This document shows positions 1 to 64,000 of a DNA stretch of 64,000 nucleotides, one piece after another. Origin of the DNA: an uncultured Lachnospiraceae bacterium (GTDB taxonomy: Bacteria > Bacillota > Clostridia > Lachnospirales > Lachnospiraceae); the NCBI GenBank assembly GCA_947629525.1, contig CANREB010000004.1, positions 1 through 64,000 of the forward strand. Direction: 5' to 3'. How positions within the stretch are numbered: the stretch's first letter is position 1; every line of letters begins with the position of its first letter. Both the position numbers and the translations under genes were made by a program. The notes beneath the pieces were generated by a model. The model did not search any database. It was not told the DNA's origin and worked only from the letters and a program-made list of their open reading frames with translations.

Positions 1-228
1 TAATATTTCATCCACTTTATAAAGATGATACACCGTTTCAAAAGTAGTTCCTTCTTTATAATCGCTACCAGAAGGATCTTTTCTGAATTGTAAAGCATAA
101 CCTGTAAAGCGATAATAATTTACTCTTTTCAAAATATTTTTCGCTTTTTCTCTATCCGAAATAACAATTCCGTGAGCCTCTAACTTATCCACCTGTTCAT
201 CGAAGGTCAATGTTTTTTTCAAATCCAT
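1..228 (-). CDS. Abi family (Abi_2, AbiF/AbiD-type) protein, N-terminal part
   Basis: The frame is open for 76 codons from an ATG at 228 to the window edge, so the C-terminal part lies outside. The start has a good Shine-Dalgarno (aaggagagatttt before ATG). The N-terminus carries family hallmarks: a leading K-T-L-T-F-x-E-Q block, a predicted helix-turn with K-A-x-N-I-L, and the conserved VNYYRFTGY segment at about residues 35-43, followed by a basic stretch. Abi_2 proteins are phage-defence (abortive infection) effectors with a HEPN-like RNase fold, and some are controlled by a structured RNA encoded just upstream. Here a compact hairpin RNA sits directly upstream. It is the only gene of the defence cluster that still looks intact in this window, although only its start can be judged. 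Confidence 0.8.
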   Translation of the reverse strand, partial: MDLKKTLTFDEQVDKLEAHGIVISDREKAKNILKRVNYYRFTGYALQFRKDPSGSDYKEGTTFETVYHLYKVDEIL

Positions 229-240
229 AAAATCTCTCCT

Positions 241-316
241 TAATGTAAAAAAGCTGAGCACACGTCTCAGCTTGGTCCCCAATGTCCAAAAGACTTCGGG
301 CAACTCTGTTACATTT
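241..316 (-). ncRNA. Structured leader RNA upstream of the Abi_2 gene (abiF-RNA-like candidate)
   Basis: On the minus strand, a perfect 7-bp closing helix (309-315 with 242-248) encloses two elements. One is a perfect 8-bp hairpin, AAGCUGAG/CUCAGCUU (266-273 with 251-258), with a 7-nt loop and a U run directly after it. The other is an upstream CCC/GGG plus GUC/GAC hairpin around 275-301. It ends about 13 bases before the Abi_2 start codon. The last hairpin plus U run could terminate transcription, so the element may give a separate short RNA with partial readthrough into the gene. I recall that structured RNAs upstream of this Abi class are known (abiF motif). Membership here is inferred from position and structure only. 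Confidence 0.6.
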
Positions 317-345
317 AGTATATTCAAAAATGCAGAAAAATGCAA
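317..345 (-). promoter_or_regulatory. Putative sigma-A promoter of the Abi_2 RNA/gene
   Basis: On the minus strand, a -35 TTGCAT (340-345) and a -10 TATACT (317-322) are separated by 17 bases. The predicted start falls at about 310, which would leave out part of the 7-bp closing helix of the RNA. Either the helix is fortuitous or the real start lies slightly upstream. Confidence 0.4.
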
Positions 346-360
346 TACTTTTTATGATTT

Positions 361-603
361 TTAACAAATTTTCTTTCGCAAATTTAAAGCCTTTTTATTC
401 CCAACCTTATTTACTCTTTCAAACGAAATTGTTGCAACAATGAAATTTTCTCTGAAGGAAAAATCCTCTTTTTCATACATTTCCGTGATCTTGGGCGCTC
501 CCCGTCCGAACTTCCCACTGATATGCGGTTGGAGAAAAATTTCAGATAGTTTTTCATTTACGGGAACAGATTCTCCCAGAAAAAATCCCTTGCATTTTCC
601 TTC
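361..603 (-). pseudogene. C-terminal remnant of an AlbA_2/RecG-like ATP-binding protein
   Basis: An 80-codon open stretch without a usable start lies between stop codons at 604-606 and 361-363. The translation contains FGRGAPKITEMYEKEDF followed by SFRENFIVATISFERV, the characteristic C-terminal end of Schlafen-AlbA_2 (often annotated RecG-like) ATP-binding proteins in gut Firmicutes. A low-complexity NKVGNKK follows, also typical of that tail. The roughly 350-400 residues of the N-terminal and middle domains are absent, so this is a truncated relic. Confidence 0.55.
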
Positions 604-737
604 TTAAATACCTATGTACATCTATACTGTGTAAATATTTTCATATCTCCTTTTTCTTCCGGATCAGACTCCGCAATTATGATCGTAAGCGCATCCAACT
701 TTTCCGATACTCTTTTCATAATCCGTATTGCCTCATT

Positions 738-957
738 ATAAATACGATAATAGGGATACTTACGCTCTCGAATAGAATGATATGGTTCAAAAGATTCTGT
801 CACCGGAAGACGCGCCATAATAGCCGATTCTACTTTATCCAATAAGTCCATTTGCCGCCTTCGGGATTCTTTAGTACCTCAGTAATATAAGTAACTTTTT
901 CATCAAGATCCTCGCAAAAAGCGGCAGATAACGCAATCTGTACTTTTTACTGGGCAT
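738..957 (-). pseudogene. Broken RelE/ParE-family toxin
   Basis: Three frames must be joined to read the toxin. It opens MPSKKYRLRYLPLFAR from the ATG at 957, continues in a second frame as EDLDEKVTYITEVLKNPE, and in a third as LLDKVESAIMARLPV...SFEPYHSIRERKYPYYRIY, ending about 738. This order matches RelE/ParE toxins, which usually end with a short beta-strand segment that is missing here. After 738 the open frame continues to 612 with unrelated residues, so the 3' end has been replaced. The start codon overlaps the end of the antitoxin remnant by 11 bases, the usual arrangement of a toxin-antitoxin operon. Confidence 0.65.
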
Positions 958-1206
958 TGATTTTCCCTCTCGATTTTCCGAAAACTTCCTCATGGCTCAT
1001 CCGCGCGGCATCTTCTTCTGCAAGTTTATCCGCTTTATCCAATGCTGCTTCTACCCTATCTGTCAGTCTCGAATATTCTTCCATACTAAGCACCACCATT
1101 GTGCCATATCCGTTTTTCGTCAATATATGGGTTCACCCGTATTTACAATCTTCTCAATATCTGGAAACTTATTTCTCAAATCGGAAACTGGTCTGATCTG
1201 CAGCAT
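947..1206 (-). pseudogene. Frameshifted Phd/YefM-family antitoxin
   Basis: The ATG at 1206 has a strong Shine-Dalgarno (aaggagtgaag). It opens with LQIRPVSDLRNKFPDIEKIV and NTGEPIY, the DNA-binding Phd/YefM N-terminus, and then hits TGA. Moving one base restores the frame: TKNGYGTMVVLSMEEYSRL and a helical acidic tail ending at TAA 947-949. A single-base deletion in the Y-L-T-K-N codons explains the break. The module would have bound its own promoter and neutralised the toxin encoded next. Confidence 0.7.
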
Positions 1207-1439
1207 ATGCCTTCACTCCTTATCAGAATTTTATCTAAATTATATCATTTCCTTTATTATGCTCTACTATACCGCAAAAGACTACCCGCATAAGCCACAC
1301 CGGTACCATAATTTTCCATGGCGCTGTCTGCGGTATACGTGCAGTCATATCAATATACGAGTTGTCGAGTATTCATACTTGATAAAAATCCATCATCAAT
1401 ACAGACTGTTATTTTTTCAATTATTTATCATAGCATATA
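1207..1439. other. Intergenic stretch with no recognised gene
   Basis: This AT-rich sequence lies between the antitoxin remnant and the AbiH remnant. Short open frames on both strands have no ribosome site and no recognisable motif. A TATAAT hexamer lies shortly upstream of the antitoxin start, without a convincing -35. Confidence 0.3.
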
Positions 1440-2040
1440 TTACATTTTTTCCCCATCTGAATCTTTCCATCTACGACTAATTCTAATCTTGAATCCTAAG
1501 TTTCTCACTTTATTAACACTATCTTGATTATTTTTCCAATCATATCTATTGAAATACCATCTTACCTTATTAGGTTCTATATGCTTACATATTTCTTCCA
1601 GATAAATCATATCAACATTTGAAAACGAAAATCCATAAGAATATATTTTTCTAACTCCTGATATCCTTTCAAAAAAATTGTAATTATCCGAAAGTGCTTT
1701 ACTCGTATTTTTTCTCGAATTTATTTTTAATTTATTGTATGCATCACTGATTCCCAAATAATGAATAAATTCACTAAACTCTCCATCGTTACCATGTCCA
1801 AAATAAATTTGGCTATCTTTTTCTTTTGCCTTCCCATGTATATAGCAAATATTAGATGCTGATATATTATATAATGCCTCAAGCGTTGATGTGTAATTAA
1901 ATGACAAAAATAAACTGTTTTTGAAAGAAGGCTCTTTTTACTTTTTTAAATTCAATTAGCGCCAAATCATTAAATACCCACTCTTGAAACAAATTGGTTA
2001 ATATCCGATATGCTCCAATAATTGATTCAGATAAATCCTA
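1440..2040 (-). pseudogene. AbiH-family protein, N-terminally deleted and frameshifted
   Basis: Two frames together encode the C-terminal half of AbiH, a phage abortive-infection protein. The upstream frame runs from the edge of the preceding gene and includes WVFNDLALIEFKKVKRAFFQK. The downstream frame (TTG at 1907, 155 codons) has the family signatures SFNYTSTLEALY, CYIHGKA, YFGHG and YSYGFSFSNVDMIYLEEI. A one-base shift near 1910 separates them. The N-terminal nucleotide-like region (about 120 residues, normally opening ILVLGNGFD) is absent: the remnant begins directly after the stop codon of the gene at 2041. That abrupt join marks a deletion or recombination junction. Confidence 0.65.
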
Positions 2041-2967
2041 TTATTCACCAAAAATCTTCTCATTTAAATATTTACTATACAAATCTGCTGCATATGGGGT
2101 AAGATGCGTAACATCTATAAAATCAGTATATGATGAGAGACCATTTTCCTCACTATAATTTATATAATTCTCCTTAAACTTAGTCTCTTTCAACTCTTCT
2201 CTTATCATTTTGTTAAACTTTTTTCTCTCATCATCCGAATGTGTCTCTGTTTCACCGCTCCACAAAGGCGGCATAGCAATAAAAAGTTTTATATCATTTT
2301 CTTCACAAGTATTAATTATTTTTCTAAAATAATCTAATTGAACATCCAAAATAGTATAGTCTCTATCAATCACATCTTCAGGATCCGCTATCCCATACAC
2401 TATATATTGCCCATTTGCCTTTTGGTAATTAACATCTATAGCAGGTCTGTTAAATAATAAGAATATGCAAGGTAATAGTGCATTCTGTTTATTAGACCAA
2501 AATGTAATATAGTCATCTTGCTTTGTAGACCACCATGATTTGTCTCCAAAATCTTGTTGGTATTCTTTGGGAAATAACTTTGAATAAACATAATTTCTTG
2601 TATCTGATAAAAAAGAAAATTGAAAATAGTCTGTGCCAACTATTAAATATTCAATTGATTCATTATTCGCAATCAAATAAAGAAGTTTATAATACATTTG
2701 ATTATAACTATCGTTATCATGCCCAAAATTATATGCTTGAACAGATGTAAAAATATCTGGATTAATATCTCTATATATTCTAGAATTTCCCAAAAAATAA
2801 CAATTGTAATCATTCTTAACGGCATTATCAAAACTCATCTGTATTTGCTCCGCTGTATTTGGACCATTATACTTATAAGTTGCAATAGATGAAATTTGGC
2901 AATACATCCCAATAAAAACAGAACTAATAATCAATAATATAAATATTTTTTTTACAAATTTTTTCAT
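2041..2967 (-). CDS. SGNH-hydrolase/DltD-like protein, partner of the MBOAT acyltransferase
   Basis: A 308-residue protein with one N-terminal membrane anchor (about residues 7-25). The extracytoplasmic part has an SGNH-like block, FLGNSRIYRDI (Ser in G-N-S, about residue 61), and a C-terminal D-V-T-H-L-T dyad about 20 residues from the end, supplying the Asp/His of the catalytic triad. Proteins of this kind (AlgX/AlgJ, DltD and PatB-like) pass acetyl groups moved across the membrane by an MBOAT partner onto a cell-surface polymer. The MBOAT gene ends 14 bases upstream, so the two form an operon. Shine-Dalgarno aaaggaaatag. The polymer target cannot be told from sequence. Base composition is AT-rich, like the accessory left end. 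Confidence 0.75.
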   Translation of the reverse strand: MKKFVKKIFILLIISSVFIGMYCQISSIATYKYNGPNTAEQIQMSFDNAVKNDYNCYFLGNSRIYRDINPDIFTSVQAYNFGHDNDSYNQMYYKLLYLIANNESIEYLIVGTDYFQFSFLSDTRNYVYSKLFPKEYQQDFGDKSWWSTKQDDYITFWSNKQNALLPCIFLLFNRPAIDVNYQKANGQYIVYGIADPEDVIDRDYTILDVQLDYFRKIINTCEENDIKLFIAMPPLWSGETETHSDDERKKFNKMIREELKETKFKENYINYSEENGLSSYTDFIDVTHLTPYAADLYSKYLNEKIFGE

Positions 2968-2981
2968 ACTATTTCCTTTTC

Positions 2982-4412
2982 TTAAAACTGAAAATAAATA
3001 AAAGCATCATTTCCTACTTTTGCACATAAAAACAAAAACATAATAAGAACTATATAAACTAACCAACGAAACATGATATTTTTAGAATGCATCCATTCAA
3101 TCACATCTATTTTTAAGGATGCAAAATCAAACATTGCTAAAATTGCCAAAAGCAACAAAATCTTAATTTGTTCCAAAGGACTCATTCCAATTATATTACT
3201 AAAGTAATGTTTTCCTAATGATATCCCATCAAATGCATGTACGATTACGTATATTGCATCATAAAAAGACTCTGCTCTAAAGAATGTCCACGCATAACTA
3301 CAAAAAATGAAAGTAATAATAACAGAAAACAAATGACCAATTTTATTATGTTTTAACTTATCCAATGGTGTTTTCAATGCGTTTTCAGCAATCTGAGCTA
3401 AACCATGTATTCCTCCCCATATTACAAAAGTCCAGTTAGCGCCATGCCATAATCCACTAATCAAAAAAGTGATGAAAACATTTATTGACTGTCGAAGTTT
3501 ACTACATCTATTTCCACCCAACGGAATATATACATAATCCCTAAACCAAGTTGATAATGAAATATGCCATCGAGACCAAAAAGTTTTTATTGAGTCCGAA
3601 AAATAAGGACTACGAAAATTTGTCATCAAATTTATTCCAAACAATTTAGCTGTACCTATTGCAATATCTGAATATCCAGAAAAATCACAATAAATTTGAA
3701 TTGTAAAACCAAAAATTGCCAAAAGCAACGGGAAACCAGTATTTGTATTAAGTGAATCATATATTGAATCAACATGTACAGCTATTACATCAGCTATGCA
3801 CATTTTTTTTAAGAATCCCCAAGTCATCAATTTCATTCCGTATGTAGCTTGATCATAATTAAATTCGTGTTTTTCTTTTATCTGTGGTAGCAGATTACTT
3901 GTTCGCTCAATCGGACCTGCTACTAATTGTGGAAAAAATGATATAAATGCTGCATAATAACCAAAATGCTTTTCAGCATGAGCAACACCATTATATACAT
4001 CTATTACATAACTCATCGTTTGAAATGTATAAAATGATATTCCAACTGGCAATAATAAATTTAACGTTATAGGGTTCATTTGTATTGCAAATAATTTCAA
4101 TATACTTACAATTGATTCACTAACAAAGTTAAAATACTTAAAGAAAAAAAGTACCCCTAGACAACATATAATTGTTCCTGTTAGGATTATTTTCTTTTTT
4201 ATTTTACTCTCTTGTTTTTCAATCAAGAGGGCGCCGCCATAAGAAACACTTGTAGTAAAAAGAATCAATACTACATATTTGACATCCCAACTCATATAAA
4301 AATAATAGCTAGCCACTAACATTAATGCCCATCTATATTGGTGAGGTGAAAGCCAATACAAAACAAATACCGTTGGTAAAAAAATCACAAAAGCAAATGA
4401 ATTAAATAACAT
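2982..4412 (-). CDS. MBOAT-family O-acyltransferase (AlgI/DltB-like)
   Basis: A 476-residue polytopic membrane protein with about ten hydrophobic helices. The start FNSFAFVIFLPTVFVLYW is typical of the AlgI/PatA branch. Family motifs include FQTMSYVIDVY, FPQLVAGPIER, FWSRWHISLSTWFRDYVYIP and the catalytic-histidine region ISGLWHGANWTFVIWGG (about residues 325-341). It moves acyl (normally acetyl) groups across the membrane for O-acetylation of an extracellular polysaccharide, handing them to the SGNH-type protein encoded downstream. Length matches the family (460-500). Confidence 0.88.
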   Translation of the reverse strand: MLFNSFAFVIFLPTVFVLYWLSPHQYRWALMLVASYYFYMSWDVKYVVLILFTTSVSYGGALLIEKQESKIKKKIILTGTIICCLGVLFFFKYFNFVSESIVSILKLFAIQMNPITLNLLLPVGISFYTFQTMSYVIDVYNGVAHAEKHFGYYAAFISFFPQLVAGPIERTSNLLPQIKEKHEFNYDQATYGMKLMTWGFLKKMCIADVIAVHVDSIYDSLNTNTGFPLLLAIFGFTIQIYCDFSGYSDIAIGTAKLFGINLMTNFRSPYFSDSIKTFWSRWHISLSTWFRDYVYIPLGGNRCSKLRQSINVFITFLISGLWHGANWTFVIWGGIHGLAQIAENALKTPLDKLKHNKIGHLFSVIITFIFCSYAWTFFRAESFYDAIYVIVHAFDGISLGKHYFSNIIGMSPLEQIKILLLLAILAMFDFASLKIDVIEWMHSKNIMFRWLVYIVLIMFLFLCAKVGNDAFIYFQF

Positions 4413-4795
4413 AGCTCACATATCCCTTATCAATATTCTATACTTTTTTGCTTTTAAGACCACTGCGATGGATTATATGCACTTTTAACAAAAAGTGCCT
4501 TGACAATATACTATTTTTGCCTTAGTATAAGTTTGTTGTTATGCAATTTTACTAAAGCACATTAAAGGCAAAAAAGTATACTTTTTCGCTTTTTAATGTA
4601 ATATTCAAAATTATGATAATTTTATCATTTAGCTGAAAGCAAAAAATTCTAATATAGCTTTCTTAATTGAAGTATGTGTAAAAAAGATGGTTTGACAGCT
4701 TTGAATTATTGATGGATATGTATTATATGAAAAAAGCAAGATAAAAAATAGATAAGATTTTGAACGATTTCCCCAAAAACTTTCTAAAAAAATCC
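4413..4795. repeat. Gene-free gap with a cluster of about 20-bp repeats and a 41-bp imperfect palindrome
   Basis: The motif ATACTTTTTTGCYTTTAA occurs four times with small changes: plus strand at about 4440-4458 and 4509-4527, minus strand at about 4562-4580, plus strand again at 4577-4597. The last two form a 41-bp imperfect palindrome (4559-4599) centred on a perfect 16-bp core, AAAAAGTATACTTTTT, with one mismatch and one bulge. A separate hairpin GCACTTTT/AAAAGTGC lies at about 4479-4498. On the plus strand, TTGACA (4500-4505) is followed 17 bases later by TAGTAT. From 4600 to 4795 I see no gene; a 66-codon minus-strand frame there is AT-rich with no ribosome site. Confidence 0.5.
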
Positions 4796-4824
4796 TTGAA
4801 TTTTGATTCATATCAAGATATAAT
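4796..4824 (+). promoter_or_regulatory. Sigma-A promoter upstream of tRNA-Gly
   Basis: -35 TTGAAT (4796-4801), 17-base spacer, -10 TATAAT (4819-4824). Predicted start about 4831, roughly 100 bases before the tRNA. Confidence 0.65.
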
Positions 4825-4830
4825 AACACT

Positions 4831-4931
4831 ATGGCATCAGTTCCGGGAGGAATGCGTCTTGCGCGTATCGTCAGTGTCTAGGTTCAAACACATGATCATC
4901 CCGTAGAACACGTGACGGCTGATGTTTCCCG
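4831..4931 (+). other. GC-richer transcribed leader of unknown nature before tRNA-Gly
   Basis: About 100 bases between the promoter and the tRNA are richer in G+C than the AT-rich DNA to the left. Internal pairing is possible: CATCA (4835-4839) with TGATG (4921-4925), UUCC-GGGA-GGAA (4841-4852) as a GNRA-capped hairpin, and CGUCA (4869-4873) with UGACG (4913-4917). The only start codons give peptides under 20 residues. It could be a tRNA 5' leader removed by RNase P, or a small RNA in its own right. Confidence 0.3.
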
Positions 4932-5001
4932 CAGATATAGTTCATTGGTAGAACACCAGCTTCCCAAGCTGGGGAGGCGGGTTCGATTCCCGTTATCTGC
5001 T
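4932..5001 (+). tRNA. tRNA-Gly (anticodon CCC), with an irregular T arm
   Basis: Acceptor GCAGATA/TATCTGC, D arm GTTC-ATTGGTA-GAAC, and anticodon arm CCAGC-TTCCCAA-GCTGG with anticodon CCC are all perfect. The discriminator is T, as in tRNA-Gly. The expected T arm would be GCGGG-TTCGATT-CCCGT, but only four bases (GCGG) precede TTCGATT. The gene is therefore 70 rather than 71 bases, and the stem has 4 pairs with an 8-base loop. CCA is not encoded. tRNA-Gly(CCC) is often dispensable because the UCC isoacceptor can read GGG, so slight decay would be tolerated. Confidence 0.75.
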
Positions 5002-5022
5002 TTAATTTATATCTTAAAACTC

Positions 5023-5057
5023 AAAAAGACTCATACTGTTTTGTCAGTATGAGTCTT
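5023..5057. terminator. Bidirectional terminator between tRNA-Gly and nrdG
   Basis: A perfect 13-bp stem, AAGACTCATACTG/CAGTATGAGTCTT, with a 6-base loop. An A run on its left gives the U tract for minus-strand nrdG transcripts, and a T-rich stretch lies to its right for the plus-strand tRNA. Confidence 0.85.
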
Positions 5058-5067
5058 CTATTTTACT

Positions 5068-5667
5068 TTATGCCTCACAGGCATTCTTTTTTATGTCAGC
5101 ATTATTAAACTGCACTATATTTCGGTTTGCCCCCGCCGTCTCACGTCCCATTGGGATATCATCATAATCCCCACAATGAAGCACGGGAATTGACTTGTCT
5201 TCCTGTGAAAGAGTTGCCTGTACATCTATAACGCGCTGATTGATACTGCCTTTCCATAAAAGATTAGTATCCTGTTTTTCCTGCTGAAACTCCCCGTCAA
5301 CAAGTACATCCACATATTTGATCAACGGATAGTGCATAGCTGTTTCCCATTTGTCGCCCGTATAAAGCCAGATATTTTTATTCGGATATTTCTCCTTTAT
5401 CTCTGCCATCAGCGCCTTTACTCCTTCGCGATTGACGCCATGAAGCGGGTCACCGCCCGAAAAGGTTATTCCTTCTATATATGGTTTGTCCAACTGTTCA
5501 AAAATCTCTGCCTTTGCATTTTCGTCAAATTCCAGACCGCCATCAGGATCCCAAGTCATAGGATTTTGACATCCTTTGCAGCAATGTGAACATCCCGCGA
5601 CCCATAAAACAACACGCAGCCCGTCACCGTTTAACATGTCATCTTTAGTTATATTATGGTATCTCAT
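5068..5667 (-). CDS. nrdG: Anaerobic ribonucleotide reductase activating protein
   Basis: A 199-residue radical-SAM enzyme that generates the glycyl radical on NrdD, using S-adenosylmethionine and a [4Fe-4S] cluster. The cluster motif is CSHCCKGCQN (C-x3-C-x2-C) at about residues 26-35, followed by the glycine-rich TFSGGDPL SAM-binding segment near residue 70. It begins MRYHNITKDDMLNGDGLRVV, typical of NrdG. The C-terminus is somewhat longer than the usual 155-180 residues. It lies 41 bases downstream of nrdD in the same operon and ends at the strong terminator at 5023-5057. Confidence 0.95.
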   Translation of the reverse strand: MRYHNITKDDMLNGDGLRVVLWVAGCSHCCKGCQNPMTWDPDGGLEFDENAKAEIFEQLDKPYIEGITFSGGDPLHGVNREGVKALMAEIKEKYPNKNIWLYTGDKWETAMHYPLIKYVDVLVDGEFQQEKQDTNLLWKGSINQRVIDVQATLSQEDKSIPVLHCGDYDDIPMGRETAGANRNIVQFNNADIKKNACEA

Positions 5668-5708
5668 ACAAATTCATTCCCTCATATATTATTTATGCCG
5701 TTATTTTT

Positions 5709-7898
5709 TTACATACTCTTGCGTTCCGCGATTTCCGCCATCTTAGCGTCATTCAGCCTTGTATCTCCATGCACACGCGAATATGACAGATAACCGTTCA
5801 TACGATCGATCTTAGTCAGATTTCTGCTTCCGCATTTAGGGCACACGTCCATCGCAAGCTCCTGATGACCGCAATCGTCGCAATATGCAAGTGACAGATT
5901 AACACCTTCGTAAAATCCCATTTCCATTGCACGCCGCACAAGTGTCTTGATCGCGGAAAGATTATAATCGATCGGATATTTTACATACTGTATCTTGCCG
6001 CCGTTTGAAAGCTCCCAAAATCTGTACTCCAGATCCTGTTTCTGTATTGGGGTGATGTCCTCGGTAACATGGCAGTGAAAGCTGTTGCTCACATACTCTC
6101 TGTCAGAAACCCCTTCAACAATGCCATACTTTGCCCTAAACTGCTTGACCTGCAGGCCGCACAGATTTTCAGCGGGCGTACCGTATATAGCGTAGAGATT
6201 TCCATCTTCCTCCTTAAAGCGGTTCACCTCTTTATTGATATATTCCAAAACCTCGAGCGCAAACGCACCGTCCTCGACAAGCGATTTGCCGTTGTAAAGC
6301 ATCTGCAGTTCATTTAATGCGGTTATCCCGAATGAAGCCGTAGCCGATCTTAAAAGCGGCTTGATCTTATCCGTAAGTTTCAGATGACCGCCTAAAAAAC
6401 CACCCTCGCAGTACGCAAGCGGATTAGTCGATGCGCGCATATTTCCAAGGTAAGCGTATGTCCTGATATGAAGCTGTCTTATCAAATTCAGGTAATAATC
6501 GAGCACTTCATAAAAATCCCTGCTTTCCTGACGCGCCTTTGCCAGTATCATAGGCAGATGAAGCGAAACCGCTCCAATATTAAAGCGTCCTACAAATACA
6601 GGCGTGTCTTTGTCATCGGCAGGATGCATGCCGCCTCTCTCATACCACGGCGAGAGGAACGCGCGGCAGCCCATAGGTGAGATAACTTTACCATACTGCT
6701 TATACATGCTTGCAATATATCCTCTTCCCGTAAGGCTGAGCCAGTCGGGATACATGGTTTTTGCCGAGCATCTTACACCCGCCTCAAAAACATCCTCAAG
6801 CGGCTTGCCCTTCCCATGAAGATTTTCATCATACAAAAATACGATCTTGGGGAAAAGAACAGGTTTTTTACATTCTTTCTTACCCTGACCCTTGCGTCTG
6901 ACATTAAGCATCTGTATAGTCGCAAGTTTTTCAAAGCGTTCCGTGCCGATACCCGCGGTGACAGTGATAAAGGGATAATCGCCCCTGCTGCTGGCAACTG
7001 TGTTAAACTTATACTCCCATCCCTGAAAACCCTGTTCATACTCACGTTCAACATCGGCAAGTGCTTCTGCCTCGGCTCTTTCGGGAACGACACCGAGATT
7101 TATATATTTCTCATATGAAGCCTTATACGTCTTTTCAGCGTAAGGCGCAAGTATCTTGTCAACCTCAGGTACGGTAAATCCGCCATACTGCTGGCTTGCC
7201 GCACTGAGCACTATATCTCCGATAACATCAAACGCAACATCAAGCGACTTAGGCTCATTATACCAAATGTTGCCCATCTCAAAACCGCCCGAAAGCACGT
7301 TTTTTACATCAAAAAGGCAGCAGTTCATAGTATCGCGCCGCGCCGACATATCATGCACGTAAATGTATCCGTCCCTGCAAGCCTGAATTTCTTCGGTAGT
7401 CATAAAGAACTTCTGATAAAGTTCCTTGTTGAACTGGTTAAATATAAGGCTGCGCTTTGTTGATACAAGCGCGGAATCCGTATTGGCGTTTTCCTTGTCG
7501 CCGACATACATAATTGACTGGCTCTTTTTGTACACGTCATCCATCATGCGTACAAAATCCTGTTTATAGTTCCTGTAATCACGATAGCTTTTAGCGACAA
7601 CAGGCTTAACTTCTTCAAGTGCGCTCTCGACAATATTGTGCATTATCTGAATAGGCACTTCATCCACATCCATCTCGTCTACCTTGCTTATGACATGCTC
7701 GCATATATGACGCTTGTCTTCCTCCGTGAACTTGGTAAGTGCACGGTAAGCTGATTTACCAACGGCAACGATTACCTTCTGTACATTAAACGGCTCCTTG
7801 CTGCCATCCTTTTTTATAACATATATCTCCCTGTCAGGCTGATACAGACTACTGTAATCCTCATCTGTGTCCACGCTCTGCACTGCAACTTTACCCAT
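5709..7898 (-). CDS. nrdD: Anaerobic (class III) ribonucleoside-triphosphate reductase
   Basis: A 729-residue protein reducing ribonucleoside triphosphates to deoxy forms without oxygen. The N-terminal ATP-cone (about residues 25-115; VIKKDGSKEPFNVQKV) is the allosteric dATP/ATP site. The catalytic barrel follows. The C-terminus has a four-cysteine zinc site (CDDCG and CPKCGS) and the glycyl-radical loop, R-M-N-G-Y-L, about 25 residues from the end. The ATG follows a strong aaggaggg. Upstream are a near-consensus promoter and two NrdR boxes, so it should be repressed when deoxynucleotides are plentiful. nrdG, its activase, follows directly. Confidence 0.97.
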   Translation of the reverse strand: MGKVAVQSVDTDEDYSSLYQPDREIYVIKKDGSKEPFNVQKVIVAVGKSAYRALTKFTEEDKRHICEHVISKVDEMDVDEVPIQIMHNIVESALEEVKPVVAKSYRDYRNYKQDFVRMMDDVYKKSQSIMYVGDKENANTDSALVSTKRSLIFNQFNKELYQKFFMTTEEIQACRDGYIYVHDMSARRDTMNCCLFDVKNVLSGGFEMGNIWYNEPKSLDVAFDVIGDIVLSAASQQYGGFTVPEVDKILAPYAEKTYKASYEKYINLGVVPERAEAEALADVEREYEQGFQGWEYKFNTVASSRGDYPFITVTAGIGTERFEKLATIQMLNVRRKGQGKKECKKPVLFPKIVFLYDENLHGKGKPLEDVFEAGVRCSAKTMYPDWLSLTGRGYIASMYKQYGKVISPMGCRAFLSPWYERGGMHPADDKDTPVFVGRFNIGAVSLHLPMILAKARQESRDFYEVLDYYLNLIRQLHIRTYAYLGNMRASTNPLAYCEGGFLGGHLKLTDKIKPLLRSATASFGITALNELQMLYNGKSLVEDGAFALEVLEYINKEVNRFKEEDGNLYAIYGTPAENLCGLQVKQFRAKYGIVEGVSDREYVSNSFHCHVTEDITPIQKQDLEYRFWELSNGGKIQYVKYPIDYNLSAIKTLVRRAMEMGFYEGVNLSLAYCDDCGHQELAMDVCPKCGSRNLTKIDRMNGYLSYSRVHGDTRLNDAKMAEIAERKSM

Positions 7899-7942
7899 AC
7901 CGATCCCTCCTTATGATCAGGTCTGCGTGTCATTTGGCACAA

Positions 7943-7990
7943 TTGGTTTATATTGTATATTTAATGATATTTTTATACAATATATTGTGT
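7943..7990 (-). promoter_or_regulatory. Tandem NrdR boxes in the nrdDG leader
   Basis: Box 1 (7975-7990, minus strand ACACAATATATTGTAT) matches 15 of 16 positions of the NrdR consensus (ACACWATATWTWGTGT). Box 2 (7943-7958, ATACAATATAAACCAA) matches about 10 and lies 32 bases downstream, three helical turns, the spacing typical of NrdR box pairs. Box 1 lies just after the predicted transcription start. NrdR is the zinc-finger/ATP-cone repressor of ribonucleotide reductase genes. Confidence 0.75.
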
Positions 7991-7999
7991 ACGTATACT

Positions 8000-8028
8000 A
8001 GTATAATTCAAATGGTAAATGATGTCAA
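8000..8028 (-). promoter_or_regulatory. nrdDG sigma-A promoter
   Basis: Minus strand -35 TTGACA (8023-8028), 17-base spacer, -10 TATACT (8000-8005). The predicted start is at about 7993, directly before NrdR box 1. Confidence 0.8.
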
Positions 8029-8033
8029 CAATT

Positions 8034-8066
8034 AAAAAAACATTCAGGCTCAATAAAACCTGAATG
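8034..8066 (-). terminator. Terminator of the small membrane-protein gene
   Basis: Perfect 8-bp stem CATTCAGG/CCTGAATG (8041-8048 with 8059-8066), a 10-base loop, and seven Us on the minus strand. It insulates the gene at 8084 from the nrdDG promoter. Confidence 0.85.
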
Positions 8067-8083
8067 CTTTTAAATCCTGTATT

Positions 8084-8236
8084 TTATTCTTTTTTTGTTT
8101 CCTCAGCCTTAACTTTTGCCTTGGGCTTCCAAATCTTAATGCCTGTAAACATACCAAGCCCCGATACTACTGCTATTACTGCGAATGTAAGCATATACGA
8201 CAGAAACATTCTTAAAAATTCTATTAAATTAGCCAT
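8084..8236 (-). CDS. Small single-span membrane protein, function unknown
   Basis: A 50-residue protein starting MANLIEFLRMFLSYMLTF, with one long hydrophobic segment (about residues 9-33) and a basic, lysine-rich tail (KIWKPKAKVKAEETKKE) that should face the cytoplasm. The ATG at 8236 was chosen because agagg lies seven bases upstream; a longer frame reaches 8284 but has no ribosome site. It has its own promoter and terminator, so it is a monocistronic unit. I do not recognise a named family. Confidence 0.6.
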   Translation of the reverse strand: MANLIEFLRMFLSYMLTFAVIAVVSGLGMFTGIKIWKPKAKVKAEETKKE

Positions 8237-8286
8237 ATGAATACCTCTTTCCGCTAAGGCTGTTTTCTGAAACAGTCTCCGCAATT

Positions 8287-8344
8287 TGTAAATTTACAGA
8301 AAACTTATATAATTATAATACCACTTCACCCTCTATATCGTCAA
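8287..8344 (-). promoter_or_regulatory. Promoter and perfect palindrome upstream of the small membrane protein
   Basis: Minus strand -35 TTGACG (8339-8344), 18-base spacer, -10 TATTAT (8315-8320). In the predicted 5' leader is a perfect 12-bp palindrome, TGTAAATTTACA (8287-8298), a plausible operator. The -35 begins about 12 bases after the stop codon of the MutS-like gene. Confidence 0.45.
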
Positions 8345-8355
8345 GCAGTATATTT

Positions 8356-10029
8356 TTATCCTCTCTTCCAGACACCTGATCTCAAAAACTCTCCCGCCAT
8401 GTTATCGGCTTCTTTTATGATATCGTCAGAAAATCCGATTATCTCAAGCAGCTTTATCGCGTTACGTGTATGCGCCCTGCCTTCAAGAAGCCTGTACGAA
8501 AACGATACGTCGCCTCCTTCTATGTCTTCCTCAAAATGTGAATTGTCATAGCAGTCTTCAAGCAGATGCGTAAGCTCTATGTCATGCGTCGCCGCAAAAC
8601 AGTATATGCCGCTTTGCGAAAGGCTTCTTAGTATCTGCGCTGATGCGGCTATCCTCTCGACCGTGTTCGTACCGCGCAGCACCTCATCCACAAAACATAA
8701 AAGCGGATTGCCGCTGTTTGAGGCGGCGGCGTCCATTATACGCTTAAGCGCCTTTATCTCGACGATATAATAACTCTCTCCATTGTCAAGATCGTCTCTT
8801 AATGCCATTGATGAATATATCCTGTAAAAACCGCCCTTATACTCTCTTGCCGCACAGGTATGGACAGTCTGAGCCAGCATCGCATTGATCGCGAGCATTT
8901 TAAGGAATGTTGACTTTCCCGAAGCGTTTGAGCCTGTCACCAGCATACCCCTGTGCTGCTCTATACTGTTTGCCGTCGGCTCTTTTATCATAGGATGTAT
9001 GCCGTCCTTAACTGTAAGCGGCGCATCCTTTCCGGCAACGAGCTCGGGAATGCAATAGTGCGGAAGCGCCGCCCTGAAATATCCTATTGATATTATGGCG
9101 TCAATATATCCTATTGCATCAGTCAGTTCAAATATCGCCTCACGGTTGTCCTGTACCTGCTTTAACAATTTATTAAACTTAATGAGGTCAATATGTGTCA
9201 TCATTTTGGCATAGTCAAATATCACTTCATCTATGTTTCCTGATGACGTATTCATTTTAAGAACCATACCCGAATGATGTTCAAGACCTTTAAGGCAGTC
9301 CCTTTTATCCCTCAGCAGTTCCATATAATCGCTCATATCATCGCCGCAGTCCGTATTTATAACAGCGTCAGCGCATCTTTTCATCCGCATGACATAAGCA
9401 AAACTCGTCACATACGGCGCCACAAAATTTTTTTCTTTCAGATACGTCGCTATATTTACGCATGCCGTACCTATCAAAAGTGCGACGCCAATCGAGGCGT
9501 TTTCAAATATCAGAGCTATCGACACTCCAAGCAGAATAAGTCCCGCATAGTGCTTTATATTGGTGCGCCTGCCCAGCCTGTCAAGCTGCCCCATATAGTC
9601 AGTAAGTGAATATTTCCCTGTCTTTCCGAGGTCATTGAGCAAAAGCATTATGTCAAGGCGTTTGTCCTCGTTTTTCATCATATAATCGATGTGTCTTTCC
9701 ATTTGGGCAAAACGTCCGTCGTTGTCGGAAAGAACGGGATTTCTGAGCATTGAATACAGATAGTCCGCGCCTGACGACGACTGTGTAAAATTCATCATCG
9801 AAAAAATCTTTTCCATATTCAGGTCGTTCCATGTGATATCGTCTGTCCCTTTGCCGCTGCGCTTTCTAAAATACTCCGCAGATGCGCCGCTCTCGTCCAT
9901 AAAACTGCCAAAACTCCGCCTTAGATACTCCCTGTAATTTTTCCTGCGCTGCTTTTCTTCGTAAGCGCCCCTTATCATAACGTACAAAAAAATAAGAAAA
10001 ATTACTGCCAACAATACAACTAATTCCAT
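8356..10029 (-). CDS. Membrane-anchored MutS-family ATPase
   Basis: A 557-residue protein with an N-terminal transmembrane helix (about residues 3-19) and a second hydrophobic pair around residues 155-200. A helical MutS core/lever region and the MutS ABC-type ATPase follow: Walker A GSNASGKST (about 365), Walker B LLCFVDEVLRGTNTVER, and a D-x-H switch in FAATHDIEL. The mismatch-recognition and connector domains are missing, so it is not a canonical mismatch-repair MutS. It belongs to the membrane-associated MutS-like group common in Firmicutes and Bacteroidetes, whose substrate is unknown. It is followed after the promoter gap by the small membrane protein. Confidence 0.8.
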   Translation of the reverse strand: MELVVLLAVIFLIFLYVMIRGAYEEKQRRKNYREYLRRSFGSFMDESGASAEYFRKRSGKGTDDITWNDLNMEKIFSMMNFTQSSSGADYLYSMLRNPVLSDNDGRFAQMERHIDYMMKNEDKRLDIMLLLNDLGKTGKYSLTDYMGQLDRLGRRTNIKHYAGLILLGVSIALIFENASIGVALLIGTACVNIATYLKEKNFVAPYVTSFAYVMRMKRCADAVINTDCGDDMSDYMELLRDKRDCLKGLEHHSGMVLKMNTSSGNIDEVIFDYAKMMTHIDLIKFNKLLKQVQDNREAIFELTDAIGYIDAIISIGYFRAALPHYCIPELVAGKDAPLTVKDGIHPMIKEPTANSIEQHRGMLVTGSNASGKSTFLKMLAINAMLAQTVHTCAAREYKGGFYRIYSSMALRDDLDNGESYYIVEIKALKRIMDAAASNSGNPLLCFVDEVLRGTNTVERIAASAQILRSLSQSGIYCFAATHDIELTHLLEDCYDNSHFEEDIEGGDVSFSYRLLEGRAHTRNAIKLLEIIGFSDDIIKEADNMAGEFLRSGVWKRG

Positions 10030-10057
10030 ATTTATTATTTTCCCTTTAAAAATCCTG

Positions 10058-10774
10058 CTAAAATCTGAAGCTTTGACCGGGCGCGGTAATGCGGACTATT
10101 CTGTCCGAGTACTCTTTCCCCTCATTTGCGGTATACCTGTCAATAAAACCGTAATCTTCCCACATGTGCATCGGAAATATATGCTCTGCACCCACAGCTT
10201 CCATAAAATACGACATTCCCATCCAGTATGTACTATCTAAATGCGGATCCAGCGGCACAAACGCGTAATCTATATTTTCTCCGCGCATCGTGTCGATCTC
10301 CGTCTCATAGTCATGCTTCATTTTTTCATTGTACTCTTTGCTTTCTTCAATCCTGCACCAACAGTTAAGGTCGCCCGCATGATAAAATTTTTTTCCTTCA
10401 CATTCAACAAGAAATGCCACGCCCGCATCAGTTGAGCGAAGCGTCCTGACGTGAATGTCGCCGTAATCTGTCTCCTGACGCTTATAAAGTGTAGTGATAT
10501 ATGCGTCTCTGTCGATATTTATGCCGTTGCGCGCAAGATACTTTTCGTTAAACTTAAGCCCTGCTCCCAAGAAAAAATGAATGTTTTTATATTTTGAAGC
10601 AAAATTAAGTATTCCTACATTAAAATGATCTGAGTGTTTATGCGATGTAAAAAATAATATCTGCTTATCCTCATCAAAATCCGGCAGACTGCCTTCCAGA
10701 CAATAATCAAATATCAAAACGTGATCTTTGAGTTCTGCGCAAAAACTGCTGTGTTTTATATAAGTGATGATCAT
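10058..10774 (-). CDS. Metallo-beta-lactamase-fold hydrolase (UlaG-like)
   Basis: A 238-residue MBL-fold protein. The metal site is FTSHKHSDHF (H-x-H-x-D-H) at about residues 43-52; a later H in FYHAGDLNCW and a terminal H in FPMHMWEDYG complete the set. It begins directly with beta strands (MIITYIKHSSFCAEL), with no signal peptide, so it is cytosolic. Size and the early H-S-S-F match the UlaG/RomA-like branch. Substrate is unknown. The gene lies between cdd and the MutS-like gene in a tight same-strand run. Confidence 0.8.
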   Translation of the reverse strand: MIITYIKHSSFCAELKDHVLIFDYCLEGSLPDFDEDKQILFFTSHKHSDHFNVGILNFASKYKNIHFFLGAGLKFNEKYLARNGINIDRDAYITTLYKRQETDYGDIHVRTLRSTDAGVAFLVECEGKKFYHAGDLNCWCRIEESKEYNEKMKHDYETEIDTMRGENIDYAFVPLDPHLDSTYWMGMSYFMEAVGAEHIFPMHMWEDYGFIDRYTANEGKEYSDRIVRITAPGQSFRF

Positions 10775-10801
10775 ATGAGTGCCCTGCCTTTGCCGATATC
10801 C

Positions 10802-11209
10802 TTACAGGCTTGACGGTCCGAAACCGTAAGGAAGCATTTCCTCCAATGTTTTGTCAATATATTTGTCGCGTGAAACCGCCGTGATAACGTGGAAACTTTT
10901 AGGATCACAAAACTCCATCATCACCTGTCTGCACACACCGCATGGATAAGCATAATCCTCGGGGCTGCCGTCATACCCGCCTACTATCGCGATAGCTTCA
11001 AACTCACGCTCTCCTTCGCTCACGGCTTTAAAAAATGCTGTCCTCTCAGCGCAGTTAGTCGGTGTATAACTTGCATTTTCAATATTGCACCCTTTGTATA
11101 TCTTCCCGCCTTTTGTCAGAAGCGCCGCACCTACCTTGTATTTTGAATACGGCGAATACGAAGCTTCTCTTGCTTCAAACGCTTTTTCTATCAGTTCATC
11201 AACTTTCAT
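10802..11209 (-). CDS. cdd: Cytidine deaminase
   Basis: A 135-residue enzyme that deaminates cytidine and deoxycytidine to uridine forms for pyrimidine salvage. Catalytic residues are visible: N-C-A-E-R-T (Glu as proton shuttle, Cys as zinc ligand, about residues 52-57) and P-C-G-V-C-R-Q (two zinc-ligand Cys, about 87-93). Length matches the homotetrameric class (130-136). The start has an aggattg-type Shine-Dalgarno. It lies upstream of the MBL gene. Confidence 0.95.
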   Translation of the reverse strand: MKVDELIEKAFEAREASYSPYSKYKVGAALLTKGGKIYKGCNIENASYTPTNCAERTAFFKAVSEGEREFEAIAIVGGYDGSPEDYAYPCGVCRQVMMEFCDPKSFHVITAVSRDKYIDKTLEEMLPYGFGPSSL

Positions 11210-11271
11210 TTCAATCCTCCCAATAACATTTTCATTTTACCATTCTAGCATCTTTTCACGCTCAATGCAAC

Positions 11272-11308
11272 GCAAAAAGAGCCATAACCTTTGCAGGCAC
11301 AGCTCTTT
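11272..11308 (-). terminator. Terminator downstream of spoIVA
   Basis: Stem AAAGAGC/GCTCTTT (11276-11282 with 11302-11308) with a 19-base loop and a short U run on the minus strand, 20 bases after the spoIVA stop. Confidence 0.55.
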
Positions 11309-11329
11309 CACAAATCATTGCTTTTAAAT

Positions 11330-12832
11330 TTAAATAATGATGCACACCATTCCGCCGTTTGAGTCGTTGACGATCTTCTGCATAGTATCCTGAAGCTTTA
11401 TCTGGCTTTCCTCGCCTATCATTGAAACCTTGCTTGTAATGCCGTCATTGACAAGCTGCTCCACTGTTTTTCCGAATATGTTTGTTTCCCATATGCCTTC
11501 TTTCTGAGTCCCCGCGTCGGAAATATAATTTATCAGATCCTGCGCCTGCTGCTGTGTGCCTACTATCGGCGCGATCTCCGTTTCTATATTCGCCTTGATC
11601 ATATGTATCGACGGGCTTTGCGCCTTAATCTTTACACCATATTTATTGCCATGTTTAATAAGCGTCGGATTATCGAGTACGATCTCCTCACGCTCGGGCG
11701 TCACGACGCCGTACCCCTTCTGCCTTGCACTCTCAAGCGCGTTTAATATTTTTTTATACTCCTTTTTCATCTCGGCAAGACTTGCCAAAAGCTGCATAAG
11801 CTGATATTCGCCTGTGATATTCTCGCCCGTCATAGAGCTTAAGAGCTCATAATAATATTTTGTGTCGCCTTCAAGCAGATACGATGCCGAACCGTCGGCA
11901 ATATTCACGTGGTCGTACTTACACCGTTTTATATACTCGCTGCCTTCTTCAAGTTCCTGATGTATATTTTTCTCCAATACATCCCTGACCGTGCTTACCT
12001 TATCCATGACCTCCCTTAACTTTTCAATTATCTCCTGCTTCATCGGCGTTGACACGGACATGATATCGAGCCATTTAGGCGTATAAAACTCAATGACCGA
12101 AACGGGAAATTCATACATTACCTGTTCCAAAATCATTGTTATGTCCTCGCGCTTAAGCTGTTCGATATTTATCGGAAGCGCTTTGATCTGATACAGCTTT
12201 TCAAGTTCCTGCGCCGCAGCCTTTGCCTCTTCGCTGTAAGGCTTCATGGTATTTACCAAAACGATAAACGGTTTGCCGAGCTTCTTTAGCTCCTGTATCG
12301 TCTGCTCTTCCGCGGGTCTGTATGATGCACGCGGTATTTCGCCAAAACTTCCGTCGGTAGTCACTACTATCCCGATAGTCGAATGATCCTGAATGACTTT
12401 CCGCGTACCGATCTCTGCTGCATGGGTAAACGGTATCTCCTCGTTAAACCACGGGGTCTTTACCATACGCTCAACATCTTCCTCCATATGTCCCGCCGCG
12501 CCTTCAACCATATATCCCACACAGTCGATAAGCCTCACTTTCACATTGATGCCGTCGCTTATTTCTATCTGCGCCGCTTCTTTAGGTATAAATTTCGGTT
12601 CTGTCGTCGTTATCGTCTTTCCGCCGCTGCTTTGCGGAAGTTCATCCTGCGTTCTCGTCCTCTCATGCTCGTTTTCGATATGCGGAATGACCATCAGATC
12701 CATAAAGCGCTTTATAAACGTAGATTTTCCCGTTCTGACAGGTCCTACCACACCTACATATATTTCCCCTCCTGTACGCTGGCTGATATCTCTGTACAGA
12801 TTAAATTCCGGATTTGTGTCAAGCTTGCTCAT
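11330..12832 (-). CDS. spoIVA: Stage IV sporulation protein A
   Basis: A 500-residue ATPase that polymerises on the forespore surface as the basement layer of the spore coat. The N-terminal TRAFAC-like ATPase has Walker A GPVRTGKST (about residues 29-37) and a conserved DCVGYMVEGAAGHMEEDVER switch region. The C-terminus ends GGMVCIII, the hydrophobic tail needed for membrane/SpoVM association. Length matches the family (about 492). This gene identifies the organism as an endospore former of the Clostridia/Bacilli. A mother-cell sigma-E promoter is expected; a weak CATATGCT-like -10 lies at about 12872-12879. Confidence 0.97.
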   Translation of the reverse strand: MSKLDTNPEFNLYRDISQRTGGEIYVGVVGPVRTGKSTFIKRFMDLMVIPHIENEHERTRTQDELPQSSGGKTITTTEPKFIPKEAAQIEISDGINVKVRLIDCVGYMVEGAAGHMEEDVERMVKTPWFNEEIPFTHAAEIGTRKVIQDHSTIGIVVTTDGSFGEIPRASYRPAEEQTIQELKKLGKPFIVLVNTMKPYSEEAKAAAQELEKLYQIKALPINIEQLKREDITMILEQVMYEFPVSVIEFYTPKWLDIMSVSTPMKQEIIEKLREVMDKVSTVRDVLEKNIHQELEEGSEYIKRCKYDHVNIADGSASYLLEGDTKYYYELLSSMTGENITGEYQLMQLLASLAEMKKEYKKILNALESARQKGYGVVTPEREEIVLDNPTLIKHGNKYGVKIKAQSPSIHMIKANIETEIAPIVGTQQQAQDLINYISDAGTQKEGIWETNIFGKTVEQLVNDGITSKVSMIGEESQIKLQDTMQKIVNDSNGGMVCIII

Positions 12833-12892
12833 ATTCTCATCTCCTATGCTTGTTTTATGTGATAATCTAATTAAGCATATGCCAAAGAATAC

Positions 12893-12921
12893 AAAAAAAG
12901 AACTGCCGCCTGACTGTAGTT
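12893..12921 (-). terminator. Probable terminator of the VWA gene
   Basis: An imperfect stem, AACTAC/GCAGTT, around the stop codon region (12901-12921) is followed by a seven-base U run on the minus strand. The stem is weak. Confidence 0.4.
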
Positions 12922-14123
12922 TATTTATTTGCCATCAACCTGATCATAGCATCGTTAAGTCCCTGCACAGTCAGCTTATACATCGGGAATATCTCCTTTA
13001 CCGCGGTCTCTGCCTCTCTCCACGGCGCACGTCCCGGCGCCATCTTGGGGTTTAGCCATACAACTCTTTTGTAATGCCGTTTTACAAGCTGCAGCCACTG
13101 ATATCCTGAAAGCCCGCCGTTTGGTCCTCTGTAATTTCCCGTATCGGAATAGAGCTCTTCCGGCGCCATTGCCGCATCTCCGACGATAAGCACTTTGTAA
13201 TCACTGTCAGCGTTTCTGAAAAGCCACTCGGTATCTATCCAGTCGCCGTTTTCGCACTCAGGTGTTTTGTAAAGTTTCGAGTAGATACAATTGTGAAAAT
13301 AATAAACTTTTACATCTTTATAATGGTTTGATTTATTTACCGCCTGAAACAGATCGTTCAGAAGCTTTGAGTACGGTATCATAGTACCGCCCGAGTCCAT
13401 CAGCAGCAAAAGTTTTACCGCGTTTTTTCTGGGCTTTTTCATCTCTATCTGCAGATACCCGCCATTGTTGCAGGTCTTGTCTATCGTTTCGTCTATGTCA
13501 AGCTCAGTCTTTGGAATATCAAGCTTGGTCGAAAACTGCCTTAAACGTCGAAACGCAAGCTGAAACTGTCGGTTGTCGATTACTTTGTCATCACGAAAAT
13601 CACGGTATTTTCTTGCACCCACCACGGCAAACGCTGACTGGTAGCCCGTAGAGCCGCCCACACGCACGCCGCCGACATTGCCGCCCGTATTACCGAACTG
13701 AGTTTTTCCCATCGTTCCTATCCAAAAGCTGCCGCCGTTATGCTCGGAATCCTGGTCTTTCAGGCGCTCTTTGAATTTTTCTTCAACGTCGTCCTTGTCT
13801 ACATGGATTTCCTCTATCTGATTCAGCCAGTGTTTTTCCTCCTCGTGAAGAAGCTTGTTCATCTCGGGCTTATCAAGCCACGCCAGCATATTTTTGCCTA
13901 CCTCGGTTTCGTTCTTCACTCCTTTGAAACACTCTTCAAACGCCATATCAAACTTATCATACTCTGTTTCGCTTTTTACGAGTATCATCCGCGCTATATA
14001 ATAAAACTGCGTAAGCGAACTCTCACAAAGTCCCTTGTCAAGAGCGTCCTGCAGGTCAAGCCACTCGCCGAGAGTTATATTAAGCCCCTTTTCCTTGCAC
14101 TTATAGAAAAATTTAGAAAACAT
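12921..14123 (-). CDS. VWA-domain protein, CoxE-like (partner of the MoxR ATPase)
   Basis: A 400-residue protein. The C-terminal von Willebrand A domain begins KLLLLMDSGGTMIPYSKLL (about residues 233-251), with the MIDAS-like D-x-G-G-T-M instead of the canonical D-x-S-x-S. A Y-Y-F-H-N-C motif and VLIVGDAAMAPEELY follow, typical of CoxE-like VWA proteins. The first 220 residues are helical and charged. A MoxR AAA ATPase gene sits 21 bases upstream. Such pairs act as chaperone machines that insert cofactors or remodel enzyme complexes. The client here is unknown. Confidence 0.85.
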   Translation of the reverse strand: MFSKFFYKCKEKGLNITLGEWLDLQDALDKGLCESSLTQFYYIARMILVKSETEYDKFDMAFEECFKGVKNETEVGKNMLAWLDKPEMNKLLHEEEKHWLNQIEEIHVDKDDVEEKFKERLKDQDSEHNGGSFWIGTMGKTQFGNTGGNVGGVRVGGSTGYQSAFAVVGARKYRDFRDDKVIDNRQFQLAFRRLRQFSTKLDIPKTELDIDETIDKTCNNGGYLQIEMKKPRKNAVKLLLLMDSGGTMIPYSKLLNDLFQAVNKSNHYKDVKVYYFHNCIYSKLYKTPECENGDWIDTEWLFRNADSDYKVLIVGDAAMAPEELYSDTGNYRGPNGGLSGYQWLQLVKRHYKRVVWLNPKMAPGRAPWREAETAVKEIFPMYKLTVQGLNDAMIRLMANK

Positions 14124-14144
14124 GCCTCTCCTCCTGCCGCACGG

Positions 14145-14960
14145 CTACACTAACTGCTGCCTGACCGTTTCCAGATCCTCGTCCTTTTTGACTACCACTC
14201 CTATAAACGGAAGATTTTCCCTCAGCGTGTCCGTAGGTATCCCGCCTATCTGCAAAGCGTTTATCCAGTCGATAAGCTCCGATGTGCTTGGTTTCTTGCG
14301 TATATCGCGTATTGCCCTTATATCATAAAAAATCTTCATCGCGTTTTTCATAAGGTTTTCTTCCACATCGGGATAATGCGTCTTTATTATTTCCTCCATA
14401 AGCTCCTCATTCGGGAAATCAATATAGTGGAAGATACATCTCCTTAAGAATGCGTCAGGCAGTTCCTTCTCGGCATTTGACGTAATTATGACAATGGGTC
14501 TGTGCTTTGCCTTGACTGTGCGCTTTGTCTCGTGAATATAAAACTCCATTTGGTCAAGTTCCCACAAAAGGTCATTGGGAAATTCCAAATCCGCCTTATC
14601 GATCTCATCTATAAGAAGAACGACCTGTTCATCGCTGTCAAACGCCTCGCCGAGCTTGCCAAGCTTGATGTAACGTGAAATGTCGTCAACGCCCTCCTCG
14701 CCGAACTGCCCGTCATACAAACGCTGTATAGTGTCATACATATACAGTCCGTCCTGCGCCTTTGTCGTTGATTTTATGTTCCAAATGATAAGTTTTTTGC
14801 CAAGCGAGTTTGCTACTGCCTGCGCGAGCATTGTCTTTCCCGTACCCGGCTCTCCCTTGATCAAAAGCGGCTTTTTAAGTGCTATAGCCACGTTCACGCT
14901 TGCAAGAAGCTCCTTGCTTGCCACATAATCCTGTGTACTGTTAAAAGTTGCATCTGACAT
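14145..14960 (-). CDS. MoxR-family AAA+ ATPase
   Basis: A 271-residue AAA+ protein with Walker A GEPGTGKT (about residues 34-41), Walker B VVLLIDEIDKAD (about 113-124), a sensor-1 Asn in IITSNAEKELPDAFLRRC, and the arginine-finger RR pair there. The ATG at 14960 is preferred because ggaggt lies seven bases upstream; a TTG 24 bases earlier would put that ribosome site inside the gene. It works with the CoxE-like VWA protein encoded immediately downstream, as in other MoxR-VWA pairs. gpsA ends 5 bases before it. Confidence 0.88.
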   Translation of the reverse strand: MSDATFNSTQDYVASKELLASVNVAIALKKPLLIKGEPGTGKTMLAQAVANSLGKKLIIWNIKSTTKAQDGLYMYDTIQRLYDGQFGEEGVDDISRYIKLGKLGEAFDSDEQVVLLIDEIDKADLEFPNDLLWELDQMEFYIHETKRTVKAKHRPIVIITSNAEKELPDAFLRRCIFHYIDFPNEELMEEIIKTHYPDVEENLMKNAMKIFYDIRAIRDIRKKPSTSELIDWINALQIGGIPTDTLRENLPFIGVVVKKDEDLETVRQQLV

Positions 14961-14965
14961 TTTTA

Positions 14966-15988
14966 TTACCTCCCATTGTCCCAATTTGATTTATCGGAAA
15001 TTTCGATTTTCTTATCACGTATCATCAGGTCTTTAACTGCCGCTGCCGCCGGTTTCCCGTTGAAAAGTATCGCATCTACCTGTTCTATGATAGGCAGTTC
15101 CACATTATACTTCTTTGCAAGTCCGAGCGCCGCCTTTGTGGAAAAAACGCCCTCGACTACCATTTTTACTTCCGCCATCGCCTCATCCATAGTCTTGCCC
15201 TGTCCGATGAGTATGCCCGCCCTGCGGTTGCGCGAGTGCATGCTTGCGCATGTCACTATCAGATCGCCTATTCCCGACAGACCGAAAAATGTCTCCAGTT
15301 TTCCGCCCATCGCCGTGCCAAGTCTTGAAATCTCAGCTATGCCCCGCGTTATGAGCGCCGCTTTTGTATTGTCGCCGTAGCCTAAGCCGTCGGCTATTCC
15401 TGCCGCAAGCGCAACCACGTTCTTTAATGCCGCGCCAAGCTCAATGCCGAGCACATCAGGGCTTGTATATACCCGGAATACATCGCTCATAAAAATATTT
15501 TGGATATATTCCGCCGTCTTCCTGCTGTGTGCACCAACCACTATAGTGGTTGGAATCCCTCTGCCGACCTCTTCCGCATGCGACGGACCCGAAAGGACTG
15601 CGACATCCGCGTTTGGCACTTCTTCCCCGATGACCTGCGAAAGCGTCATAAGCGTGCTTTCTTCAATGCCTTTGGAAACATTTACGATTATCTGGTCTTT
15701 TGAAACATATTTCGATATACTTTGAGCCGTGTCACGTACAGCCTTTGATGTCACCGCTATGATCACCAGATCCATCCCGCATACTGCCTCTGAGATATCA
15801 GTCGTAAACATAATATCTTCTGACAGTTTAACGTTTGGCAGTTTATCTTTATTCTCGCGCTGTGTTCTGAGCATATCCACAACTTCCTGTGAGCTTGACC
15901 GCACCGTTACCGTATGTCCGTTATTGTTGAGCAGCACAGCAAGGGCTATCCCCCAGCTTCCCGCGCCTATAATACCTGCTTTCGCCAT
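14966..15988 (-). CDS. gpsA: NAD(P)-dependent glycerol-3-phosphate dehydrogenase
   Basis: A 340-residue enzyme making sn-glycerol 3-phosphate from dihydroxyacetone phosphate, the backbone of phospholipids. Rossmann motif GAGSWG (residues 7-12), the catalytic-lysine region LGAALKNVVALAAGIADGLG (about 184-203), and NTKAALITRG following. Length is usual (about 335). plsY, which uses its product, lies immediately upstream (14-base gap), so substrate supply and acylation are co-transcribed. Confidence 0.96.
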   Translation of the reverse strand: MAKAGIIGAGSWGIALAVLLNNNGHTVTVRSSSQEVVDMLRTQRENKDKLPNVKLSEDIMFTTDISEAVCGMDLVIIAVTSKAVRDTAQSISKYVSKDQIIVNVSKGIEESTLMTLSQVIGEEVPNADVAVLSGPSHAEEVGRGIPTTIVVGAHSRKTAEYIQNIFMSDVFRVYTSPDVLGIELGAALKNVVALAAGIADGLGYGDNTKAALITRGIAEISRLGTAMGGKLETFFGLSGIGDLIVTCASMHSRNRRAGILIGQGKTMDEAMAEVKMVVEGVFSTKAALGLAKKYNVELPIIEQVDAILFNGKPAAAAVKDLMIRDKKIEISDKSNWDNGR

Positions 15989-16002
15989 TAAAGCCTCCTT
16001 TA

Positions 16003-16659
16003 TTACTTTTGGTTATCGCCGCTTTTCTTTGTAAGATATGTCTTTCTCTCCTGCTTATGTATAAGCCTTTTGATATTCTCCCTGTGTTCCCAAAAAGCAA
16101 GCGCGGCAATGATCACAGTCACAACATAAAGTTCGTCCAGCGCCCCCTGCGCCATTCCAAACACGCCGCACTGCCCTAATACAACCACTTCGATTATCAG
16201 CATAAGTTCCGTAAAAAGCGAACCGAGAGACACATAATGCGTAATGAAAAATGTCCCGAAAAACGTAATTATCTGCGGAATTATCATATACGGATGGAAA
16301 AATATTATAAGTCCCGCCGTACATGCTATTCCCTTGCCGCCCTTAAATCCAAGATAAAACGGAAAATTGTGACCTAGTATCGCACCCGCGCCCGTATAGA
16401 TCACTAAAAGATATTTTATATCCGCATACTGTGTTCCAAACAAAAATCTCACGAGCGTTATCGCCAGTCCTGTCTTTATGATATCACAAAACAGCACTAT
16501 CGCGCCTGCTTTTTTTCCAAGGACCCGCAGGGAATTTGTTGTTCCCGCGTTGCCGCTGCCATATTTTCTTATATCTATTCCATGCAGTTTTCCGTATATA
16601 TATGATGTCTGAAAACATCCGAAAACATATCCGATCAAAATACATACTATACGTATCAT
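16003..16659 (-). CDS. plsY: Acyl-phosphate:glycerol-3-phosphate acyltransferase
   Basis: A 218-residue membrane protein with five or so hydrophobic helices. PlsY motifs: SGNAGTTNSLRVLGKKAG (motif 1, about residues 36-53), GHNFPFYLGFKGGKGIACT (motif 2), and the later TRRENIKRL-like end, here EHRENIKRL. It transfers an acyl group from acyl-phosphate (made by PlsX, gene at 42325) to glycerol 3-phosphate. The tail after about residue 200 is basic and variable. It sits between der and gpsA. Confidence 0.95.
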   Translation of the reverse strand: MIRIVCILIGYVFGCFQTSYIYGKLHGIDIRKYGSGNAGTTNSLRVLGKKAGAIVLFCDIIKTGLAITLVRFLFGTQYADIKYLLVIYTGAGAILGHNFPFYLGFKGGKGIACTAGLIIFFHPYMIIPQIITFFGTFFITHYVSLGSLFTELMLIIEVVVLGQCGVFGMAQGALDELYVVTVIIAALAFWEHRENIKRLIHKQERKTYLTKKSGDNQK

Positions 16660-16693
16660 AATAATCCTCCGTTTCTGCCGACCGCGTTTTTGA

Positions 16694-18031
16694 TTACTTG
16701 TCGGATTTTCTCTCCCTGATTACGAACTTAATCGATGTCCCCCTAAATCCGAATGCCTCTCTTAATTTATTTTCGAGATAACGTGTATATGAAAAGTGCA
16801 TAAGCTCTTTATCATTTACAAACGCAACAAACGTAGGCGGCTTTACTCCGACCTGTGTGACATAATATATCTTAAGACGTTTTCCCTTGTCCGAGGGCGG
16901 CTGCTGAAGCGCTGTCGCCTCGCTGATTATCTCGTTCACAACACCTGTGGAAATCCGAAGCGACTGATTTTCTATGACCATATCAATAGTATCAAAAAGT
17001 CTGTTCAAGCGCTGCCCCGTCTGTGCAGAGATAAAAATCGTCTCCGCGTATGTCATGAACGAAAGGATATTTTTGACTTTTTCCGTAAAACGGTATACCG
17101 TCTTATCATCCTTTTCAATGGCATCCCACTTATTGACAGCGATGATGATCCCTTTGCCCCTGTCGTGCGCTATTCCCGCTATCTTGGCATCCTGTTCCGT
17201 GACGCCCTCTACCGCATCTATCACAAGCACCACGATATCCGCACGCTCAACGGCGCTTACAGTCCTGATGATCATATAGCGTTCAAGTTCTTCTTTTATC
17301 TTATTCTTTCTTCTAAGACCTGCCGTATCGATAAACACATACTCTCTGCCGTTATGCACTATTTCAGTGTCTATCGCGTCGCGCGTCGTACCGGCTATGT
17401 CTGAGACGATCACGCGGTTTTCACCCGCAAGCTTATTGATTATGGATGATTTGCCTACATTAGGCTTGCCTACGATAGCTACCCTTGGTCTGTCGTCGTC
17501 CTCATCCGAAGCTTCATCGTCATTAAAGTGTTCTGCCACGGTATCAAGCAGTTCACCGACACCAAGTTTGTTAGCCGCCGATATCGCGATCGGATCGCCT
17601 ATTCCCAAATTATAAAACTCGTATACGTCAGCTTCATACTTTTCAAAGCTGTCAACCTTATTTACCGCCAAAACGACCGGCTTATGGCTCCGCCTGAGCA
17701 TGTCCGCCACTTTTGAGTCCGCGTCCGTAAGCCCCTGCCTCACATCCACCATAAATATAATGACATCCGCCGTTATTATCGCTATCTGCGCCTGTTCGCG
17801 CATCTGCGAAAGGATTATGTCCTTGCTGTCAGGCTCTATGCCGCCCGTATCTATCATTGTGAAGTGCCACTTAAGCCAGCTTATATCGGCATATATCCTG
17901 TCACGCGTAATTCCGGGCGTATCTTCTACTATTGATATACGTTCTCCCGCGAGCGCGTTAAATAATGTGGATTTTCCTACGTTGGGGCGTCCTACGACCG
18001 CCACTATCGGTTTCTTATTATTTTCACTCAT
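16694..18031 (-). CDS. der: Ribosome-assembly GTPase Der (EngA)
   Basis: A 445-residue protein with two tandem GTPase domains and a C-terminal KH-like domain, acting in 50S subunit maturation. G domain 1: [12 protein letters not shown] (about residues 14-25), DTGG, NKVD. An acidic linker ([12 protein letters not shown]) follows. G domain 2: [12 protein letters not shown] (about 186-197), [17 protein letters not shown]. The KH end includes [12 protein letters not shown]. The stop codon of the upstream DUF512 gene overlaps its ATG by 4 bases, indicating translational coupling. Confidence 0.97.
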
Positions 18032-19377
18032 ATTAAATCTCCGTTTCTGCTTACCGTACTGCCAACTACTGCATCAATAAAGTCCCGCCCGCTTGATTTT
18101 ACAATATCCACGCTTACTTGTAAAGCTTTTTCAAGTTCTGTCACCGTCATATCGTCAAGAAACACTTCCTCGCCGCTGCGCAGGACATTCTGCGGCAGTA
18201 AAAGGCGCTCCCCTAATTGTCTGCCTTTAAGCTGTGCCTCGATATCCTGTCCCGTAAGCAATCCTGAAACCGTTATCTGCTCTCCGAAAAAGTCGTTTCT
18301 TATCGGATAAATGTTTATTTTTACCTGAGGGTAGCGGTTTGTTATCTTCTGTGCCATTTCTTTTATAAAACTGTACGCAAGCCTGCCCGTTGCGATAGAT
18401 ATTTCCTGTGCGCGAACTTTCATATCGGCGCCAAGTGTATCAAAATACTCATTAAACTCATTTATCAAAAGCCTTAACATACCCACGCCGTTTTCAAGCT
18501 GCAGATATCCGTCATAGCGCTCCTCCTCGGGAAGCTCATCGCCCGCAAGGATATACCACTCGTCGCTTGCATGTACAAAATGCACCCCATATTCAGGATA
18601 GAGCCTGTCCTGCCATCTGTGGATAATTTCAAGGACATTCCGCGCATCTTGTGCGTTAAACGGTTCGAGCGGATACAGACCTTCTCTGTAGCGCGAAAGC
18701 CCCACCGGCACTACCGACACGCTCCCAAGATTTGGCAGATATTGTGACAGTTCCTCTATGCTTCTTTCAAGTTCTTTCCCGTCATTTATTCCCTTGCATA
18801 GCACTATCTGACCGTTCATCGTAATTCCCGCACGCGCAAGCTTCCATGCTTTTTCAAGAGCTTTTCCCGCAAAACGGTTATTCAGCATCATACATCTGAG
18901 TTCAGGATTTGTCGTCTGAAACGACACATTTATCGGCGAAAGATTATATTTTATGATCCTGTCTATATCATCGTCCGACATATTCGTAAGAGTGACGTAA
19001 TTTCCCTGCAGGAACGAAAGGCGCGAGTCATCATCCTTAAAGTAAAGGGTATCTCTCATTCCTTTCGGCATTTGGTCGATAAAGCAGAAGATACATTTAT
19101 TACAGCATGAGCGGTACTCATCCATCAGACCGTTTGCAAACGTTATCCCCAGATCCTCGTCATATTCCTTGTCTATCTCCAAAAGCCATTCCTCACCCGA
19201 CGCCTTTCTTATAAGGACTTCTATATATTCATCCTGTGTATGATACTGATAGTCAAAGATATCTTCTATTTTATTTCCGTTGATCTCAACGATGGCATCG
19301 CCCTTTTCTATTTCCATTTCTTCGGCAATGCTGCCCTCTGCCACGCTCTCAACGATATGCGGCTGTATTTTTTTCAT
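18028..19377 (-). CDS. DUF512 protein: PDZ plus radical-SAM-like iron-sulfur domain
   Basis: A 449-residue protein. An N-terminal PDZ-like domain (about residues 3-75; [14 protein letters not shown]) is followed by a cluster motif [20 protein letters not shown] (C-x3-C-x2-C) and [13 protein letters not shown], then the DUF512 domain ending in a V-x-G-x-T-x-S motif. The family is widespread in Clostridia and cyanobacteria and is annotated as a radical-SAM or Fe-S oxidoreductase; its reaction is not known. The start at 19377 was chosen for its gagg site; a frame ten codons longer exists. It overlaps der by 4 bases, so a ribosome or redox link to der is possible. Confidence 0.85.
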
Positions 19378-19447
19378 TATTTCCTCATTTCTGCGCCTTA
19401 CAGGCACAATTCATATCTGACTATATATTAATGATACAAGAAAAAAC

Positions 19448-19476
19448 TTGACGTGTCACTAGGCGAATGTTATAAA
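19448..19476 (+). promoter_or_regulatory. prs promoter
   Basis: -35 TTGACG (19448-19453), 17-base spacer, -10 TATAAA (19471-19476), 39 bases before the prs ATG. The divergent DUF512 gene begins 70 bases to the left. Confidence 0.7.
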
Positions 19477-19514
19477 ATAATAGTATCTACTTGTAGAGAA
19501 AGGATTGTTGCAAT

Positions 19515-20708
19515 ATGCCCAATACAAATTTATTTGAAAACACCATGCCTGTTGCGCCTTTGAAGCTTGTAGTCCTTAACAGCGCTGCCGCCCTTGGCAG
19601 CAAGGTCAATGACTACCTTGTAAAGTTCAGAAGCAATGTCAACAGCGTATATATGAAAGATCCTGCTTTTCAGGGATATTCAGAGAGTAATTATCTGCTG
19701 AATTTTTCCACCCCACGTTTTAACAGCGGCGAGGGAAAAGCAGTTTTAAACGAATCAGTCCGCGGAAAAGATCTGTTTATCCTTGTCGATGTATGCAATC
19801 ACAGCCTGACATATACGATGAACGGCTATACCAACCATATGTCGCCTGACGACCATTATCAGGAACTCAAACGCGTCATCGCCGCCGCCAACGGCAAAGC
19901 GCACCGCATAAATGTCATTATGCCGTTTCTTTACGAAGGACGGCAGCACAGAAGGACGGCAAGAGAATCTCTCGACTGCGCATATGCGTTTGAAGAACTT
20001 GTCAATATGGGTGTCAGCAATTTTATCACATTTGACGCACATGACCCGAGAATACAGAATGCCGCTCCGTTAAGCGGCTTTGACAACTTCTCGCCGCATT
20101 ACCAGTTTGCACGTACATTGCTGCGCTCCGCAAAGGACTTAGTGCTTGACAAAGATCATATAATCGTTATCTCGCCCGACGAGGGTGCAATGGAACGCGC
20201 CATTTATTTTTCGACCGTCCTTGGCGCCGATACAGGTATGTTTTATAAACGCCGCGACTATACTACCATCGAGAACGGTAAAAATCCTATCGTGGCTCAC
20301 GAATTTCTCGGCAACAGCATTAAAGGGAAAGATGTTATAATCATAGACGACATGATCTCATCCGGCGAAAGTATGATCGACACATCACGCAAGTTAAAAT
20401 CCATGAAAGCAAAACGCGTATTCATATGCGCTACTTTCGGTCTTTTTACAAACGGGCTTGAAGCATTTGACAAGGCATATTCAGAGAATGTGTTTGATAA
20501 GCTAATCACTACCAATCTCTGTTACCACCCGCCCGAACTTAACAAAAAAACATATTATCTTGAAGCTGATATGAGCAAATTCCTTGCTTCCATCATCAAC
20601 TTTATGAACCATGATATGTCCACTGAAAACGTTATGACGCCTACAAAACGCATACAGCGTATTCTTGCTCAATATAACGAAGGTTCCAACGATTTTGACG
20701 AACAATAA
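19515..20708 (+). CDS. prs: Ribose-phosphate pyrophosphokinase (PRPP synthetase), long form
   Basis: A 397-residue enzyme making PRPP from ribose 5-phosphate and ATP for nucleotide, histidine and tryptophan synthesis. Motifs: an ATP-loop region RQHRRTARESLDCAYAFEEL (about residues 140-159), FDAHDPRIQNAAP, VISPDEGAMERA, and the PRPP-binding loop VIIIDDMISSGESMIDTSRK (about 275-294). It is longer than the usual 310-320 residues, with an extended N-terminus and C-terminus, as in a Clostridial subgroup. Shine-Dalgarno agaaagga. One of the few plus-strand genes, with its own promoter and terminator. Confidence 0.93.
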   Translation: MPNTNLFENTMPVAPLKLVVLNSAAALGSKVNDYLVKFRSNVNSVYMKDPAFQGYSESNYLLNFSTPRFNSGEGKAVLNESVRGKDLFILVDVCNHSLTYTMNGYTNHMSPDDHYQELKRVIAAANGKAHRINVIMPFLYEGRQHRRTARESLDCAYAFEELVNMGVSNFITFDAHDPRIQNAAPLSGFDNFSPHYQFARTLLRSAKDLVLDKDHIIVISPDEGAMERAIYFSTVLGADTGMFYKRRDYTTIENGKNPIVAHEFLGNSIKGKDVIIIDDMISSGESMIDTSRKLKSMKAKRVFICATFGLFTNGLEAFDKAYSENVFDKLITTNLCYHPPELNKKTYYLEADMSKFLASIINFMNHDMSTENVMTPTKRIQRILAQYNEGSNDFDEQ

Positions 20709-20714
20709 ACTGAT

Positions 20715-20750
20715 TAGTCTGCTGCAGCATATATTTGCCGCAGCAGACTA
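20715..20750. terminator. Bidirectional terminator between prs and tyrS
   Basis: Perfect 11-bp stem TAGTCTGCTGC/GCAGCAGACTA (20715-20725 with 20740-20750), followed by T-rich sequence on the prs side. It lies directly between the two convergent stop codons. Confidence 0.8.
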
Positions 20751-20755
20751 TAATT

Positions 20756-21979
20756 TTATCCTATCTCAACTTTCATAAAGCTTTTCTTGCCCTTTTTTAA
20801 TATGAAATCGCCGCCAAACGCGGTTTTATCAAATACCGCTTTCACATCTGTGACTTTGTTTCCATTCACGGAAACTCCGCCCTGTTCTACAGCGCGTCTT
20901 GCCTCTGATTTTGAAGCGGTCATTCCGGCTTTTACCATAAGCGACAAGATATCGATATTTCCATCCGCAAAATCACTGTCAGAAAGTACTGTTGACGGCA
21001 TATTTTCAGTATTTCCGCCGCCCGAAAACAGCGCCGCAGCCGCATCTTTTGCCTTGTTTGCCTCCTCAGTGCCATGTACAAGCTGAGTAAGCTCAAACGC
21101 AAGTATCTCCTTTGCCTTATTCAGTTCGCTGCCCTGCCAGCTCTCCATAGCTTCGATCTCCTCTATAGGCAGGAATGTGAGCATTTTCAGGCATTTTATG
21201 ACATCAGCGTCAGCTACATTGCGCCAGTACTGGAAAAATTCATAAGGGGAAGTTTTCTCAGCGTCAAGCCATACCGCGCCCGACTCAGTTTTTCCCATCT
21301 TCTTTCCTTCCGAGTTAAGCAGCAGATTTATCGTCATAGCATATGCGTCCTTGCCAAGCTTGCGGCGTATGAGTTCCGTACCTCCGAGCATATTGCTCCA
21401 CTGGTCGTCGCCTCCGAACTGCATATTACATCCGTATCTCTTGAACAGCTCCATAAAGTCATAGCTTTGCATGATCATATAGTTAAACTCAAGGAAGCTC
21501 AGACCTCTTTCCATTCTCTGCTTGTAGCACTCCGCCGTCAACATTCTGTTTACACTGAAATGCGGACCTACTTCGCGCAAAAGGTCTATATAATTGAGGT
21601 TAAGCAGCCAGTCGCCGTTATTTACCATTATCGCTTTATCATCGCCAAACTCAATAAAACGGCTCATCTGCTTTTTGAAACACTCAATATTATGATCTAT
21701 GTCCTCTTTTGTGAGCATTTTTCTCATATCGGTCTTTCCTGACGGATCGCCTATCATACCGGTACCGCCGCCAAGAAGCGCTATAGGCTTGTTTCCTGCC
21801 ATCTGAAGACGTTTCATAAGGCACAGCGCCATGAAATGTCCTACATGAAGGCTGTCCGCCGTCGGGTCAAAGCCTATATAAAATACTGCCTTTCCCGTGT
21901 TTATAAGCTCCCTAATCTCCTTTTCATCTGTCACTTGGGCTATAAGTCCCCTTGCGACAAGTTCATCATACAATTCCAT
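20756..21979 (-). CDS. tyrS: Tyrosyl-tRNA synthetase
   Basis: A 407-residue class I synthetase charging tRNA-Tyr. The HIGH motif appears as HVGHF (about residues 42-46), the KMSKS motif as KMGKT (about 226-230), and the C-terminal S4 RNA-binding domain occupies about 340-405 ([20 protein letters not shown]). Length is typical. The upstream gap to the RdgB-like gene is only 39 bases, too short for the T-box leader that controls many Firmicute synthetase genes, so it is probably transcribed from further upstream. Confidence 0.97.
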
Positions 21980-22018
21980 AATTTTTCTCCCTTCCGAACA
22001 AAATCATCATTTGAAAAT

Positions 22019-22636
22019 TCAGTTTTGATCTGTTAATCCCCATTTTATGAACAAATTGGCAAAGCCATTGTATTCTACAAGCGCATCCTCTTTTTTTTCT
22101 TCAAGCTCATAATAATACTTTCCGCTCTTTATCTCTTTTGAAAGACTGTCCAGCGGAAATCCTTTACGTCTTACTTGCGAATACGGTTTTGACGTGATAA
22201 GGAATTTTTCCCCCCACAGACTCTCATCCATACTCTCGTAGATATGGCTCTCATCCATAACAAGGCATATTGCATTTATATATCTTGCCGTGAGGTCGCC
22301 GTACTTTTCGGCAAGTCCGCCGTAATACGCGATCATCTCATCGTCAGTCAGATGCTTTCCCTTTACATTCCTCACATGGACTCCGGGCTGCAATTCATCC
22401 GGAAGCCCTTCTATCACCAGTCCTGTATCGCAGGAAAATACGGGCATTTTATAATATCTGAAATATGCCTGCGCTTTTTGTCTTGCATTTTCTTCCGGCG
22501 TATTTCCGTTCTCAGGTACATCAGGAATATCTCCATCCATATCCCTTAACCCTATTATTTCAATACCTAAATTCTTCAGGTTATCCCGCATCGCGTTCAG
22601 TTTCGCCTGATTACCCGTTCCGTAAAGTATTTTCAT
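22019..22636 (-). CDS. RdgB/HAM1-like non-canonical purine NTP pyrophosphatase
   Basis: A 205-residue HAM1-fold protein that likely removes deaminated purine nucleotides (ITP, XTP). It begins KILYGTGNQAKLNAM, the T-G-N-x-x-K nucleotide motif. The usual S-D-S-G-L metal loop is present as SCDTGLVIEGLPDELQPGVH (about residues 70-89). Several positions differ from the standard enzyme, and it lacks the C-terminal S-H-R motif, so substrate preference may differ. The ATG at 22636 follows gaggtgg closely. tyrS follows 39 bases later. Confidence 0.75.
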   Translation of the reverse strand: MKILYGTGNQAKLNAMRDNLKNLGIEIIGLRDMDGDIPDVPENGNTPEENARQKAQAYFRYYKMPVFSCDTGLVIEGLPDELQPGVHVRNVKGKHLTDDEMIAYYGGLAEKYGDLTARYINAICLVMDESHIYESMDESLWGEKFLITSKPYSQVRRKGFPLDSLSKEIKSGKYYYELEEKKEDALVEYNGFANLFIKWGLTDQN

Positions 22637-22654
22637 CCGCCACCTCATAAGTTC

Positions 22655-23203
22655 TTATATTGCATATTTGCCAATACCGGGCATAATCTTTTTCAAGATA
22701 TAATAAAATAAAGCGCCAAGACAGCCGCCCAAAAAGTTAAGGATAATATCGTCAATATCAACATTTCTGTTTATAAATAACTGCAGTGCCTCGATAAACA
22801 TCGTAAGGAAAAGCGAATATGCCATTATCCGGATAGGCGACTGATTTTTTTTCCATAAAAGCGCAAGTCCAAATCCCCATGGCACAAACATCAATATATT
22901 CCCAACTATATTCAGCATAAACGCAGCCCAGTTAAAATACACATAAAACACTTTTATCGTCTTAAAGGGATGCAGATTTATGTGATACATCGTACGTATG
23001 CGCTCCTTAGCATGAGCGATCATTACCGACGGCATATTGTAATCGCCATCGAAAGCAAGCATAAAAAGTACACTCATAAAGATCACAAATATGGCAAGCG
23101 CTATCTCCCTCTTATGCCTGCGCCGCCATGGTCTGCGTATTATCAGGTAAGGCAGGAATACAACCATTACTCCCGCAGTAAGTTTGATCAAGTATTGAAG
23201 CAT
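22655..23203 (-). CDS. VanZ-family membrane protein
   Basis: A 182-residue protein with about five hydrophobic segments and the VanZ signature near the end: IEALQLFINRNVDIDDIILN, followed by FLGGCLGALFYY. VanZ-like proteins are linked to teicoplanin resistance in enterococcal clusters but are widespread in Firmicutes with unknown physiological roles. A Shine-Dalgarno (aaaggtg) precedes the ATG. The RdgB-like gene begins 18 bases downstream, suggesting co-transcription. Confidence 0.85.
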   Translation of the reverse strand: MLQYLIKLTAGVMVVFLPYLIIRRPWRRRHKREIALAIFVIFMSVLFMLAFDGDYNMPSVMIAHAKERIRTMYHINLHPFKTIKVFYVYFNWAAFMLNIVGNILMFVPWGFGLALLWKKNQSPIRIMAYSLFLTMFIEALQLFINRNVDIDDIILNFLGGCLGALFYYILKKIMPGIGKYAI

Positions 23204-23255
23204 AGTTCACCTTTTAGTTTTCATTAGTCGTTTCGATTGTTATGTATCATGCAGA

Positions 23256-23606
23256 TCATTGCTGCGGGAAACTTCTGAACACTATCTGATTGCCGTCAGG
23301 ATCCTCAAATATCATATTCTTTGCCCCCCACGGTCTTACGGTGGGCAGCGCGATAATATTTGCGCCAAGCTTTTTCAGGCGCTCATACTCAACATCCACA
23401 TCGTCAACAGTAAATGCTATGCTTACTTTGTTGCTCCCCGGGACTTTTTCCGTGCCATCGTTGTAAATCGTAAATGTGGTATCTTCATTTAAAATATATT
23501 GATGAACTTCATCATTGCTTCCATTATCAATATCGAATAACGTTTTATAAAAATTTGCCAAACGCAGTACATCGTTTGTCAATAAACATACTTCTCCAAT
23601 TTTCAT
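23256..23606 (-). CDS. VOC (glyoxalase/bleomycin-resistance) family protein
   Basis: A 116-residue single-domain vicinal oxygen chelate protein with two beta-alpha-beta-beta-beta modules. The first runs MKIGEVCLLTNDVLRLANFY, and the second includes FTVDDVDVEYERLKKLGA and ends FEDPDGNQIVFRSF, the family's typical end. The classical metal His near the start is replaced (E-V-C), while a Glu near the end is kept, so metal binding is doubtful. Substrate unknown. Shine-Dalgarno gaggag. Confidence 0.8.
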   Translation of the reverse strand: MKIGEVCLLTNDVLRLANFYKTLFDIDNGSNDEVHQYILNEDTTFTIYNDGTEKVPGSNKVSIAFTVDDVDVEYERLKKLGANIIALPTVRPWGAKNMIFEDPDGNQIVFRSFPQQ

Positions 23607-23735
23607 TTGATGTTCTCCTCTATATATGCCTTACAGTGCCGCAAAGTGCAGTCCGATGACTTTACGCAAGATAAAATAATAATCTCACGAATATATATTG
23701 TACATCATTTATTCAAATATTTCCACTGATTATTT

Positions 23736-24173
23736 TCATTTAATTATATTTTTATATAATATCGTCTTTTTTTCTTCGTTCATATTTATCAGTTTCATGC
23801 TGTCCATATCAAGCCGTCTGTAAAAACAGTTATTTGCCACGCCGTTATAGGATGTGTGGCAGATGTTGCCCTTTAGCGGTCTTGCCTTATAAACAAGCGA
23901 ATTTTGCTCACAGTTTACAAATATATCGACAAGTTCAAATTCGTTTCCTGATGTTTTGCCTTTATGCCAGAGTTCATTGCGGGAAGTGCTCCACAGCACT
24001 ACCCGCCTTAATCTTATCGATTGAAGCATCGCCTCTTCATTAGTGTATGCAATCAGGATAACTTCGTTTGTGTCGGCATTCTGTACCGCTACAGGGATAA
24101 CATCCTGCCCTGTCATCGATGCGATTTTTTTAAAATCAAGTTTTAATTCGTCTGTTTCTTCTATATAACCCAT
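23736..24173 (-). CDS. Stand-alone phosphoribosyl-AMP cyclohydrolase-like (HisI-like) protein
   Basis: A 145-residue PRA-CH-fold protein. The active-site region LWSTSRNELWHKGKTSGN (about residues 57-74) is well kept, as are the three zinc-ligand cysteines (in V-N-C-E-Q-N, I-C-H-T and N-N-C-F-Y-R-R-L). The magnesium-binding Asp triad of true HisI (D-C-D-x-D) is replaced by N-C-E-x-N. No other histidine gene is nearby. It may therefore be a paralogue with altered activity. The start at 24173 is set by gagga five bases upstream. Confidence 0.75.
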   Translation of the reverse strand: MGYIEETDELKLDFKKIASMTGQDVIPVAVQNADTNEVILIAYTNEEAMLQSIRLRRVVLWSTSRNELWHKGKTSGNEFELVDIFVNCEQNSLVYKARPLKGNICHTSYNGVANNCFYRRLDMDSMKLINMNEEKKTILYKNIIK

Positions 24174-24237
24174 TTTTCCTCTTTTCCGCACTGGTCTTCA
24201 GCGCATATGGCATCTGCCGCCCTTTAGGGCTTTGATT

Positions 24238-25155
24238 TTATTTCAGCATCATAAACGCCCCTAAATTCCCCCTCTGTCCGTGGCTTGCCCTGTGGCTGAA
24301 AAGGATTTCGGGATTACAGCATGTGCAGACATCCGTTATCTCTATATTTTCATTAGGCACTCCCGCGTCACGCAGCACGCGGAAATTTGCATACCAAAGA
24401 TTTAATTGATACTTTCCGTTACTCTTTTCATAGAGAAGGCAGTTTTTTATATCCGTATCTGTTATCCCGTCCTTATAACGTTCGAGATATTCCACAGCCA
24501 TAGCGTCATTGCGGGGGAAAGCATTGCGGAACGCCTCCGCCACATCTTTGTCCACTTCATAACAGTTTTGGCATATCGACGGCGCTATCGCGGCACGGAC
24601 GCCGCCCGGTTTTGTACCATACTCTTTTGACATCGCATCAAGCGCCGATTGTCCTATTCTGCCGACAGTGCCTCTCCACCCCGAATGGATAAGACCTATC
24701 GCCCTATTTACCGTATCTACTATAAAAACCGGCACACAATCGGCATAAAAAGCTGCGAGTATTATTCCGCTTTCGTTCGTTATAAGCCCGTCTATGTCAC
24801 TGTAATCGCGTTCTTTCGTCACACCTTTGCCCTTGTCTGACGATGTGACCTTTCTGATATTAGTTGTATGCGTTTGTATTGAACACACTATATCATCCGC
24901 TGTTTTTCCAAATACAGCCGCCGCCCTGCGGAAATTTTCATAGACATTTTCTTTTCTGTCGCCGCGCGTGTAACCGAAATTAAGAGAAGCCATGCATCCT
25001 GTACTCACTCCGCCGTTCCTTGTAGTAAAAATATGCTCTACTATTCCTGTGTCCCTTATACCATCGAATGTGAAATATTCAAATTCTCTGTTTTCTTTGT
25101 CACAGTTGAGCCTGCAAACATTTCTGTTTCCATATCTTTTAATCTGACTGCTCAT
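24238..25155 (-). CDS. pgeF: Purine nucleoside phosphorylase of the PgeF/YfiH (LACC1) family
   Basis: A 305-residue protein of the multicopper-oxidase-like, laccase-domain family, now known to act on purine nucleosides and to edit peptidoglycan precursors. Motifs: TTRNGGVSTG (about residues 48-57), LAAFYADCVPVFIVD with the catalytic Cys, HSGWRGTVGRI (zinc His), and SICQNCYEVDKDV. The C-terminus C-C-N-P-E-I-L-F-S-H-R is typical. It is longer at the N-terminus than E. coli YfiH. The start at 25155 follows ttgagg. Confidence 0.88.
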   Translation of the reverse strand: MSSQIKRYGNRNVCRLNCDKENREFEYFTFDGIRDTGIVEHIFTTRNGGVSTGCMASLNFGYTRGDRKENVYENFRRAAAVFGKTADDIVCSIQTHTTNIRKVTSSDKGKGVTKERDYSDIDGLITNESGIILAAFYADCVPVFIVDTVNRAIGLIHSGWRGTVGRIGQSALDAMSKEYGTKPGGVRAAIAPSICQNCYEVDKDVAEAFRNAFPRNDAMAVEYLERYKDGITDTDIKNCLLYEKSNGKYQLNLWYANFRVLRDAGVPNENIEITDVCTCCNPEILFSHRASHGQRGNLGAFMMLK

Positions 25156-25186
25156 CGCATACCTCAATAATTTTCATTTATACGTT

Positions 25187-25543
25187 TTATCTATAAATAT
25201 GTTCAAAAGCGTTTTTATACCACACCAGTTCATCCCCGCAGACAGCTATCACATCATAGCGTACAGGGGTGGAAGTGTCTTTTCTTTGTGTTACCACATA
25301 ATATTGCGCCACCCTGCATATGTTCTTCTGCTTGGCATAATTGACCGCTTCGGCAGGGTCTCCCATGCTGTCGTCCTTTCGGTATTTTACCTCAAAAAAC
25401 ACAAGATATTCTCCGTCTTTTCCTATGATATCGATCTCTCCACGGCGGTTCCTGTAGTTGCGCTCAATAATATGTACTCCGTTACGTGCAAGGTATTCTG
25501 CCGCTTTTTCCTCGTATTCTGTCCCTTTTTTTCTCGTATTCAC
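25187..25543 (-). CDS. YraN-family (UPF0102) endonuclease-like protein
   Basis: A 118-residue protein with a PD-(D/E)xK-like nuclease core: NYRNRRGEIDIIGKDGEYLV, then FFEVKYRK (E-x-K), and the family ending in R-Y-D-V-I-A-V. YraN genes commonly lie beside rnhB in bacterial genomes, as here. The start codon is GTG, overlapping the TGA of the upstream FlhB-like gene (GTGA), which implies translational coupling. Natural substrate is not established. Confidence 0.9.
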   Translation of the reverse strand: MNTRKKGTEYEEKAAEYLARNGVHIIERNYRNRRGEIDIIGKDGEYLVFFEVKYRKDDSMGDPAEAVNYAKQKNICRVAQYYVVTQRKDTSTPVRYDVIAVCGDELVWYKNAFEHIYR

Positions 25544-25851
25544 TGTTTTGACATCTCCTGATGTACCTTGACCTTCGCTTTTATCTTATCCATACTGTCA
25601 ACGAACATAAGTATTTCAGCCACAACTTCGTAAAGCTCGGGCGGTATCATATCGCCTATCTGCAGTTTTGAAAGAGTTGCGGCAAGTTTGTCGTCACGGT
25701 GCACGGGTACATCCGCCTGTTTTGCCTGCTCTATTATCTTTTCCGCAAGCGCTCCGCGTCCCATAGCTATTACTCGCGGCGCATTGTCTTCGGGATTATA
25801 CTCAAGCGCGACTGCCTGTTTTACTTTTTTATTTTCACTGTCTTGTGCCAT
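25540..25851 (-). CDS. FlhB C-terminal-domain-like protein (YlqH family)
   Basis: A 103-residue cytosolic protein matching only the C-terminal cytoplasmic domain of the flagellar/type III switch protein FlhB: K-Q-A-V-A-L-E-Y-N-P, then P-R-V-I-A-M-G-R-G-A-L-A-E-K-I, and a helical end. The usual N-P-T-H self-cleavage site is N-P-E-D here, so no autocleavage is expected. B. subtilis YlqH, near rnhB, is the same type. The start at 25851 uses aggag nine bases upstream. It pairs with a FliK-like gene 16 bases upstream, which is informative for a flagellar-like role. Confidence 0.88.
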   Translation of the reverse strand: MAQDSENKKVKQAVALEYNPEDNAPRVIAMGRGALAEKIIEQAKQADVPVHRDDKLAATLSKLQIGDMIPPELYEVVAEILMFVDSMDKIKAKVKVHQEMSKQ

Positions 25852-25867
25852 TTGAATATCACTCCTA

Positions 25868-27625
25868 TCAAGTTCTGATATCAAACGTCTGATAACTCAG
25901 CGCAGCGCTTTTGCCTGCCACCTGTTCCTCAATACGCTGCATAACGGTTTTTTCTTCATCCCTTTGCTGTATCATATGCTTACAGTTGTAACCCTTTTTG
26001 GTAAGCCGCTGTGTAAGTTCATCTATATGTTCTTCCAAAAGCGAGAGTGCGTCTTCTTCAAGATAAAATTTCGTCATAACTTCATTTTTCTCCGTCTGAA
26101 GCGAAATACTTACGTCAACTCCGCCAAGGTTATCCATATCCAAATGCAGAAAAGCCGTGAGCACCCCTTCCCTTTTTGCAAGGCTGCGTTTATTGGTGTA
26201 TACATACAGATCGCCATGCGCCTGAGAATTTGTGAGTTTAAGCGGAAGCTGTATATAATTATACATTTGGTTCATCTGATTTATAAATTCGACATTGTCA
26301 CGTATATTAGCTGCCGCTCTTGTCTGTGACTCCACTCCACCTTGCTGTGAAGCGGCATCCGCTGTTTCATTCATTATCTGAGAAAGCCTGCTGCTCTGAC
26401 GCTCAAGCTTTTCGTAAAACTCCTGAAGTTTCCCATCCTGTGCCAGTTCTTTTGGCGAAAGCGTCCATTGCCTTTGCAAAGTATTTCTGACAAGCGCCTT
26501 AAACGGCTCAGAACTGAATATCTCATATTTCATTTCAGGGGTAAGATTTTTTATCTGCTTTATATCCTGTATATTGGCTTTGCCGTCACGCACAAGACTG
26601 ATGATCTTATCCGGAAGTTCACGTGCGTCAGTCTGCTCCAGTTGTTTTATCTCCTTATCAGTCAGATGCGGCGTCTGATTTTGGACAACCGCCTGCTGTG
26701 TCGGCGCATCCTGCCGCATTTCAGTATTCACCGCTGTTTTCTGAATATCATCCGCCGCCTGTGCAGGTACTGACGGTATAGGGGGCTGGGGCTGTACATT
26801 ACTGTCGGGCAGAGTCTGCGCCGCGGCATCCTGATGCAATTCCTGTGGCGCGGCTTGTATATTTTGCGTATTTTCATCTTCTGTAAGCAGGTTTATTACC
26901 TGCTCCATATATTTTACTGCCATTTCCGGCATTGTACTTCCTATTGTTCCCGCAAAATCCGCACCCCCGTTACCGACAAGTGTGTCATAAAGTCTGATTA
27001 TCTCATCGGATGTTTCGTTTATCCCGTCAAGAATCCTGTGTTCAAAATTCTGATAATTTTCATACTGGGTAAGATTATTTTCCGTAACAGGTATCTGAAG
27101 CTTTACCAGTTTGATAATACTTGCCATATCGGCGTCAGGATGCTGCAATGCAAGCCTGTTAAATGTCATAAGAGTATTTTTATCTATTGACATCCCATTT
27201 TCTATCAGTTTTGAGACAAGTTCGAGATTTTTTTCATTAACCGCAAGATTGGCAGATTTCAGGGCAAAAGTACCGACGCGCATCATTTGGGCGTTTCCGT
27301 CCATTATGGGTTTCAGCACTATTTTATTATCCTTATTGGACTTAACCTGCAGATTTAATATCTGTCCAAGCGCCACCTGCACATCCCGTTCAAGTTTCGC
27401 CGCCATATACTGTCCGTTTATAAGCAATATCTGTACGTCTTCACCATTTACGGATACTATCTCACCTTTAAATGTATCGCCTGCTTTTAGCTGCGATATA
27501 TCAGCTTCCTGAACAGGCGCTCCCGATGATGCCGTACTTCCTGACGTATGCACCACGCCGTGCTGCGGCATCTGTTGGTTTTGCGCTGCCAAATTATGAG
27601 AATATCCTGATAAATAGCTGTCCAT
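25868..27625 (-). CDS. FliK C-terminal-like (hook-length control domain) protein, YlqG-like
   Basis: A 585-residue protein. The first 60 residues are Gln/Ser-rich. An OB-like segment follows (GDTFKGEIVSVNGEDVQILL), then a helical region and a Gln/Ala/Pro-rich linker (about residues 240-330). A C-terminal FliK-type domain (about 465-560; LPLKLTNSQAHGDLYVYTNK, then LTAFLHLDMDNLGGVDVSI) completes it. It looks like a FliK relative adjacent to an FlhB-like domain, outside any flagellar operon, as for ylqG-ylqH of Bacillus. Function unknown. It is co-directional with and close to rnhB. Confidence 0.7.
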   Translation of the reverse strand: MDSYLSGYSHNLAAQNQQMPQHGVVHTSGSTASSGAPVQEADISQLKAGDTFKGEIVSVNGEDVQILLINGQYMAAKLERDVQVALGQILNLQVKSNKDNKIVLKPIMDGNAQMMRVGTFALKSANLAVNEKNLELVSKLIENGMSIDKNTLMTFNRLALQHPDADMASIIKLVKLQIPVTENNLTQYENYQNFEHRILDGINETSDEIIRLYDTLVGNGGADFAGTIGSTMPEMAVKYMEQVINLLTEDENTQNIQAAPQELHQDAAAQTLPDSNVQPQPPIPSVPAQAADDIQKTAVNTEMRQDAPTQQAVVQNQTPHLTDKEIKQLEQTDARELPDKIISLVRDGKANIQDIKQIKNLTPEMKYEIFSSEPFKALVRNTLQRQWTLSPKELAQDGKLQEFYEKLERQSSRLSQIMNETADAASQQGGVESQTRAAANIRDNVEFINQMNQMYNYIQLPLKLTNSQAHGDLYVYTNKRSLAKREGVLTAFLHLDMDNLGGVDVSISLQTEKNEVMTKFYLEEDALSLLEEHIDELTQRLTKKGYNCKHMIQQRDEEKTVMQRIEEQVAGKSAALSYQTFDIRT

Positions 27626-27637
27626 ATGCTCACCCTC

Positions 27638-28411
27638 CTATAGTGCGCCGATATCAACAAAATTTCCTATAAAGCTTCTCCTGTGTATAGGTGACGGTCC
27701 GTATTTTTTGAGCGCCTCTATATGAGCTGCCGCGCCGTACCCTTTATTATCCGCAAAATGATATTCAGGATACAGCCTGTCATACTCCAACATGAGGCGG
27801 TCACGCGTCACTTTCGCAATTATACTCGCCGCTGCTATCGATATGCTTTTTGCGTCTCCCTTTATTATAGGCACCTGCTCAATATCGACATTCGGTATCC
27901 TGACTGCATCATTTAATAATATATCGGGTTTTTTGTCCAATTTACTGATAGCTTCCCGCATAGCTTCGTAAGTTGCCTGCAAAATATTTATTTCATCTAT
28001 CCGCTCATGCGACGAACAGCCTATGCCTGCAGCAACAGCTTCACTCATTATCACATCGTACAGTTCTTCGCGCTTTTTAGGGCTTAACTGTTTTGAGTCG
28101 TTCAGGTACAATATATCGCAATCCTTTGGCAGTATTACGGCGCCCGCCACAACAGGTCCCGCCAACGGTCCCCGCCCCGCCTCATCTATTCCGCATATGT
28201 ACTCAAATGAACAATATTTTTTCTCATATGTTTTCATCAGTTCAATGCGCTTTTTCTCTTTTTCGTAATCTGAGATAAGTTTTTTTGCCCTTGCAACGAG
28301 CGACTGTACACCGCTTCTTTCGTCTTCTTTATACTTTTCAACAAAAAGAGGCAGCTTTGTTTCATCAGCCGCCTTTAATTCATTCCTGATATCAGTAATT
28401 TTTTTATCCAT
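27638..28411 (-). CDS. rnhB: Ribonuclease HII
   Basis: A 257-residue enzyme removing ribonucleotides from DNA and degrading RNA of RNA-DNA hybrids. The catalytic block is CGIDEAGRGPLAGPVVAGAV (Asp-Glu pair, about residues 73-74), with LNDSKQLSPKKREEL and a distal D in M-L-E-Y-D-R-L-Y-P. The first 65 residues are a helical extension typical of Clostridial/Bacillus RNase HII. Position between lepB and the YlqG-like gene is the standard Firmicute order. Confidence 0.96.
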   Translation of the reverse strand: MDKKITDIRNELKAADETKLPLFVEKYKEDERSGVQSLVARAKKLISDYEKEKKRIELMKTYEKKYCSFEYICGIDEAGRGPLAGPVVAGAVILPKDCDILYLNDSKQLSPKKREELYDVIMSEAVAAGIGCSSHERIDEINILQATYEAMREAISKLDKKPDILLNDAVRIPNVDIEQVPIIKGDAKSISIAAASIIAKVTRDRLMLEYDRLYPEYHFADNKGYGAAAHIEALKKYGPSPIHRRSFIGNFVDIGAL

Positions 28412-28438
28412 TAAGCGCCTCCATTCTGCCTTAAGTGG

Positions 28439-28978
28439 TCATCCGTGCTTTAATATCCCAAACTTTGATAATGGCCATATCCTGATAAACGCACGTCCTA
28501 TGATATCCTTTCTGTGTATGCTGCCTACCGCGGGGTCACGGCTGTCCGAGCTGTTATTTCTGTTATCGCCCATTACAAAATACTCGTCATCGCCAAGTTT
28601 AACATCCTCCGCTGCCCTTCCGGGATTTTGTATCACTTCTTTTCCGTATGACTCGTCAAGTGCTTTTCCGTCCACATAAATAGTACCGTCAGCATCTATT
28701 CTGATAGTCTCTCCGGGCAGACCTATTATTCGTTTTATGTAATATGTGTCTTTATCGTACTGGAACGGAAATACTATTATATCAAAACGTTTCGGATCTC
28801 CTATTCTGTACGAAATCTTATCTACTATCAAATGATCGCCATCACTGAGCGTCGGTTCCATACTGCTCTGGCTTACCTGCGTCCTCTGTCCGACAAATGT
28901 CACGATAAGATATGCCACAAGCAGCACCAACAGCAAATATACACTCGTACTTAATATCTCCTTTAATATACCTTTCAT
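28439..28978 (-). CDS. lepB: Signal peptidase I
   Basis: A 179-residue type I signal peptidase with one N-terminal transmembrane helix (about residues 8-28). Catalytic Ser is in Q-S-S-M-E-P-T-L (about 40) and Lys in Y-I-K-R-I-I-G-L-P-G-E (about 83); box E is GDNRNNSSDSRD. It cleaves signal peptides of exported proteins. Its ATG overlaps the rbgA stop by four bases (ATGA). A second signal peptidase gene lies just upstream of rbgA, so the two paralogues flank a ribosome GTPase. Confidence 0.95.
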   Translation of the reverse strand: MKGILKEILSTSVYLLLVLLVAYLIVTFVGQRTQVSQSSMEPTLSDGDHLIVDKISYRIGDPKRFDIIVFPFQYDKDTYYIKRIIGLPGETIRIDADGTIYVDGKALDESYGKEVIQNPGRAAEDVKLGDDEYFVMGDNRNNSSDSRDPAVGSIHRKDIIGRAFIRIWPLSKFGILKHG

Positions 28979-29850
28979 ACTGTCTGTACTCCTCCTTCTG
29001 TCTTTGGTGTTTCCAAAGTAATCCTTCCGATCTTTCCGCTTCTGAAATCATCGATTATCATTGATGATGCTTTTAAAATGTCAGGCTCCCCGCCTTTCAG
29101 AAAACATTTCCTGCTTTTGCTGACTTCCACTATTATCGCGTATGCATCCCAATCAGGCTGTATATCTATATTATATCGGTTCTCTATAAGCCCTTTATAA
29201 TTCTCTTCCAAAAATCTGACCAAATCATACGCAAGTTCATCAGTATTTATTATATCATCATTGATAGAACCGATCATAGCAAGCCGAAGTCCCACTGACG
29301 GGTCGTCAAATTTAGGCCATAAAATTCCGGGCGTATCAAGCAGCTCAACATTCTTTCCAAGCCTGATCCACTGCTTGCCCCTTGTGACTCCGGGCTTATT
29401 TCCCGTCTTCGTGCATGCTTTTCCCGCATAGGCGTTTATAAATGTCGATTTTCCCACATTCGGTATTCCGGCAACCATCGCACGAACCGGTCTGTTCATA
29501 ATACCTCGTTTTCTGTCGCGTTCTATCTTTTCCCTGCATGCTTCCTGTACCACTTTATTGATAGCCTTTACTCCCGCTCCCGTCTTTGAATTTATCTCCA
29601 CGGTGTGAAATCCAAGCTTTTTAAAATATTCCATCCAAAGTTTGTTGCATTTTGCATCCGAAAGATCCGATTTATTGAGAAGTATAATTCGCGATTTGTT
29701 CTTTCCAAGCTCATCAATATCGGGATTACGGCTGCTGAAAGGCGCTCTCGCATCAACAAGTTCTATTATCAAATCTATAAGTTTGATATCCTCCTGCATC
29801 ATACGTTTTGCCTTCATCATATGCCCCGGATACCACTGATAATCACCCAT
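28975..29850 (-). CDS. rbgA: Ribosome biogenesis GTPase RbgA (YlqF)
   Basis: A 291-residue circularly permuted GTPase required for late 50S assembly. Motif order is permuted as expected: G4 LLNKSDL (about residues 57-63), then G1 GIPNVGKSTFIN (about 127-138), then G3 DTPGILWPKF. It begins YQWYPGHMMKAKRMM, characteristic of the family. The C-terminal helical domain binds rRNA. Context rplS, lepB, rbgA, lepB, rnhB matches Bacillus-type order. Confidence 0.96.
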   Translation of the reverse strand: MGDYQWYPGHMMKAKRMMQEDIKLIDLIIELVDARAPFSSRNPDIDELGKNKSRIILLNKSDLSDAKCNKLWMEYFKKLGFHTVEINSKTGAGVKAINKVVQEACREKIERDRKRGIMNRPVRAMVAGIPNVGKSTFINAYAGKACTKTGNKPGVTRGKQWIRLGKNVELLDTPGILWPKFDDPSVGLRLAMIGSINDDIINTDELAYDLVRFLEENYKGLIENRYNIDIQPDWDAYAIIVEVSKSRKCFLKGGEPDILKASSMIIDDFRSGKIGRITLETPKTEGGVQTV

Positions 29851-29851
29851 A

Positions 29852-30433
29852 CTATTCCACCAATCCTATTTTGCTGTCGCCGGACGCCATCTTAAACCAT
29901 GCCTTGCCTATTATATATTCTTTCTTAACATTGCCTATATTCGCCGAGCGGCTGTCCTCGCTGTTATTGCAGTTGTCTCCTATGACAAAATACTCATCAT
30001 CCTCAAGCGTCAGTTCGTTCTCCAAAACTCCTGCCTCGGCGATCCTGTCGTTAAAGTAATCTTCGCATGGCTCATTGTTCACATACAAGACCCCGCCTTT
30101 TATACAAAGAGTGTCCCCGGGAACGCCTACTACCCTTTTCACATAATAATGCGACTTTTCGTTGCCGTTTGGCAGAAATACGACCACATCACCGTTCTTT
30201 GGGCTTGATACCCTGTATATAAGCCTGTTCAAAAATATATTCTGCCCATTATACATACTCGGCTCCATTGACGGTCCTATAACGCTTGTCTTCATTCCAA
30301 TACAGTAGACCGTAACAATAGCCAAAAGTATTGACGCGCATATCCAAAATATCCAGCTTCCGATTTCTCTTATGACCGCAATATTCAGTTTCTTCTTTTT
30401 CTGATAGAATGAAAGCCCTTTTTTCTTTGCCAT
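29852..30433 (-). CDS. lepB: Signal peptidase I, second copy
   Basis: A 193-residue type I signal peptidase with a lysine-rich N-terminus, one transmembrane segment (about residues 22-44), Ser in G-P-S-M-E-P-S-M (about 56) and Lys in Y-Y-V-K-R-V-V-G-V-P-G-D; box E is GDNCNNSEDSRS. It is a divergent paralogue of the copy at 28439, not a tandem duplicate at the base level. It ends one base before the rbgA start, so translation is likely coupled. Confidence 0.94.
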   Translation of the reverse strand: MAKKKGLSFYQKKKKLNIAVIREIGSWIFWICASILLAIVTVYCIGMKTSVIGPSMEPSMYNGQNIFLNRLIYRVSSPKNGDVVVFLPNGNEKSHYYVKRVVGVPGDTLCIKGGVLYVNNEPCEDYFNDRIAEAGVLENELTLEDDEYFVIGDNCNNSEDSRSANIGNVKKEYIIGKAWFKMASGDSKIGLVE

Positions 30434-30449
30434 TTATACAGCCCTTTAT

Positions 30450-30479
30450 AAAAAACGGAGCCTTTTATAGCTCCGTTTT
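30450..30479 (-). terminator. Terminator downstream of rplS
   Basis: Perfect 10-bp stem AAAACGGAGC/GCTCCGTTTT (30452-30461 with 30470-30479) with an 8-base loop and a U run on the minus strand. It separates rplS from the signal peptidase gene 16 bases further on, which must rely on readthrough or its own promoter. Confidence 0.85.
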
Positions 30480-30492
30480 GTCACGAAAATAA

Positions 30493-30840
30493 TTATTTAA
30501 GTACTTCCTTAACCTTAGCGCTCTTACCAACCCTGTTTCTCAGATAATTAAGCTTAGCACGTCTTACTTTACCGACTCTTACTACTTCTACCTTCTCTAC
30601 GACAGGTGAGTGCATAGGCCATGTTCTCTCTACACCTATACCGTTTGAAACCTTCCTTACAGTGAAAGTCGCTCTGTTGCTTCCGCCCTGAATCTTTAAT
30701 ACCGTACCTTCAAAAACCTGAATTCTCTCGCGGTTGCCTTCTTTAATCTTGGCATGTACTTTAACAGTATCGCCTACGTTGAAATTATCAAGTGACTCCT
30801 TTAACTGTTCTTTTTCGATTTCTTTGATCAATTCGTTCAT
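30493..30840 (-). CDS. rplS: 50S ribosomal protein L19
   Basis: A 115-residue protein at the 30S-50S interface. It matches L19 throughout: [10 protein letters not shown] near residue 20, [15 protein letters not shown], the signature [13 protein letters not shown], and the basic end [11 protein letters not shown]. Typical length. Shine-Dalgarno aaggaggc. It follows trmD after a 150-base gap with its own promoter. Confidence 0.98.
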
Positions 30841-30946
30841 TGTGTATTTGCCTCCTTATTTATTCCGACGTTCTTAATACATTAATATATAACCTATATA
30901 ACCGTTCATCCGTATCAGAGGACCATCTTTTATTCGCAACATTAAT

Positions 30947-30975
30947 AATTTACCATACTTCACATTATATTGCAA
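30947..30975 (-). promoter_or_regulatory. Putative rplS promoter
   Basis: Minus strand -35 TTGCAA (30970-30975), 17-base spacer, -10 TAAATT (30947-30952). It leaves a leader of about 100 bases before rplS. Firmicute L19 leaders can be autoregulatory structures; I could not confirm one here. Confidence 0.45.
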
Positions 30976-30992
30976 GCTTTTTGAAGATATAT

Positions 30993-31712
30993 TTATTTAT
31001 TTTTTAAATATTTCTCATACATATCGGGACGCCTTGACTTTGTCCGCTCCACCGCCTGTTCCATACGCCATTTTTCTATATTGGCATGATGTCCGCTCAA
31101 AAGCACTTCCGGAACGCGTCTGCCATTCCACTCCTCGGGACGTGAATATTGGGGATATTCAAGCAAACCATCCGAATGCGACTCTGTTCCCGCGGATTCG
31201 TCATTGCTCAACACTCCCTCCACAAGCCTTGAGACAGCATCTATTATGACCATAGCCGGAAGTTCTCCGCCCGTAAGTACATAATCGCCTATAGATATAT
31301 GATCCGTAACTATCTCCTCCAAGACTCTCTCATCCACACCTTCATAATGTCCGCACAAAAATACAAGGTTCTTTTCCTTTGAAAGTTCAACGGCTTTCTT
31401 TTGGTTGAAAAGTTCCCCCTGCGGCGTCACATATATGACCCTCATATATGTGTCCTCCGTTGTCCGGGCATTATTTATTATCTCATCGCGGACAGCTTTA
31501 TAACAGTCATATATCGGTTGAGCCTGCATCAGCATTCCCGCGCCTCCTCCATATGGATAATCATCCACCTTTTTATGTTTGTCAAGCGTATAATCCCTTA
31601 TATTGTGCGCTTTAACTGAAATAATTCCTTTTTCTTCCGCCCTGCCGATAATACTCGTATGCATGGCATCGATCACCATATCGGGAAACAATGTCATAAT
31701 ATGGAAATTCAT
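30993..31712 (-). CDS. trmD: tRNA (guanine37-N1)-methyltransferase
   Basis: A 239-residue SPOUT (knotted) methyltransferase that methylates G37 of tRNAs reading CNN codons and prevents frameshifting. Knot residues: [15 protein letters not shown] (about 107-121) and [16 protein letters not shown] (about 132-147). The C-terminal domain has [13 protein letters not shown]. The ATG at 31712 ([13 protein letters not shown]) follows ggagg; the longer frame would overlap rimM. Ten bases separate it from rimM. Confidence 0.97.
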
Positions 31713-31722
31713 AACCCCTCCG

Positions 31723-32229
31723 CTACATAAGCCCATCCAGTATGTGAACTTTCATTTTTCTGTCTTCTATGTCAATATCAAGCACACACTGTTTTATCGC
31801 GGGCAAAAGCAGTTCGCTTTTATCTTCAAGTTCAATCGAATATACATCATTGGCGCCTGTTTCTATCACATTTTTTAAAACTCCAAGATGCTTATCGTTC
31901 TCATCAAACACCTCAATACCGATCAGATCCGCAATAAAATATTCGTCTTTTTTCAGCTTGACAGCATTCGCCCTCGTAACGTACAGGCTTTTCCCCTTAT
32001 GGCGTTCTATATCATTTATATTATCAATACCTTTAAATTTGAGAATTACAAGATTTTTAAAAAATTTAACATTCTCTATCTCAAGAGTGATCTTTTCTTT
32101 TCCTGTATCGAGAATGACTTCTTTCAATTTTCTGAAACGATGCGGGTCGTCTGTCGTCGGGAACACTTTGACCTCGCCCCGTATACCGTGTGTCTGAGTA
32201 ATTATCCCAACCTGCAAAAAGTCTTCCAT
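31723..32229 (-). CDS. rimM: 16S rRNA processing protein RimM
   Basis: A 168-residue 30S maturation factor that binds S19. N-terminal RimM domain: [20 protein letters not shown] (about residues 6-25), and the PRC-barrel C-terminal domain from about residue 90 ([17 protein letters not shown]). The start at 32229 (MEDFLQVG) was chosen because of ggag upstream; a longer in-frame N-terminus to 32292 has no ribosome site and a hydrophobic, unlikely sequence. It lies between khpA and trmD. Confidence 0.95.
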
Positions 32230-32261
32230 TATAATTTTCTCCATTCCGCATAAACAGATCA

Positions 32262-32294
32262 GGGTGTTTCTTATATTAATTAAAAGAAACACCC
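32262..32294. other. Intercistronic hairpin between khpA and rimM
   Basis: Perfect 11-bp stem GGGTGTTTCTT/AAGAAACACCC with an 11-base loop. On the minus strand no U run follows, so it is not a clear terminator for the operon. It may be an mRNA-processing or stability element. On the plus strand four Ts follow, so it could stop antisense transcription. Confidence 0.6.
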
Positions 32295-32300
32295 TTTTGC

Positions 32301-32528
32301 TTAAATGATCTCAACATCAACCTTTATATTTTCTTTTGAAGATGCTGCTTTGACAACAGAACGTATTGCCTTTGCTATCCTTCCCTGTTTACCGATCACC
32401 TTACCCATATCAGTCGATGCCACATGAAGCTCTATAGTAATGTTTTTACCACTGCCCTTCTCCGTAACAACAACCTCATCAGGGTTCTCTACTAAAGCCT
32501 TAGCTATAACCTCGACTAATTCTTTCAT
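32301..32528 (-). CDS. khpA: KH-domain RNA-binding protein KhpA
   Basis: A 75-residue single type-II KH domain with the G-x-x-G loop in V-I-G-K-Q-G-R-I-A-K (about residues 41-50). It is the usual gene between rpsP and rimM in Firmicutes. KhpA forms complexes with KhpB/Jag and binds many RNAs, affecting cell division and envelope genes in streptococci. Shine-Dalgarno lies in the short gap after rpsP. Confidence 0.93.
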   Translation of the reverse strand: MKELVEVIAKALVENPDEVVVTEKGSGKNITIELHVASTDMGKVIGKQGRIAKAIRSVVKAASSKENIKVDVEII

Positions 32529-32540
32529 CCTTTACACCAC

Positions 32541-32786
32541 CTATTTTTCAATACCTGCCGCTTTAAATATCTTAGCAACTGTTTCTGTAGGCTGAGCGCC
32601 GTTTGAAAGCCACTTCTTTGCAAGTTCCTCATTTACTTTGAACTCGCTGGGATCCGTGTTAGGGTTATAGGTTCCAATCTCCTCAATAAACTTTCCGTCT
32701 CTGGGCGATCTTGAATCTGCTACGATGATTCTATAAAAAGGAGCCTTCTTCTTACCCATTCTTGTTAATCTGATTTTTACTGACAT
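32541..32786 (-). CDS. rpsP: 30S ribosomal protein S16
   Basis: An 81-residue protein starting [20 protein letters not shown], the S16 hallmark, with [11 protein letters not shown] and [13 protein letters not shown]. The ATG at 32786 was selected because gaggtg is seven bases upstream; a GTG three codons earlier overlaps that site. It follows the ffh M-domain frame after 38 bases. Confidence 0.98.
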
Positions 32787-32824
32787 TTTTTTCACCTCAT
32801 AATCTTTTTTTATTTGTTTTTTAT

Positions 32825-33238
32825 CTAAAAAGGAAGTTTAAAACGTCCCTTTTTACCACCTAATCCTCCCATCATATTCGGGAGCTGCTTCATCATCTTT
32901 TGAGACTGCTCAAACTGCTTGATAAAGCGGTTTACCATTGCAATATCTACTCCGGCGCCATTTGCTATACGATGCTTTCTGCTTGGATTTAAGAGTTTCG
33001 GGTCTTTGCGCTCGGCAGGCGTCATAGACAATACTATCGCCTCCATACGCGCAAGCTGTTTGTCGTCAACCGCCGCCTCAATGTCGCTTGTCTTAATCCC
33101 CATGCCCGGCATCATACCCAGAATACTTGACAGACCGCCAAGCTTTTTCATCTGGCTCATACTTTCAAGGTAGTCTTCAAAGTCAAACTTGCCTTTTTTG
33201 AGACGCGATGCCATCTCTTTTTCTTTTTCGGCATCCAT
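32825..33238 (-). CDS. ffh: Signal recognition particle protein Ffh, M-domain fragment (split gene)
   Basis: 137 residues forming the C-terminal M domain that binds SRP RNA and signal sequences: [19 protein letters not shown], a Met-rich segment [29 protein letters not shown] and the terminal [20 protein letters not shown]. In normal Ffh this is continuous with the NG domains (total about 450 residues). Here the ATG at 33238 is one base past the NG-domain TGA (TGAGATG), and the reading frame is shifted. A separate M-domain chain by reinitiation, or a frameshift product, is needed for function. See the inverted repeat at 33244-33290. Confidence 0.9.
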
Positions 33239-33239
33239 C

Positions 33240-34187
33240 TCAAGATGTGCTCACTCTCTCAGCCACCTTGTCTATGAGAGTGAGCACATCGCCCATTCCT
33301 AAAATGCGGTTTGCCATCCTGTCAGGGTAAAATTGTTCGATATCTGTAAGCTTCTCGCCCGTGCTGACAAAAATTATGGGTTTTCCGGTAACTGCTTTGA
33401 CTGAAAGCGCCGCACCGCCCCTTGTATCTCCATCCATCTTCGAGAGAATGACACCGGTCACGCCTATCTTATCATTAAATTCCTGCGCGACATTTACCGC
33501 ATCCTGACCCGTCATGGCATCTACTACCAAAAGCGTCTGATGAACTTCTATGTTTGCTTTTATCTCCTGCAGCTCAGCCATCATATCCTCATCAATATGC
33601 AGACGTCCCGCAGTATCTATTATTACAACATTATTGCCATTCTTTGAAGCATATTCAAGCGATGCTTTTGCTATATCGACAGGTTTATGGTTTGTTCCCA
33701 TCGAGAAGAAATCCACTTCCTGTTTCTGTGCGTTGAGCGAAAGCTGTTCAACCGCAGCGGGTCTGTATACATCGCATGCCACAAGAAGCGGTTTTTTCCC
33801 TTTTATTTTGAGTCTCCCCGCTATTTTGGCTGTCGCAGTCGTCTTGCCTGCTCCTTGCAGTCCGCACATCATAATGACGGTAGTTGCCTTGCCCGGCTGC
33901 AGTTCCAGTTCTGTCGTTTCGGATCCCATAAGTGAAACCATTTCTTCGTTCACTATCTTTATGACCATCTGACCGGGGTTTAAACCGTTCATAACATCCG
34001 AACCGATCGCCCGCTCCTCAACTGACTTGACGAACTGTTTGACTACCTTGAAATTAACATCCGCCTCCAAGAGAGCCATCTTGACTTCTTTTAACGCCGC
34101 TTTGACGTCAGCTTCGGTAAGACGTCCTTTGCTTCTTAAATTTTTAAATACATTCTGCAGTTTATCGGTTAAACTTTCAAACGCCAT
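33240..34187 (-). CDS. ffh: Signal recognition particle GTPase Ffh, NG-domain fragment (split gene)
   Basis: 315 residues with the helical N domain and SRP GTPase G domain: GLQGAGKTTATAKIA (P loop, about residues 108-122), DVYRPAAVEQL, IDTAGRLHID, TGVILSKMDGDTRGGAA and the conserved end RILGMGDVLTLIDK. The frame then ends within six codons (V-A-E-R-V-S-T-S-stop) instead of continuing to the M domain. The last codons lie in an inverted copy of the sequence encoding G-D-V-L-T-L. Ffh is essential in nearly all bacteria, so either the two pieces work together or the break is a sequence error. It is preceded by ylxM, its usual partner. Confidence 0.92.
   Translation of the reverse strand: MAFESLTDKLQNVFKNLRSKGRLTEADVKAALKEVKMALLEADVNFKVVKQFVKSVEERAIGSDVMNGLNPGQMVIKIVNEEMVSLMGSETTELELQPGKATTVIMMCGLQGAGKTTATAKIAGRLKIKGKKPLLVACDVYRPAAVEQLSLNAQKQEVDFFSMGTNHKPVDIAKASLEYASKNGNNVVIIDTAGRLHIDEDMMAELQEIKANIEVHQTLLVVDAMTGQDAVNVAQEFNDKIGVTGVILSKMDGDTRGGAALSVKAVTGKPIIFVSTGEKLTDIEQFYPDRMANRILGMGDVLTLIDKVAERVSTS
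33244..33290. repeat. Perfect 15-bp inverted repeat at the ffh break
   Basis: GATGTGCTCACTCTC (33244-33258) and its exact reverse complement (33276-33290) are separated by 17 bases. The right-hand arm encodes the conserved Ffh residues G-D-V-L-T-L, so it is the original. The left-hand arm lies at the frameshift and encodes nothing conserved, so it appears to be the copy. Confidence 0.95.
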
Positions 34188-34191
34188 TAAA

Positions 34192-34551
34192 TCAAAGCTC
34201 CTCTATTATCTCATTTGACAGACGCTTTATCTCCTCATTGTCCGTCATCTTATTGATTTTGCCTATTTTTGTCCTTATTCTTGTAAATTTCGCCACAAGA
34301 TGAAGCTTATCCTCGTAGTCATTTAAAATTTTGTCGCAGCGCTTTATAAGGTCATGCACGCCCTGCCTGCTGATACCCTGCTCGTCTGCTATCTCGCCAA
34401 GTGACAGATCATTGAACACTGCATCTTCATAAATATTTTTCTGATGCTGCGTCAAAAGTTCCCCGTAAAAATCATAAAGCATACTCCTGTATTCGATCTG
34501 CTCAAGCTCAAGGCTTTTTTCAATGACATTACTGACCTGTTCTGCTTTCAC
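34192..34551 (-). CDS. ylxM: YlxM-family SRP-associated DNA-binding-like protein
   Basis: A 119-residue protein of the YlxM/p13 (UPF0122) family, with a sigma-70 region 4-like helix-turn-helix: [20 protein letters not shown] then [20 protein letters not shown]. It accompanies ffh in Firmicutes, and streptococcal YlxM binds SRP RNA and Ffh. The start is GTG at 34551 with ggagg seven bases upstream. The stop lies four bases before ffh. Confidence 0.92.
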
Positions 34552-34586
34552 GGCTTTCCTCCGCTTTAATGTTACGCGACTATACA

Positions 34587-34634
34587 AGAATACTACACGA
34601 AAGAGCAGGTGTCAAGTATTTTTTCTTGACACCT
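34587..34634 (-). promoter_or_regulatory. ylxM-ffh promoter overlapped by a 10-bp-arm palindrome
   Basis: Minus strand -35 TTGACA (34610-34615), 17-base spacer, -10 TATTCT (34587-34592). The -35 lies inside one arm of a perfect inverted repeat AGGTGTCAAG/CTTGACACCT (34607-34616 with 34625-34634). No U run follows the hairpin on the minus strand, so an operator is a better reading than a terminator for the YitT gene. Confidence 0.55.
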
Positions 34635-34646
34635 TGAAAAATATTT

Positions 34647-35510
34647 CTATATCCTGTCCCCGTCAATGTCCTTATAGCCTTCACCAAATATCTCACTTGC
34701 GGAAGAAACTATCATAAAAGCACTCTTGTCCTCCTCTTTGACTATCTCCTCAAGCTTGGGCGCCATTTGTTTTTTTGTGACTATCATAAGCATTTCTTTG
34801 TTTGTGTTGGAATACGCACCGATTGCGGGTATGATAGTAGCTGTTATATCAAGTTCCTCCATTATCTTCTGTTTTATATGCTCAGGTTTACCGCTTATAA
34901 TATAAATGAGTTTAGCCTCATCGGGACCATACAGCACATAATCCATCACAATGGAACTGACCACAACGGAAACACCCGCATAAAACGCCACTGTTATATC
35001 CCTGAAAGTAAGCCATGAAGCAAAAATGACAAGACTGTCAAATGCAAGGAAAAATATATTTGTCTTGATATGCGGTTTTTTCAGACGAAGTACCTTGACT
35101 ATTATATCGACACCGCCCGTAGTTGCCCCGGCTTTAAATACAGTCGCTAAAGCTATCGCCACAAGCACGCCGCCGATAACCGCCGCTATGAGCAGATCAT
35201 CCGTAACAGCGCCATGTTGCGAAAAAGCGTTTATAAAAGCGGCAATAAGGGCAAGCGCATAAAGCGTAGAGCAGATAAAACGCCATCCGAACTTCCACAG
35301 CCCAAGAATGACGATCGGCACGTTAAGCAGCAAATTTACCGTACCCGTCGGGATAGATGTAAAACGGTTCACCAATATAGCTATGCCTGTAACTCCACCC
35401 GGCGCGATATCGTTAGGGTCAAGAAAAAGCCCTATCGCGGCAGAGTACAACACCGCCGCGATCGTTATTAAAATATAACATTTTACCCTTTTTGCCACTG
35501 TTTTTGCCAT
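34647..35510 (-). CDS. YitT-family membrane protein (DUF161 plus DUF2179)
   Basis: A 287-residue protein with five to six hydrophobic helices (about residues 10-185), beginning with the family hallmark LFLDPNDIAPGGVTGIAIL, and a C-terminal cytosolic DUF2179 domain (ITATIIPAIGAYSNTNKEML). YitT proteins are abundant in Firmicutes; transport function has been proposed but not shown. The start at 35510 follows ggggga; the longer frame would overlap the ilvA stop. Confidence 0.9.
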   Translation of the reverse strand: MAKTVAKRVKCYILITIAAVLYSAAIGLFLDPNDIAPGGVTGIAILVNRFTSIPTGTVNLLLNVPIVILGLWKFGWRFICSTLYALALIAAFINAFSQHGAVTDDLLIAAVIGGVLVAIALATVFKAGATTGGVDIIVKVLRLKKPHIKTNIFFLAFDSLVIFASWLTFRDITVAFYAGVSVVVSSIVMDYVLYGPDEAKLIYIISGKPEHIKQKIMEELDITATIIPAIGAYSNTNKEMLMIVTKKQMAPKLEEIVKEEDKSAFMIVSSASEIFGEGYKDIDGDRI

Positions 35511-35527
35511 TATATCCCCCATTATGG

Positions 35528-36748
35528 TCAAATATTCGTCCTGACCTGCCTCGGCTGATAGCCGCTCTGCTCCAAAGCTTTGATGATCTGATTTTTATGT
35601 TCCGTTCCGAATGTTTCAAGCGTGATCCTAAGCTCCACAGCCGCATTTCTGTTTATGGAAACAAACTGATTATGCTCAAGCTTGATAACGTTTCCGTTTT
35701 GTGCCGCGATTACTTCTGACACCTTTGTCAATTCTCCCGGTTTGTCCGGAAGCAGTACAGATACGGTAAATATCCGGTCTCTGAAAATAAGTCCCTGCTG
35801 TACAACAGATGACATTGTTATGATATCCATATTTCCGCCGCTTAATATAGATACGACTTTTTTATTTTTCACATTCAAGTGTCTTAGTGCCGCCACGGTC
35901 AAAAGTCCCGAGTTCTCAACTACCATTTTGTGGTTCTCTACAATATCAAGAAACGCCACTACAAGTTCCTCATCCGGAACCGTGATTATATCGTCGATAT
36001 TTTTCTGTATGTAAGGGAATATATTTTTTCCGGGGGTCTTGACTGCCGTGCCGTCCGCAATAGTGTTTACACCCTGAAGCGTTACGACCTCTCCTGCTTT
36101 TAGCGACTCCTGCATACAGTTAGCCTGCGCGGGTTCGACTCCGATAACGGTTATCTTGGGGTTCAGCAGTTTTGCAAGCGTTGAAACGCCTGTCGCAAGC
36201 CCGCCCCCGCCGATAGGCACCAAAATCACATCAACAAGCGGCAGTTCCTTAAAGATCTCCATTGCAATAGTACCCTGCCCCGTAGCCACGGCAAGGTCGT
36301 CAAACGGATGTATAAAAGTATATCCCTTTTCGTCCGCAAGTTTATATGCGTATTCGCATGCCTCGTCATAAACGTCGCCTTTCAGAATGACCTCAGCGCC
36401 ATAGCTTTTTGTCCTGTTCACTTTCATAAGCGGCGTAGTCGTCGGCATAACTATCGACGCATGAACACCGTATTTTTTAGCCGCATACGCAACGCCTTGG
36501 GCATGATTGCCCGCGGATGCCGTGATAAGCCCTTTTTCGCGCTCTTCGGGTGAAAGTGTGCTTATCTTATAATATGCCCCTCTGAGCTTATACGCACCGG
36601 TAAGCTGCATATTTTCAGGTTTCAGGTATACTTTATTTCCTGTTTGAGCGCTCAAAAAATCACTGTATATAAGCTTGGTTTCCGACGTAACCTTTTTTAC
36701 GATTTCCGATGCTTCCTCAAACTTTTCAAGTGTCAACATCTCTGACAT
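35528..36748 (-). CDS. ilvA: Threonine ammonia-lyase
   Basis: A 406-residue PLP enzyme converting threonine to 2-oxobutanoate and ammonia, for isoleucine synthesis or fermentation. The PLP lysine is in QLTGAYKLRGAYYKIS (about residue 54), a glycine-rich phosphate loop is VPIGGGGLATGVS, and an ACT-like domain occupies about residues 320-406. Length matches the one-ACT TdcB/IlvA form (about 400), not the 510-residue two-ACT-subdomain biosynthetic enzyme. The start at 36748 has aaggagg. It lies between ftsY and the YitT gene. Confidence 0.94.
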   Translation of the reverse strand: MSEMLTLEKFEEASEIVKKVTSETKLIYSDFLSAQTGNKVYLKPENMQLTGAYKLRGAYYKISTLSPEEREKGLITASAGNHAQGVAYAAKKYGVHASIVMPTTTPLMKVNRTKSYGAEVILKGDVYDEACEYAYKLADEKGYTFIHPFDDLAVATGQGTIAMEIFKELPLVDVILVPIGGGGLATGVSTLAKLLNPKITVIGVEPAQANCMQESLKAGEVVTLQGVNTIADGTAVKTPGKNIFPYIQKNIDDIITVPDEELVVAFLDIVENHKMVVENSGLLTVAALRHLNVKNKKVVSILSGGNMDIITMSSVVQQGLIFRDRIFTVSVLLPDKPGELTKVSEVIAAQNGNVIKLEHNQFVSINRNAAVELRITLETFGTEHKNQIIKALEQSGYQPRQVRTNI

Positions 36749-36767
36749 TTCATTATCCTCCTTTATA

Positions 36768-37739
36768 TTATATATACTCATCATGGTCGGTAAAGATAGG
36801 TTTCTCTTCCTCACCTGCATCAAACAGGGCATTCACAAAATCATCGGCATTAAATTTCTGCAGATCGTCTATCTTCTCGCCTACGCCGATATATTTGACA
36901 GGCACATTAAGTTCGGACTGTATCGCTACCGCTATTCCGCCTTTTGCAGTGCCGTCCATCTTCGTAAGGATGATACCGGTGAGATCTGCCGCTTCTCCAA
37001 ATTCCCTTGCCTGAGCAAGAGCATTCTGACCGGTAGTGCCGTCAAGCACAATAAGGTTTTCCCTGTGTGCATCAGGAAACTCCCTGTCAATAATGCGGTT
37101 CATCTTTTTTAATTCTTCCATAAGATTTTTCTTGTTGTGAAGCCTGCCTGCCGTGTCGCAGATCAGTACATCCACATTTCTAGCCTTTGCAGCGTTTACC
37201 GCATCATATATCACAGATGCGGGGTCTGCCCCGTCAGCGCCTCCAATCATATCTACGCCCGCGCGGTGCGCCCACTCCGCAAGCTGATCACCTGCTGCCG
37301 CCCTGAAAGTGTCCGCCGCCGCTATCAGGACTTTTTTACCCTGCTGTTTTAAAATGCCTGCGAGTTTGCCTACGGATGTCGTCTTTCCTACGCCGTTTAC
37401 ACCTATTATAAATATGACCGACTGCTTTTTTTCAAAATCGTACGCCGTTTCCCCGACACGCATCTGCTCCTTAATGCTCTCTACCAAAAGCTCCCTGCAC
37501 TCATACGGATAACGCAGATGTCTTTTCTTTACTTCGTCTTTCAGCCTCTCGACGATATCGTTTGTCGCATTCACGCCGATATCACCCATTATAAGAGTTT
37601 CCTCAAGCTCCTCGTAAAAGTCGTCGTCTATCCCTGACGCGCCTTTAAATACCGCGTCTATTCCTGCCACGATGTTGTCACGAGTTTTTGTAAGTCCCGA
37701 TTTCAGCCTGCCAAAAAAGCCCTTTTTCTCTTCCGACAT
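36768..37739 (-). CDS. ftsY: Signal recognition particle receptor FtsY
   Basis: A 323-residue SRP receptor GTPase. Motifs: GVNGVGKTTSVGKLAG (about residues 115-130), DTFRAAAGDQLAEWA, CDTAGRLHNKKNLMEEL, LTKMDGTAKGGIAV and the C-terminal VKYIGVGEKIDDLQKF. The acidic A domain is reduced to about 20 residues, usual for Clostridia. It docks Ffh-bound ribosomes to the membrane. Its stop-start junction with smc shares base 37739, so translation is coupled. The other half of the pathway, ffh, is split in this genome. Confidence 0.97.
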   Translation of the reverse strand: MSEEKKGFFGRLKSGLTKTRDNIVAGIDAVFKGASGIDDDFYEELEETLIMGDIGVNATNDIVERLKDEVKKRHLRYPYECRELLVESIKEQMRVGETAYDFEKKQSVIFIIGVNGVGKTTSVGKLAGILKQQGKKVLIAAADTFRAAAGDQLAEWAHRAGVDMIGGADGADPASVIYDAVNAAKARNVDVLICDTAGRLHNKKNLMEELKKMNRIIDREFPDAHRENLIVLDGTTGQNALAQAREFGEAADLTGIILTKMDGTAKGGIAVAIQSELNVPVKYIGVGEKIDDLQKFNADDFVNALFDAGEEEKPIFTDHDEYI

Positions 37740-40700
37740 CAGTTCTCCTCCTTCTTATCCCACTCATCAATAGCGCTGTCAACAAGATTTACACTGACAA
37801 GAGTTGAAACTCCCTTTTCCTGCATCGTGATGCCGTAAAGCCTGTCCGCCTGTTCCATAGTGCCGCGCCTGTGGGTTATTACGATAAACTGCGTATTTTT
37901 AGTCAGCTTGTTGAGATACTTTGCAAAGCGCGTCACGTTCTGCTCGTCAAGCGCCGCCTCTATCTCGTCAAGCAGACAAAACGGCGACGGTTTAAGGTTT
38001 TGGATGGCAAACAGAAGCGCTATCGCGGTAAACGATTTCTCACCACCCGAAAGCTGCATCATATTTTGAAGCTTTTTGCCCGGCGGCTGCGCTATTATTC
38101 TGATTCCCGCTTCCAGAATATCCTCATCCTCAATAAGCTCCAACGTACCCTTGCCTCCGCCGAAAAGTTCCTTGAAGACTTTGTCAAACTCACGCTTTAT
38201 CTCCTCGAACTTTTCCGCAAACTGCTTGCGCATTGCCGCGTCAAGTTCCGTGATAATGCCTTCAAGTGTTTTCTCAGCCTCTATCAGATCGTCATGCTGA
38301 TTCTTGAGGAAAGAATACCGTTCCATAAGCACTCTGTAGTCTTCTATCGCGTTTACATTTACGTCTCCGAGTTTTTTAATATCGTCCTTGATCTCCTGTA
38401 TCTGCTTTCGCATCGCCGATGTGTCTGTCAGCTCTTCATTCCGCAGTTGTGATGCTCCGCTCAGCGTTATCTCGTACTCATTCCACATATAATTTATCTG
38501 TGATTCGATAGACTCCTCAAGTTTTTCACGCTGCGCGTTAAGCCGGTACACTTCTTTGTCAAGGTTATTCTTCTTCTCCGATATTTCCTCGCGCGTTGAA
38601 AAGAAGTTTTTCTGCTTCTGAGACAATTCTTCCCTTAATATCTGCTTTTCTTTCAAAGAGTTTTCCGCATCTGACTGAGTTGTATGCGAAGCGCTGATAG
38701 TTTTTTCAATTTCCTCGATATTCTGCTTCTTTATCTTCATTTCATCAAGAGCTGAAGAAAGGCTGTTCTCAACCTCGGCAAGCTCATCGGTATGGCGGTC
38801 GAGTTCACTTTGGACACGTTCCAAATTTGTCTGTTCAAACTCCTGTTTCTGAAGCATTTTTTCAAACTCTACTTCCCATTCGCCGACACGCCCTGTCTTA
38901 TCAGACTCTTCTTCCCTGTATGCTTCCAATTCTTTCTGATATTCAAGAATGGCTTTTTCTATTGTCTTTTCATTTTCCTCCGAATTTTTCAGCTCGGCGT
39001 TGATTTTTTCCTTATCCGCATTTATCTCGGAAACTTTACGTTCGATCTCTTCCTGTTCACTTGTAAGCGCGCCGAAACCTTCTTCGGCTTCGCTCTTTCT
39101 TTCCCTTGCGCTCTCCACATTGATACGCGCCGTATTCTGCTTAATAAATAATTCCTGAAGCCGCGCCTTTTCATCCTCGATTGCTTTGCGCAGCGCATTA
39201 CGCTCGTTCTTTATATTTTCAATCTCACCCTCTGCCGCGTCAAGTTTTTCTTTCGCGTCCTTTACGTTTTGTTTCAGTTCTTCAAGCTCACGCCGTCTGC
39301 TGAGCAGATTGGAAGCGTTTTTGAACGCGCCGCCGCTTATCGCTCCGCCAGGCACTAAAAGCTCACCCTCAAGAGTTACCATCCTTACGCTGTAATCATA
39401 TTTTTTTGCTATCTTCACGGCATTATCGACATTGTCAACCACAACTATCCTTCCGAGCATAGTCTTTGCAACGTTTATGTACTTATTATCCGTCTTTACA
39501 AGCGAGTCAGCAAGACCTATGACGCCTTTCTCGTTCAGCGCATCGACCGCCTTAAATTCCTGAGGTTTCGTAATGCTTGTAAGCGGCAGGAAAGTGGCGC
39601 GTCCAAAGCGGTTTTTCTTCAAAAATGCTATCATACTCTTTGCGGTTTCTTCATCATCCGTAACGATGTTCTGAATATTTCCGCCAAGCGCTGTCTCTAT
39701 AGCAGTCTCGTATTCCTTGTCCACTTTGATTATATCAGCGACAACACCTATGACGCCTTTATTTTTGCTTTTTTGCTCCATTACTTTCTGAATGCTGTTT
39801 CCATAGCCTTCATAGCGTTCAGTAAGATTTGAGATAGTATCATACTTTGATTTTGCCTGCTGATACCTGCCCTGCAGCGTCCTTATATCCTCGTCGGTCT
39901 TTATAAGGCGCTCACGAAAGCCTAATGTCTTTTTATCCATTTCGGCGAGGTTATTGTTAGCCTCAATAATCCGGTCATTTATGTTTTTAAATTCGTCCTG
40001 AAGCGCCTTTATCTCGGCGTCACGCTCCGCTTCGTCACTCTTTGCCCTAAGCAGCCTTGAATTTAACTCCGCTTTTCTTATACGAAGCTGCTCCATCATG
40101 GTCTCAAAGCTTCCAAGCTTTGACTTTATCGACGCTCTTTCATTCAGCGTCTCAATAATCTTATTTTTGTTCTCCTCGATTTTATTGTTGAGTTCTTCTA
40201 TGCGCTGCTGTACCTGTGTGAGTTTTCCTCTTGCTTCATCACGCTCTTTTTCAAGACCTGCCACTTTCTCGTCAAGTTCGTTTTTGCTCTCAAGTATTTT
40301 ATCGCGTTCAGCTTCACGCGTCCTGATCTGTTCTTTTATAGTTTCGATACGCTCGGTAAAATGCTTTTCGTTTCCCTGTGCGCTCTTGATCTGTTCACGC
40401 AGTACATTTATCTCGACTTCCAGTTTTCCGCGCAGTACACTCGTGTCGGAAAGAGTATTTCTTGTCTGCTCTATTTCACTCTCAAGTTCTTCGATAGTCT
40501 TTTGGATATTGTCATACTCGCTTCTTACTTTTTCATACTGCTCTTCAGTATCGTTATATTCCTCCTGCGCATTGGCATAATTGCGCTCAACTTCAACTAA
40601 TTGTTCGGAAATACGCTTATTTTCCAAAAGGAACATATTTACGTCAAGTTCTTTTAACTCATCACGCTTTTTCAGGTATATCTTTGCCTTTTCCGACTGG

Positions 40701-41320
40701 CGTTCCAATGGACCTACCTGTTTTTCAAGTTCGCTTAAAATATCGTTGACACGGATAAGATTGTTTTTCTCATCTTCAAGTTTCTTCTGCGCCGTCGCCT
40801 TGCGCTTCTTAAACTTAACGATACCTGCCGCCTCGTCAAAAAGTTCACGCTTTTCCTCCGGCTTACCGCTAAGTATCTTCTCAATCTGACCCTGACCGAT
40901 GATGGAATAACCTTCCTTGCCTATACCTGTATCATAGAAAAGTTCATTCACATCTTTCAGACGGCACGGCGTACCGTTTATCGAATATTCACTTTCACCT
41001 GAACGGTACAGCCTCCTTGCTACGACTACTTCTTTATAATCTATCGCAAGTTCATGGTCTTCATTATCAAAAGTTATCGCCACATAAGCATAACCCAGCG
41101 GTTTCCTCATCTCCGTTCCCGAAAAGATGACATCCTGCATCGACTCTCCCCGAAGCTGCTTGATCCTCTGCTCGCCAAGCACCCACCTGACCGCATCGGC
41201 AACATTACTCTTTCCCGAACCGTTCGGACCTACTATCCCTGTGATTCCCTGATGAAACTGAAAATTTATTTTATTTGCAAAAGACTTAAACCCCTGCACT
41301 TCTATACTTTTTAAATACAT
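37739..41320 (-). CDS. smc: Chromosome segregation protein SMC
   Basis: A 1193-residue condensin ATPase. Walker A GPNGSGKSNVADA (about residues 32-44), a coiled coil, the hinge (about 515-670; KNKGVIGVVADIIKV), a second coiled coil, ABC signature LSGGEKSFTAIALLFA (about 1095-1110), and Walker B PFCLLDEIEAALDEQN. Length is standard (about 1190). With ScpAB it compacts and segregates chromosomes. The gene order rnc-smc-ftsY, with adjacent genes touching, is the common Firmicute arrangement. Confidence 0.98.
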   Translation of the reverse strand: MYLKSIEVQGFKSFANKINFQFHQGITGIVGPNGSGKSNVADAVRWVLGEQRIKQLRGESMQDVIFSGTEMRKPLGYAYVAITFDNEDHELAIDYKEVVVARRLYRSGESEYSINGTPCRLKDVNELFYDTGIGKEGYSIIGQGQIEKILSGKPEEKRELFDEAAGIVKFKKRKATAQKKLEDEKNNLIRVNDILSELEKQVGPLERQSEKAKIYLKKRDELKELDVNMFLLENKRISEQLVEVERNYANAQEEYNDTEEQYEKVRSEYDNIQKTIEELESEIEQTRNTLSDTSVLRGKLEVEINVLREQIKSAQGNEKHFTERIETIKEQIRTREAERDKILESKNELDEKVAGLEKERDEARGKLTQVQQRIEELNNKIEENKNKIIETLNERASIKSKLGSFETMMEQLRIRKAELNSRLLRAKSDEAERDAEIKALQDEFKNINDRIIEANNNLAEMDKKTLGFRERLIKTDEDIRTLQGRYQQAKSKYDTISNLTERYEGYGNSIQKVMEQKSKNKGVIGVVADIIKVDKEYETAIETALGGNIQNIVTDDEETAKSMIAFLKKNRFGRATFLPLTSITKPQEFKAVDALNEKGVIGLADSLVKTDNKYINVAKTMLGRIVVVDNVDNAVKIAKKYDYSVRMVTLEGELLVPGGAISGGAFKNASNLLSRRRELEELKQNVKDAKEKLDAAEGEIENIKNERNALRKAIEDEKARLQELFIKQNTARINVESARERKSEAEEGFGALTSEQEEIERKVSEINADKEKINAELKNSEENEKTIEKAILEYQKELEAYREEESDKTGRVGEWEVEFEKMLQKQEFEQTNLERVQSELDRHTDELAEVENSLSSALDEMKIKKQNIEEIEKTISASHTTQSDAENSLKEKQILREELSQKQKNFFSTREEISEKKNNLDKEVYRLNAQREKLEESIESQINYMWNEYEITLSGASQLRNEELTDTSAMRKQIQEIKDDIKKLGDVNVNAIEDYRVLMERYSFLKNQHDDLIEAEKTLEGIITELDAAMRKQFAEKFEEIKREFDKVFKELFGGGKGTLELIEDEDILEAGIRIIAQPPGKKLQNMMQLSGGEKSFTAIALLFAIQNLKPSPFCLLDEIEAALDEQNVTRFAKYLNKLTKNTQFIVITHRRGTMEQADRLYGITMQEKGVSTLVSVNLVDSAIDEWDKKEEN

Positions 41321-42024
41321 TATTTTTCTCTTATTCCTCTGATCTTTACAAGCGCTTCATACGCTGCTTTCTGCTGCGCCGCTTTCTTTGTCCTGCCTGT
41401 TCCGGCACCGATAAATTCTTCTCCCAAATATGCCTTAACGCTGAATTCCTTATTGTGGTCAGGACCGCTCTCCCCTACAAGTTCATAGTGTATCTGCTCT
41501 TTACTGTATTTTTGCACTTCTTCCTGAAGTAACGTTTTGCTGTCAATAAACAGCATTTTATCATCCAAATCAGACAATATGAACTTTTTAATAAATTTCT
41601 TTGCCTCTTCTATGCCGCCGTCGAGATAGATCGCCCCAATAAGCGCCTCCATTACATCCGATGTGATCGAGTCGCGTTTTCTGCCGCCTGTAGTCTCCTC
41701 ACCTTTACCCAACAGTATGTATGAGCCAAGTTCAATATCACGTGCACAATATGCAAGCGACGGCTCGCAAACCATTGAAGCGCGCAGCCGCGTAAGTTCC
41801 CCTTCTGCCATATCTTCATTCTGCATATATAAGAACTCGCTCGAAACAAGTTCCAAAACCGCGTCGCCGAGAAATTCAAGTCTCTCATAATTTTTAAACC
41901 TGTTTATCTTCTGCTCATTTGCAAAAGAACTGTGCGTTATCGCCTGACGCAGCAGGTTTTTATCTTTAAAATCATATCCTATATTTTTCTGCAGTTTTTG
42001 CAATATTTCATTTATATCACGCAT
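41320..42024 (-). CDS. rnc: Ribonuclease III
   Basis: A 234-residue double-strand-specific RNase processing rRNA precursors. The catalytic signature is NYERLEFLGDAVLELVSSEF (about residues 44-63), a further acidic cluster is SDVMEALIGAIYLDGG, and a C-terminal dsRNA-binding domain (about 158-230) ends GRTKKAAQQKAAYEAL. Its stop overlaps the smc start by one base. It follows acpP after a short gap holding a hairpin. Confidence 0.97.
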   Translation of the reverse strand: MRDINEILQKLQKNIGYDFKDKNLLRQAITHSSFANEQKINRFKNYERLEFLGDAVLELVSSEFLYMQNEDMAEGELTRLRASMVCEPSLAYCARDIELGSYILLGKGEETTGGRKRDSITSDVMEALIGAIYLDGGIEEAKKFIKKFILSDLDDKMLFIDSKTLLQEEVQKYSKEQIHYELVGESGPDHNKEFSVKAYLGEEFIGAGTGRTKKAAQQKAAYEALVKIRGIREK

Positions 42025-42057
42025 TATAACGGATGCGCCCCTTTCCTATACATATAC

Positions 42058-42079
42058 AAAAAGCCCTGTTCAGGGCTTT
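42058..42079 (-). terminator. Hairpin overlapping the acpP stop codon (attenuator/terminator)
   Basis: AAGCCCTG-AA-CAGGGCTT followed by a short U run on the minus strand. The 5' arm includes the last codons (K-P) and the stop of acpP. It probably lowers transcription into rnc-smc-ftsY relative to acpP. Confidence 0.65.
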
Positions 42080-42309
42080 GTAATACTTTTTATAAGTTCA
42101 ACTGCCTCTCTCACTGTAGATATCTTTTCAATCTTGTCCGTGGGAATTGTAATTCCAAGCTCGTCTTCAACTCCCATTACTATCTGATATATATCAAGCG
42201 AATCCGCGCCCAAATCAGAGAGAAATGTCATGTCCAATTCTATTTCTTCCGGATCCATGCCCAAAATCGTGGCGGCGACCTTCTTCAAAGCGTCAAATTC
42301 CATATCCAT
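42070..42309 (-). CDS. acpP: Acyl carrier protein
   Basis: A 79-residue acidic four-helix protein that carries fatty-acyl chains on a phosphopantetheine arm. The attachment serine is in L-G-A-D-S-L-D (about residue 38). An intact D-S-L-D-x-x-x motif and typical length (76-80) support fatty-acid synthesis as its role. plsX lies 15 bases upstream and uses acyl-ACP as substrate, so they form a lipid unit. Confidence 0.96.
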   Translation of the reverse strand: MDMEFDALKKVAATILGMDPEEIELDMTFLSDLGADSLDIYQIVMGVEDELGITIPTDKIEKISTVREAVELIKSITKP

Positions 42310-42324
42310 TACCCCTTATGTTTC

Positions 42325-43338
42325 CTATTCATCACTGAGGATTATTTTTTCCCTTATCTTCTCATTGATATTTTGTTCTTTAAATGTCACACACTGCAGA
42401 ATAGAATTTTTGATCTCTATCGCCTTGGAACTTCCATGAGTCTTGACCACAAGACCATTAAGTCCAAGAAGCGGCGCTCCGCCGTATTCTTCAAGGCTGA
42501 ACCCTTTAAGCGTACGCTTAAGCGCGGGTTTGACAAGAAGCGCTCCTATCTTGCTCCTAAGGCTCGTCATCATACCTGATTTTACCATCTTTATAAGAGT
42601 CGCACCGACTCCCTCATACAGTTTCAATATGATATTTCCCGCAAACGCTTCGCATACGATCACATCCGCGTAGCCTGACGGAATGTCACGCGCCTCGATG
42701 CTTCCGATAAAATTAATCTCCGGGCAGTTTTTAAGCAAGGGGAAAGTCTCTTTGACAAGGGCATTTCCTTTTTCTTCCTCCGCTCCTATATTCACTATCG
42801 CGACACGCGGCTTGTCCACGCCCATTACGCTCTCCATATACACTGAGCCCATCTTTGCAAACTGTACAAGATGTGACGGTCTGGCGTCAACATTCGCACC
42901 GCAGTCAATGAGCAGTGAGCATCCTTTTTCTGTGGGAATGAGCGGGGCTAAAGGCGGTCTTTCTATACCTTTTATCCTGCCGACAATGAGCTGCCCGCCG
43001 ACGAGGACCGCACCTGAACTTCCTGCCGAGACAAACGCATCGCACACACCGTTCTTTACAAGATTAAGCGCCACTACTATTGACGAGTCTTTCTTTTTTC
43101 TTATCGCCATTACGGGCGGCTCGGCTGTTTCGATAACTTCCGTCGCGTTGACTGTCTCTATGAGCGACTTGTCGTATGTATATTTGCCAAGTTCGGCTTG
43201 TATTACATCCTGATTACCGACAAGATATACTTTCACTTTACTGTTCTCGTTTACTGCTTCTACCGCGCCTTTTAAGATTTCAAAAGGTGCATTGTCCCCG
43301 CCCATGGCATCCACAGCGACTTTAGTCATTTCTCCCAT
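42325..43338 (-). CDS. plsX: Phosphate acyltransferase PlsX
   Basis: A 337-residue enzyme making acyl-phosphate from acyl-ACP, the donor used by PlsY (gene at 16003). It begins VAVDAMGGDNAPFEILKGA, the family hallmark, with FVSAGSSGAVLVGG, IDCGANVDARPSHL and CEAFAGNIILKLYEG. Length is typical. It has its own promoter-like sequence after the rpmF terminator-like hairpin. Confidence 0.97.
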   Translation of the reverse strand: MGEMTKVAVDAMGGDNAPFEILKGAVEAVNENSKVKVYLVGNQDVIQAELGKYTYDKSLIETVNATEVIETAEPPVMAIRKKKDSSIVVALNLVKNGVCDAFVSAGSSGAVLVGGQLIVGRIKGIERPPLAPLIPTEKGCSLLIDCGANVDARPSHLVQFAKMGSVYMESVMGVDKPRVAIVNIGAEEEKGNALVKETFPLLKNCPEINFIGSIEARDIPSGYADVIVCEAFAGNIILKLYEGVGATLIKMVKSGMMTSLRSKIGALLVKPALKRTLKGFSLEEYGGAPLLGLNGLVVKTHGSSKAIEIKNSILQCVTFKEQNINEKIREKIILSDE

Positions 43339-43413
43339 TGTTTACCTCATTTCCGCGACGTTTTCCGCGCATGTTCTCCATTATCTGATTTTTTTAAATT
43401 CTCTCTGATATTA

Positions 43414-43442
43414 AATATACTAGACCATATGCCAAAAATCAA
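43414..43442 (-). promoter_or_regulatory. Putative plsX promoter
   Basis: Minus strand -35 TTGATT (43437-43442), 17-base spacer, -10 TATATT (43414-43419). No FapR-type operator was recognised. Confidence 0.5.
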
Positions 43443-43445
43443 GAC

Positions 43446-43480
43446 AAATTAAGGGTCATATATCGCTATACAACCCTTAA
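43446..43480 (-). terminator. Probable terminator downstream of rpmF
   Basis: Stem TTAAGGGT/ACCCTTAA (43449-43456 with 43473-43480) with a 16-base loop and only a short T stretch afterwards. It lies 17 bases after the rpmF stop. Confidence 0.45.
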
Positions 43481-43496
43481 CTCTTAATTCTGAAAA

Positions 43497-43676
43497 TCAG
43501 TCAACCTTGATGATCTCCTTCTTATTATATGAGCCGCACGCCTTGCATACTCTGTGGGGCACCATAAGTGCGCCGCACTTGCTGCACTTTACCAATGTGG
43601 GTACGGTCATCTTCCAGTTCGCTCTTCTCTTATCTCTTCTTGACTTAGAAGATTTATTCTTCGGACAAATAGACAT
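43497..43676 (-). CDS. rpmF: 50S ribosomal protein L32
   Basis: A 59-residue protein beginning MSICPKNKSSKSRRDKRRAN, the L32 N-terminal hallmark. Two Cys pairs, C-S-K-C-G and C-K-A-C-G (about residues 31-48), make a zinc-ribbon, so this is the zinc-containing form. It lies three bases after the DUF177 gene stop, the near-universal yceD-rpmF pairing. Confidence 0.97.
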   Translation of the reverse strand: MSICPKNKSSKSRRDKRRANWKMTVPTLVKCSKCGALMVPHRVCKACGSYNKKEIIKVD

Positions 43677-43678
43677 TG

Positions 43679-44200
43679 TTACACCTCCTTATTCGCATTA
43701 AAAATATCTCCAATAGCCGCCATACGGGGGTCAGGAACAAACGCATCGCATCCGCATTCCCCCTTGTTAAGATTGCTGCCGCATACAGGACATATGCCTT
43801 TGCAGTCTTCCCTGCATAAGATCTTAACAGGCCAATTCAGTAATATTTCGTTATTGATTAGTTCATCTACATTTAAGTGATATCCCTCCATATACGGGGC
43901 GTCCGAGTCAACGTCTTCCCCCTCGTAATCGGGCGATACCGCTTCGCATGAAAAAGACAGATCAAATGTATTATCAACCTCGTCAAGACACCTGTCACAC
44001 TTGAAAGCTAACGTAAGCTTTACGCTGCACTCAACAAGCGCCTTTGACTGTCCGATGTTGGAAGCTTTAAGCTGAACAGGGCTTTTATCCTTTATCGGGA
44101 AATCCCCGAGACGGCTCGAATATGTGTCGGGCTCGTAAGAAAGTTCCCATTCCTGTTCCCGTGCTTCATTCATAAATACATCTGTCAAATTCACTACCAT
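43679..44200 (-). CDS. DUF177 (YceD-family) protein
   Basis: A 173-residue acidic protein with a conserved C-R-x-x-C-K-G-I-C-P-V-C-G cluster (LCREDCKGICPVCGSNLNKG, about residues 130-149) and an earlier CDRCLDEV pair. The family accompanies rpmF and is implicated in 23S rRNA maturation in plants and bacteria. Shine-Dalgarno ggagtctgct. A near-perfect promoter sits immediately upstream. Confidence 0.92.
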   Translation of the reverse strand: MVVNLTDVFMNEAREQEWELSYEPDTYSSRLGDFPIKDKSPVQLKASNIGQSKALVECSVKLTLAFKCDRCLDEVDNTFDLSFSCEAVSPDYEGEDVDSDAPYMEGYHLNVDELINNEILLNWPVKILCREDCKGICPVCGSNLNKGECGCDAFVPDPRMAAIGDIFNANKEV

Positions 44201-44227
44201 AGCAGACTCCTATTCACATACCTGTTT

Positions 44228-44256
44228 ATTATACACAGCACGGTATATTTTGTCAA
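44228..44256 (-). promoter_or_regulatory. DUF177-rpmF sigma-A promoter
   Basis: Minus strand -35 TTGACA (44251-44256), 17-base spacer, -10 TATAAT (44228-44233): both hexamers are perfect consensus. Confidence 0.85.
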
Positions 44257-44370
44257 CTGTTTTATTTTAACAAAATAAATTCCTACAAATTCATTAAACT
44301 ATGCAGAATAAAATACATCAGAGATACCATACTCATTGTACCGGATTGCACCTACCCTGTAAACTTTCTT

Positions 44371-45171
44371 TTAATCTGTAAAAAGCTGTGCCCAGTAGCG
44401 CCAGCCGTTTTCCGTAACCAAATAGCTTACACCAAGCTTTCCATAATCGCCTTTCAAAATATTTGCACGATGTTCCGGGCTGTTCATCCAATCCTCCATG
44501 ACCTCTTCCGGTGTAGTCTGACCCCATGCAATGTTTTCGCCTGCACACCTATATTTAATACCACACTCATCAAAAACCGTAAAGCAGCTTGTGCCATTCG
44601 GACGGGTATGCTCACACAAAATTACCATCTCCTTAGCCCGGATATTTGCCGCATTTGCAAGCTCATCACTCCATGACAGCGCTGAAAGCCCGACCGCGGC
44701 GCGCTCTCTGTTTACTATGTCCAATACCTGTCTGGCATAGCTGTTCTCCGAAACAATACCACCATTTTTCTGCGCCGTGGGAACTTTGCCAAGCCTGCCT
44801 TCCGCTTTGCCGTACTGAATATAATGCTGATACAGCACATCTGCATTCGTTCCTAATGCCGCCACTACATCAGGATTTGCATACGCATAAAACGTCGCGT
44901 CAAATTCTTCATTTGGAACTGTTAAATCCGTCAAATCATTTTCCGGCGATACAGCCGCCCGCCCCTCTGATTTGCCATACATCAGATAATGTTGGTACAG
45001 TGCATTTATATCAGTACCCAACGCCGACGCTACATCAGGGTTTACCTGTGCATAATACTCGGCATCAAACAATGTGTTGTCAGGCATTAACTCTGGCTTG
45101 GCATACGCTGTAGTTCCCATACCAAGCACACAAGTTAAATATACAGCTGCTATCATAAATTTTCTTTTCAT
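44371..45171 (-). CDS. Secreted CAP/SCP-domain protein with two N-P-D-V repeats
   Basis: A 266-residue exported protein. A signal peptide (about residues 1-24, ending A-Y-A) precedes two copies of a roughly 45-residue repeat: FDAEYYAQVNPDVASALG then LYQHYLMYGKSEGR, and FDATFYAYANPDVVAALG then LYQHYIQYGKAEGR. The C-terminal CAP domain (about 140-266) has VNRERAAVGL, HTRPNGTSCF, CAGENIAWG and WMNSPEHRANIL, with both conserved His and Glu. Clostridial CAP domains are found in surface or matrix-associated proteins; activity unknown. ATG at 45171 follows gaggtgg. Confidence 0.88.
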   Translation of the reverse strand: MKRKFMIAAVYLTCVLGMGTTAYAKPELMPDNTLFDAEYYAQVNPDVASALGTDINALYQHYLMYGKSEGRAAVSPENDLTDLTVPNEEFDATFYAYANPDVVAALGTNADVLYQHYIQYGKAEGRLGKVPTAQKNGGIVSENSYARQVLDIVNRERAAVGLSALSWSDELANAANIRAKEMVILCEHTRPNGTSCFTVFDECGIKYRCAGENIAWGQTTPEEVMEDWMNSPEHRANILKGDYGKLGVSYLVTENGWRYWAQLFTD

Positions 45172-45267
45172 TCCTGCTCCACCTCGCAATTCAATTTGTT
45201 ATATGAGTGCATATATTATATCACTTTTTGACATCTGTTTTTGTCCGAATGAGCAATTTAGTTTACA

Positions 45268-46356
45268 TTAAAATAACGGTACTATATAATTAATCCACCT
45301 GTCATTGGTATCATTCACTTTCAACATTATCCCAATATGCCTGGTTTCATCTGCACTGACGGTTAAATAAAGGTCTTCACCATCCTCACTAATTTTTTCC
45401 AAATTATTTTTAATGTATTCTATATGCTCATCATTGTTAGCCTTCAAAAATGAGATTACTTCTATCTGTGCGGCATATTGAACCATATCGCTCTCATAGA
45501 AATATTCGTAATGAATATTTTTATCATTTTTAGTCAAATATCCCATAGCACCTTTTACACCGCCAACTATCGCTGAAGCAGCAGCCTCAACTTTTGTTTG
45601 CTCCCATTCTTCTGATGCTTTTTCTTTAATAGCTTCTGACATACTGTCTTTTTCTAAACCTTTTCCTATAACATCCTCAACTTCGGAAGTTATTTCATCA
45701 CTGTCAATATTCTCAAGCTTTTTTTCTGTAGATTTCATAACATTATCAAAAACCCCTTTTGCTACAGCTTTAAGACCATTTAAAAATCCACTATTGTTTT
45801 TATCTTTTTCTTCCATGGATAAAATCGTATAGCCCTTTTTCTCCGAAACCTCCCATTCCACTCCATTATGATTTGCCCACTCTTCCAACTGGCTCAGGCT
45901 TAGGCAAGAAGCGTCTATATAATCTATATCTGAATAATCAATTTCAGGTACATATATAGTAGCTGTTCCCTTATTAGACTCTGTTTTATCATTAACTGCA
46001 TAAACCTCTATGGAATAGTCCATGCCTCTGTCCTTAATCGGTACGTAAAACTTATTTTTTGATGTGAATAATTCCCCTCTAGTATTAGTATAACTATAAT
46101 ATACATGATATGATTTAACTCCGCTAACCTCTGTCCATTCAAAACAAACATATTCACCATCAATATAACAGTTTGTTATCTGTGGTGCTTCAAGCGCAGC
46201 TTTAGTTTTTGCTTCGGCAGATATGCCAGTACCAAGACATACGATAGTTACCATAAACGCCATTATCATTGCTGTAATTTTTTTATTTAGTTTTTCTGAT
46301 TGATTTTTAAATCTACTTTCCATAATCTGTTTGTCCTTTCTAAACTTTTTGTTCAT
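45268..46356 (-). CDS. Secreted protein of unknown function with a fibronectin-III-like domain
   Basis: A 362-residue protein. A basic N-terminus and a hydrophobic signal segment end G-I-S-A-E-A-K. A beta-sandwich-like region follows (about residues 58-135; PQITNCYIDGEYVCFEWTEV, then VKSYHVYYSY), resembling FnIII, then an acidic helical region and a C-terminal domain of no recognised family. The ATG at 46356 overlaps the stop of a 25-codon upstream ORF (ATGA), suggesting coupled translation. An alternative ATG twelve codons in (46323) has its own aaagga site. The promoter contains a nine-base G tract, so expression may be phase variable. Confidence 0.7.
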   Translation of the reverse strand: MNKKFRKDKQIMESRFKNQSEKLNKKITAMIMAFMVTIVCLGTGISAEAKTKAALEAPQITNCYIDGEYVCFEWTEVSGVKSYHVYYSYTNTRGELFTSKNKFYVPIKDRGMDYSIEVYAVNDKTESNKGTATIYVPEIDYSDIDYIDASCLSLSQLEEWANHNGVEWEVSEKKGYTILSMEEKDKNNSGFLNGLKAVAKGVFDNVMKSTEKKLENIDSDEITSEVEDVIGKGLEKDSMSEAIKEKASEEWEQTKVEAAASAIVGGVKGAMGYLTKNDKNIHYEYFYESDMVQYAAQIEVISFLKANNDEHIEYIKNNLEKISEDGEDLYLTVSADETRHIGIMLKVNDTNDRWINYIVPLF

Positions 46357-46430
46357 CTATTCTGATGCGACATCTGCCTGTAGCGGCATCCTGTATCCTG
46401 TGGCTTGTTATTCTTGTCCAACATTCTCAT
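46353..46430 (-). CDS. 25-codon upstream ORF of the secreted protein gene
   Basis: ATG at 46430 has a strong Shine-Dalgarno (ggagg, nine bases upstream). It encodes MRMLDKNNKPQDTGCRYRQM plus five more residues and stops with TGA overlapping the ATG of the next gene. No run of one codon suggests classic attenuation, so translational coupling is the simpler idea. The peptide itself has no recognisable motif. Confidence 0.5.
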   Translation of the reverse strand: MRMLDKNNKPQDTGCRYRQMSHQNR

Positions 46431-46472
46431 TTTCAATATCCTCCTATTATCATTTTATAATGCCGCTTATAT

Positions 46473-46503
46473 ATAATACCCCCCCCCTGTATAGGTTTGT
46501 CAA
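46473..46503 (-). promoter_or_regulatory. Promoter with G9 tract in the spacer (candidate phase-variable switch)
   Basis: Minus strand -35 TTGACA (46498-46503, perfect) and -10 TATTAT (46473-46478), separated by 19 bases of which nine are a G run (C9 on the plus strand, 46479-46487). Loss of two Gs would give the ideal 17-base spacer. Confidence 0.6.
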
Positions 46504-46559
46504 GCATTTTGTCATATCTTGTCAAATAAATATTGGGACTGTTTTATCAAAAAATTTTC

Positions 46560-46598
46560 AGTGACAAAAATGTTACTTTATAGTATAATACTGTCACT
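46560..46598 (+). promoter_or_regulatory. tmcAL promoter flanked by a 7-bp dyad
   Basis: -35 GTGACA (46561-46566), 17-base spacer, -10 TATAAT (46584-46589). AGTGACA (46560-46566) and TGTCACT (46592-46598) form an inverted pair around the core promoter, possibly an operator. Confidence 0.55.
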
Positions 46599-46711
46599 CA
46601 AGAAATCTTATCTTTGAATAAATCTGTTGAACAGTTTTGCATTTGTTTTTAAAAAACGAACAGTTTGTGCATGCGCCATATAATATTGATAAAAAAAGGG
46701 GGAAAATGCTT

Positions 46712-47968
46712 ATGAAAACCGCTGCTGTTATCGCAGAATATAATCCGTTCCACAACGGACATTTATATCAGCTCAACGCTATACGCGGCGAAATTAACGC
46801 CGACTGCATCATTGTGCTTATGAGCGGCGATTTTGTACAACGCGGCGAACCCGCGATTATCGACAAATACGCACGATGTGAAGCAGCGCTCAGAGGCGGC
46901 GCCGATCTTGTGATTGAGCTTCCTTCCTATTTTGCGCTTGGCAGTGCGGAATATTTTGCCAACGGCGCAGTATCACTTCTTGACAAACTTGGCGTGATCG
47001 ACGTACTTCACTTCGGAAGCGAATGCGGCGATATCGGCATTCTCACCAAATATGCCTCCTGCCTTGCATCCGAAACTCCGGAATACAAAAAAACACTCAA
47101 CATGTTTTTAAGACAGGGATTTTCATTCCCGACGGCACGTTCAAAGGCTATGTTGGAATGTTTCCACCTTGACGAAGATATTTTGTCTAAAGCCAACAAC
47201 AGCCTTGCAATCGAATATATCAAGGCTGTCATCAGACGCAAAAGTTCCATAAAACCTGTCACTCTCCTGCGCAAAGGCGGGGAATACGATTCGAAAAGTC
47301 TTACAAACGGCGAACCCGCATCGGCAAAAGCAATAAGGCATGCGCTTTTAAGCCTTCCCGAAAACAGCAGTGAAAATACCACAGATTTACTGCGTGAATT
47401 TATTCCGGACTATGTTTTGAAACATTTGATCAGTGATGTGCTTATGTGCATTGACGACTTTTCGGGATTACTGCACTACAAGCTCTTATCTTCGCAAAAC
47501 TTAACGGAAAAATATTATGATGTAAACGAAACACTTACAAACACTATTTTCAACAAGCTTCCATCATTTACTGCTTTCTCGGATTTTGTTTTGGAATGTA
47601 AATCAAAAAACCTTACTTATTCTCATATATGCCGGGGGCTTATGCACATAATCCTCGATATGACCGATGAAAATGCCTGCCTGTTAAAAGAAAACGATTA
47701 CTCCCTGTACGCACGCGTACTGGGGTTCTCCGACAATGGGAAAAATATCTTAAAGTCCATTAAGGCAAACTCATCGATACCAATAATAACAAAGCCGTCA
47801 AAAGCCCTTAAAGAGCTTGACGGCATAAGTCTGTCATCATTTAAATCTGACATTAATGTCACAAATATCTACAACAGCGTGCGTCTTCGGAAAGCATCGC
47901 ATATCCTGCGAAACAACACGCATCATATGATGCCGAACGAACTTACCCGTGAACTTATACGGATATGA
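46712..47968 (+). CDS. tmcAL: tRNA(Met) cytidine acetate ligase (TmcAL, YlbM family)
   Basis: A 418-residue enzyme that uses acetate and ATP to form N4-acetylcytidine at the wobble base of elongator tRNA-Met. The HIGH-like nucleotidyl-transferase motif is VIAEYNPFHNGHLYQLN (about residues 6-22), then IVLMSGDFVQRGEPAIIDK and a central GGADLVIELP. ATG at 46712 lies nine bases after a GGGGG Shine-Dalgarno; another ATG at 46706 is only three bases away from it. It is convergent with the DUF711 gene, whose stop lies immediately next to its own. Confidence 0.92.
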   Translation: MKTAAVIAEYNPFHNGHLYQLNAIRGEINADCIIVLMSGDFVQRGEPAIIDKYARCEAALRGGADLVIELPSYFALGSAEYFANGAVSLLDKLGVIDVLHFGSECGDIGILTKYASCLASETPEYKKTLNMFLRQGFSFPTARSKAMLECFHLDEDILSKANNSLAIEYIKAVIRRKSSIKPVTLLRKGGEYDSKSLTNGEPASAKAIRHALLSLPENSSENTTDLLREFIPDYVLKHLISDVLMCIDDFSGLLHYKLLSSQNLTEKYYDVNETLTNTIFNKLPSFTAFSDFVLECKSKNLTYSHICRGLMHIILDMTDENACLLKENDYSLYARVLGFSDNGKNILKSIKANSSIPIITKPSKALKELDGISLSSFKSDINVTNIYNSVRLRKASHILRNNTHHMMPNELTRELIRI

Positions 47969-49333
47969 TCAGTTCTTAAAGCTGTGTATCGGGGCAGGTA
48001 TTCTTCCGCCGCGGTTTACAAATGCGTCACATGAAAATCCGTTCACGGGCATTATCGGTGCATGACCCAAAAGCCCGCCAAACTCTGCATTTTCTCCGAC
48101 CGTCTTCCCAATGACAGGTATAACGCGTACCGCGGTAGTCTTTTGATTTACCATTCCTATCGCCAGTTCGTCAGCTATTATGCCTGATATTGTCGTCGCT
48201 TTAGTATCGCCCGGTATCGCTATCATATCAAGTCCGACCGAACATACGCAAGTCATAGCTTCAAGTTTTTCGAGCGTAAGCGCACCCGCATTTACTGCAT
48301 CTATCATTCCCTGATCCTCGCTGACAGGGATAAATGCACCGCTGAGTCCTCCTACGTATGACGATGCCATAACGCCGCCTTTTTTCACTTGGTCATTCAA
48401 AAGCGCAAGCGCTGCCGTAGTACCGGGCGCACCTGCATGTTCCAATCCTATCTCGCATAATATATCCGCTACGCTGTCGCCAATAGCCGGCGTAGGCGCA
48501 AGCGACAAGTCTACAATTCCAAACGGTATTCCGAGGCGCTTAGACGCTTCCTGAGCAACAAGCTGACCTACCCGCGTTACCTTAAACGCAGTCTTTTTGA
48601 TGGTCTCGCAAAGGACTTCAAAATTCTCTCCGCGTACGCTTTCGAGCGCGGTCTTTACCACACCCGGACCGCTCACACCGACATTTATTATCATATCCGC
48701 CTCTGTCACACCGTGGAATGCTCCCGCCATAAACGGATTATCGTCAGGTGCATTGCAGAACACCACAAGCTTTGAGCAGCCTATTGAGTCGTTTTCCTTT
48801 GTAAGCTCTGCCGTTGCTTTTATAATATCACCCATAATGCGCACTGCATCCATATTTATCCCTGTCTTGGTAGAACCCAGATTGACAGAACTGCACACAA
48901 GCTGCGTCGCGGCAAGCGCATTTGGTATTGAACGCATAAGAAGTTCATCCGCTTTTGTCATTCCTTTTGACACAAGCGCAGAATACCCGCCAAGGAAATT
49001 TACTCCCACATCTCTTCCCGCACGGTCAAGCGTCTTTGCTATGGCTGTAAAATCATCGGGTGTCTTGCATGCTGCCCCGCCTATTATCGCTATCGGGGTA
49101 ACTGAGATCCTTTTGTTCACAATAGGTATGCCAAATTCCTTTTCTATCTCATTTCCAACAGCCACCAAATCTTTTGCCGCCGAAGTGATTTTGTTATATA
49201 TCTTTTTATTTAGACTCTCAAGATCCGAGTCTATACAATCCAAAAGGCTTATTCCAAGAGTTATCGTCCTGACATCGAGGTTTTCTTTTTCGATCATTTT
49301 GTTTGTTTCTATGACTTCACTTATATTTATCAT
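47969..49333 (-). CDS. PFL-family protein (DUF711, UPF0210)
   Basis: A 454-residue cytosolic protein. Family blocks: [13 protein letters not shown]-like start (here V-R-T-I-T-L-G-I-S), [35 protein letters not shown], and [20 protein letters not shown] near the end. The family is related in fold to pyruvate formate-lyase-type proteins, but lacks the glycyl radical motif; the role is unknown. It normally sits directly after an ACT-domain gene, as here, implying regulation by a small ligand. Confidence 0.93.
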
Positions 49334-49354
49334 CGCAATCGACCTCCGTACAGC

Positions 49355-49627
49355 CTACAGCCTGTGCATGCTATTGAAAATTTCTTCTCTTTGGCATTTT
49401 ATGATAACACCTATTTCCTCGCCCAGTCTGTCCAAATCGTCGGTCACTTCGCTTATCGGCTTCAAAGATTTGCTCATATCGGCAATCATCATCATATTAA
49501 AATAATCGTCAACTATCGTCTGTGAAATATCGAGAATATTTATCTTATTCTCTGCAAGATATGTACAAACCCTTGCAATAATACCGACTGTATCTTTTCC
49601 TACTACTGTGATTATTGTTTTTTTCAT
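49355..49627 (-). CDS. Stand-alone ACT-domain protein (UPF0237)
   Basis: A 90-residue single ACT domain, beginning KKTIITVVGKDTVGIIARVC, with the loop Y-L-A-E-N-K-I-N-I-L-D-I. Such domains bind amino acids. It is conserved next to DUF711 across Clostridia, which suggests the two work as one system. Confidence 0.92.
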   Translation of the reverse strand: MKKTIITVVGKDTVGIIARVCTYLAENKINILDISQTIVDDYFNMMMIADMSKSLKPISEVTDDLDRLGEEIGVIIKCQREEIFNSMHRL

Positions 49628-49642
49628 AATAATTCCCCCATG

Positions 49643-50440
49643 CTAAAATTCTACTGCCTGAGACAGTTCGCTTCGTTTTGCTATGTATATCGGAAAATCA
49701 TCAGCTTTGTACTGATTATCAGCCATTGTGATTTCAAGCCTTACGGTTTCGTAGGCAAGTTCCGCCAGATTGTTTTCCTTGCTCAAATGCCCTAAAAACA
49801 CAGCCCGCAGGTCATCATTCAAAATTCTGCTCAAAAGCTTCCCCGAAAGTTCATTTGACAGATGTCCCCTCTTGCTAAGTATGCGCTGTTTCAGATAATA
49901 GGGATACGGACCTACCTGAAGCATATTTATGTCGTGATTTGCCTCAAGCATAAGCACGTCCATTCCTTTTAAACTTTCCACCGTATATTCGTCATATGTA
50001 CCCAAGTCAGTCACAATTGCCATTCTGCTGTTTCCATATTGAAATCTGTACGCCACCGGCTGCACCGCATCATGCGATATCCTCATCGGATTGACTGTAA
50101 TATCTTTTAATATCATCTTTTCATCGGCTGACACTTCACAGAAAAGCGACTCGTCTATTTCTCCAAGCCCTTCAGTATTTTTGATTGCCTCTATCGTGCC
50201 TGCCGTTGCATATATCGGAATGCCGAATTTTCTGCTGATAACTCCAAGACCGTTAATATGATCCGCGTGCTCATGCGTGATAAGTATGCCGTCTATATCG
50301 TTTCCCGTAAGCCCAAGCCTGTTTAATCCTTCCATCGTCCGCTTACAGCTTATTCCAACATCTACCAAAAGGTGTGTTGCTTCCGTACCCACGTACACGC
50401 AGTTACCACTGCTGCCGCTGGCAATACTGCACATCTTCAT
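49643..50440 (-). CDS. MBL-fold hydrolase (YycJ/WalJ-like)
   Basis: A 265-residue MBL protein. It begins MKMCSIASGSSGNCVYVGTE, the YycJ hallmark, and has the metal motif ILITHEHADHINGLG (about residues 52-66), a later A-N-H-D and F-L-G-H-L-S-K-E-N-N. In Bacillus and others YycJ belongs to the WalKR group and is linked to DNA maintenance and cell-wall control. Here it sits apart from walKR, in the polA-coaE/FtsA region. Shine-Dalgarno ggagga. Confidence 0.92.
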   Translation of the reverse strand: MKMCSIASGSSGNCVYVGTEATHLLVDVGISCKRTMEGLNRLGLTGNDIDGILITHEHADHINGLGVISRKFGIPIYATAGTIEAIKNTEGLGEIDESLFCEVSADEKMILKDITVNPMRISHDAVQPVAYRFQYGNSRMAIVTDLGTYDEYTVESLKGMDVLMLEANHDINMLQVGPYPYYLKQRILSKRGHLSNELSGKLLSRILNDDLRAVFLGHLSKENNLAELAYETVRLEITMADNQYKADDFPIYIAKRSELSQAVEF

Positions 50441-50465
50441 TTAAATCAGTTCCTCCGCCCGCACA

Positions 50466-53396
50466 TTAATTTTTTCTTGTATACTCTTTCCAGTATACCT
50501 CAACCTTATCACCATTGAAAAGTTCCTGAGTGTACTGCGCATCTTTTCCGTTGACTGTAGTGATGATAGTTGAACCACGCTCGGGGGGATTTTTGGTGTC
50601 AAAATCAATGTAGTCAAATATATCCACAAACGCGTAACTGTTTCTGCCTTTCATGACAATAGGTTCGTTATTTACTATTACAATGATCTTCTTTGCACCG
50701 CTCTCTTCCTGCTGTGAAGGCGCCGCTTTGGCTTTTTTGTCTGAACCTGACTGCTTTTCTCCAGTCGGGGATTTTTCCTGTTTTGAAGTTTCTTCTTTTG
50801 AAGTCTCCTTTTTGGCAGTCTCCTCTTTGGGGCTTTCTTCCTTTGAAGTTTCCTCTTTGTTTTCCGTATCTTTTACATTCTCCTGCTCTTGTGCGGCTTC
50901 TTCATTGTTTTGAGCAGTATCTGTCTTTTCTTCTTTTTGCGGGTCCGCACTGTTTTCTGTTTCGGATGCCTTTTCTTTTTCTTCCTTAGCGTGCTGCTTG
51001 GCTTCTTTCTCTTCTTCTGCAGCCTTATATATCTTCTTTAGCTCTATTTCCTTTTTGCTCTCTATCGTCACAGTATCATTACTGTTTATCACTGTTTTTT
51101 TGTCTGCTTTTCTGCCGTTTACGGTAATCACCGCATCGTCCTCGGAATATCCCATATACTCCGCAAGTTCTTTTGCCGTATACGATGTGCCGATTGTTAT
51201 TGCATCACCGTCCTGAATAATGTACTCCGCACTCTGTGTCTGCCCGTTTACGGAAACAGGTTTTAAGAGCTGCATCTCATTACCGTTTATATTAAGCGTA
51301 ATCTTTCCGTTATAATCCACAAGCTCAGATATATGCTCCTGAGGCGGCTTGCCAATCGTTGACTCCTCTATGACAATAGTGTCATTTGCCTTTATGGTAT
51401 GGTTCATATTTACACTCTCGCCGTTTAGATAAATATGAGCGCTCTCGCCATATTCGCCTTTTGTCACTCTGTTCTTTCCGTTCACAGTGTAATGTATATC
51501 ATTGCCGCGCCTCGGGAAAAGCCCGTCCTTATTGAACGATGCCTGCATAGCCGCATCAACGATCGTCAGCTTGTTATTATCATAAAGCTTCATTCTTGTG
51601 CCGTTAAACGTTATGTGGATGAAGCTGTTATTCTGGTCAAAATATGAAAGGCAGATGCCGATAGGCGTGATTATCGTGGAATCCTTAAGGCTTCCCTCGG
51701 GGAAATCGACATCGCGCAGAATTTCCTCGCCTCTGAGCGCAACCCTTGAATGATCCAGTCCAAGCTCATCGGCTACAGCTTCGCAAAATCCCTTTATCTT
51801 GCCGCCGCCCCCGACAATAAATACCGCACTGGGCGAATTGCCGCCGTTTAATTCGACTATCGCCTCAGCCGTGACCTTAGCCATCTTCTCAATCTCAGGG
51901 CGGCAGATCTCAACTACCCTGTCAGCGGTTATGGTCTGCTCCAGTCCCATGATATCCTCATATGTAATCTCATCCTGCATCGTAGCGGCAGTCTTTATTT
52001 TTTCCGCCGTTACGAAATCAATAAGGCATGTCCTTGCCAGTATTTCAGTAAGCGAGTCTCCGGCATGCGGAAGCATCCCGAATGCCACGATACTTCCGTC
52101 ATCGGTTATCGAAATATCGGATGTACCCGCTCCGACATCGATCATCGCTATGTTTAAGAGTCTGAACTTCTCGGGTATCGCAACTCTTATCGCCGCGATA
52201 GGCTCCAACGTAAGGTTTGAAACTTTAAGCCCTGCAAGCTCCACGGCACTGTAAAGTCCGTCAACCACATCATCGGGAAGGAATGTCGCTATCATATCGG
52301 CGCCGATATTTTTTGCCTTGTGATGTTCAGGCTGTCCAAGCCACATACCGTTCAGATAATATCTTACCACTGAATAACCCACACAGTAAAAATTAATATC
52401 TGTCTCATTGTTCTCATGAAAATCCTTAAAAGCTTTCTCTATTCCAAGCGATACCAGCGTGCTCATATCTTCCTTGGTAACGTTGCGCTCCTTGTCCAGA
52501 TCCATATCAATGTGCAAATTCATTGTGCGAAGCATACGTCCTGCCGCGGCAATACATACCTCCTCAAACTTCATTCCTGTCTTTTCTTCTATTGCATTTT
52601 TGATATCGGCAATAGTGCCCGCGACTCTGTTGATATCATGTATCTGCCCGTCAAGCATAGCCCTTGTCTTGTGCTCGCGTATCTCCTGCGCTACGACAAC
52701 AAAGCGTTCACCCTTTTTGTAACCGACTGTTCCGACTACGCTTCTCGTTCCGATATCCAATCCAAATACAAGTTCCTCTCCGTTAATCTGCAATTGACTC
52801 ATTTTGATTTCTCCCATTAATTTATTGATCTGTTTGTAAGTTTCTTCCAAATCACCGTTGTTTAATATGGTTCTTTGGCAATGGCTCCTGAATTCCGCCT
52901 CGCTAAGCTGGCTCTTCATGATACCGTCTGTCTTTTCCGCACTGTAATGGCGTTCCTTTGACAGCCGCTTTCTCCGTATGTCTTCATCGGAATGTATATA
53001 CCACAGTTCATCGGCAATAAGGTCATATCTTTCCTCGATCAGAAGCGCCGCTTCTATGAAGAAATAATCCGCTTCCCCACGTCTGCGTTCATACTCTATC
53101 TGCTGTACAATATACTTTTTGACCTCGGGATGTATGATCTTATTTACACTATCCAACAGCTTTTCATCGGCAAATATAGCCGCCGCCATCTTCTTTTTGT
53201 CAATAGTCCTGTCATTACTTAGAATACCTGTCCCTAACAGCCTGACCAGTTTCTCATAACAGGGCTTATCGGGCTCTTCCAAAAGATGCGCCGCCTCATC
53301 CGCCCTGATGATCCTGCATTTATAATGTTCTCCTATATATGACAGCACTTGCGTCTTCCCCGCACCGACACCGCCCGTTATACCTATAATAATCAT
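50466..53396 (-). CDS. coaE: In-frame fusion: dephospho-CoA kinase and FtsA-like actin-fold protein
   Basis: One open frame of 976 codons. Residues 1-198 are CoaE, the last step of CoA synthesis: GITGGVGAGKTQVLSYIG (P loop), RADEAAHLL, and FIEAALLIEERYDLIADELW. Residue 199 on (MSQLQINGEELVFGLDIGTR) is a full FtsA-like actin-fold protein (AMIDVGAGTSDISI and IFIVGGGGKIKGFCEAV are phosphate loops), with later ubiquitin-like folds and a Glu/Lys-rich linker (about residues 800-890). No stop separates the halves. An internal Shine-Dalgarno (gggag, nine bases before the ATG at 52802) means the FtsA-like part can also be made alone. Confidence 0.85.
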   Translation of the reverse strand: MIIIGITGGVGAGKTQVLSYIGEHYKCRIIRADEAAHLLEEPDKPCYEKLVRLLGTGILSNDRTIDKKKMAAAIFADEKLLDSVNKIIHPEVKKYIVQQIEYERRRGEADYFFIEAALLIEERYDLIADELWYIHSDEDIRRKRLSKERHYSAEKTDGIMKSQLSEAEFRSHCQRTILNNGDLEETYKQINKLMGEIKMSQLQINGEELVFGLDIGTRSVVGTVGYKKGERFVVVAQEIREHKTRAMLDGQIHDINRVAGTIADIKNAIEEKTGMKFEEVCIAAAGRMLRTMNLHIDMDLDKERNVTKEDMSTLVSLGIEKAFKDFHENNETDINFYCVGYSVVRYYLNGMWLGQPEHHKAKNIGADMIATFLPDDVVDGLYSAVELAGLKVSNLTLEPIAAIRVAIPEKFRLLNIAMIDVGAGTSDISITDDGSIVAFGMLPHAGDSLTEILARTCLIDFVTAEKIKTAATMQDEITYEDIMGLEQTITADRVVEICRPEIEKMAKVTAEAIVELNGGNSPSAVFIVGGGGKIKGFCEAVADELGLDHSRVALRGEEILRDVDFPEGSLKDSTIITPIGICLSYFDQNNSFIHITFNGTRMKLYDNNKLTIVDAAMQASFNKDGLFPRRGNDIHYTVNGKNRVTKGEYGESAHIYLNGESVNMNHTIKANDTIVIEESTIGKPPQEHISELVDYNGKITLNINGNEMQLLKPVSVNGQTQSAEYIIQDGDAITIGTSYTAKELAEYMGYSEDDAVITVNGRKADKKTVINSNDTVTIESKKEIELKKIYKAAEEEKEAKQHAKEEKEKASETENSADPQKEEKTDTAQNNEEAAQEQENVKDTENKEETSKEESPKEETAKKETSKEETSKQEKSPTGEKQSGSDKKAKAAPSQQEESGAKKIIVIVNNEPIVMKGRNSYAFVDIFDYIDFDTKNPPERGSTIITTVNGKDAQYTQELFNGDKVEVYWKEYTRKN

Positions 53397-56156
53397 TTAC
53401 TTTGCCTCATACCAGTCTGTCCCCGTGTGAAGATCTATCTCAAGTTTTACCGCAAGTTCGCATACATTCTGCATCTTGTCGGTGAGTATGCTTCTTACCT
53501 GTTCCACCTCGTCGTCGCGCGTTTCTATAAGAAGCTCATCATGTATCTGCAGTATAAGCTTTGACTTAAGCCTCTTTTCTTTCAGTGCATCATATACATC
53601 GATCATGGCGTACTTTATGATATCCGCGGCAGTTCCCTGAATAGGCGAATTCATAGCCACTCTCTCTCCGAAAGAACGCTGCATGAAATTTGATGATTTA
53701 AGCTCAGGTACGGGTCTCCTCCTTCCGAACATCGACTCGCTGTAGCCTTTCTGCTTTGCATCCGTTACCATCCTGTCAAGGAAACCTTTTATTCCCGGAT
53801 ATGTTTTAAAATACTCGTCAATATAAACTTTCGCCTCCTTGGGCGATATGCTTAAATCCTGACTGAGCCCAAATGAACTTATGCCGTAGACAATGCCGAA
53901 ATTAACCGCCTTTGCATTTCTCCGCTGCAGGTCAGTGACCTCCTCAAACGGCGTGTTAAATACCTTGGAAGCCGTGATGCGGTGGATGTCCTCATCAAGC
54001 TTGTATGCCTCAATAAGCTGCTCATCCCCCGACATATGCGCAAGGACCCGCAGTTCTATCTGCGAATAATCGGCATCCATAAAAATGCAGCCCTCCTGCG
54101 GTACAAAAACTTTCCTGATGCGCCTGCCAAGTTCCGTCCGCATAGGAATGTTCTGAAGGTTAGGCTCAGTAGAGCTTAAACGCCCTGTAGCCGTTATCGT
54201 CTGATTAAAACTTGTGTGTATTTTATTGCCGCTGTCTATATATGCTGCAAGACCGTCGGCATATGTTGATTTTAATTTTGTAAGACCTCTGTACTCAAGT
54301 ATTTCATTCACTATCGGATAATCAGGCGCGAGTTTTTCAAGCACATCCACTGCCGTAGAGTACCCTGTCTTTGTCTTTTTGCCTTCCGGCAGTTTTAGTT
54401 TTTCAAAAAGTATCTCGCCAAGCTGCTTGGGTGAATTAATATTAAAACTTTCCCCGGCACGTTCATGTATTGATCTTTCAAGTTCGGTGATCCTGCCTGT
54501 TAAAGCTTCGCCATAAGCTTTAAGCTCTTCAGGTCTTACCGTTATCCCTTCTCTCTCCATATCGAACAATACATATGACAGCGGCATCTCCAATTCACGG
54601 AACAATTTGTACATACCGTTTTGTTTCAGCGCCTCTTCAAGTATCGGCTTTGCCTTTTTGAGCGCATATGACTCATCCGCGAGATAATGTATACATTTCT
54701 CTTTTTGTTCACGGTACGCCGTAGCAAGATCAGACTTGCCAAACAGTTCGCTCCATGTTTTTAATGCAGTGCCCAAATATTCGCCCGACACATCTTCAAG
54801 TTCATAATCACTCTTAAGCGGATTGATAAGGTAAGCGGCTATCTTGCAGTCGAAAAGTTTCTCTGTAATGCCTCGGGATGAGATTTCATTATCAGCCTCA
54901 TCTGAGATTATTATGCAATAGTCTGACTTGACATCAAAAAATATCAGATCGGCTTTTGCCGATAAAACGGCTTCCTGCAGCTTTCTTTTAATATAATCTT
55001 TGGAAATGTCTGCCCCTGCCTCGATAACATACACTTTTTTGTCATCGTTTTCATTCTCGTCCAAAAGGCTTAAGACAACCGCGAATGCTTCTTTTTCCTC
55101 GTCTAACCTGAAAAACATCTGTCCGTTGGCAAAGGCGCCTAAATCATCCGACTTGGCATTACCGATATCTGCTATTCGGCACGATGCCCCTGCGCTGCAT
55201 ACCCGTCTGAAAATCTGTTCCGCATCGTCATGCTCCCTGACATGGATGATCTGCAGTTCTTTCTCATTGGCATCGACGGCATCATTCCTGTCCTGCTCAA
55301 ACCGATTTAAAAAATTTTTAAACGAAAGCTTTTTAAAAAGCGCATATGCTTCCTGTGTAAACAGATTGCCGAGCTTAGCCTTGTCGTATGAAAAGTCTAT
55401 ATCGGCATTTACTTCTATCGTGGCAAGCGTTTTGCTTAAGTCAGCAAGTTCCCTGTTAACGGCAAGACTTTCCCGTATGCTTTTTTTTGTTATGTCTTCA
55501 ATGTGGTCATATATAGCGTCGATCGAACCGTATGCAGTCATAAGCTCTTTTGCCGTTTTCTCACCGATTTTCGGCACTCCCGGTATATTGTCGGAAGCAT
55601 CACCCATGAGCGCTTTTAATTCTATAAATTGAAGCGGCGTCACTCCGTATGTTTCTTTTACATCATCCGCATAATAATCTTCTATTTCTGTCTTTCCGCC
55701 TTTTGTCTTAGGTATGCGTATTTTTATGTGTTCGGACGCGATCTGCAGCAGATCCCTGTCGCCTGACACAAGCGATACTTCCATCCCTTCGCGTTCAGAG
55801 CGTTTGGCAATAGTACCCATTATATCGTCTGCCTCAAGTCCCGCTTTTTCCACGATATGGACGTCCATCGCTCCAAGCACTTGCTTTATCACAGGCACCT
55901 GCTCATGAAGCTCCTCAGGCATAGGTTTTCTTGTTCCTTTATATTCTTTATAGATCTTATGCCTGAATGTGGGTGCGCTCATATCAAACGCCACGGTAAG
56001 ATATTCCGGTTTTTCCTCGTCGAGTATTTTAAACAAAATATTCAAAAAACCAAATACGGCATTTGTGTGCAGTCCTTTTGAATTTGTAAGCATGGGAACT
56101 CCGTAAAAAGCTCTGTTCAATATGCTGTGACCGTCTATCAATACTATCTTGCTCAT
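53397..56156 (-). CDS. polA: DNA polymerase I
   Basis: A 919-residue repair polymerase. The N-terminal 5'-3' nuclease (MSKIVLIDGHSILNRAFYGV) is followed by a 3'-5' exonuclease-like domain that lacks clear catalytic acids (so probably inactive). The polymerase domain has motif A DYSQIELRVLAHMSGDEQL, motif B RRNAKAVNFGIVYGIS and motif C QIHDELLIE. The start at 56156 is the residue that opens the nuclease domain; a longer frame adds 21 implausible residues. It ends directly before coaE, a usual Clostridial arrangement. Confidence 0.97.
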   Translation of the reverse strand: MSKIVLIDGHSILNRAFYGVPMLTNSKGLHTNAVFGFLNILFKILDEEKPEYLTVAFDMSAPTFRHKIYKEYKGTRKPMPEELHEQVPVIKQVLGAMDVHIVEKAGLEADDIMGTIAKRSEREGMEVSLVSGDRDLLQIASEHIKIRIPKTKGGKTEIEDYYADDVKETYGVTPLQFIELKALMGDASDNIPGVPKIGEKTAKELMTAYGSIDAIYDHIEDITKKSIRESLAVNRELADLSKTLATIEVNADIDFSYDKAKLGNLFTQEAYALFKKLSFKNFLNRFEQDRNDAVDANEKELQIIHVREHDDAEQIFRRVCSAGASCRIADIGNAKSDDLGAFANGQMFFRLDEEKEAFAVVLSLLDENENDDKKVYVIEAGADISKDYIKRKLQEAVLSAKADLIFFDVKSDYCIIISDEADNEISSRGITEKLFDCKIAAYLINPLKSDYELEDVSGEYLGTALKTWSELFGKSDLATAYREQKEKCIHYLADESYALKKAKPILEEALKQNGMYKLFRELEMPLSYVLFDMEREGITVRPEELKAYGEALTGRITELERSIHERAGESFNINSPKQLGEILFEKLKLPEGKKTKTGYSTAVDVLEKLAPDYPIVNEILEYRGLTKLKSTYADGLAAYIDSGNKIHTSFNQTITATGRLSSTEPNLQNIPMRTELGRRIRKVFVPQEGCIFMDADYSQIELRVLAHMSGDEQLIEAYKLDEDIHRITASKVFNTPFEEVTDLQRRNAKAVNFGIVYGISSFGLSQDLSISPKEAKVYIDEYFKTYPGIKGFLDRMVTDAKQKGYSESMFGRRRPVPELKSSNFMQRSFGERVAMNSPIQGTAADIIKYAMIDVYDALKEKRLKSKLILQIHDELLIETRDDEVEQVRSILTDKMQNVCELAVKLEIDLHTGTDWYEAK

Positions 56157-56179
56157 AAAATAACTAATTCCTTTATATA

Positions 56180-56488
56180 TCATATTCCGCCGAGTATATA
56201 TATACATGCGATAATACATACAAGCAGAAAAAGACCTGTTTTCAACCGGCTGTACATCTTTTTGCGGTGCCTGACGCGATCCAGTTTTTCTTCCAGTTCA
56301 CTCCTTACGTCGATATCGTCAGCGTTTTCAAGTCTGCTGATGCCTTCGAGAAGAAGGTATTCTATGGTCAGTTCTTCCATACATTCATCGCAGTCCTGCA
56401 CATGTTCTACAAATTTTTCCGCCGTGCGCCTGTCAAGCTCGTCCTTCAGAAAAGCCTGAACGCACCGCTGTGCTTCTCTACATTCCAT
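56180..56488 (-). CDS. Zinc-finger (zf-HC2-type) membrane protein, anti-sigma-factor-like
   Basis: A 102-residue protein. The N-terminus holds C-R-E-A-Q-R-C, then F-V-E-H-V-Q-D-C-D-E-C (H-x3-C-x2-C), the zinc-binding anti-sigma domain pattern. The C-terminal 20 residues are a membrane helix (TGLFLLVCIIACIYILGG). No sigma-factor gene lies beside it, unlike a standard anti-sigma pair, so the partner is unknown. It lies 23 bases upstream of polA. Confidence 0.65.
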   Translation of the reverse strand: MECREAQRCVQAFLKDELDRRTAEKFVEHVQDCDECMEELTIEYLLLEGISRLENADDIDVRSELEEKLDRVRHRKKMYSRLKTGLFLLVCIIACIYILGGI

Positions 56489-56609
56489 TTATATCCTCAT
56501 ATTTGTGTCCGGCGACATATTTTCTCAATTATTTATGATACACTATATTGTGGGATTTTAAAAGGGTTTTGTTGAAATTATTTTTATACGCTCCTAATCA
56601 TCGACAATA

Positions 56610-56645
56610 TAAAAAGGACAGCCTGCGCTGCCGCGCCGCTGTCCT
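56610..56645 (-). terminator. Terminator downstream of the 68-residue protein gene
   Basis: Perfect 8-bp stem AGGACAGC/GCTGTCCT (56615-56622 with 56638-56645), GC-rich loop and a U run on the minus strand. Confidence 0.85.
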
Positions 56646-56658
56646 GCTGATAACTGTA

Positions 56659-56865
56659 TCAGGTCAATTTGCTGTCATCGCTTATTCTTTGAATAAGCTG
56701 TTCCATTTCTTCCTTGCTCTTTACGCCTTTGCTTTCGGCGATAAGTTTTTCCTTTTCATATTCAGTCAGTCCCGAATAGTTCGTAAGCGCCTGTTCGTCA
56801 AGTGCCATGCCGAAAGCAAGCCCAAGTGGAAGCATAGGGGACTGTAATCCATCAGAAAAATCCAT
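56659..56865 (-). CDS. Small conserved-looking protein of unknown function
   Basis: A 68-residue protein, with an N-terminal GLQSPMLPLGLAFGMALDEQ and a charged helical C-terminus (LTEYEKEKLIAESKGVKSKE). The start at 56865 follows a very strong aaaggagg, and a terminator follows, so it is a real expressed gene. The pattern looks like a short sporulation or cell-envelope adaptor, but I do not recognise a family. Confidence 0.65.
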   Translation of the reverse strand: MDFSDGLQSPMLPLGLAFGMALDEQALTNYSGLTEYEKEKLIAESKGVKSKEEMEQLIQRISDDSKLT

Positions 56866-56972
56866 GTCTGCCTCCTTTGACACTTTTATCATGTTGCAAT
56901 TTTTATTTTGTCCAACAGGCGTAAATTTATTTTGGTAAAATTTTGATCTGAATTATCTTTATCCGGTAATAC

Positions 56973-57013
56973 AAAAAACGCTTAAACTGATCATATTATC
57001 ACAGTTTAAGCGT
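56973..57013 (-). terminator. Terminator after tRNA-Leu
   Basis: Perfect 12-bp stem ACGCTTAAACTG/CAGTTTAAGCGT (56978-56989 with 57002-57013), 12-base loop, and a run of Us on the minus strand. Confidence 0.9.
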
Positions 57014-57029
57014 CTTTAACATCTTTCAA

Positions 57030-57112
57030 TGCCGGTGGCCGGACTTGAACCGGCACGAGGTTGCCCCCGTCAGATTTTGAGTCTGATGCGTCTGCCATTC
57101 CGCCACACCGGC
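57030..57112 (-). tRNA. tRNA-Leu (anticodon CAA)
   Basis: An 83-base class II tRNA. Acceptor GCCGGTG/CACCGGC, anticodon arm TCAGA-CTCAAAA-TCTGA (anticodon CAA, reading UUG), a long variable arm ACGGGGGCAACCTCGT, T arm with GGTTCAAGTCC, and discriminator A. CCA is not encoded. All stems are intact. Confidence 0.95.
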
Positions 57113-57121
57113 AAAATCGGT

Positions 57122-57150
57122 ATTATATCGCCGAGACAAATGATATGTTA
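57122..57150 (-). promoter_or_regulatory. tRNA-Leu promoter
   Basis: Minus strand -10 TATAAT (57122-57127) and a weak -35 TAACAT (57145-57150) with a 17-base spacer. The predicted start is only a few bases before the mature tRNA 5' end. Confidence 0.5.
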
Positions 57151-57176
57151 CCACATTTTTTATTTATTAGCAATAC

Positions 57177-58085
57177 CTAAAATTCAAAATTAGTAAAATT
57201 TCTGACATCGCCGTTCTTAAACCTCATTATCATTTCATTTGTCAGGCTTATTCCGTCATATTCTGTAGGTATCTCATCTCTGTAAAGCCATTCGCCTGAC
57301 GAAAGTTCCTCTTCGTCGAGCCTGATAGTATCATCGCCGTCAAGTTCACAGAAAAATCCAAAAAGCATAGTATCCGTAAATGACCATGGCTGACTTTTAT
57401 AGTACCGTATATTTTTGACTTTTATGCCTACTTCCTCCATTACTTCACGCCTAACGGTCTCCTCTATAGTTTCGCCTATCTCCGCAAATCCGGCTATCAG
57501 CGCGTATTTAGTATAATCACGCCCTGCATATTTAGTCATTATTATCCTGTCCCTGTCAGTTACCGCAACTATTACGGCGGGCGAAATTTTGGGATAGTAC
57601 ATGGCATTGCATTTAGGGCAGCGCATCATGCGCTCTTTTTTGTCATGCTCAAGCGGCATACCGCAAGCACCGCAAAAACGTGTTGAGGCATACCAGTTGG
57701 CAAGCTGACACGCCGTTACTCCGGCAAATGCAAGAAAATCAGGCTTTTTCTCTCGAAAAATATTCTGCGGCTCATAGCTGTATGCGTCCGGTATAAATTT
57801 TAGAAAGGCATCGCTCTCACCAAGGAAAAATTTAAGTGTTCCGTTTTTTGTTTCTATCTGAAACAAATATATGTATTTTATGGCGGATTGCGATAAACTT
57901 CCGTCATTTGCCATAGCATTTATAACATCCTTATAGCGCGGATATTCAATGGCATTGCTTTCAATCAGCATACTTTTTTTCAAAAGGACGCTCCGTCCCT
58001 TGACAAACATTATATAATCTTCGCTCTCAGGCTCAAGCGCCCTGTATTCATTATGATAAACCGCGTCCGTTAATTCCTGTATCAC
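57177..58085 (-). CDS. nudC: NAD(+) diphosphatase / NADH pyrophosphatase (NudC-type Nudix)
   Basis: A 302-residue Nudix hydrolase cleaving NAD(H) and removing NAD caps from RNA. The order is typical: N-terminal domain, zinc ribbon FCGACGMPLEHD and RCPKCNAMYYP (about residues 139-165), Nudix box GFAEIGETIEETVRREVMEE (about 199-218), and the NudC-specific SQPWSF just after. Length fits (about 260-310). The start is a GTG. It follows the GH43 gene by 14 bases and seems to be the last gene of the riboswitch operon. Confidence 0.93.
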   Translation of the reverse strand: MIQELTDAVYHNEYRALEPESEDYIMFVKGRSVLLKKSMLIESNAIEYPRYKDVINAMANDGSLSQSAIKYIYLFQIETKNGTLKFFLGESDAFLKFIPDAYSYEPQNIFREKKPDFLAFAGVTACQLANWYASTRFCGACGMPLEHDKKERMMRCPKCNAMYYPKISPAVIVAVTDRDRIIMTKYAGRDYTKYALIAGFAEIGETIEETVRREVMEEVGIKVKNIRYYKSQPWSFTDTMLFGFFCELDGDDTIRLDEEELSSGEWLYRDEIPTEYDGISLTNEMIMRFKNGDVRNFTNFEF

Positions 58086-58099
58086 TCTGACACCATTCC

Positions 58100-59722
58100 T
58101 TATACAAACCTAAAATACTCCACCGCCGCGCTTCCCGCTTCGTTTTCTCCATCATGGAAACAGAATACCCCATGCTTTACACCTACCCATCGCCCTGCCT
58201 TTGCCGGATATTTCAATGCTGCTTTATATTCTTTACCGTCAAGGCTGTAACCAAGCGATATTTCCTCTGCAGGAACAGGGAATGTGTACGGTCCGTCACT
58301 GTTAGTCTGCGTAGACGGAACTTTGCTTACCTTATTGGAAAAATAAACTGCCTTTGTGTCAGGCGGAAGTTCCTCCAAAATCTCAACCGTATCCGCTGCG
58401 GACGCTCTTTCATTTTTAAACTGCTGCTCTCCGCTTATTGACTTAACTATAAATTTATCACTCCTTCGCTCCACAGCTACCGCGCCATAAAGCACTCCAA
58501 GACTGACAAGCCCTGCCGTATCGCCGCATTTCAAATCTGAAATGTCAATCTTTGTTTGAGCGCAAAACTCAGGCAGATGCCACTTCTGCATTAAAAGGTT
58601 CGGTTGATTTGAAATAGAGTCCGCACTGCGCATGACAGCGTTTAATATAAGCCTTCCGTTTTCAAGCCTGTACCAGCTTTCCTCGTGGTTTGCATTCCAC
58701 TGCCATTGAAGCCCAAGCGTATTTCCCGAGAAATCATCCTCGGCATCGGGCGTAACTATCCTGCCCGCACTTGCACCGACATCGGGCTTTTTATACGTCA
58801 TTACAGGCTTTCCTGCTGTCTCGCCATCAGCAATCTCCTTGTCTGATATTTCTCCGATCACCGGCCAGTCATCCACCCAGCGCATAGGCTGCAGATGTGT
58901 GATCCTGCCCGCCGCATAAACATCCTGAAAATGTATAAACCAGTCCTCACCTGTCACAGTATCTATCCATGCTCCCTGATGAGGTCCGTTTATCTCAGTA
59001 TCTTTTTGCAGCATAACTACTCTGTGTTCATACGGTCCTCTGATATCTTTACTCCGAAGGACAGTCTGCCAGCCCTGCTTTACGCCGCCTGCGGGCGCAA
59101 ATATATAATAGTACCCGTTTCTCTTATAAAGTTTAGGACCTTCTATAGTTTCCTGATTTGTCACATTCCCGTCAAATATACGCTGCTCGCCGCCGATTAT
59201 ATGCATACAGTCAGGCGTTATCTCGCAAAGATTTAAAACGCTCTTATAACCGATACGGCTCTTTGCCACTCCCGACACCATATAAGCTTTGCCGTCATCA
59301 TCCCAAAACGGACAGGGATCTATCCAGCCTTTTCCCGCAAAAAGCTGCGTCGGTTCATCCCATTTTCCCCACGGATCTTTTGTCTTTACCACATATATCC
59401 CCTCATCAGGCATCGGGAAAAATATAATGAACTCACCCTCATGATATCTTATGGCAGGCGCCCAGACACCACACCCATGAAGCGGCTCTCTGTATTGTTT
59501 TTCGGGAATATTTTCAAGCGCGTAACTTATCAGCGTCCAATTCACTAAATCTTTTGAGTGCAGAACAGGCAGTGCAGGCGTATTGCAAAAGCTTGATGCC
59601 GTCATAAAATAATCATCTCCCACCCTGCATACATCAGGATCGGAATAATCCGTATACAGGATTGGATTTGTATAAGTACCGTCGCCGTTATCCGCAACCC
59701 ATTTTTTACTGTCAATGATCAT
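58100..59722 (-). CDS. Glycoside hydrolase family 43 (beta-xylosidase/arabinofuranosidase-like)
   Basis: A 540-residue protein without a signal peptide, so intracellular. The five-bladed propeller begins YTDYSDPDVCRVGDDYFMTA, whose D is the GH43 general base, with GIYVVKTKDPWGKWDEP and a Glu in I-E-G-P-K-L-Y (general acid) typical of GH43. A C-terminal beta-sandwich (about residues 330-540) has FSGNTLGLQWQWNANHEESW, the DUF1349/concanavalin-like domain. It likely trims xylo- or arabino-oligosaccharides taken up from plant fibre. It stands between purH and nudC, with no promoter of its own visible. Confidence 0.9.
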   Translation of the reverse strand: MIIDSKKWVADNGDGTYTNPILYTDYSDPDVCRVGDDYFMTASSFCNTPALPVLHSKDLVNWTLISYALENIPEKQYREPLHGCGVWAPAIRYHEGEFIIFFPMPDEGIYVVKTKDPWGKWDEPTQLFAGKGWIDPCPFWDDDGKAYMVSGVAKSRIGYKSVLNLCEITPDCMHIIGGEQRIFDGNVTNQETIEGPKLYKRNGYYYIFAPAGGVKQGWQTVLRSKDIRGPYEHRVVMLQKDTEINGPHQGAWIDTVTGEDWFIHFQDVYAAGRITHLQPMRWVDDWPVIGEISDKEIADGETAGKPVMTYKKPDVGASAGRIVTPDAEDDFSGNTLGLQWQWNANHEESWYRLENGRLILNAVMRSADSISNQPNLLMQKWHLPEFCAQTKIDISDLKCGDTAGLVSLGVLYGAVAVERRSDKFIVKSISGEQQFKNERASAADTVEILEELPPDTKAVYFSNKVSKVPSTQTNSDGPYTFPVPAEEISLGYSLDGKEYKAALKYPAKAGRWVGVKHGVFCFHDGENEAGSAAVEYFRFV

Positions 59723-59749
59723 AGCTTTTAAATCCCCTCGTTTTTATTT

Positions 59750-60925
59750 TTAATGATGAAACAGCCTTATTCCCGTAAAGCACATAGCTAAGCCGTACTT
59801 ATTGCAGGTCGCGATAACATTGTCGTCACGGATAGAGCCTCCCGGCTGCGCGATATACTTCACACCGCTCCTGTGCGCCCTTTCAATATTGTCGCCAAAT
59901 GGGAAAAACGCATCGGAGCCAAGTGACACATCTGTCATTTTATCAAGCCATGCACGTTTTTCCTCGCGTGTAAATATCTCAGGCTTTTTAGTAAAGAAAT
60001 TCTCCCAAATACCGTCAGCCAGCACATCCATATAATCATCGCTCATATAAACATCTATCGTATTATCTCTGTCGGCGCGTCCGATATTATCCTTAAACGG
60101 AAGTTCAAGCACTTTGGGCGACTGACGCAGGAACCAGTTGTCAGCCTTGTTTCCCGCAAGCCTTGTACAATGTATTCTCGACTGCTGCCCCGCACCGATG
60201 CCGATTGCCTGACCGCCTTTTGCATAGCACACGGAATTTGACTGAGTATATTTAAGAGTAATCAGCGCTATCGAAAGGTCTATACGCGCCTGCTCCGTAA
60301 TTTCCTTATTATCCGTAACTACATTTGCAAAAAGTTCATCATTAATAACGAGTTCATTTCTTCCTTGTTCAAATGTCACTCCGAAAACATCTTTATATTC
60401 TACAGGGTCAGGTTTATATGAAGGATCGATTTTTATGACGGCATAATTGCCTTTCTTCTTTGCCTTTAATATTTCAAGTGCTTCCGGTTCATATCCCGGC
60501 GCTATAATGCCATCGGAAACCTCGCGCTTAATCAGCTTTGCCGTTGATACGTCACATACATCGGAAAGCGATATAAAATCGCCGAAAGATGACATTCTGT
60601 CTGCGCCCCTTGCCCTTGCGTATGCGCTTGCCAAAGCCGATAATTCACCCATATCATCCACCCAGTAAATTTTTCTCTCTATCTCCGTAAGCGGTATTCC
60701 CACTGCCGCGCCTGCAGGTGAAACATGCTTAAATGATGCTGCGGCGGGAAGTCCGGTCGCTTTTTTCAGTTCACTCACAAGCTGCCAGCCGTTAAACGCG
60801 TCTAAAAAATTGATATAACCGGGCTTACCGTTTAAGACCTCAATGGGAAGTTCACCCTTTTTCATAAAAATCCTTGACGGCTTCTGATTGGGATTGCAGC
60901 CATATTTTAATTCCAATTCTTTCAT
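59750..60925 (-). CDS. purH: AICAR transformylase (stand-alone)
   Basis: A 391-residue enzyme that formylates AICAR in step 9 of purine synthesis. It corresponds to only the C-terminal AICAR transformylase part of PurH: GCNPNQKPSRIF at the start and SFKHVSPAGAAVGIPL (catalytic Lys-His, about residues 65-80). The usual N-terminal IMP cyclohydrolase half is absent; the PurO gene upstream supplies it. The start at 60925 follows aggagg nine bases away. Under ZTP riboswitch control with purO. Confidence 0.94.
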   Translation of the reverse strand: MKELELKYGCNPNQKPSRIFMKKGELPIEVLNGKPGYINFLDAFNGWQLVSELKKATGLPAAASFKHVSPAGAAVGIPLTEIERKIYWVDDMGELSALASAYARARGADRMSSFGDFISLSDVCDVSTAKLIKREVSDGIIAPGYEPEALEILKAKKKGNYAVIKIDPSYKPDPVEYKDVFGVTFEQGRNELVINDELFANVVTDNKEITEQARIDLSIALITLKYTQSNSVCYAKGGQAIGIGAGQQSRIHCTRLAGNKADNWFLRQSPKVLELPFKDNIGRADRDNTIDVYMSDDYMDVLADGIWENFFTKKPEIFTREEKRAWLDKMTDVSLGSDAFFPFGDNIERAHRSGVKYIAQPGGSIRDDNVIATCNKYGLAMCFTGIRLFHH

Positions 60926-60962
60926 TTTCATTTCCTCCTGTTTGTTCCGCTCCCGCGGCGTT

Positions 60963-61676
60963 TCATACATTTTTATTATAAATTTTTGTCTCGTATTTTC
61001 CGGTCTTGATATCTATATAACGGACAAAAAGCGACACCTTGTTTTCTTCGTTTAGGCTTGTCCAAAGCATACTGCCAAACTCATCCATATCATCCGGTAT
61101 ACCGACAAGCTTAGGTTCTCCCTCAAAGCTTGGCAGAGGATTGCCGTCGCCCATATATGTATGTATGAAATGACCTTCCCCCGCAGCAGGATTACTGTAA
61201 GCAAATGTATATCTGTTGCAGGAATCAGGATTGCCATTATTGCTCTTTAATATTGACATCGCATAATTATATGTTCCGCTTTCAATGTGAAGTATTCCCG
61301 AAATGCGTGGTGTATAATTTGGCGCGTCAGGCTCAAATTCTCTCGTTCTGAGCGCCTGTTCAAAAGTCTGCTGCTTATCCATAAGTTCATAAATAGTGTC
61401 TGTCTGATCGCCGTTTGTAACTATAGTCTTGTTGCCAAGCACGCGTACAGGTGCATAAATTATGAGACTGGGGTCACTGAGTTTTGACGGATCGAACGCC
61501 TGCGTGCGTATACCCTCCCCGTCTTCAACAAATACACGGTTCCTGCTGTTCTCACTTCTTCCCATGATGAAATAAGCTATCGCCGCTTTTTTGCCGTCCT
61601 TAGTCTTACCGATAACTATTCCCCTGCCCGGGTATGAATTTCCTTTGAGTTCCTGTTCCAATGATAATATTTTCAT
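60963..61676 (-). CDS. purO: IMP cyclohydrolase, archaeal PurO type
   Basis: A 237-residue enzyme closing FAICAR to IMP, the last de novo purine step. It matches the PurO family: SYPGRGIVIGKTKDGKKAAI, then AYFIMGRSENSRNRVF (about residues 28-43), with TYNYAMSILKSNNGNPDS and FIHTYMGDGNPLPSFEGEP. Some Clostridia use this fold instead of the N-terminal half of PurH, consistent with the truncated purH next door. The start at 61676 follows agaggt. A ZTP riboswitch precedes it. Confidence 0.93.
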   Translation of the reverse strand: MKILSLEQELKGNSYPGRGIVIGKTKDGKKAAIAYFIMGRSENSRNRVFVEDGEGIRTQAFDPSKLSDPSLIIYAPVRVLGNKTIVTNGDQTDTIYELMDKQQTFEQALRTREFEPDAPNYTPRISGILHIESGTYNYAMSILKSNNGNPDSCNRYTFAYSNPAAGEGHFIHTYMGDGNPLPSFEGEPKLVGIPDDMDEFGSMLWTSLNEENKVSLFVRYIDIKTGKYETKIYNKNV

Positions 61677-61742
61677 TTTTACCTCTTTCTGCCGCATTGC
61701 GGCGATCAATAAATTTGGGGCAGCCTTAGGTATTTTACTGAC

Positions 61743-61785
61743 AAAAAACCGTCCGGGCGCACCTTTACAAATGCAGCCCAGACGG
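61743..61785 (-). terminator. Terminator expression platform of the ZTP riboswitch
   Basis: Minus strand stem CCGTCTGGGC/GCCCGGACGG (61776-61785 with 61749-61758), 17-base loop, then a U run (61743-61748). The 5' arm is the conserved 3' half of the aptamer, so ligand binding and termination are mutually exclusive: ZTP turns expression on. Confidence 0.85.
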
Positions 61786-61856
61786 TCGGCTTTTCTCTAA
61801 AATACACTTCCTGTAGGTAATCCTACACGTTTTTCACGTTTCCGTCAGTCGTGTAC
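61776..61856 (-). promoter_or_regulatory. ZTP (pfl) riboswitch
   Basis: The leader of purO. The 3' hallmark GCCGACCGTCTGGGC (61776-61790) matches the conserved ZTP-riboswitch subdomain. The 5' subdomain around 61832-61856 contains ACACGACTGACGGAAACGTG, the G-A-C-x-G-x-C-G-G-A element. The linker between them has its own short hairpin (GTAGG/CCTAC). ZTP/ZMP, an alarmone of low folate, binds such RNAs and activates purine and folate genes, as the genes here fit. Confidence 0.85.
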
Positions 61857-61864
61857 CTTTCTTT

Positions 61865-61893
61865 ATCATATATTATTATTTGGAATTTGGCAA
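61865..61893 (-). promoter_or_regulatory. Promoter of the riboswitch-purO-purH operon
   Basis: Minus strand -35 TTGCCA (61888-61893), 17-base spacer, -10 TATGAT (61865-61870). Predicted start about 61858, at the first base of the aptamer. Confidence 0.65.
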
Positions 61894-61916
61894 GAACTAA
61901 TTTTCCTTAATCGTTA

Positions 61917-62855
61917 TTAATCGTTATTAAATAACGGCGTAGACAAATATCTGTCGCCTGAATCGGGAAGCAGTGCCACAATTGTCTTTCCGGCATTTTC
62001 CGGTCTGGCGGCAAGAATGGATGCTGCCTTTAACGCCGCGCCGGATGAGATACCTACCAAAATTCCTTCGCTGACGGCAAACAGTTTTCCTTCCGCAAAA
62101 GCATCTTCATTTTCTATGGCAATGATCTCATCATATACTTTCGTATTGAGCACTTCCGGAACAAAGCCTGCACCGATTCCCTGAATTTTGTGCGCTCCCG
62201 CCGTACCTTTTGAAAGCACGGGGCTGCTTGCGGGCTCTACTGCCACTATCTTCACATTCGGATTTTGCTCCTTTAAGTATTCACCTACTCCTGTGATAGT
62301 ACCGCCTGTACCGACGCCTGCGACAAAGATATCGACCTTTCCGTCCGTCTGCTCCCAAATCTCAGGTCCTGTAGTCTCCTTATGTATCTTGGGATTTGCA
62401 GGGTTCACAAACTGACCTAATATAACCGAACCCTCGATTTCATTATTCAATTCATCAGCCTTTGCTATGGCTCCTTTCATTCCTTTCGCGCCCTCTGTCA
62501 GCACAAGTTCCGCACCATATGCTTTAAGCAGGTTTCTTCTCTCCACACTCATGGTATCGGGAAGCGTTAATATCGCCTTATATCCTTTTGCCGCCGCGAC
62601 TGCCGCAAGTCCGATGCCTGTATTGCCGCTGGTGGGCTCAATGATAGTAGCGCCCGGTTTTAATATTCCCTTCTTTTCCGCATCCTCGATCATCGCCAGT
62701 GCGATACGGTCCTTGACTGAACCTGCCGGGTTAAGATATTCCAGTTTGGCAAGCAGTGTCGCCCCTGTGATATTTTTCTTCTTTGCATACCCGTTTAATT
62801 TTAAAATGGGTGTTCCTCCGATAAGTTCCAATGCGCTTTCTTTAATCTTACTCAT
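61917..62855 (-). CDS. cysK: Cysteine synthase A (O-acetylserine sulfhydrylase)
   Basis: A 312-residue PLP enzyme making cysteine from O-acetylserine and sulfide. The PLP lysine is in [11 protein letters not shown] (about residue 48), the substrate loop is [17 protein letters not shown] (about 72-88), and the phosphate loop is [17 protein letters not shown]. Length is normal. Just after the stop codon, a 10-base unit (taacgattaa) is duplicated. A MalY/PatB-type lyase gene ends 16 bases upstream, giving a sulfur-amino-acid pair. Confidence 0.96.
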
Positions 62856-62871
62856 AATTAATACCTCCGTT

Positions 62872-64000
62872 TTAATTTTTATTTAATGCTTTTTTTATTC
62901 GATGCAGCGCTTCTTCCAAAACACTTCCCGGACACGCCGCATTGATCCTCTGAAACCCTTCTCCGCTGTCGCCGAAGATACTTCCGCTGTCAAGCCATAC
63001 TTCCGCTTCCTGTAATATCAGTCTGTCAAGCTCCCTGCCTTTATATCCTGTATTTCTGAAATCAAGCCATACGAGATATGTCCCTTCATGTCCTGTCATA
63101 GTCACGCCGTCAAGATACTGCTCTGTAAAATTCTTTATAAAGGCAATATTTTTTTCAATATAACTGCGTACCGCCGTATGCCATACGTCCCCGTTCCGAT
63201 AAGCCGCTTCACATGCCGTAAGTCCCAGAACGCTTAACTGACTGATGCCCGCCGCGTCCAGTTCTTTTTTGAATTTCCGCCTTAAATCAGGATTTGGTAT
63301 AAAAATATTTGAGATAAGCATACTTGCCAGATTGAAAGTCTTGCTTGGGGATGTACATACGATTGAAATATCCTCATACTCCTTCTTCAGATTGGCAAAG
63401 ACCTGATGCTTTCCCTTAAATGCAAAATCCTGATGTATCTCGTCACTTATTACGATCACGTGGTTTTTGACACAGATGTCTCCAATCGTTTCAAGTTCTT
63501 CCTTTGTCCATACCCGACCGACAGGATTATGCGGATTACACAGGAAAAAGAGCTTTATCTTCTCCTGTACGATTTTCCGTTCAAAGTCTTCAAAATCCAT
63601 ATGATATCGGTTGTCGCTGCCAAGATACAGCGTGTTGCTCACCACCCTGCGTCCGTTATCCTCAATAACTTCCGAAAACGGATAATAGACAGGCTGCTGC
63701 AACAGTACGCCGTCCCCTTTTTCCGTATAAGCCTTTACCGCCATCGCAAGCGCAAACACAACGCCCGGCGTTTTTACAAGCCACTTCTCCTCAGGCAGCC
63801 AGTCATGATGGCGCTTCATCCATCCGCATACAGCGTTAAAATAATCCGTCCCCACCTCGCTGTACCCATAGATCCCATGCTTTACTCTTTCTGTCAGGGC
63901 ATCCTCAACATAGGATGATGTCGCAAAGTCCATATCGGCGACCCAAAGCGGCAGCACATTCTCAGGGCGTCCCCGCTGCTTTGCGAAATCATATTTCAGA
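62872..64000 (-). CDS. MalY/PatB-family C-S lyase/aminotransferase, 5' end outside the window
   Basis: The frame is open to the window edge (reading [13 protein letters not shown] before [16 protein letters not shown]), so the first ten or so codons are missing. It is a fold-type I PLP enzyme: PLP lysine in [28 protein letters not shown] and [11 protein letters not shown]-terminal W-L-D-S-G-S-I-F-G is typical. Such proteins are cystathionine beta-lyases, and beside cysK a role in sulfur amino-acid turnover is likely. Confidence 0.9.

Follow-up and report, generated by a model that had tools for sequence, protein, structure and literature searches.

In type III toxin-antitoxin systems such as ToxIN and AbiQ, the gene of an RNase toxin is preceded by an RNA antitoxin, and a terminator between the two has an attenuating role. 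ToxN is a non-HEPN protein, whereas ToxI consists of tandem repeats that form a pseudoknot RNA. In the AbiD/AbiF (Abi_2) group, whose toxins are HEPN proteins, the antitoxin role of an RNA has been demonstrated for RCd22 of C. difficile. RCd22 accumulates by termination, binds AbiF and neutralises it both in cis and in trans, and its deletion raises abiF expression 17-fold (PMC12373285). It contains two RF03085 motifs, each with a 6-bp outer stem, a 3-bp inner stem and a 6-nt 3′ bulge. The PbAbiF-AbiFr system of a Prevotellaceae bacterium is represented by PDB 8vz6, and the same report describes PbAbiF as inactivated by replacing R210/H215 (PMC12373285).

The lactococcal abiD1 gene provides a further point of comparison. 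AbiD1 of Lactococcus lactis pIL105 belongs to the same AbiD/AbiF group, and the available text of the report on it describes a promoter, a terminated transcript of about 50 nt upstream of the toxin gene, and a rare read-through mRNA (PMC2661086). It differs from the locus studied here in having a stem-loop that masks the ribosome-binding site and in being activated at translation by phage Orf1; in that same text, no antitoxin role is described for the 50-nt RNA (PMC2661086).

Here we analyse a module at one end of a contig from an uncultured Lachnospiraceae bacterium. The window is the whole 64,000-nt stretch of DNA that was analysed, starting at the very first base of contig C4 in a 3.08 Mb genome of 110 contigs. 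As in ToxIN/AbiQ, the order is RNA, terminator, toxin: a conserved structured RNA stands directly before the toxin gene, with the terminator between them. In contrast to ToxIN/AbiQ, the toxin is of the HEPN type and the RNA is a single unit without repeats. The layout of sigma-A promoter, structured RNA, terminator, ribosome-binding site and toxin, with co-transcription by read-through, is shared with RCd22-abiF.

Layout of the locus and its toxin gene

The features of the module, in window coordinates and with the evidence for each in brackets, are as follows.

317-345, minus strand: sigma-A-type promoter, -35 TTGCAT at 345-340, 17-nt spacer, -10 TATACT at 322-317 (sequence; spacing in relatives)
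247-310, minus strand: predicted RNA antitoxin transcript of about 60-64 nt, with 5′ AACAGA, a bulged helix plus inner hairpin, and a terminator (model R1, covariation)
275-304, minus strand: core helix, GUU 304-302, bulged G301 and CCCGA 300-296 pairing with UUGGG 282-278 and GAC 277-275 (covariation)
294-292 with 286-284, minus strand: inner hairpin GUC/GAC, inside the core helix (covariation)
247-273, minus strand: intrinsic terminator, 8-bp stem AAGCUGAG 273-266 / CUCAGCUU 258-251, plus six U at 252-247 (sequence, covariation)
234-241, minus strand: Shine-Dalgarno sequence AAGGAGAG (sequence; retained in close relatives)
1-228, minus strand: abiF/abiD-type toxin gene, first 76 codons (Pfam Abi_2, PADLOC AbiD, identity to relatives)

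The RNA thus lies between the promoter and the toxin ATG at 228-226. An earlier note, made from the letters of this DNA, had placed a good promoter before the leader and a perfect 8-bp hairpin with a U run within it, and both were borne out. In 20 of 22 leaders, exactly 6 nt separate the end of the best -10 hexamer from AACAG, and the spacer to the -35 in these is nearly always 16-17 nt. From this spacing the RNA is predicted to start at 310, and its 3′ end would fall at about 247, within the U run.

The reading frame of the toxin gene leaves the contig after 76 codons. That an Abi_2 N-terminus begins here, as the earlier note had claimed, is confirmed by the open frame from the ATG and by matches of the fragment to Pfam Abi_2 (6.4e-10; 40.1 bits, the cut-off being 25.6) and PADLOC AbiD (1.3e-24), which place it among the AbiD/AbiF (Abi_2) HEPN proteins. 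Calling the gene intact would go too far, as only 76 aa are present before the contig ends. The PADLOC label itself was considered as a sign of a non-AbiF protein and rejected; the C. difficile AbiF is labelled likewise, and so the label is only a name.

Proteins of the closest relatives are 82-89% identical across the window's 76 aa, and those of further relatives 45-77%. Together these relatives come from Lachnospiraceae, Faecalibacterium and other Firmicutes, and from one viral contig. One full-length relative (L005) matches Pfam Abi_2 at 162.6 bits and is about 36% identical over its full length to the phiC2 protein of the RCd22-AbiF system (phi027/phiC2). Intact relatives have a length of about 296 aa and, near residue 206, the sequence RNKCAH (or RNKCCH/RNKCSH); this HEPN motif (R-N-x-C-x-H) was read in intact clade relatives, the window's 76 residues ending before that point. 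When compared with the solved PbAbiF chain (8vz6), L005 aligns across the whole protein (E 5e-22), with its R..H in register with the catalytic R210/H215. PbAbiF is distant from the window clade, and on this alignment we regard the fold of the full-length relatives as settled to be that of 8vz6.

Neighbouring sequence includes the C-terminal part of an AbiH protein (1440-1907, minus strand; Pfam PF14253, 1e-31), the N-terminal part of which is missing. At 600-1212 (minus strand), broken short frames (1212-1123 and 1132-950, in different frames) resemble, by reading, a Phd/YefM-type antitoxin. Next comes a small ORF (612-851) that has no match in Pfam. This stretch is probably a decayed type II toxin-antitoxin pair. 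The AbiH remnant and the decayed antitoxin-like frames that separate it from the toxin gene amount to a worn defence island which, as context only, would fit a role in abortive infection. Far from the module, a ZMP/ZTP riboswitch lies at 61769-61862 (minus strand; 55.3 bits, above the Rfam cut-off).

Such surroundings raise the question of whether the module is itself a worn relic, with its RNA present and its toxin gene broken beyond the contig end. The decayed AbiH fragment and split antitoxin-like frames point that way, as does the finding that the remainder of the gene is on no other contig of this genome, and most decidable RNA copies elsewhere in the family have a broken or missing toxin (see below). 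The 76 codons, on the other hand, contain neither stop nor frameshift and retain their high identity to the closest relatives. We consider a relic a possibility of some weight, if not the probable state of the locus. This genome has just one other Abi_2 stretch, which is on contig C70; it was examined as the other half of the gene and rejected: at 34% identity to L005, it is a separate, broken second copy of another lineage (L001 1396-1695, minus strand).

A conserved and covarying leader RNA

The leader RNA is real, conserved and covarying. Genes of the relatives are preceded by one shared element, in which AACAGAGUUGCCCGA, an inner hairpin, UUGGGGACCAAGCUGAG, a loop and CUCAGCUUUUUUAC follow one another, and leaders folded one by one nearly all adopt the same plan of free AACAGA, core helix and terminator, with an inner hairpin of varying size. 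Across 21 distinct leaders, 94.5% of cells are paired and 11 of 17 pairs show changes on both sides. Cells with both-side changes number 27, against a shuffled mean of 6.8, and none of 500 shuffles reaches the observed value on any measure; these shuffles ignore relatedness, and a control that keeps it, in which partners are slid by 1-3 columns, agrees, pairing there falling to 33-59%. The signal is present both in the core helix with its inner hairpin (7 of 11 pairs with both-side changes; 96.3% of cells paired) and in the terminator (4 of 6 counted pairs; 91.3%). In four rows, for example, U-A at pair 8-37 gives way to C-G; L052 has C-G in place of G-C at pair 7-38, and L008 has A-U in place of C-G at pair 13-33. 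Compensatory changes in homologous leaders, which had been proposed as a check, are therefore abundant.

It is hardly credible that the leader is a plain 5′ UTR whose terminator arose by chance and which contains no conserved RNA. On its own, the fold of the window sequence stands out only moderately from shuffled sequences (z = -2.6, matched by 3 of 200 shuffles), which taken with the missing RF03085 match described below could be read in this way. However, the comparative evidence is far stronger than this single fold: the strong covariation, the collapse of pairing when partners are slid and the constant promoter distance refute such a reading.

Comparison also redraws two elements of the structure first proposed. 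The further short hairpin exists, in that there is a second hairpin before the terminator, but it is really the core of the RNA, a bulged helix enclosing GUC/GAC. A 7-bp closing helix (AAUGUAA 315-309 / UUACAUU 248-242) can be found in the letters, but it is not conserved and lies mostly outside the predicted transcript. Five of the seven bases of its 5′ arm precede the predicted start at 310, and most of its 3′ arm is beyond the terminator; apart from two A-U pairs that are constant, its pairs form in just 8-13 of 19 leaders. Because the RNA is predicted to run from 310 to about 247, this helix would bridge the promoter and the sequence past the terminator, and it was dropped as a part of the RNA.

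Relation to the Rfam abiF family

The Rfam abiF covariance model, RF03085, has no match in the leader (225-350), even at E 10, nor across this genome. The model does score 37.6 bits on phiC2, the carrier of the C. difficile system, and also finds further abiF loci. Other Rfam matches of the leader (snR40, SpF10, S15) were at chance level and were rejected. The combination that the earlier note would have held against its reading was no model match and no compensatory changes; only the first half of this was found.

This negative result corresponds to a difference in shape. In place of the outer stem, inner stem and unpaired 3′ bulge of RF03085, the supported structure of the window RNA is GUU-g-CCCGA/UUGGG-GAC, in which one G is bulged and other bases are left unpaired singly. 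Compared with RCd22, this structure has a single helix with a bulged G, lacks the 6-nt 3′ bulge and includes a separate terminator hairpin. As the RNA has no RF03085 match, RNA-protein contacts described in the literature may not apply to it.

A covariance model built in this analysis from the window-type RNA, R1, matches the window at 245-310 with 86.5 bits. It gives 50-87 bits on window-type RNAs, and finds neither phiC2 nor RF03085-type loci. A tree built from 46 full-length proteins places the 18 that have an R1-type RNA together on one side of a branch (SH-aLRT 99; 0 of 500 shuffles); this is a quick tree, and its relatives were gathered by similarity to the window protein, such that some clustering is expected. 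The exact match between RNA type and protein clade is informative nonetheless. The best reading is that the RNA represents a second abiF-type shape, probably part of a known defence system and missed by the known family model. The main text of a survey of structured RNAs in the human microbiome mentions no Abi gene, and its supplementary lists may still include this RNA (PMC8040213).

A third leader type stands before more distant Abi_2 genes (L016, L018, L022, L025, L030 and L032; for example CAGTGATCGTGTTGCGGAAACTTGCGAAGCCCGTAACCGGGGGAGAACCTGCGGG). It matches neither RF03085 nor R1, and is possibly another undescribed class of AbiF RNA.

Toxin loss and the proposed module

R1 was run on 299, and then on 397 largely overlapping, genomes of the family, taking matches of at least 50 bits as strong. 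There are 20 strong places. Six precede an intact toxin (L080, L082, L083, L091, L093, L095), and two, the window and L087, run into a contig end. In the other 12, or 12 of the 18 decidable, the toxin gene is deleted, truncated or start-less (L084, L085, L086, L088, L089, L090, L092, L094, L096, L098, L115, L116), and at some of these loci the RNA and its promoter have hardly altered (L085, 84.9 bits). No full-length clade toxin was seen without the RNA, all 18 having it. This one-way loss fits what an antitoxin predicts and is a toxin-antitoxin signature, not proof, as recent relics would look alike and R1 finds only RNAs that are still conserved. Loci that decayed recently could also keep the RNA by chance and not by selection. 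We speculate that the toxin-less RNAs are kept as stand-alone antitoxins against incoming prophages or islands with a matching AbiF, and that RNAs of the R1 type inhibit AbiF through contacts unlike those of the RF03085 type, although we think this rather improbable.

In a search of the phylum, the match in L100 (36.7 bits) was retained, since an intact Abi_2 gene comes after it, and weak matches of 23-32 bits (L101-L111, of which L101-L107 have no following Abi_2 gene) were left out as chance or distant remains. An IMG/VR contig (L034/L114) that appears prophage-like carries an R1-type RNA (5142-5177, minus strand, in L114) with an intact abiF; judged from translations, a terminase-like gene lies on one side of the module and repressor-like genes on the other. 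This setting, too, would fit an abortive-infection role as context only. The module of L038, an intact relative from Butyribacter, lies, again from translations, among integrase pieces.

Taken together, the locus very probably represents a toxin-antitoxin and abortive-infection module of the AbiF type (AbiD/AbiF group), in which the leader would serve as both a type III-like RNA antitoxin and an attenuator. The grounds for this are the structure and conservation of the RNA, the gene family, the catalytic motif of the relatives, the promoter and terminator layout, and the one-way loss of the toxin. The RNA most likely acts like the abiF RNA antitoxins. Because RCd22-abiF and abiD1 have the same layout, we infer a mechanism along the following lines. 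A single promoter would yield mostly the short structured RNA, stopping at the terminator, which would permit only slight read-through into the toxin gene and so leave the RNA in excess. The RNA would bind the AbiF dimer and block its HEPN RNase. Should the RNA supply be lost or read-through raised, presumably in phage infection, the RNase would be freed to cleave RNA, and growth would stop.

The leader might instead be a cis-acting attenuator only, a terminator with a sensing element that keeps abiF low and answers a signal, with no antitoxin action in trans. The strong, conserved terminator directly before the ribosome-binding site would suit this reading, as would abiD1, with its activation by Orf1 and, in the available text, no described antitoxin role for its RNA (PMC2661086). 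Termination, however, has no need of a conserved core helix, a bulge or an invariant AACAG, and RNA copies persist without a toxin gene, where attenuation has no target. Further, RCd22, with the same layout, works in trans (PMC12373285). We therefore judge a purely cis-acting leader unlikely, and favour an RNA antitoxin that also attenuates.

It has been proposed that Cas13 with its guide RNA descends from AbiF-RNA pairs (cited in PMC12373285 and PMC12737573). Rfam has one abiF RNA shape; a second, strongly covarying shape, tied to one AbiF clade, would make the co-evolution of RNA and toxin testable through exchange of cognate and non-cognate pairs. At about 60 nt, the predicted RNA is compact and would be suited to structural work. 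The frequent survival of the RNA after loss of the toxin offers genomic support for an antitoxin role, and the new shape allows such systems to be recognised in those gut Firmicutes in which RF03085 overlooks them.

Follow-up and report, generated by a model that had tools for sequence, protein, structure and literature searches.

A stretch of 64,000 nucleotides from an uncultured Lachnospiraceae bacterium (the whole of it is referred to here as the window) contains a promoter in which nine consecutive Gs lie between the -35 and -10 elements. The locus raises the question of whether such a tract is an accident of base composition, a fixed structural or regulatory element, or a switch whose changing length would alter expression of the gene behind it. 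The last of these had been proposed in a preliminary description of the window, which regarded the downstream product as a candidate phase-variable secreted protein.

The focal promoter

The features of the locus, in order along the window, are as follows.

44371..45189, minus strand: next gene, secreted CAP-domain protein (E 6e-21), ATG at 45171
45268..46356, minus strand: ORF of 362 aa, predicted secreted protein, start at 46356 or 46323, sub-threshold fn3 match
46353..46430, minus strand: 25-codon upstream ORF, its TGA overlapping the ATG at 46356 (ATGA), candidate coupling
46440..46445, minus strand: ribosome-binding site AGGAGG, 9 nt ahead of the ATG of the 25-codon ORF
46473..46478, minus strand: -10 element TATTAT, 19-nt spacer to the -35 element, read from the sequence
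46476..46492, minus strand: ATACA-G9-TAT, a context shared with long G tracts genus-wide (ATAC 46492-46489, GTAT 46479-46476)
46479..46487, minus strand: G9 homopolymer, directly abutting the -10 element
46498..46503, minus strand: -35 element TTGACA, read from the sequence
46637..47968, plus strand: neighbouring divergent gene, HIGH_NTase1 (TmcAL-type), conserved across the genus

Reading of the minus strand confirmed the original claim that TTGACA and the -10 element are 19 bp apart with nine Gs in the spacer, which consists of AACCTATACA followed by G9. By composition alone, one G8 run in 64 kb is unremarkable: the window holds two G8 matches (a single G9 run) where 0.85 would be expected, and at least two were obtained in 21 of 100 shuffles. 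In the genus, long G runs are in excess. Across 264,326 bases of genus sequence not picked for G-runs we counted 120 G5, 14 G6, no G7, no G8 and one G9, which is the focal tract. The non-chance nature of this tract comes from its context and not from composition in the window.

Recurrence of G-run promoters

Three further promoters composed of TTGACA, ten nucleotides, a G-run and TATAAT were found in the same genome (G000), giving four in total with spacers of 19, 20, 20 and 21 nt.

C16:49260: G11, spacer 21, before a LysM secreted protein
C16:44371: AG followed by G8, spacer 20, before an ORF of 133 aa with no Pfam family
C51:1818: G10, spacer 20, before a 403-aa ORF with no Pfam family

A fifth match (C73:1-21) sits at a contig end and was left out of the promoter count. 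With three mismatches allowed, the search of this genome returned one match to the reversed pattern; the exact layout gave none reversed.

For the genus and the order we used the pattern TTGACA-N9..11-G6-N0..8-TATNAT, with the reversed pattern as control. Of 38 genus genomes, 8 contained a total of 20 sites, and the reversed control had none; of 392 order genomes, 24 contained 30 sites, against a single reversed match. When the run was mirrored as C6, no order genome matched (two matches in its reversed control), and a looser C7 mirror pattern matched once in the 38 genus genomes. Because the mirror C-run is absent from the same 392 genomes in which the G-run gives 30 sites, the feature is strand-specific, with G on the non-template strand.

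Among named genomes, at least 118 stretches carry such sites with G8 or more, and the matches listed come mostly from gut Clostridia and Bacilli. Saccharibacteria, spirochaetes, Streptobacillus and Helicobacter are also present among the matches listed, with environmental genomes in the minority, and the isolates among them include Blautia wexlerae, B. luti and Merdibacter. In B. wexlerae MSK.20.46 (L069), a cultured human gut species, a G11 promoter tract precedes a large secreted protein; B. luti (L148), likewise a cultured human gut species, has a G9 promoter tract. Five stretches of viral contigs (L185-L189) contain G-run promoter-like sites as well. We considered the poly-G artefact of two-colour sequencing and ruled it out: the runs lie inside contigs, are specific to strand and promoter, and occur in isolates as well as in metagenome bins.

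The counts below refer to two collections. Set A comprises 46 sites from the genus and order searches, including one coding site (L036) and two CsoR-like sites (L043 and L055). Set B comprises 131 sites among the matches listed in the global and viral scans, including the five viral stretches. The Blautia site is counted in both sets.

Layout and spacer length

The run touches the -10 element in 35 of 46 sites of set A and, among the matches listed, in 107 of 131 sites of set B. Spacers range from 15 to 21 in set A with a mode of 19 (14/46), and from 15 to 23 among the matches listed in set B, again with a mode of 19 (46/131); the set B pattern demanded a spacer of at least 17 nt, so the low end of its distribution is under-represented. 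Of 56 ordinary TTGACA/TATAAT pairs in G000, 30 have a 17-nt spacing, as do 25 of 60 in another genome, G020; each total includes three G-run sites. It had been suggested that seven Gs would give the optimal 17-nt spacing. The arithmetic is right and 17 is indeed the commonest distance for ordinary pairs in G000, but the G-run promoters centre on 18-19. This centring fits either promoters that are mostly in OFF states or a shifted optimum.

The commonest spacers, of 18-20 bp, are also those expected of a MerR-type promoter, in which an activator untwists a long spacer of 19-20 bp containing a conserved dyad. However, the 9-10 nt before the run differ between sites, with no conservation beyond the genus and no conserved dyad, and spacers extend from 15 to 23. 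We therefore consider activation of the MerR type highly improbable.

Genes downstream of G-run promoters

As the first downstream gene we took the first with a ribosome site and 60 codons or more, and signal sequences were called by our own hydrophobicity rule, in place of SignalP. The first gene is signal-like in 29 of 44 cases in set A and in 73 of 108 among the matches listed in set B. As a genus control we took 30 ordinary promoters, for which 8 of 23 genes were called signal-like, three of these calls looking false by eye because the genes are PadR-like (Fisher p 0.02 for set A and 0.005 for set B among the matches listed). A second control, of 23 ordinary promoters within the set B loci themselves, gave 3 signal-like genes out of 15 (p 0.001). 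Both control sets are small (23 and 15 genes). G-run promoters are enriched before secreted-protein genes. Pfam searches with nine promoter-linked proteins identified LysM in four and a BspA-type leucine-rich repeat in one more, and in several contigs (L120, L124, L128, L137) paralogues stand in tandem, every copy behind a G-run promoter of its own.

Genome-wide poly-G tracts

Runs of G8 or longer number 29 in G000, 35 in G052 and 32 in G020, a total of 96 in ∼10.6 Mb, 81 of which are G9 or longer. We read all 96: 54 are coding and in frame, 19 coding and split, 9 are promoters by the strict rule and 14 are other, including two promoters by eye that the strict rule had missed. The coding tracts (73/96) lie mainly in surface-glycan genes, and 19 of the 73 are out of frame. 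The in-frame share (54/73) exceeds the one third expected from random lengths, and coding tract lengths are therefore not freely drifting. By a slightly different rule, 86 runs lie outside promoters; G lies on the coding strand in 71 clear cases, as against 4 for C.

A Pfam scan of 30 pieces, representing most coding tracts of G000 and a few of G052 and G020, recovered acyltransferases, GT2, GT61, Caps_synth, GtrII, MBOAT, FkbM and other methyltransferases, as well as ATP-grasp sugar transfer, YfhO and AMP-binding families. Radical SAM, a TIM-barrel isomerase-like protein and DUFs were also hit, and these are not obviously related to glycans; nine of the 30 pieces had no family match. Out-of-frame copies were found in otherwise intact surface genes, as is typical of poly-G coding contingency loci. 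In two split genes the halves match one Pfam model in order, 2-103 then 162-384 for AMP-binding and 281-522 then 634-832 for YfhO; the halves were confirmed for these two, and frame breaks were otherwise mostly scored from frame alone. An MBOAT gene is open with G11 in G020, while its G052 counterpart, with flanks 97-98% identical, meets a stop 31 nt after G9 (L246/L284). Clusters of 7-11 poly-G tracts, some out of frame, occupy capsule- or glycan-type regions in all three genomes: L251 (G000:C1:8500-28000), L266-L267 (G052:C6) and L268 (G020:C17).

Tract length differences between relatives

Nine homologous pairs align on both sides of the tract, and six of them differ by 1-2 Gs (4/7 promoter pairs and 2/2 coding pairs); the comparisons between species rest on one genome per species, and the focal locus, which is without a homologue, is in none of the nine. 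The promoter pairs that differ are L021/L024 (9/10 Gs), L047/L048 (11/9), the L120 paralogues (10/9) and L140/L156 (8/9), and the coding pairs are the MBOAT pair (11/9) and L260/L271 (10/9). The remaining three pairs, equal in length, all come from one orthologous promoter, whose copies L029, L034 and L038 have G10 in three species; the fourth copy, L035, likewise carries G10, together with an additional A. Both L050 and L051 carry G7. Before homologous LysM-type genes the tract reads G11 in L025, G6TG4 in L033 and G12 in L037.

These observations bear on whether the G-run could be a fixed structural spacer. A-form-like G tracts would shorten the helix, so that 18-20 bp would act as 17 in constitutive promoters whose tract length drifts slowly. 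The mode of 19 with G9-G10 agrees with such an arrangement, as does the one promoter group whose four species all have G10. The spread of spacers over 15-23, the difference in length in most of the aligned pairs and the presence in the same genomes of coding tracts of equal length that break genes argue against it, and we regard a fixed spacer as unlikely.

Flanking sequences of the tracts

Among the 86 long runs outside promoters, ATAC occurs at most 6 nt upstream of 31, and TAT follows 41. The combination of ATAC with TA is found in 25 of the 86 long runs, compared with 0/30 runs of G6-7, 0/121 of G5, 0/742 of G4 and 3/3536 of G3 in the same DNA, this shorter-run control being drawn from loci chosen for holding long runs. 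The pattern ATACN0-1-G7-N0-6-GTAT has 51 matches in 14 of 38 genus genomes, and its reversal has none. In three genus genomes, 24 cases have both ATAC and GTAT, and in 22 of them the two are separated by 9-10 nt. The in-frame coding runs with ATAC occupy all three codon positions (9, 7 and 4), and ATAC-flanked runs sit in unrelated Pfam families. In a test for hairpins between the flanks, mean pairing was slightly above that of shuffled partners (p 0.004), with p 0.30 for stems of 4 or more, and the association between ATAC and TAT among runs is not significant (p 0.18). The frequent placement of tracts in ATAC-(N)-G8..12-TAT could mean that a dedicated factor makes, holds or mutates them at a recognised site, a tentative idea that we judge doubtful.

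The same context is reminiscent of a known class of operator. In the RcnR operator, TAC and GTA half-sites flank a G tract about 9 nt apart, and the G-runs could by analogy be bound by a CsoR/RcnR/FrmR-type (DUF156) repressor. The 9-10 nt spacing of ATAC and GTAT and the genus-wide matches to the combined pattern, none of them reversed, are in line with this. Furthermore, by eye, two sites resemble real CsoR operators, the genes that follow them being CsoR-like and copper-ATPase-like (L043 and L055). These two, however, are palindromes of a C-run plus a G-run, unlike the G-only sites. The ATAC/GTAT context is found mainly inside genes of many unrelated families, and the upstream half is mostly missing outside the genus (0/5 non-promoter long runs among the matches listed in set B). 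A DUF156 operator is expected as an inverted repeat of fixed length in the promoter by a metal, aldehyde or sulfur gene or the regulator itself; the runs here vary in length from 6 to 16, are often coding and accompany secreted-protein and glycan genes. An operator of this kind is an improbable explanation of the G-runs. The coordinates of the two probable CsoR-type operators are L043:896-924 and L055:1501-1529.

Leader and neighbouring genes of the focal locus

The 362-aa product is signal-like by the hydrophobicity rule and has no Pfam match above cut-off, the weak fn3 match having an E of 0.005. The 25-codon ORF with its ribosome site, and its ATGA overlap with the downstream gene, are both present in the sequence, as the preliminary description had stated. 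That description further held that expression is tuned at two levels. The AGGAGG and ATGA elements are in place locally, but the gene downstream of the short ORF has no homologue in relatives, and a better start for the 362-aa ORF lies 33 nt downstream of 46356: the ATG codon 46323, preceded by AAAGGA at 46339-46334. Since this start gives a more normal n-region of the signal peptide than 46356 does, translation may begin there and not at the ATGA overlap. Translational coupling by the upstream ORF is a possible but weakly supported second level of control. If coupling were instead the main control and the G-run incidental, the ribosome site and overlap would be as observed; yet we found no conservation, the leader folds hardly better than shuffles (z -1.42, 16/200) and there is no Rfam match in it, which, with the alternative start, makes so prominent a role for coupling barely credible. 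The predicted 5' end of the leader (AGCGGCAUU, 46459-46467) can pair with the upstream ORF (GAUGCCGCU, 46382-46390), enclosing the ribosome site.

The CAP-domain gene may be read through from the G9 promoter or may have its own promoter, an extended -10 (TGATATAAT) at 45215-45223 on the minus strand, about 44 nt before its ATG. On the other side, the HIGH_NTase1 gene is present in 36 of 38 genus genomes. Neither a G-run promoter nor a homologue of the secreted gene lies beside it in the seven relatives that we read, and the 362-aa gene has no homologue among 39 relatives. For these reasons the focal locus appears, from the sequences compared, to be species-specific in this genome sample.

Discussion

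What characterises phase-variable promoters is found in these loci: a slippable homopolymer between -35 and -10, tract lengths that differ while the flanks are conserved, and surface or secreted products. Given the anatomy of the promoter, its recurrence, the link to secreted products, the length differences between relatives and the broken frames at sister tracts, slipped-strand phase variation of the G tract, altering the distance between -35 and -10, is probably the best explanation of the focal tract, with a probability that we put at about three in four. Against it speak the unchanged G10 of one orthologous promoter group, the G7 common to L050 and L051, the surplus of in-frame coding tracts and the centring of spacers on 18-19. 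Recurrence, differing lengths, secreted-gene enrichment and out-of-frame sister tracts thus lend indirect support to the candidate switch originally proposed, while its coupled-ORF component fares poorly. From these comparisons we infer that tract length changes reversibly within a strain and that transcription depends on it.

In the proposed mechanism, slipped-strand mispairing at replication would add or remove Gs, and each G would shift the -35/-10 distance by one base, making the sigma-A promoter stronger or weaker. With G9 the two elements stand 19 bp apart, and the focal gene, encoding a predicted secreted protein, is probably weak or off, although the modal spacing of 18-19 would also suit a shifted optimum. 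Expression should then rise when one or two Gs are lost. The focal promoter would be one of four such switches in its genome, which has about 30 long G tracts in all; most of these are coding, largely in surface-polysaccharide genes, and would switch by frameshift.

The three genomes, from gut commensals that appear to be Lachnospiraceae, hold 29-35 long G tracts each, in promoters and surface-glycan genes, and the promoter form is spread across gut Firmicutes and some other phyla, including the cultured Blautia wexlerae. Judging from these sequences, many G-runs in promoters and surface-sugar genes probably serve gut bacteria of this group as random on/off switches. If this is true, common gut bacteria would have surface proteins and capsules that change at random, which would matter to work on phages, on immunity and on metagenomes at strain level. 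The layout of these promoters can serve as a simple search pattern.

Comparison with known systems

Homopolymer promoter spacers and coding poly-G are known elsewhere, and we found no description of them for Lachnospiraceae: a literature search that reached few subscription papers and no bioRxiv returned none of poly-G promoter spacers in Lachnospiraceae or gut Firmicutes. The CsoR/RcnR operators share with the tracts the TAC...GTA arrangement about 9 nt apart, and differ from tracts that vary in length and lie in coding regions of unrelated genes.

A homopolymer in the promoter spacer gives phase variation of porA, opc and fetA in Neisseria meningitidis. Like these, the promoters described here have a homopolymer between -35 and -10 of a surface protein gene, the length of which is expected to tune the spacing. 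In contrast to Neisseria, they belong to Gram-positive gut commensals, carry G on the non-template strand only (C-run 0/392), with the run usually touching the -10 element, and precede many unrelated secreted genes in a genus-specific ATAC context. PMC7157529 lists porA, opc and fetA among phase-variable outer-membrane proteins. In the portion of Orsi 2010 (PMC2831843) available to us, homopolymeric tracts are presented as a general regulatory mechanism for reversible gene inactivation, with stress on poly-A/T near gene 5' ends in 81 bacterial genomes. The likeness to our tracts lies in homopolymers placed for such inactivation, whereas promoter-spacer poly-G is not described in that portion.

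The coding tracts have a close counterpart in the poly-G contingency loci of Campylobacter and Helicobacter. Those too are G8-G12 runs whose Gs lie on the coding strand, in genes for surface glycans; a genome has tens of them, and some are out of frame. The tracts described here differ in belonging to a different phylum, in occurring in promoters besides coding sequences and in sharing a flank context at the DNA level. Such loci of Campylobacter and Helicobacter are mentioned in PMC11868660 and PMC2831843.
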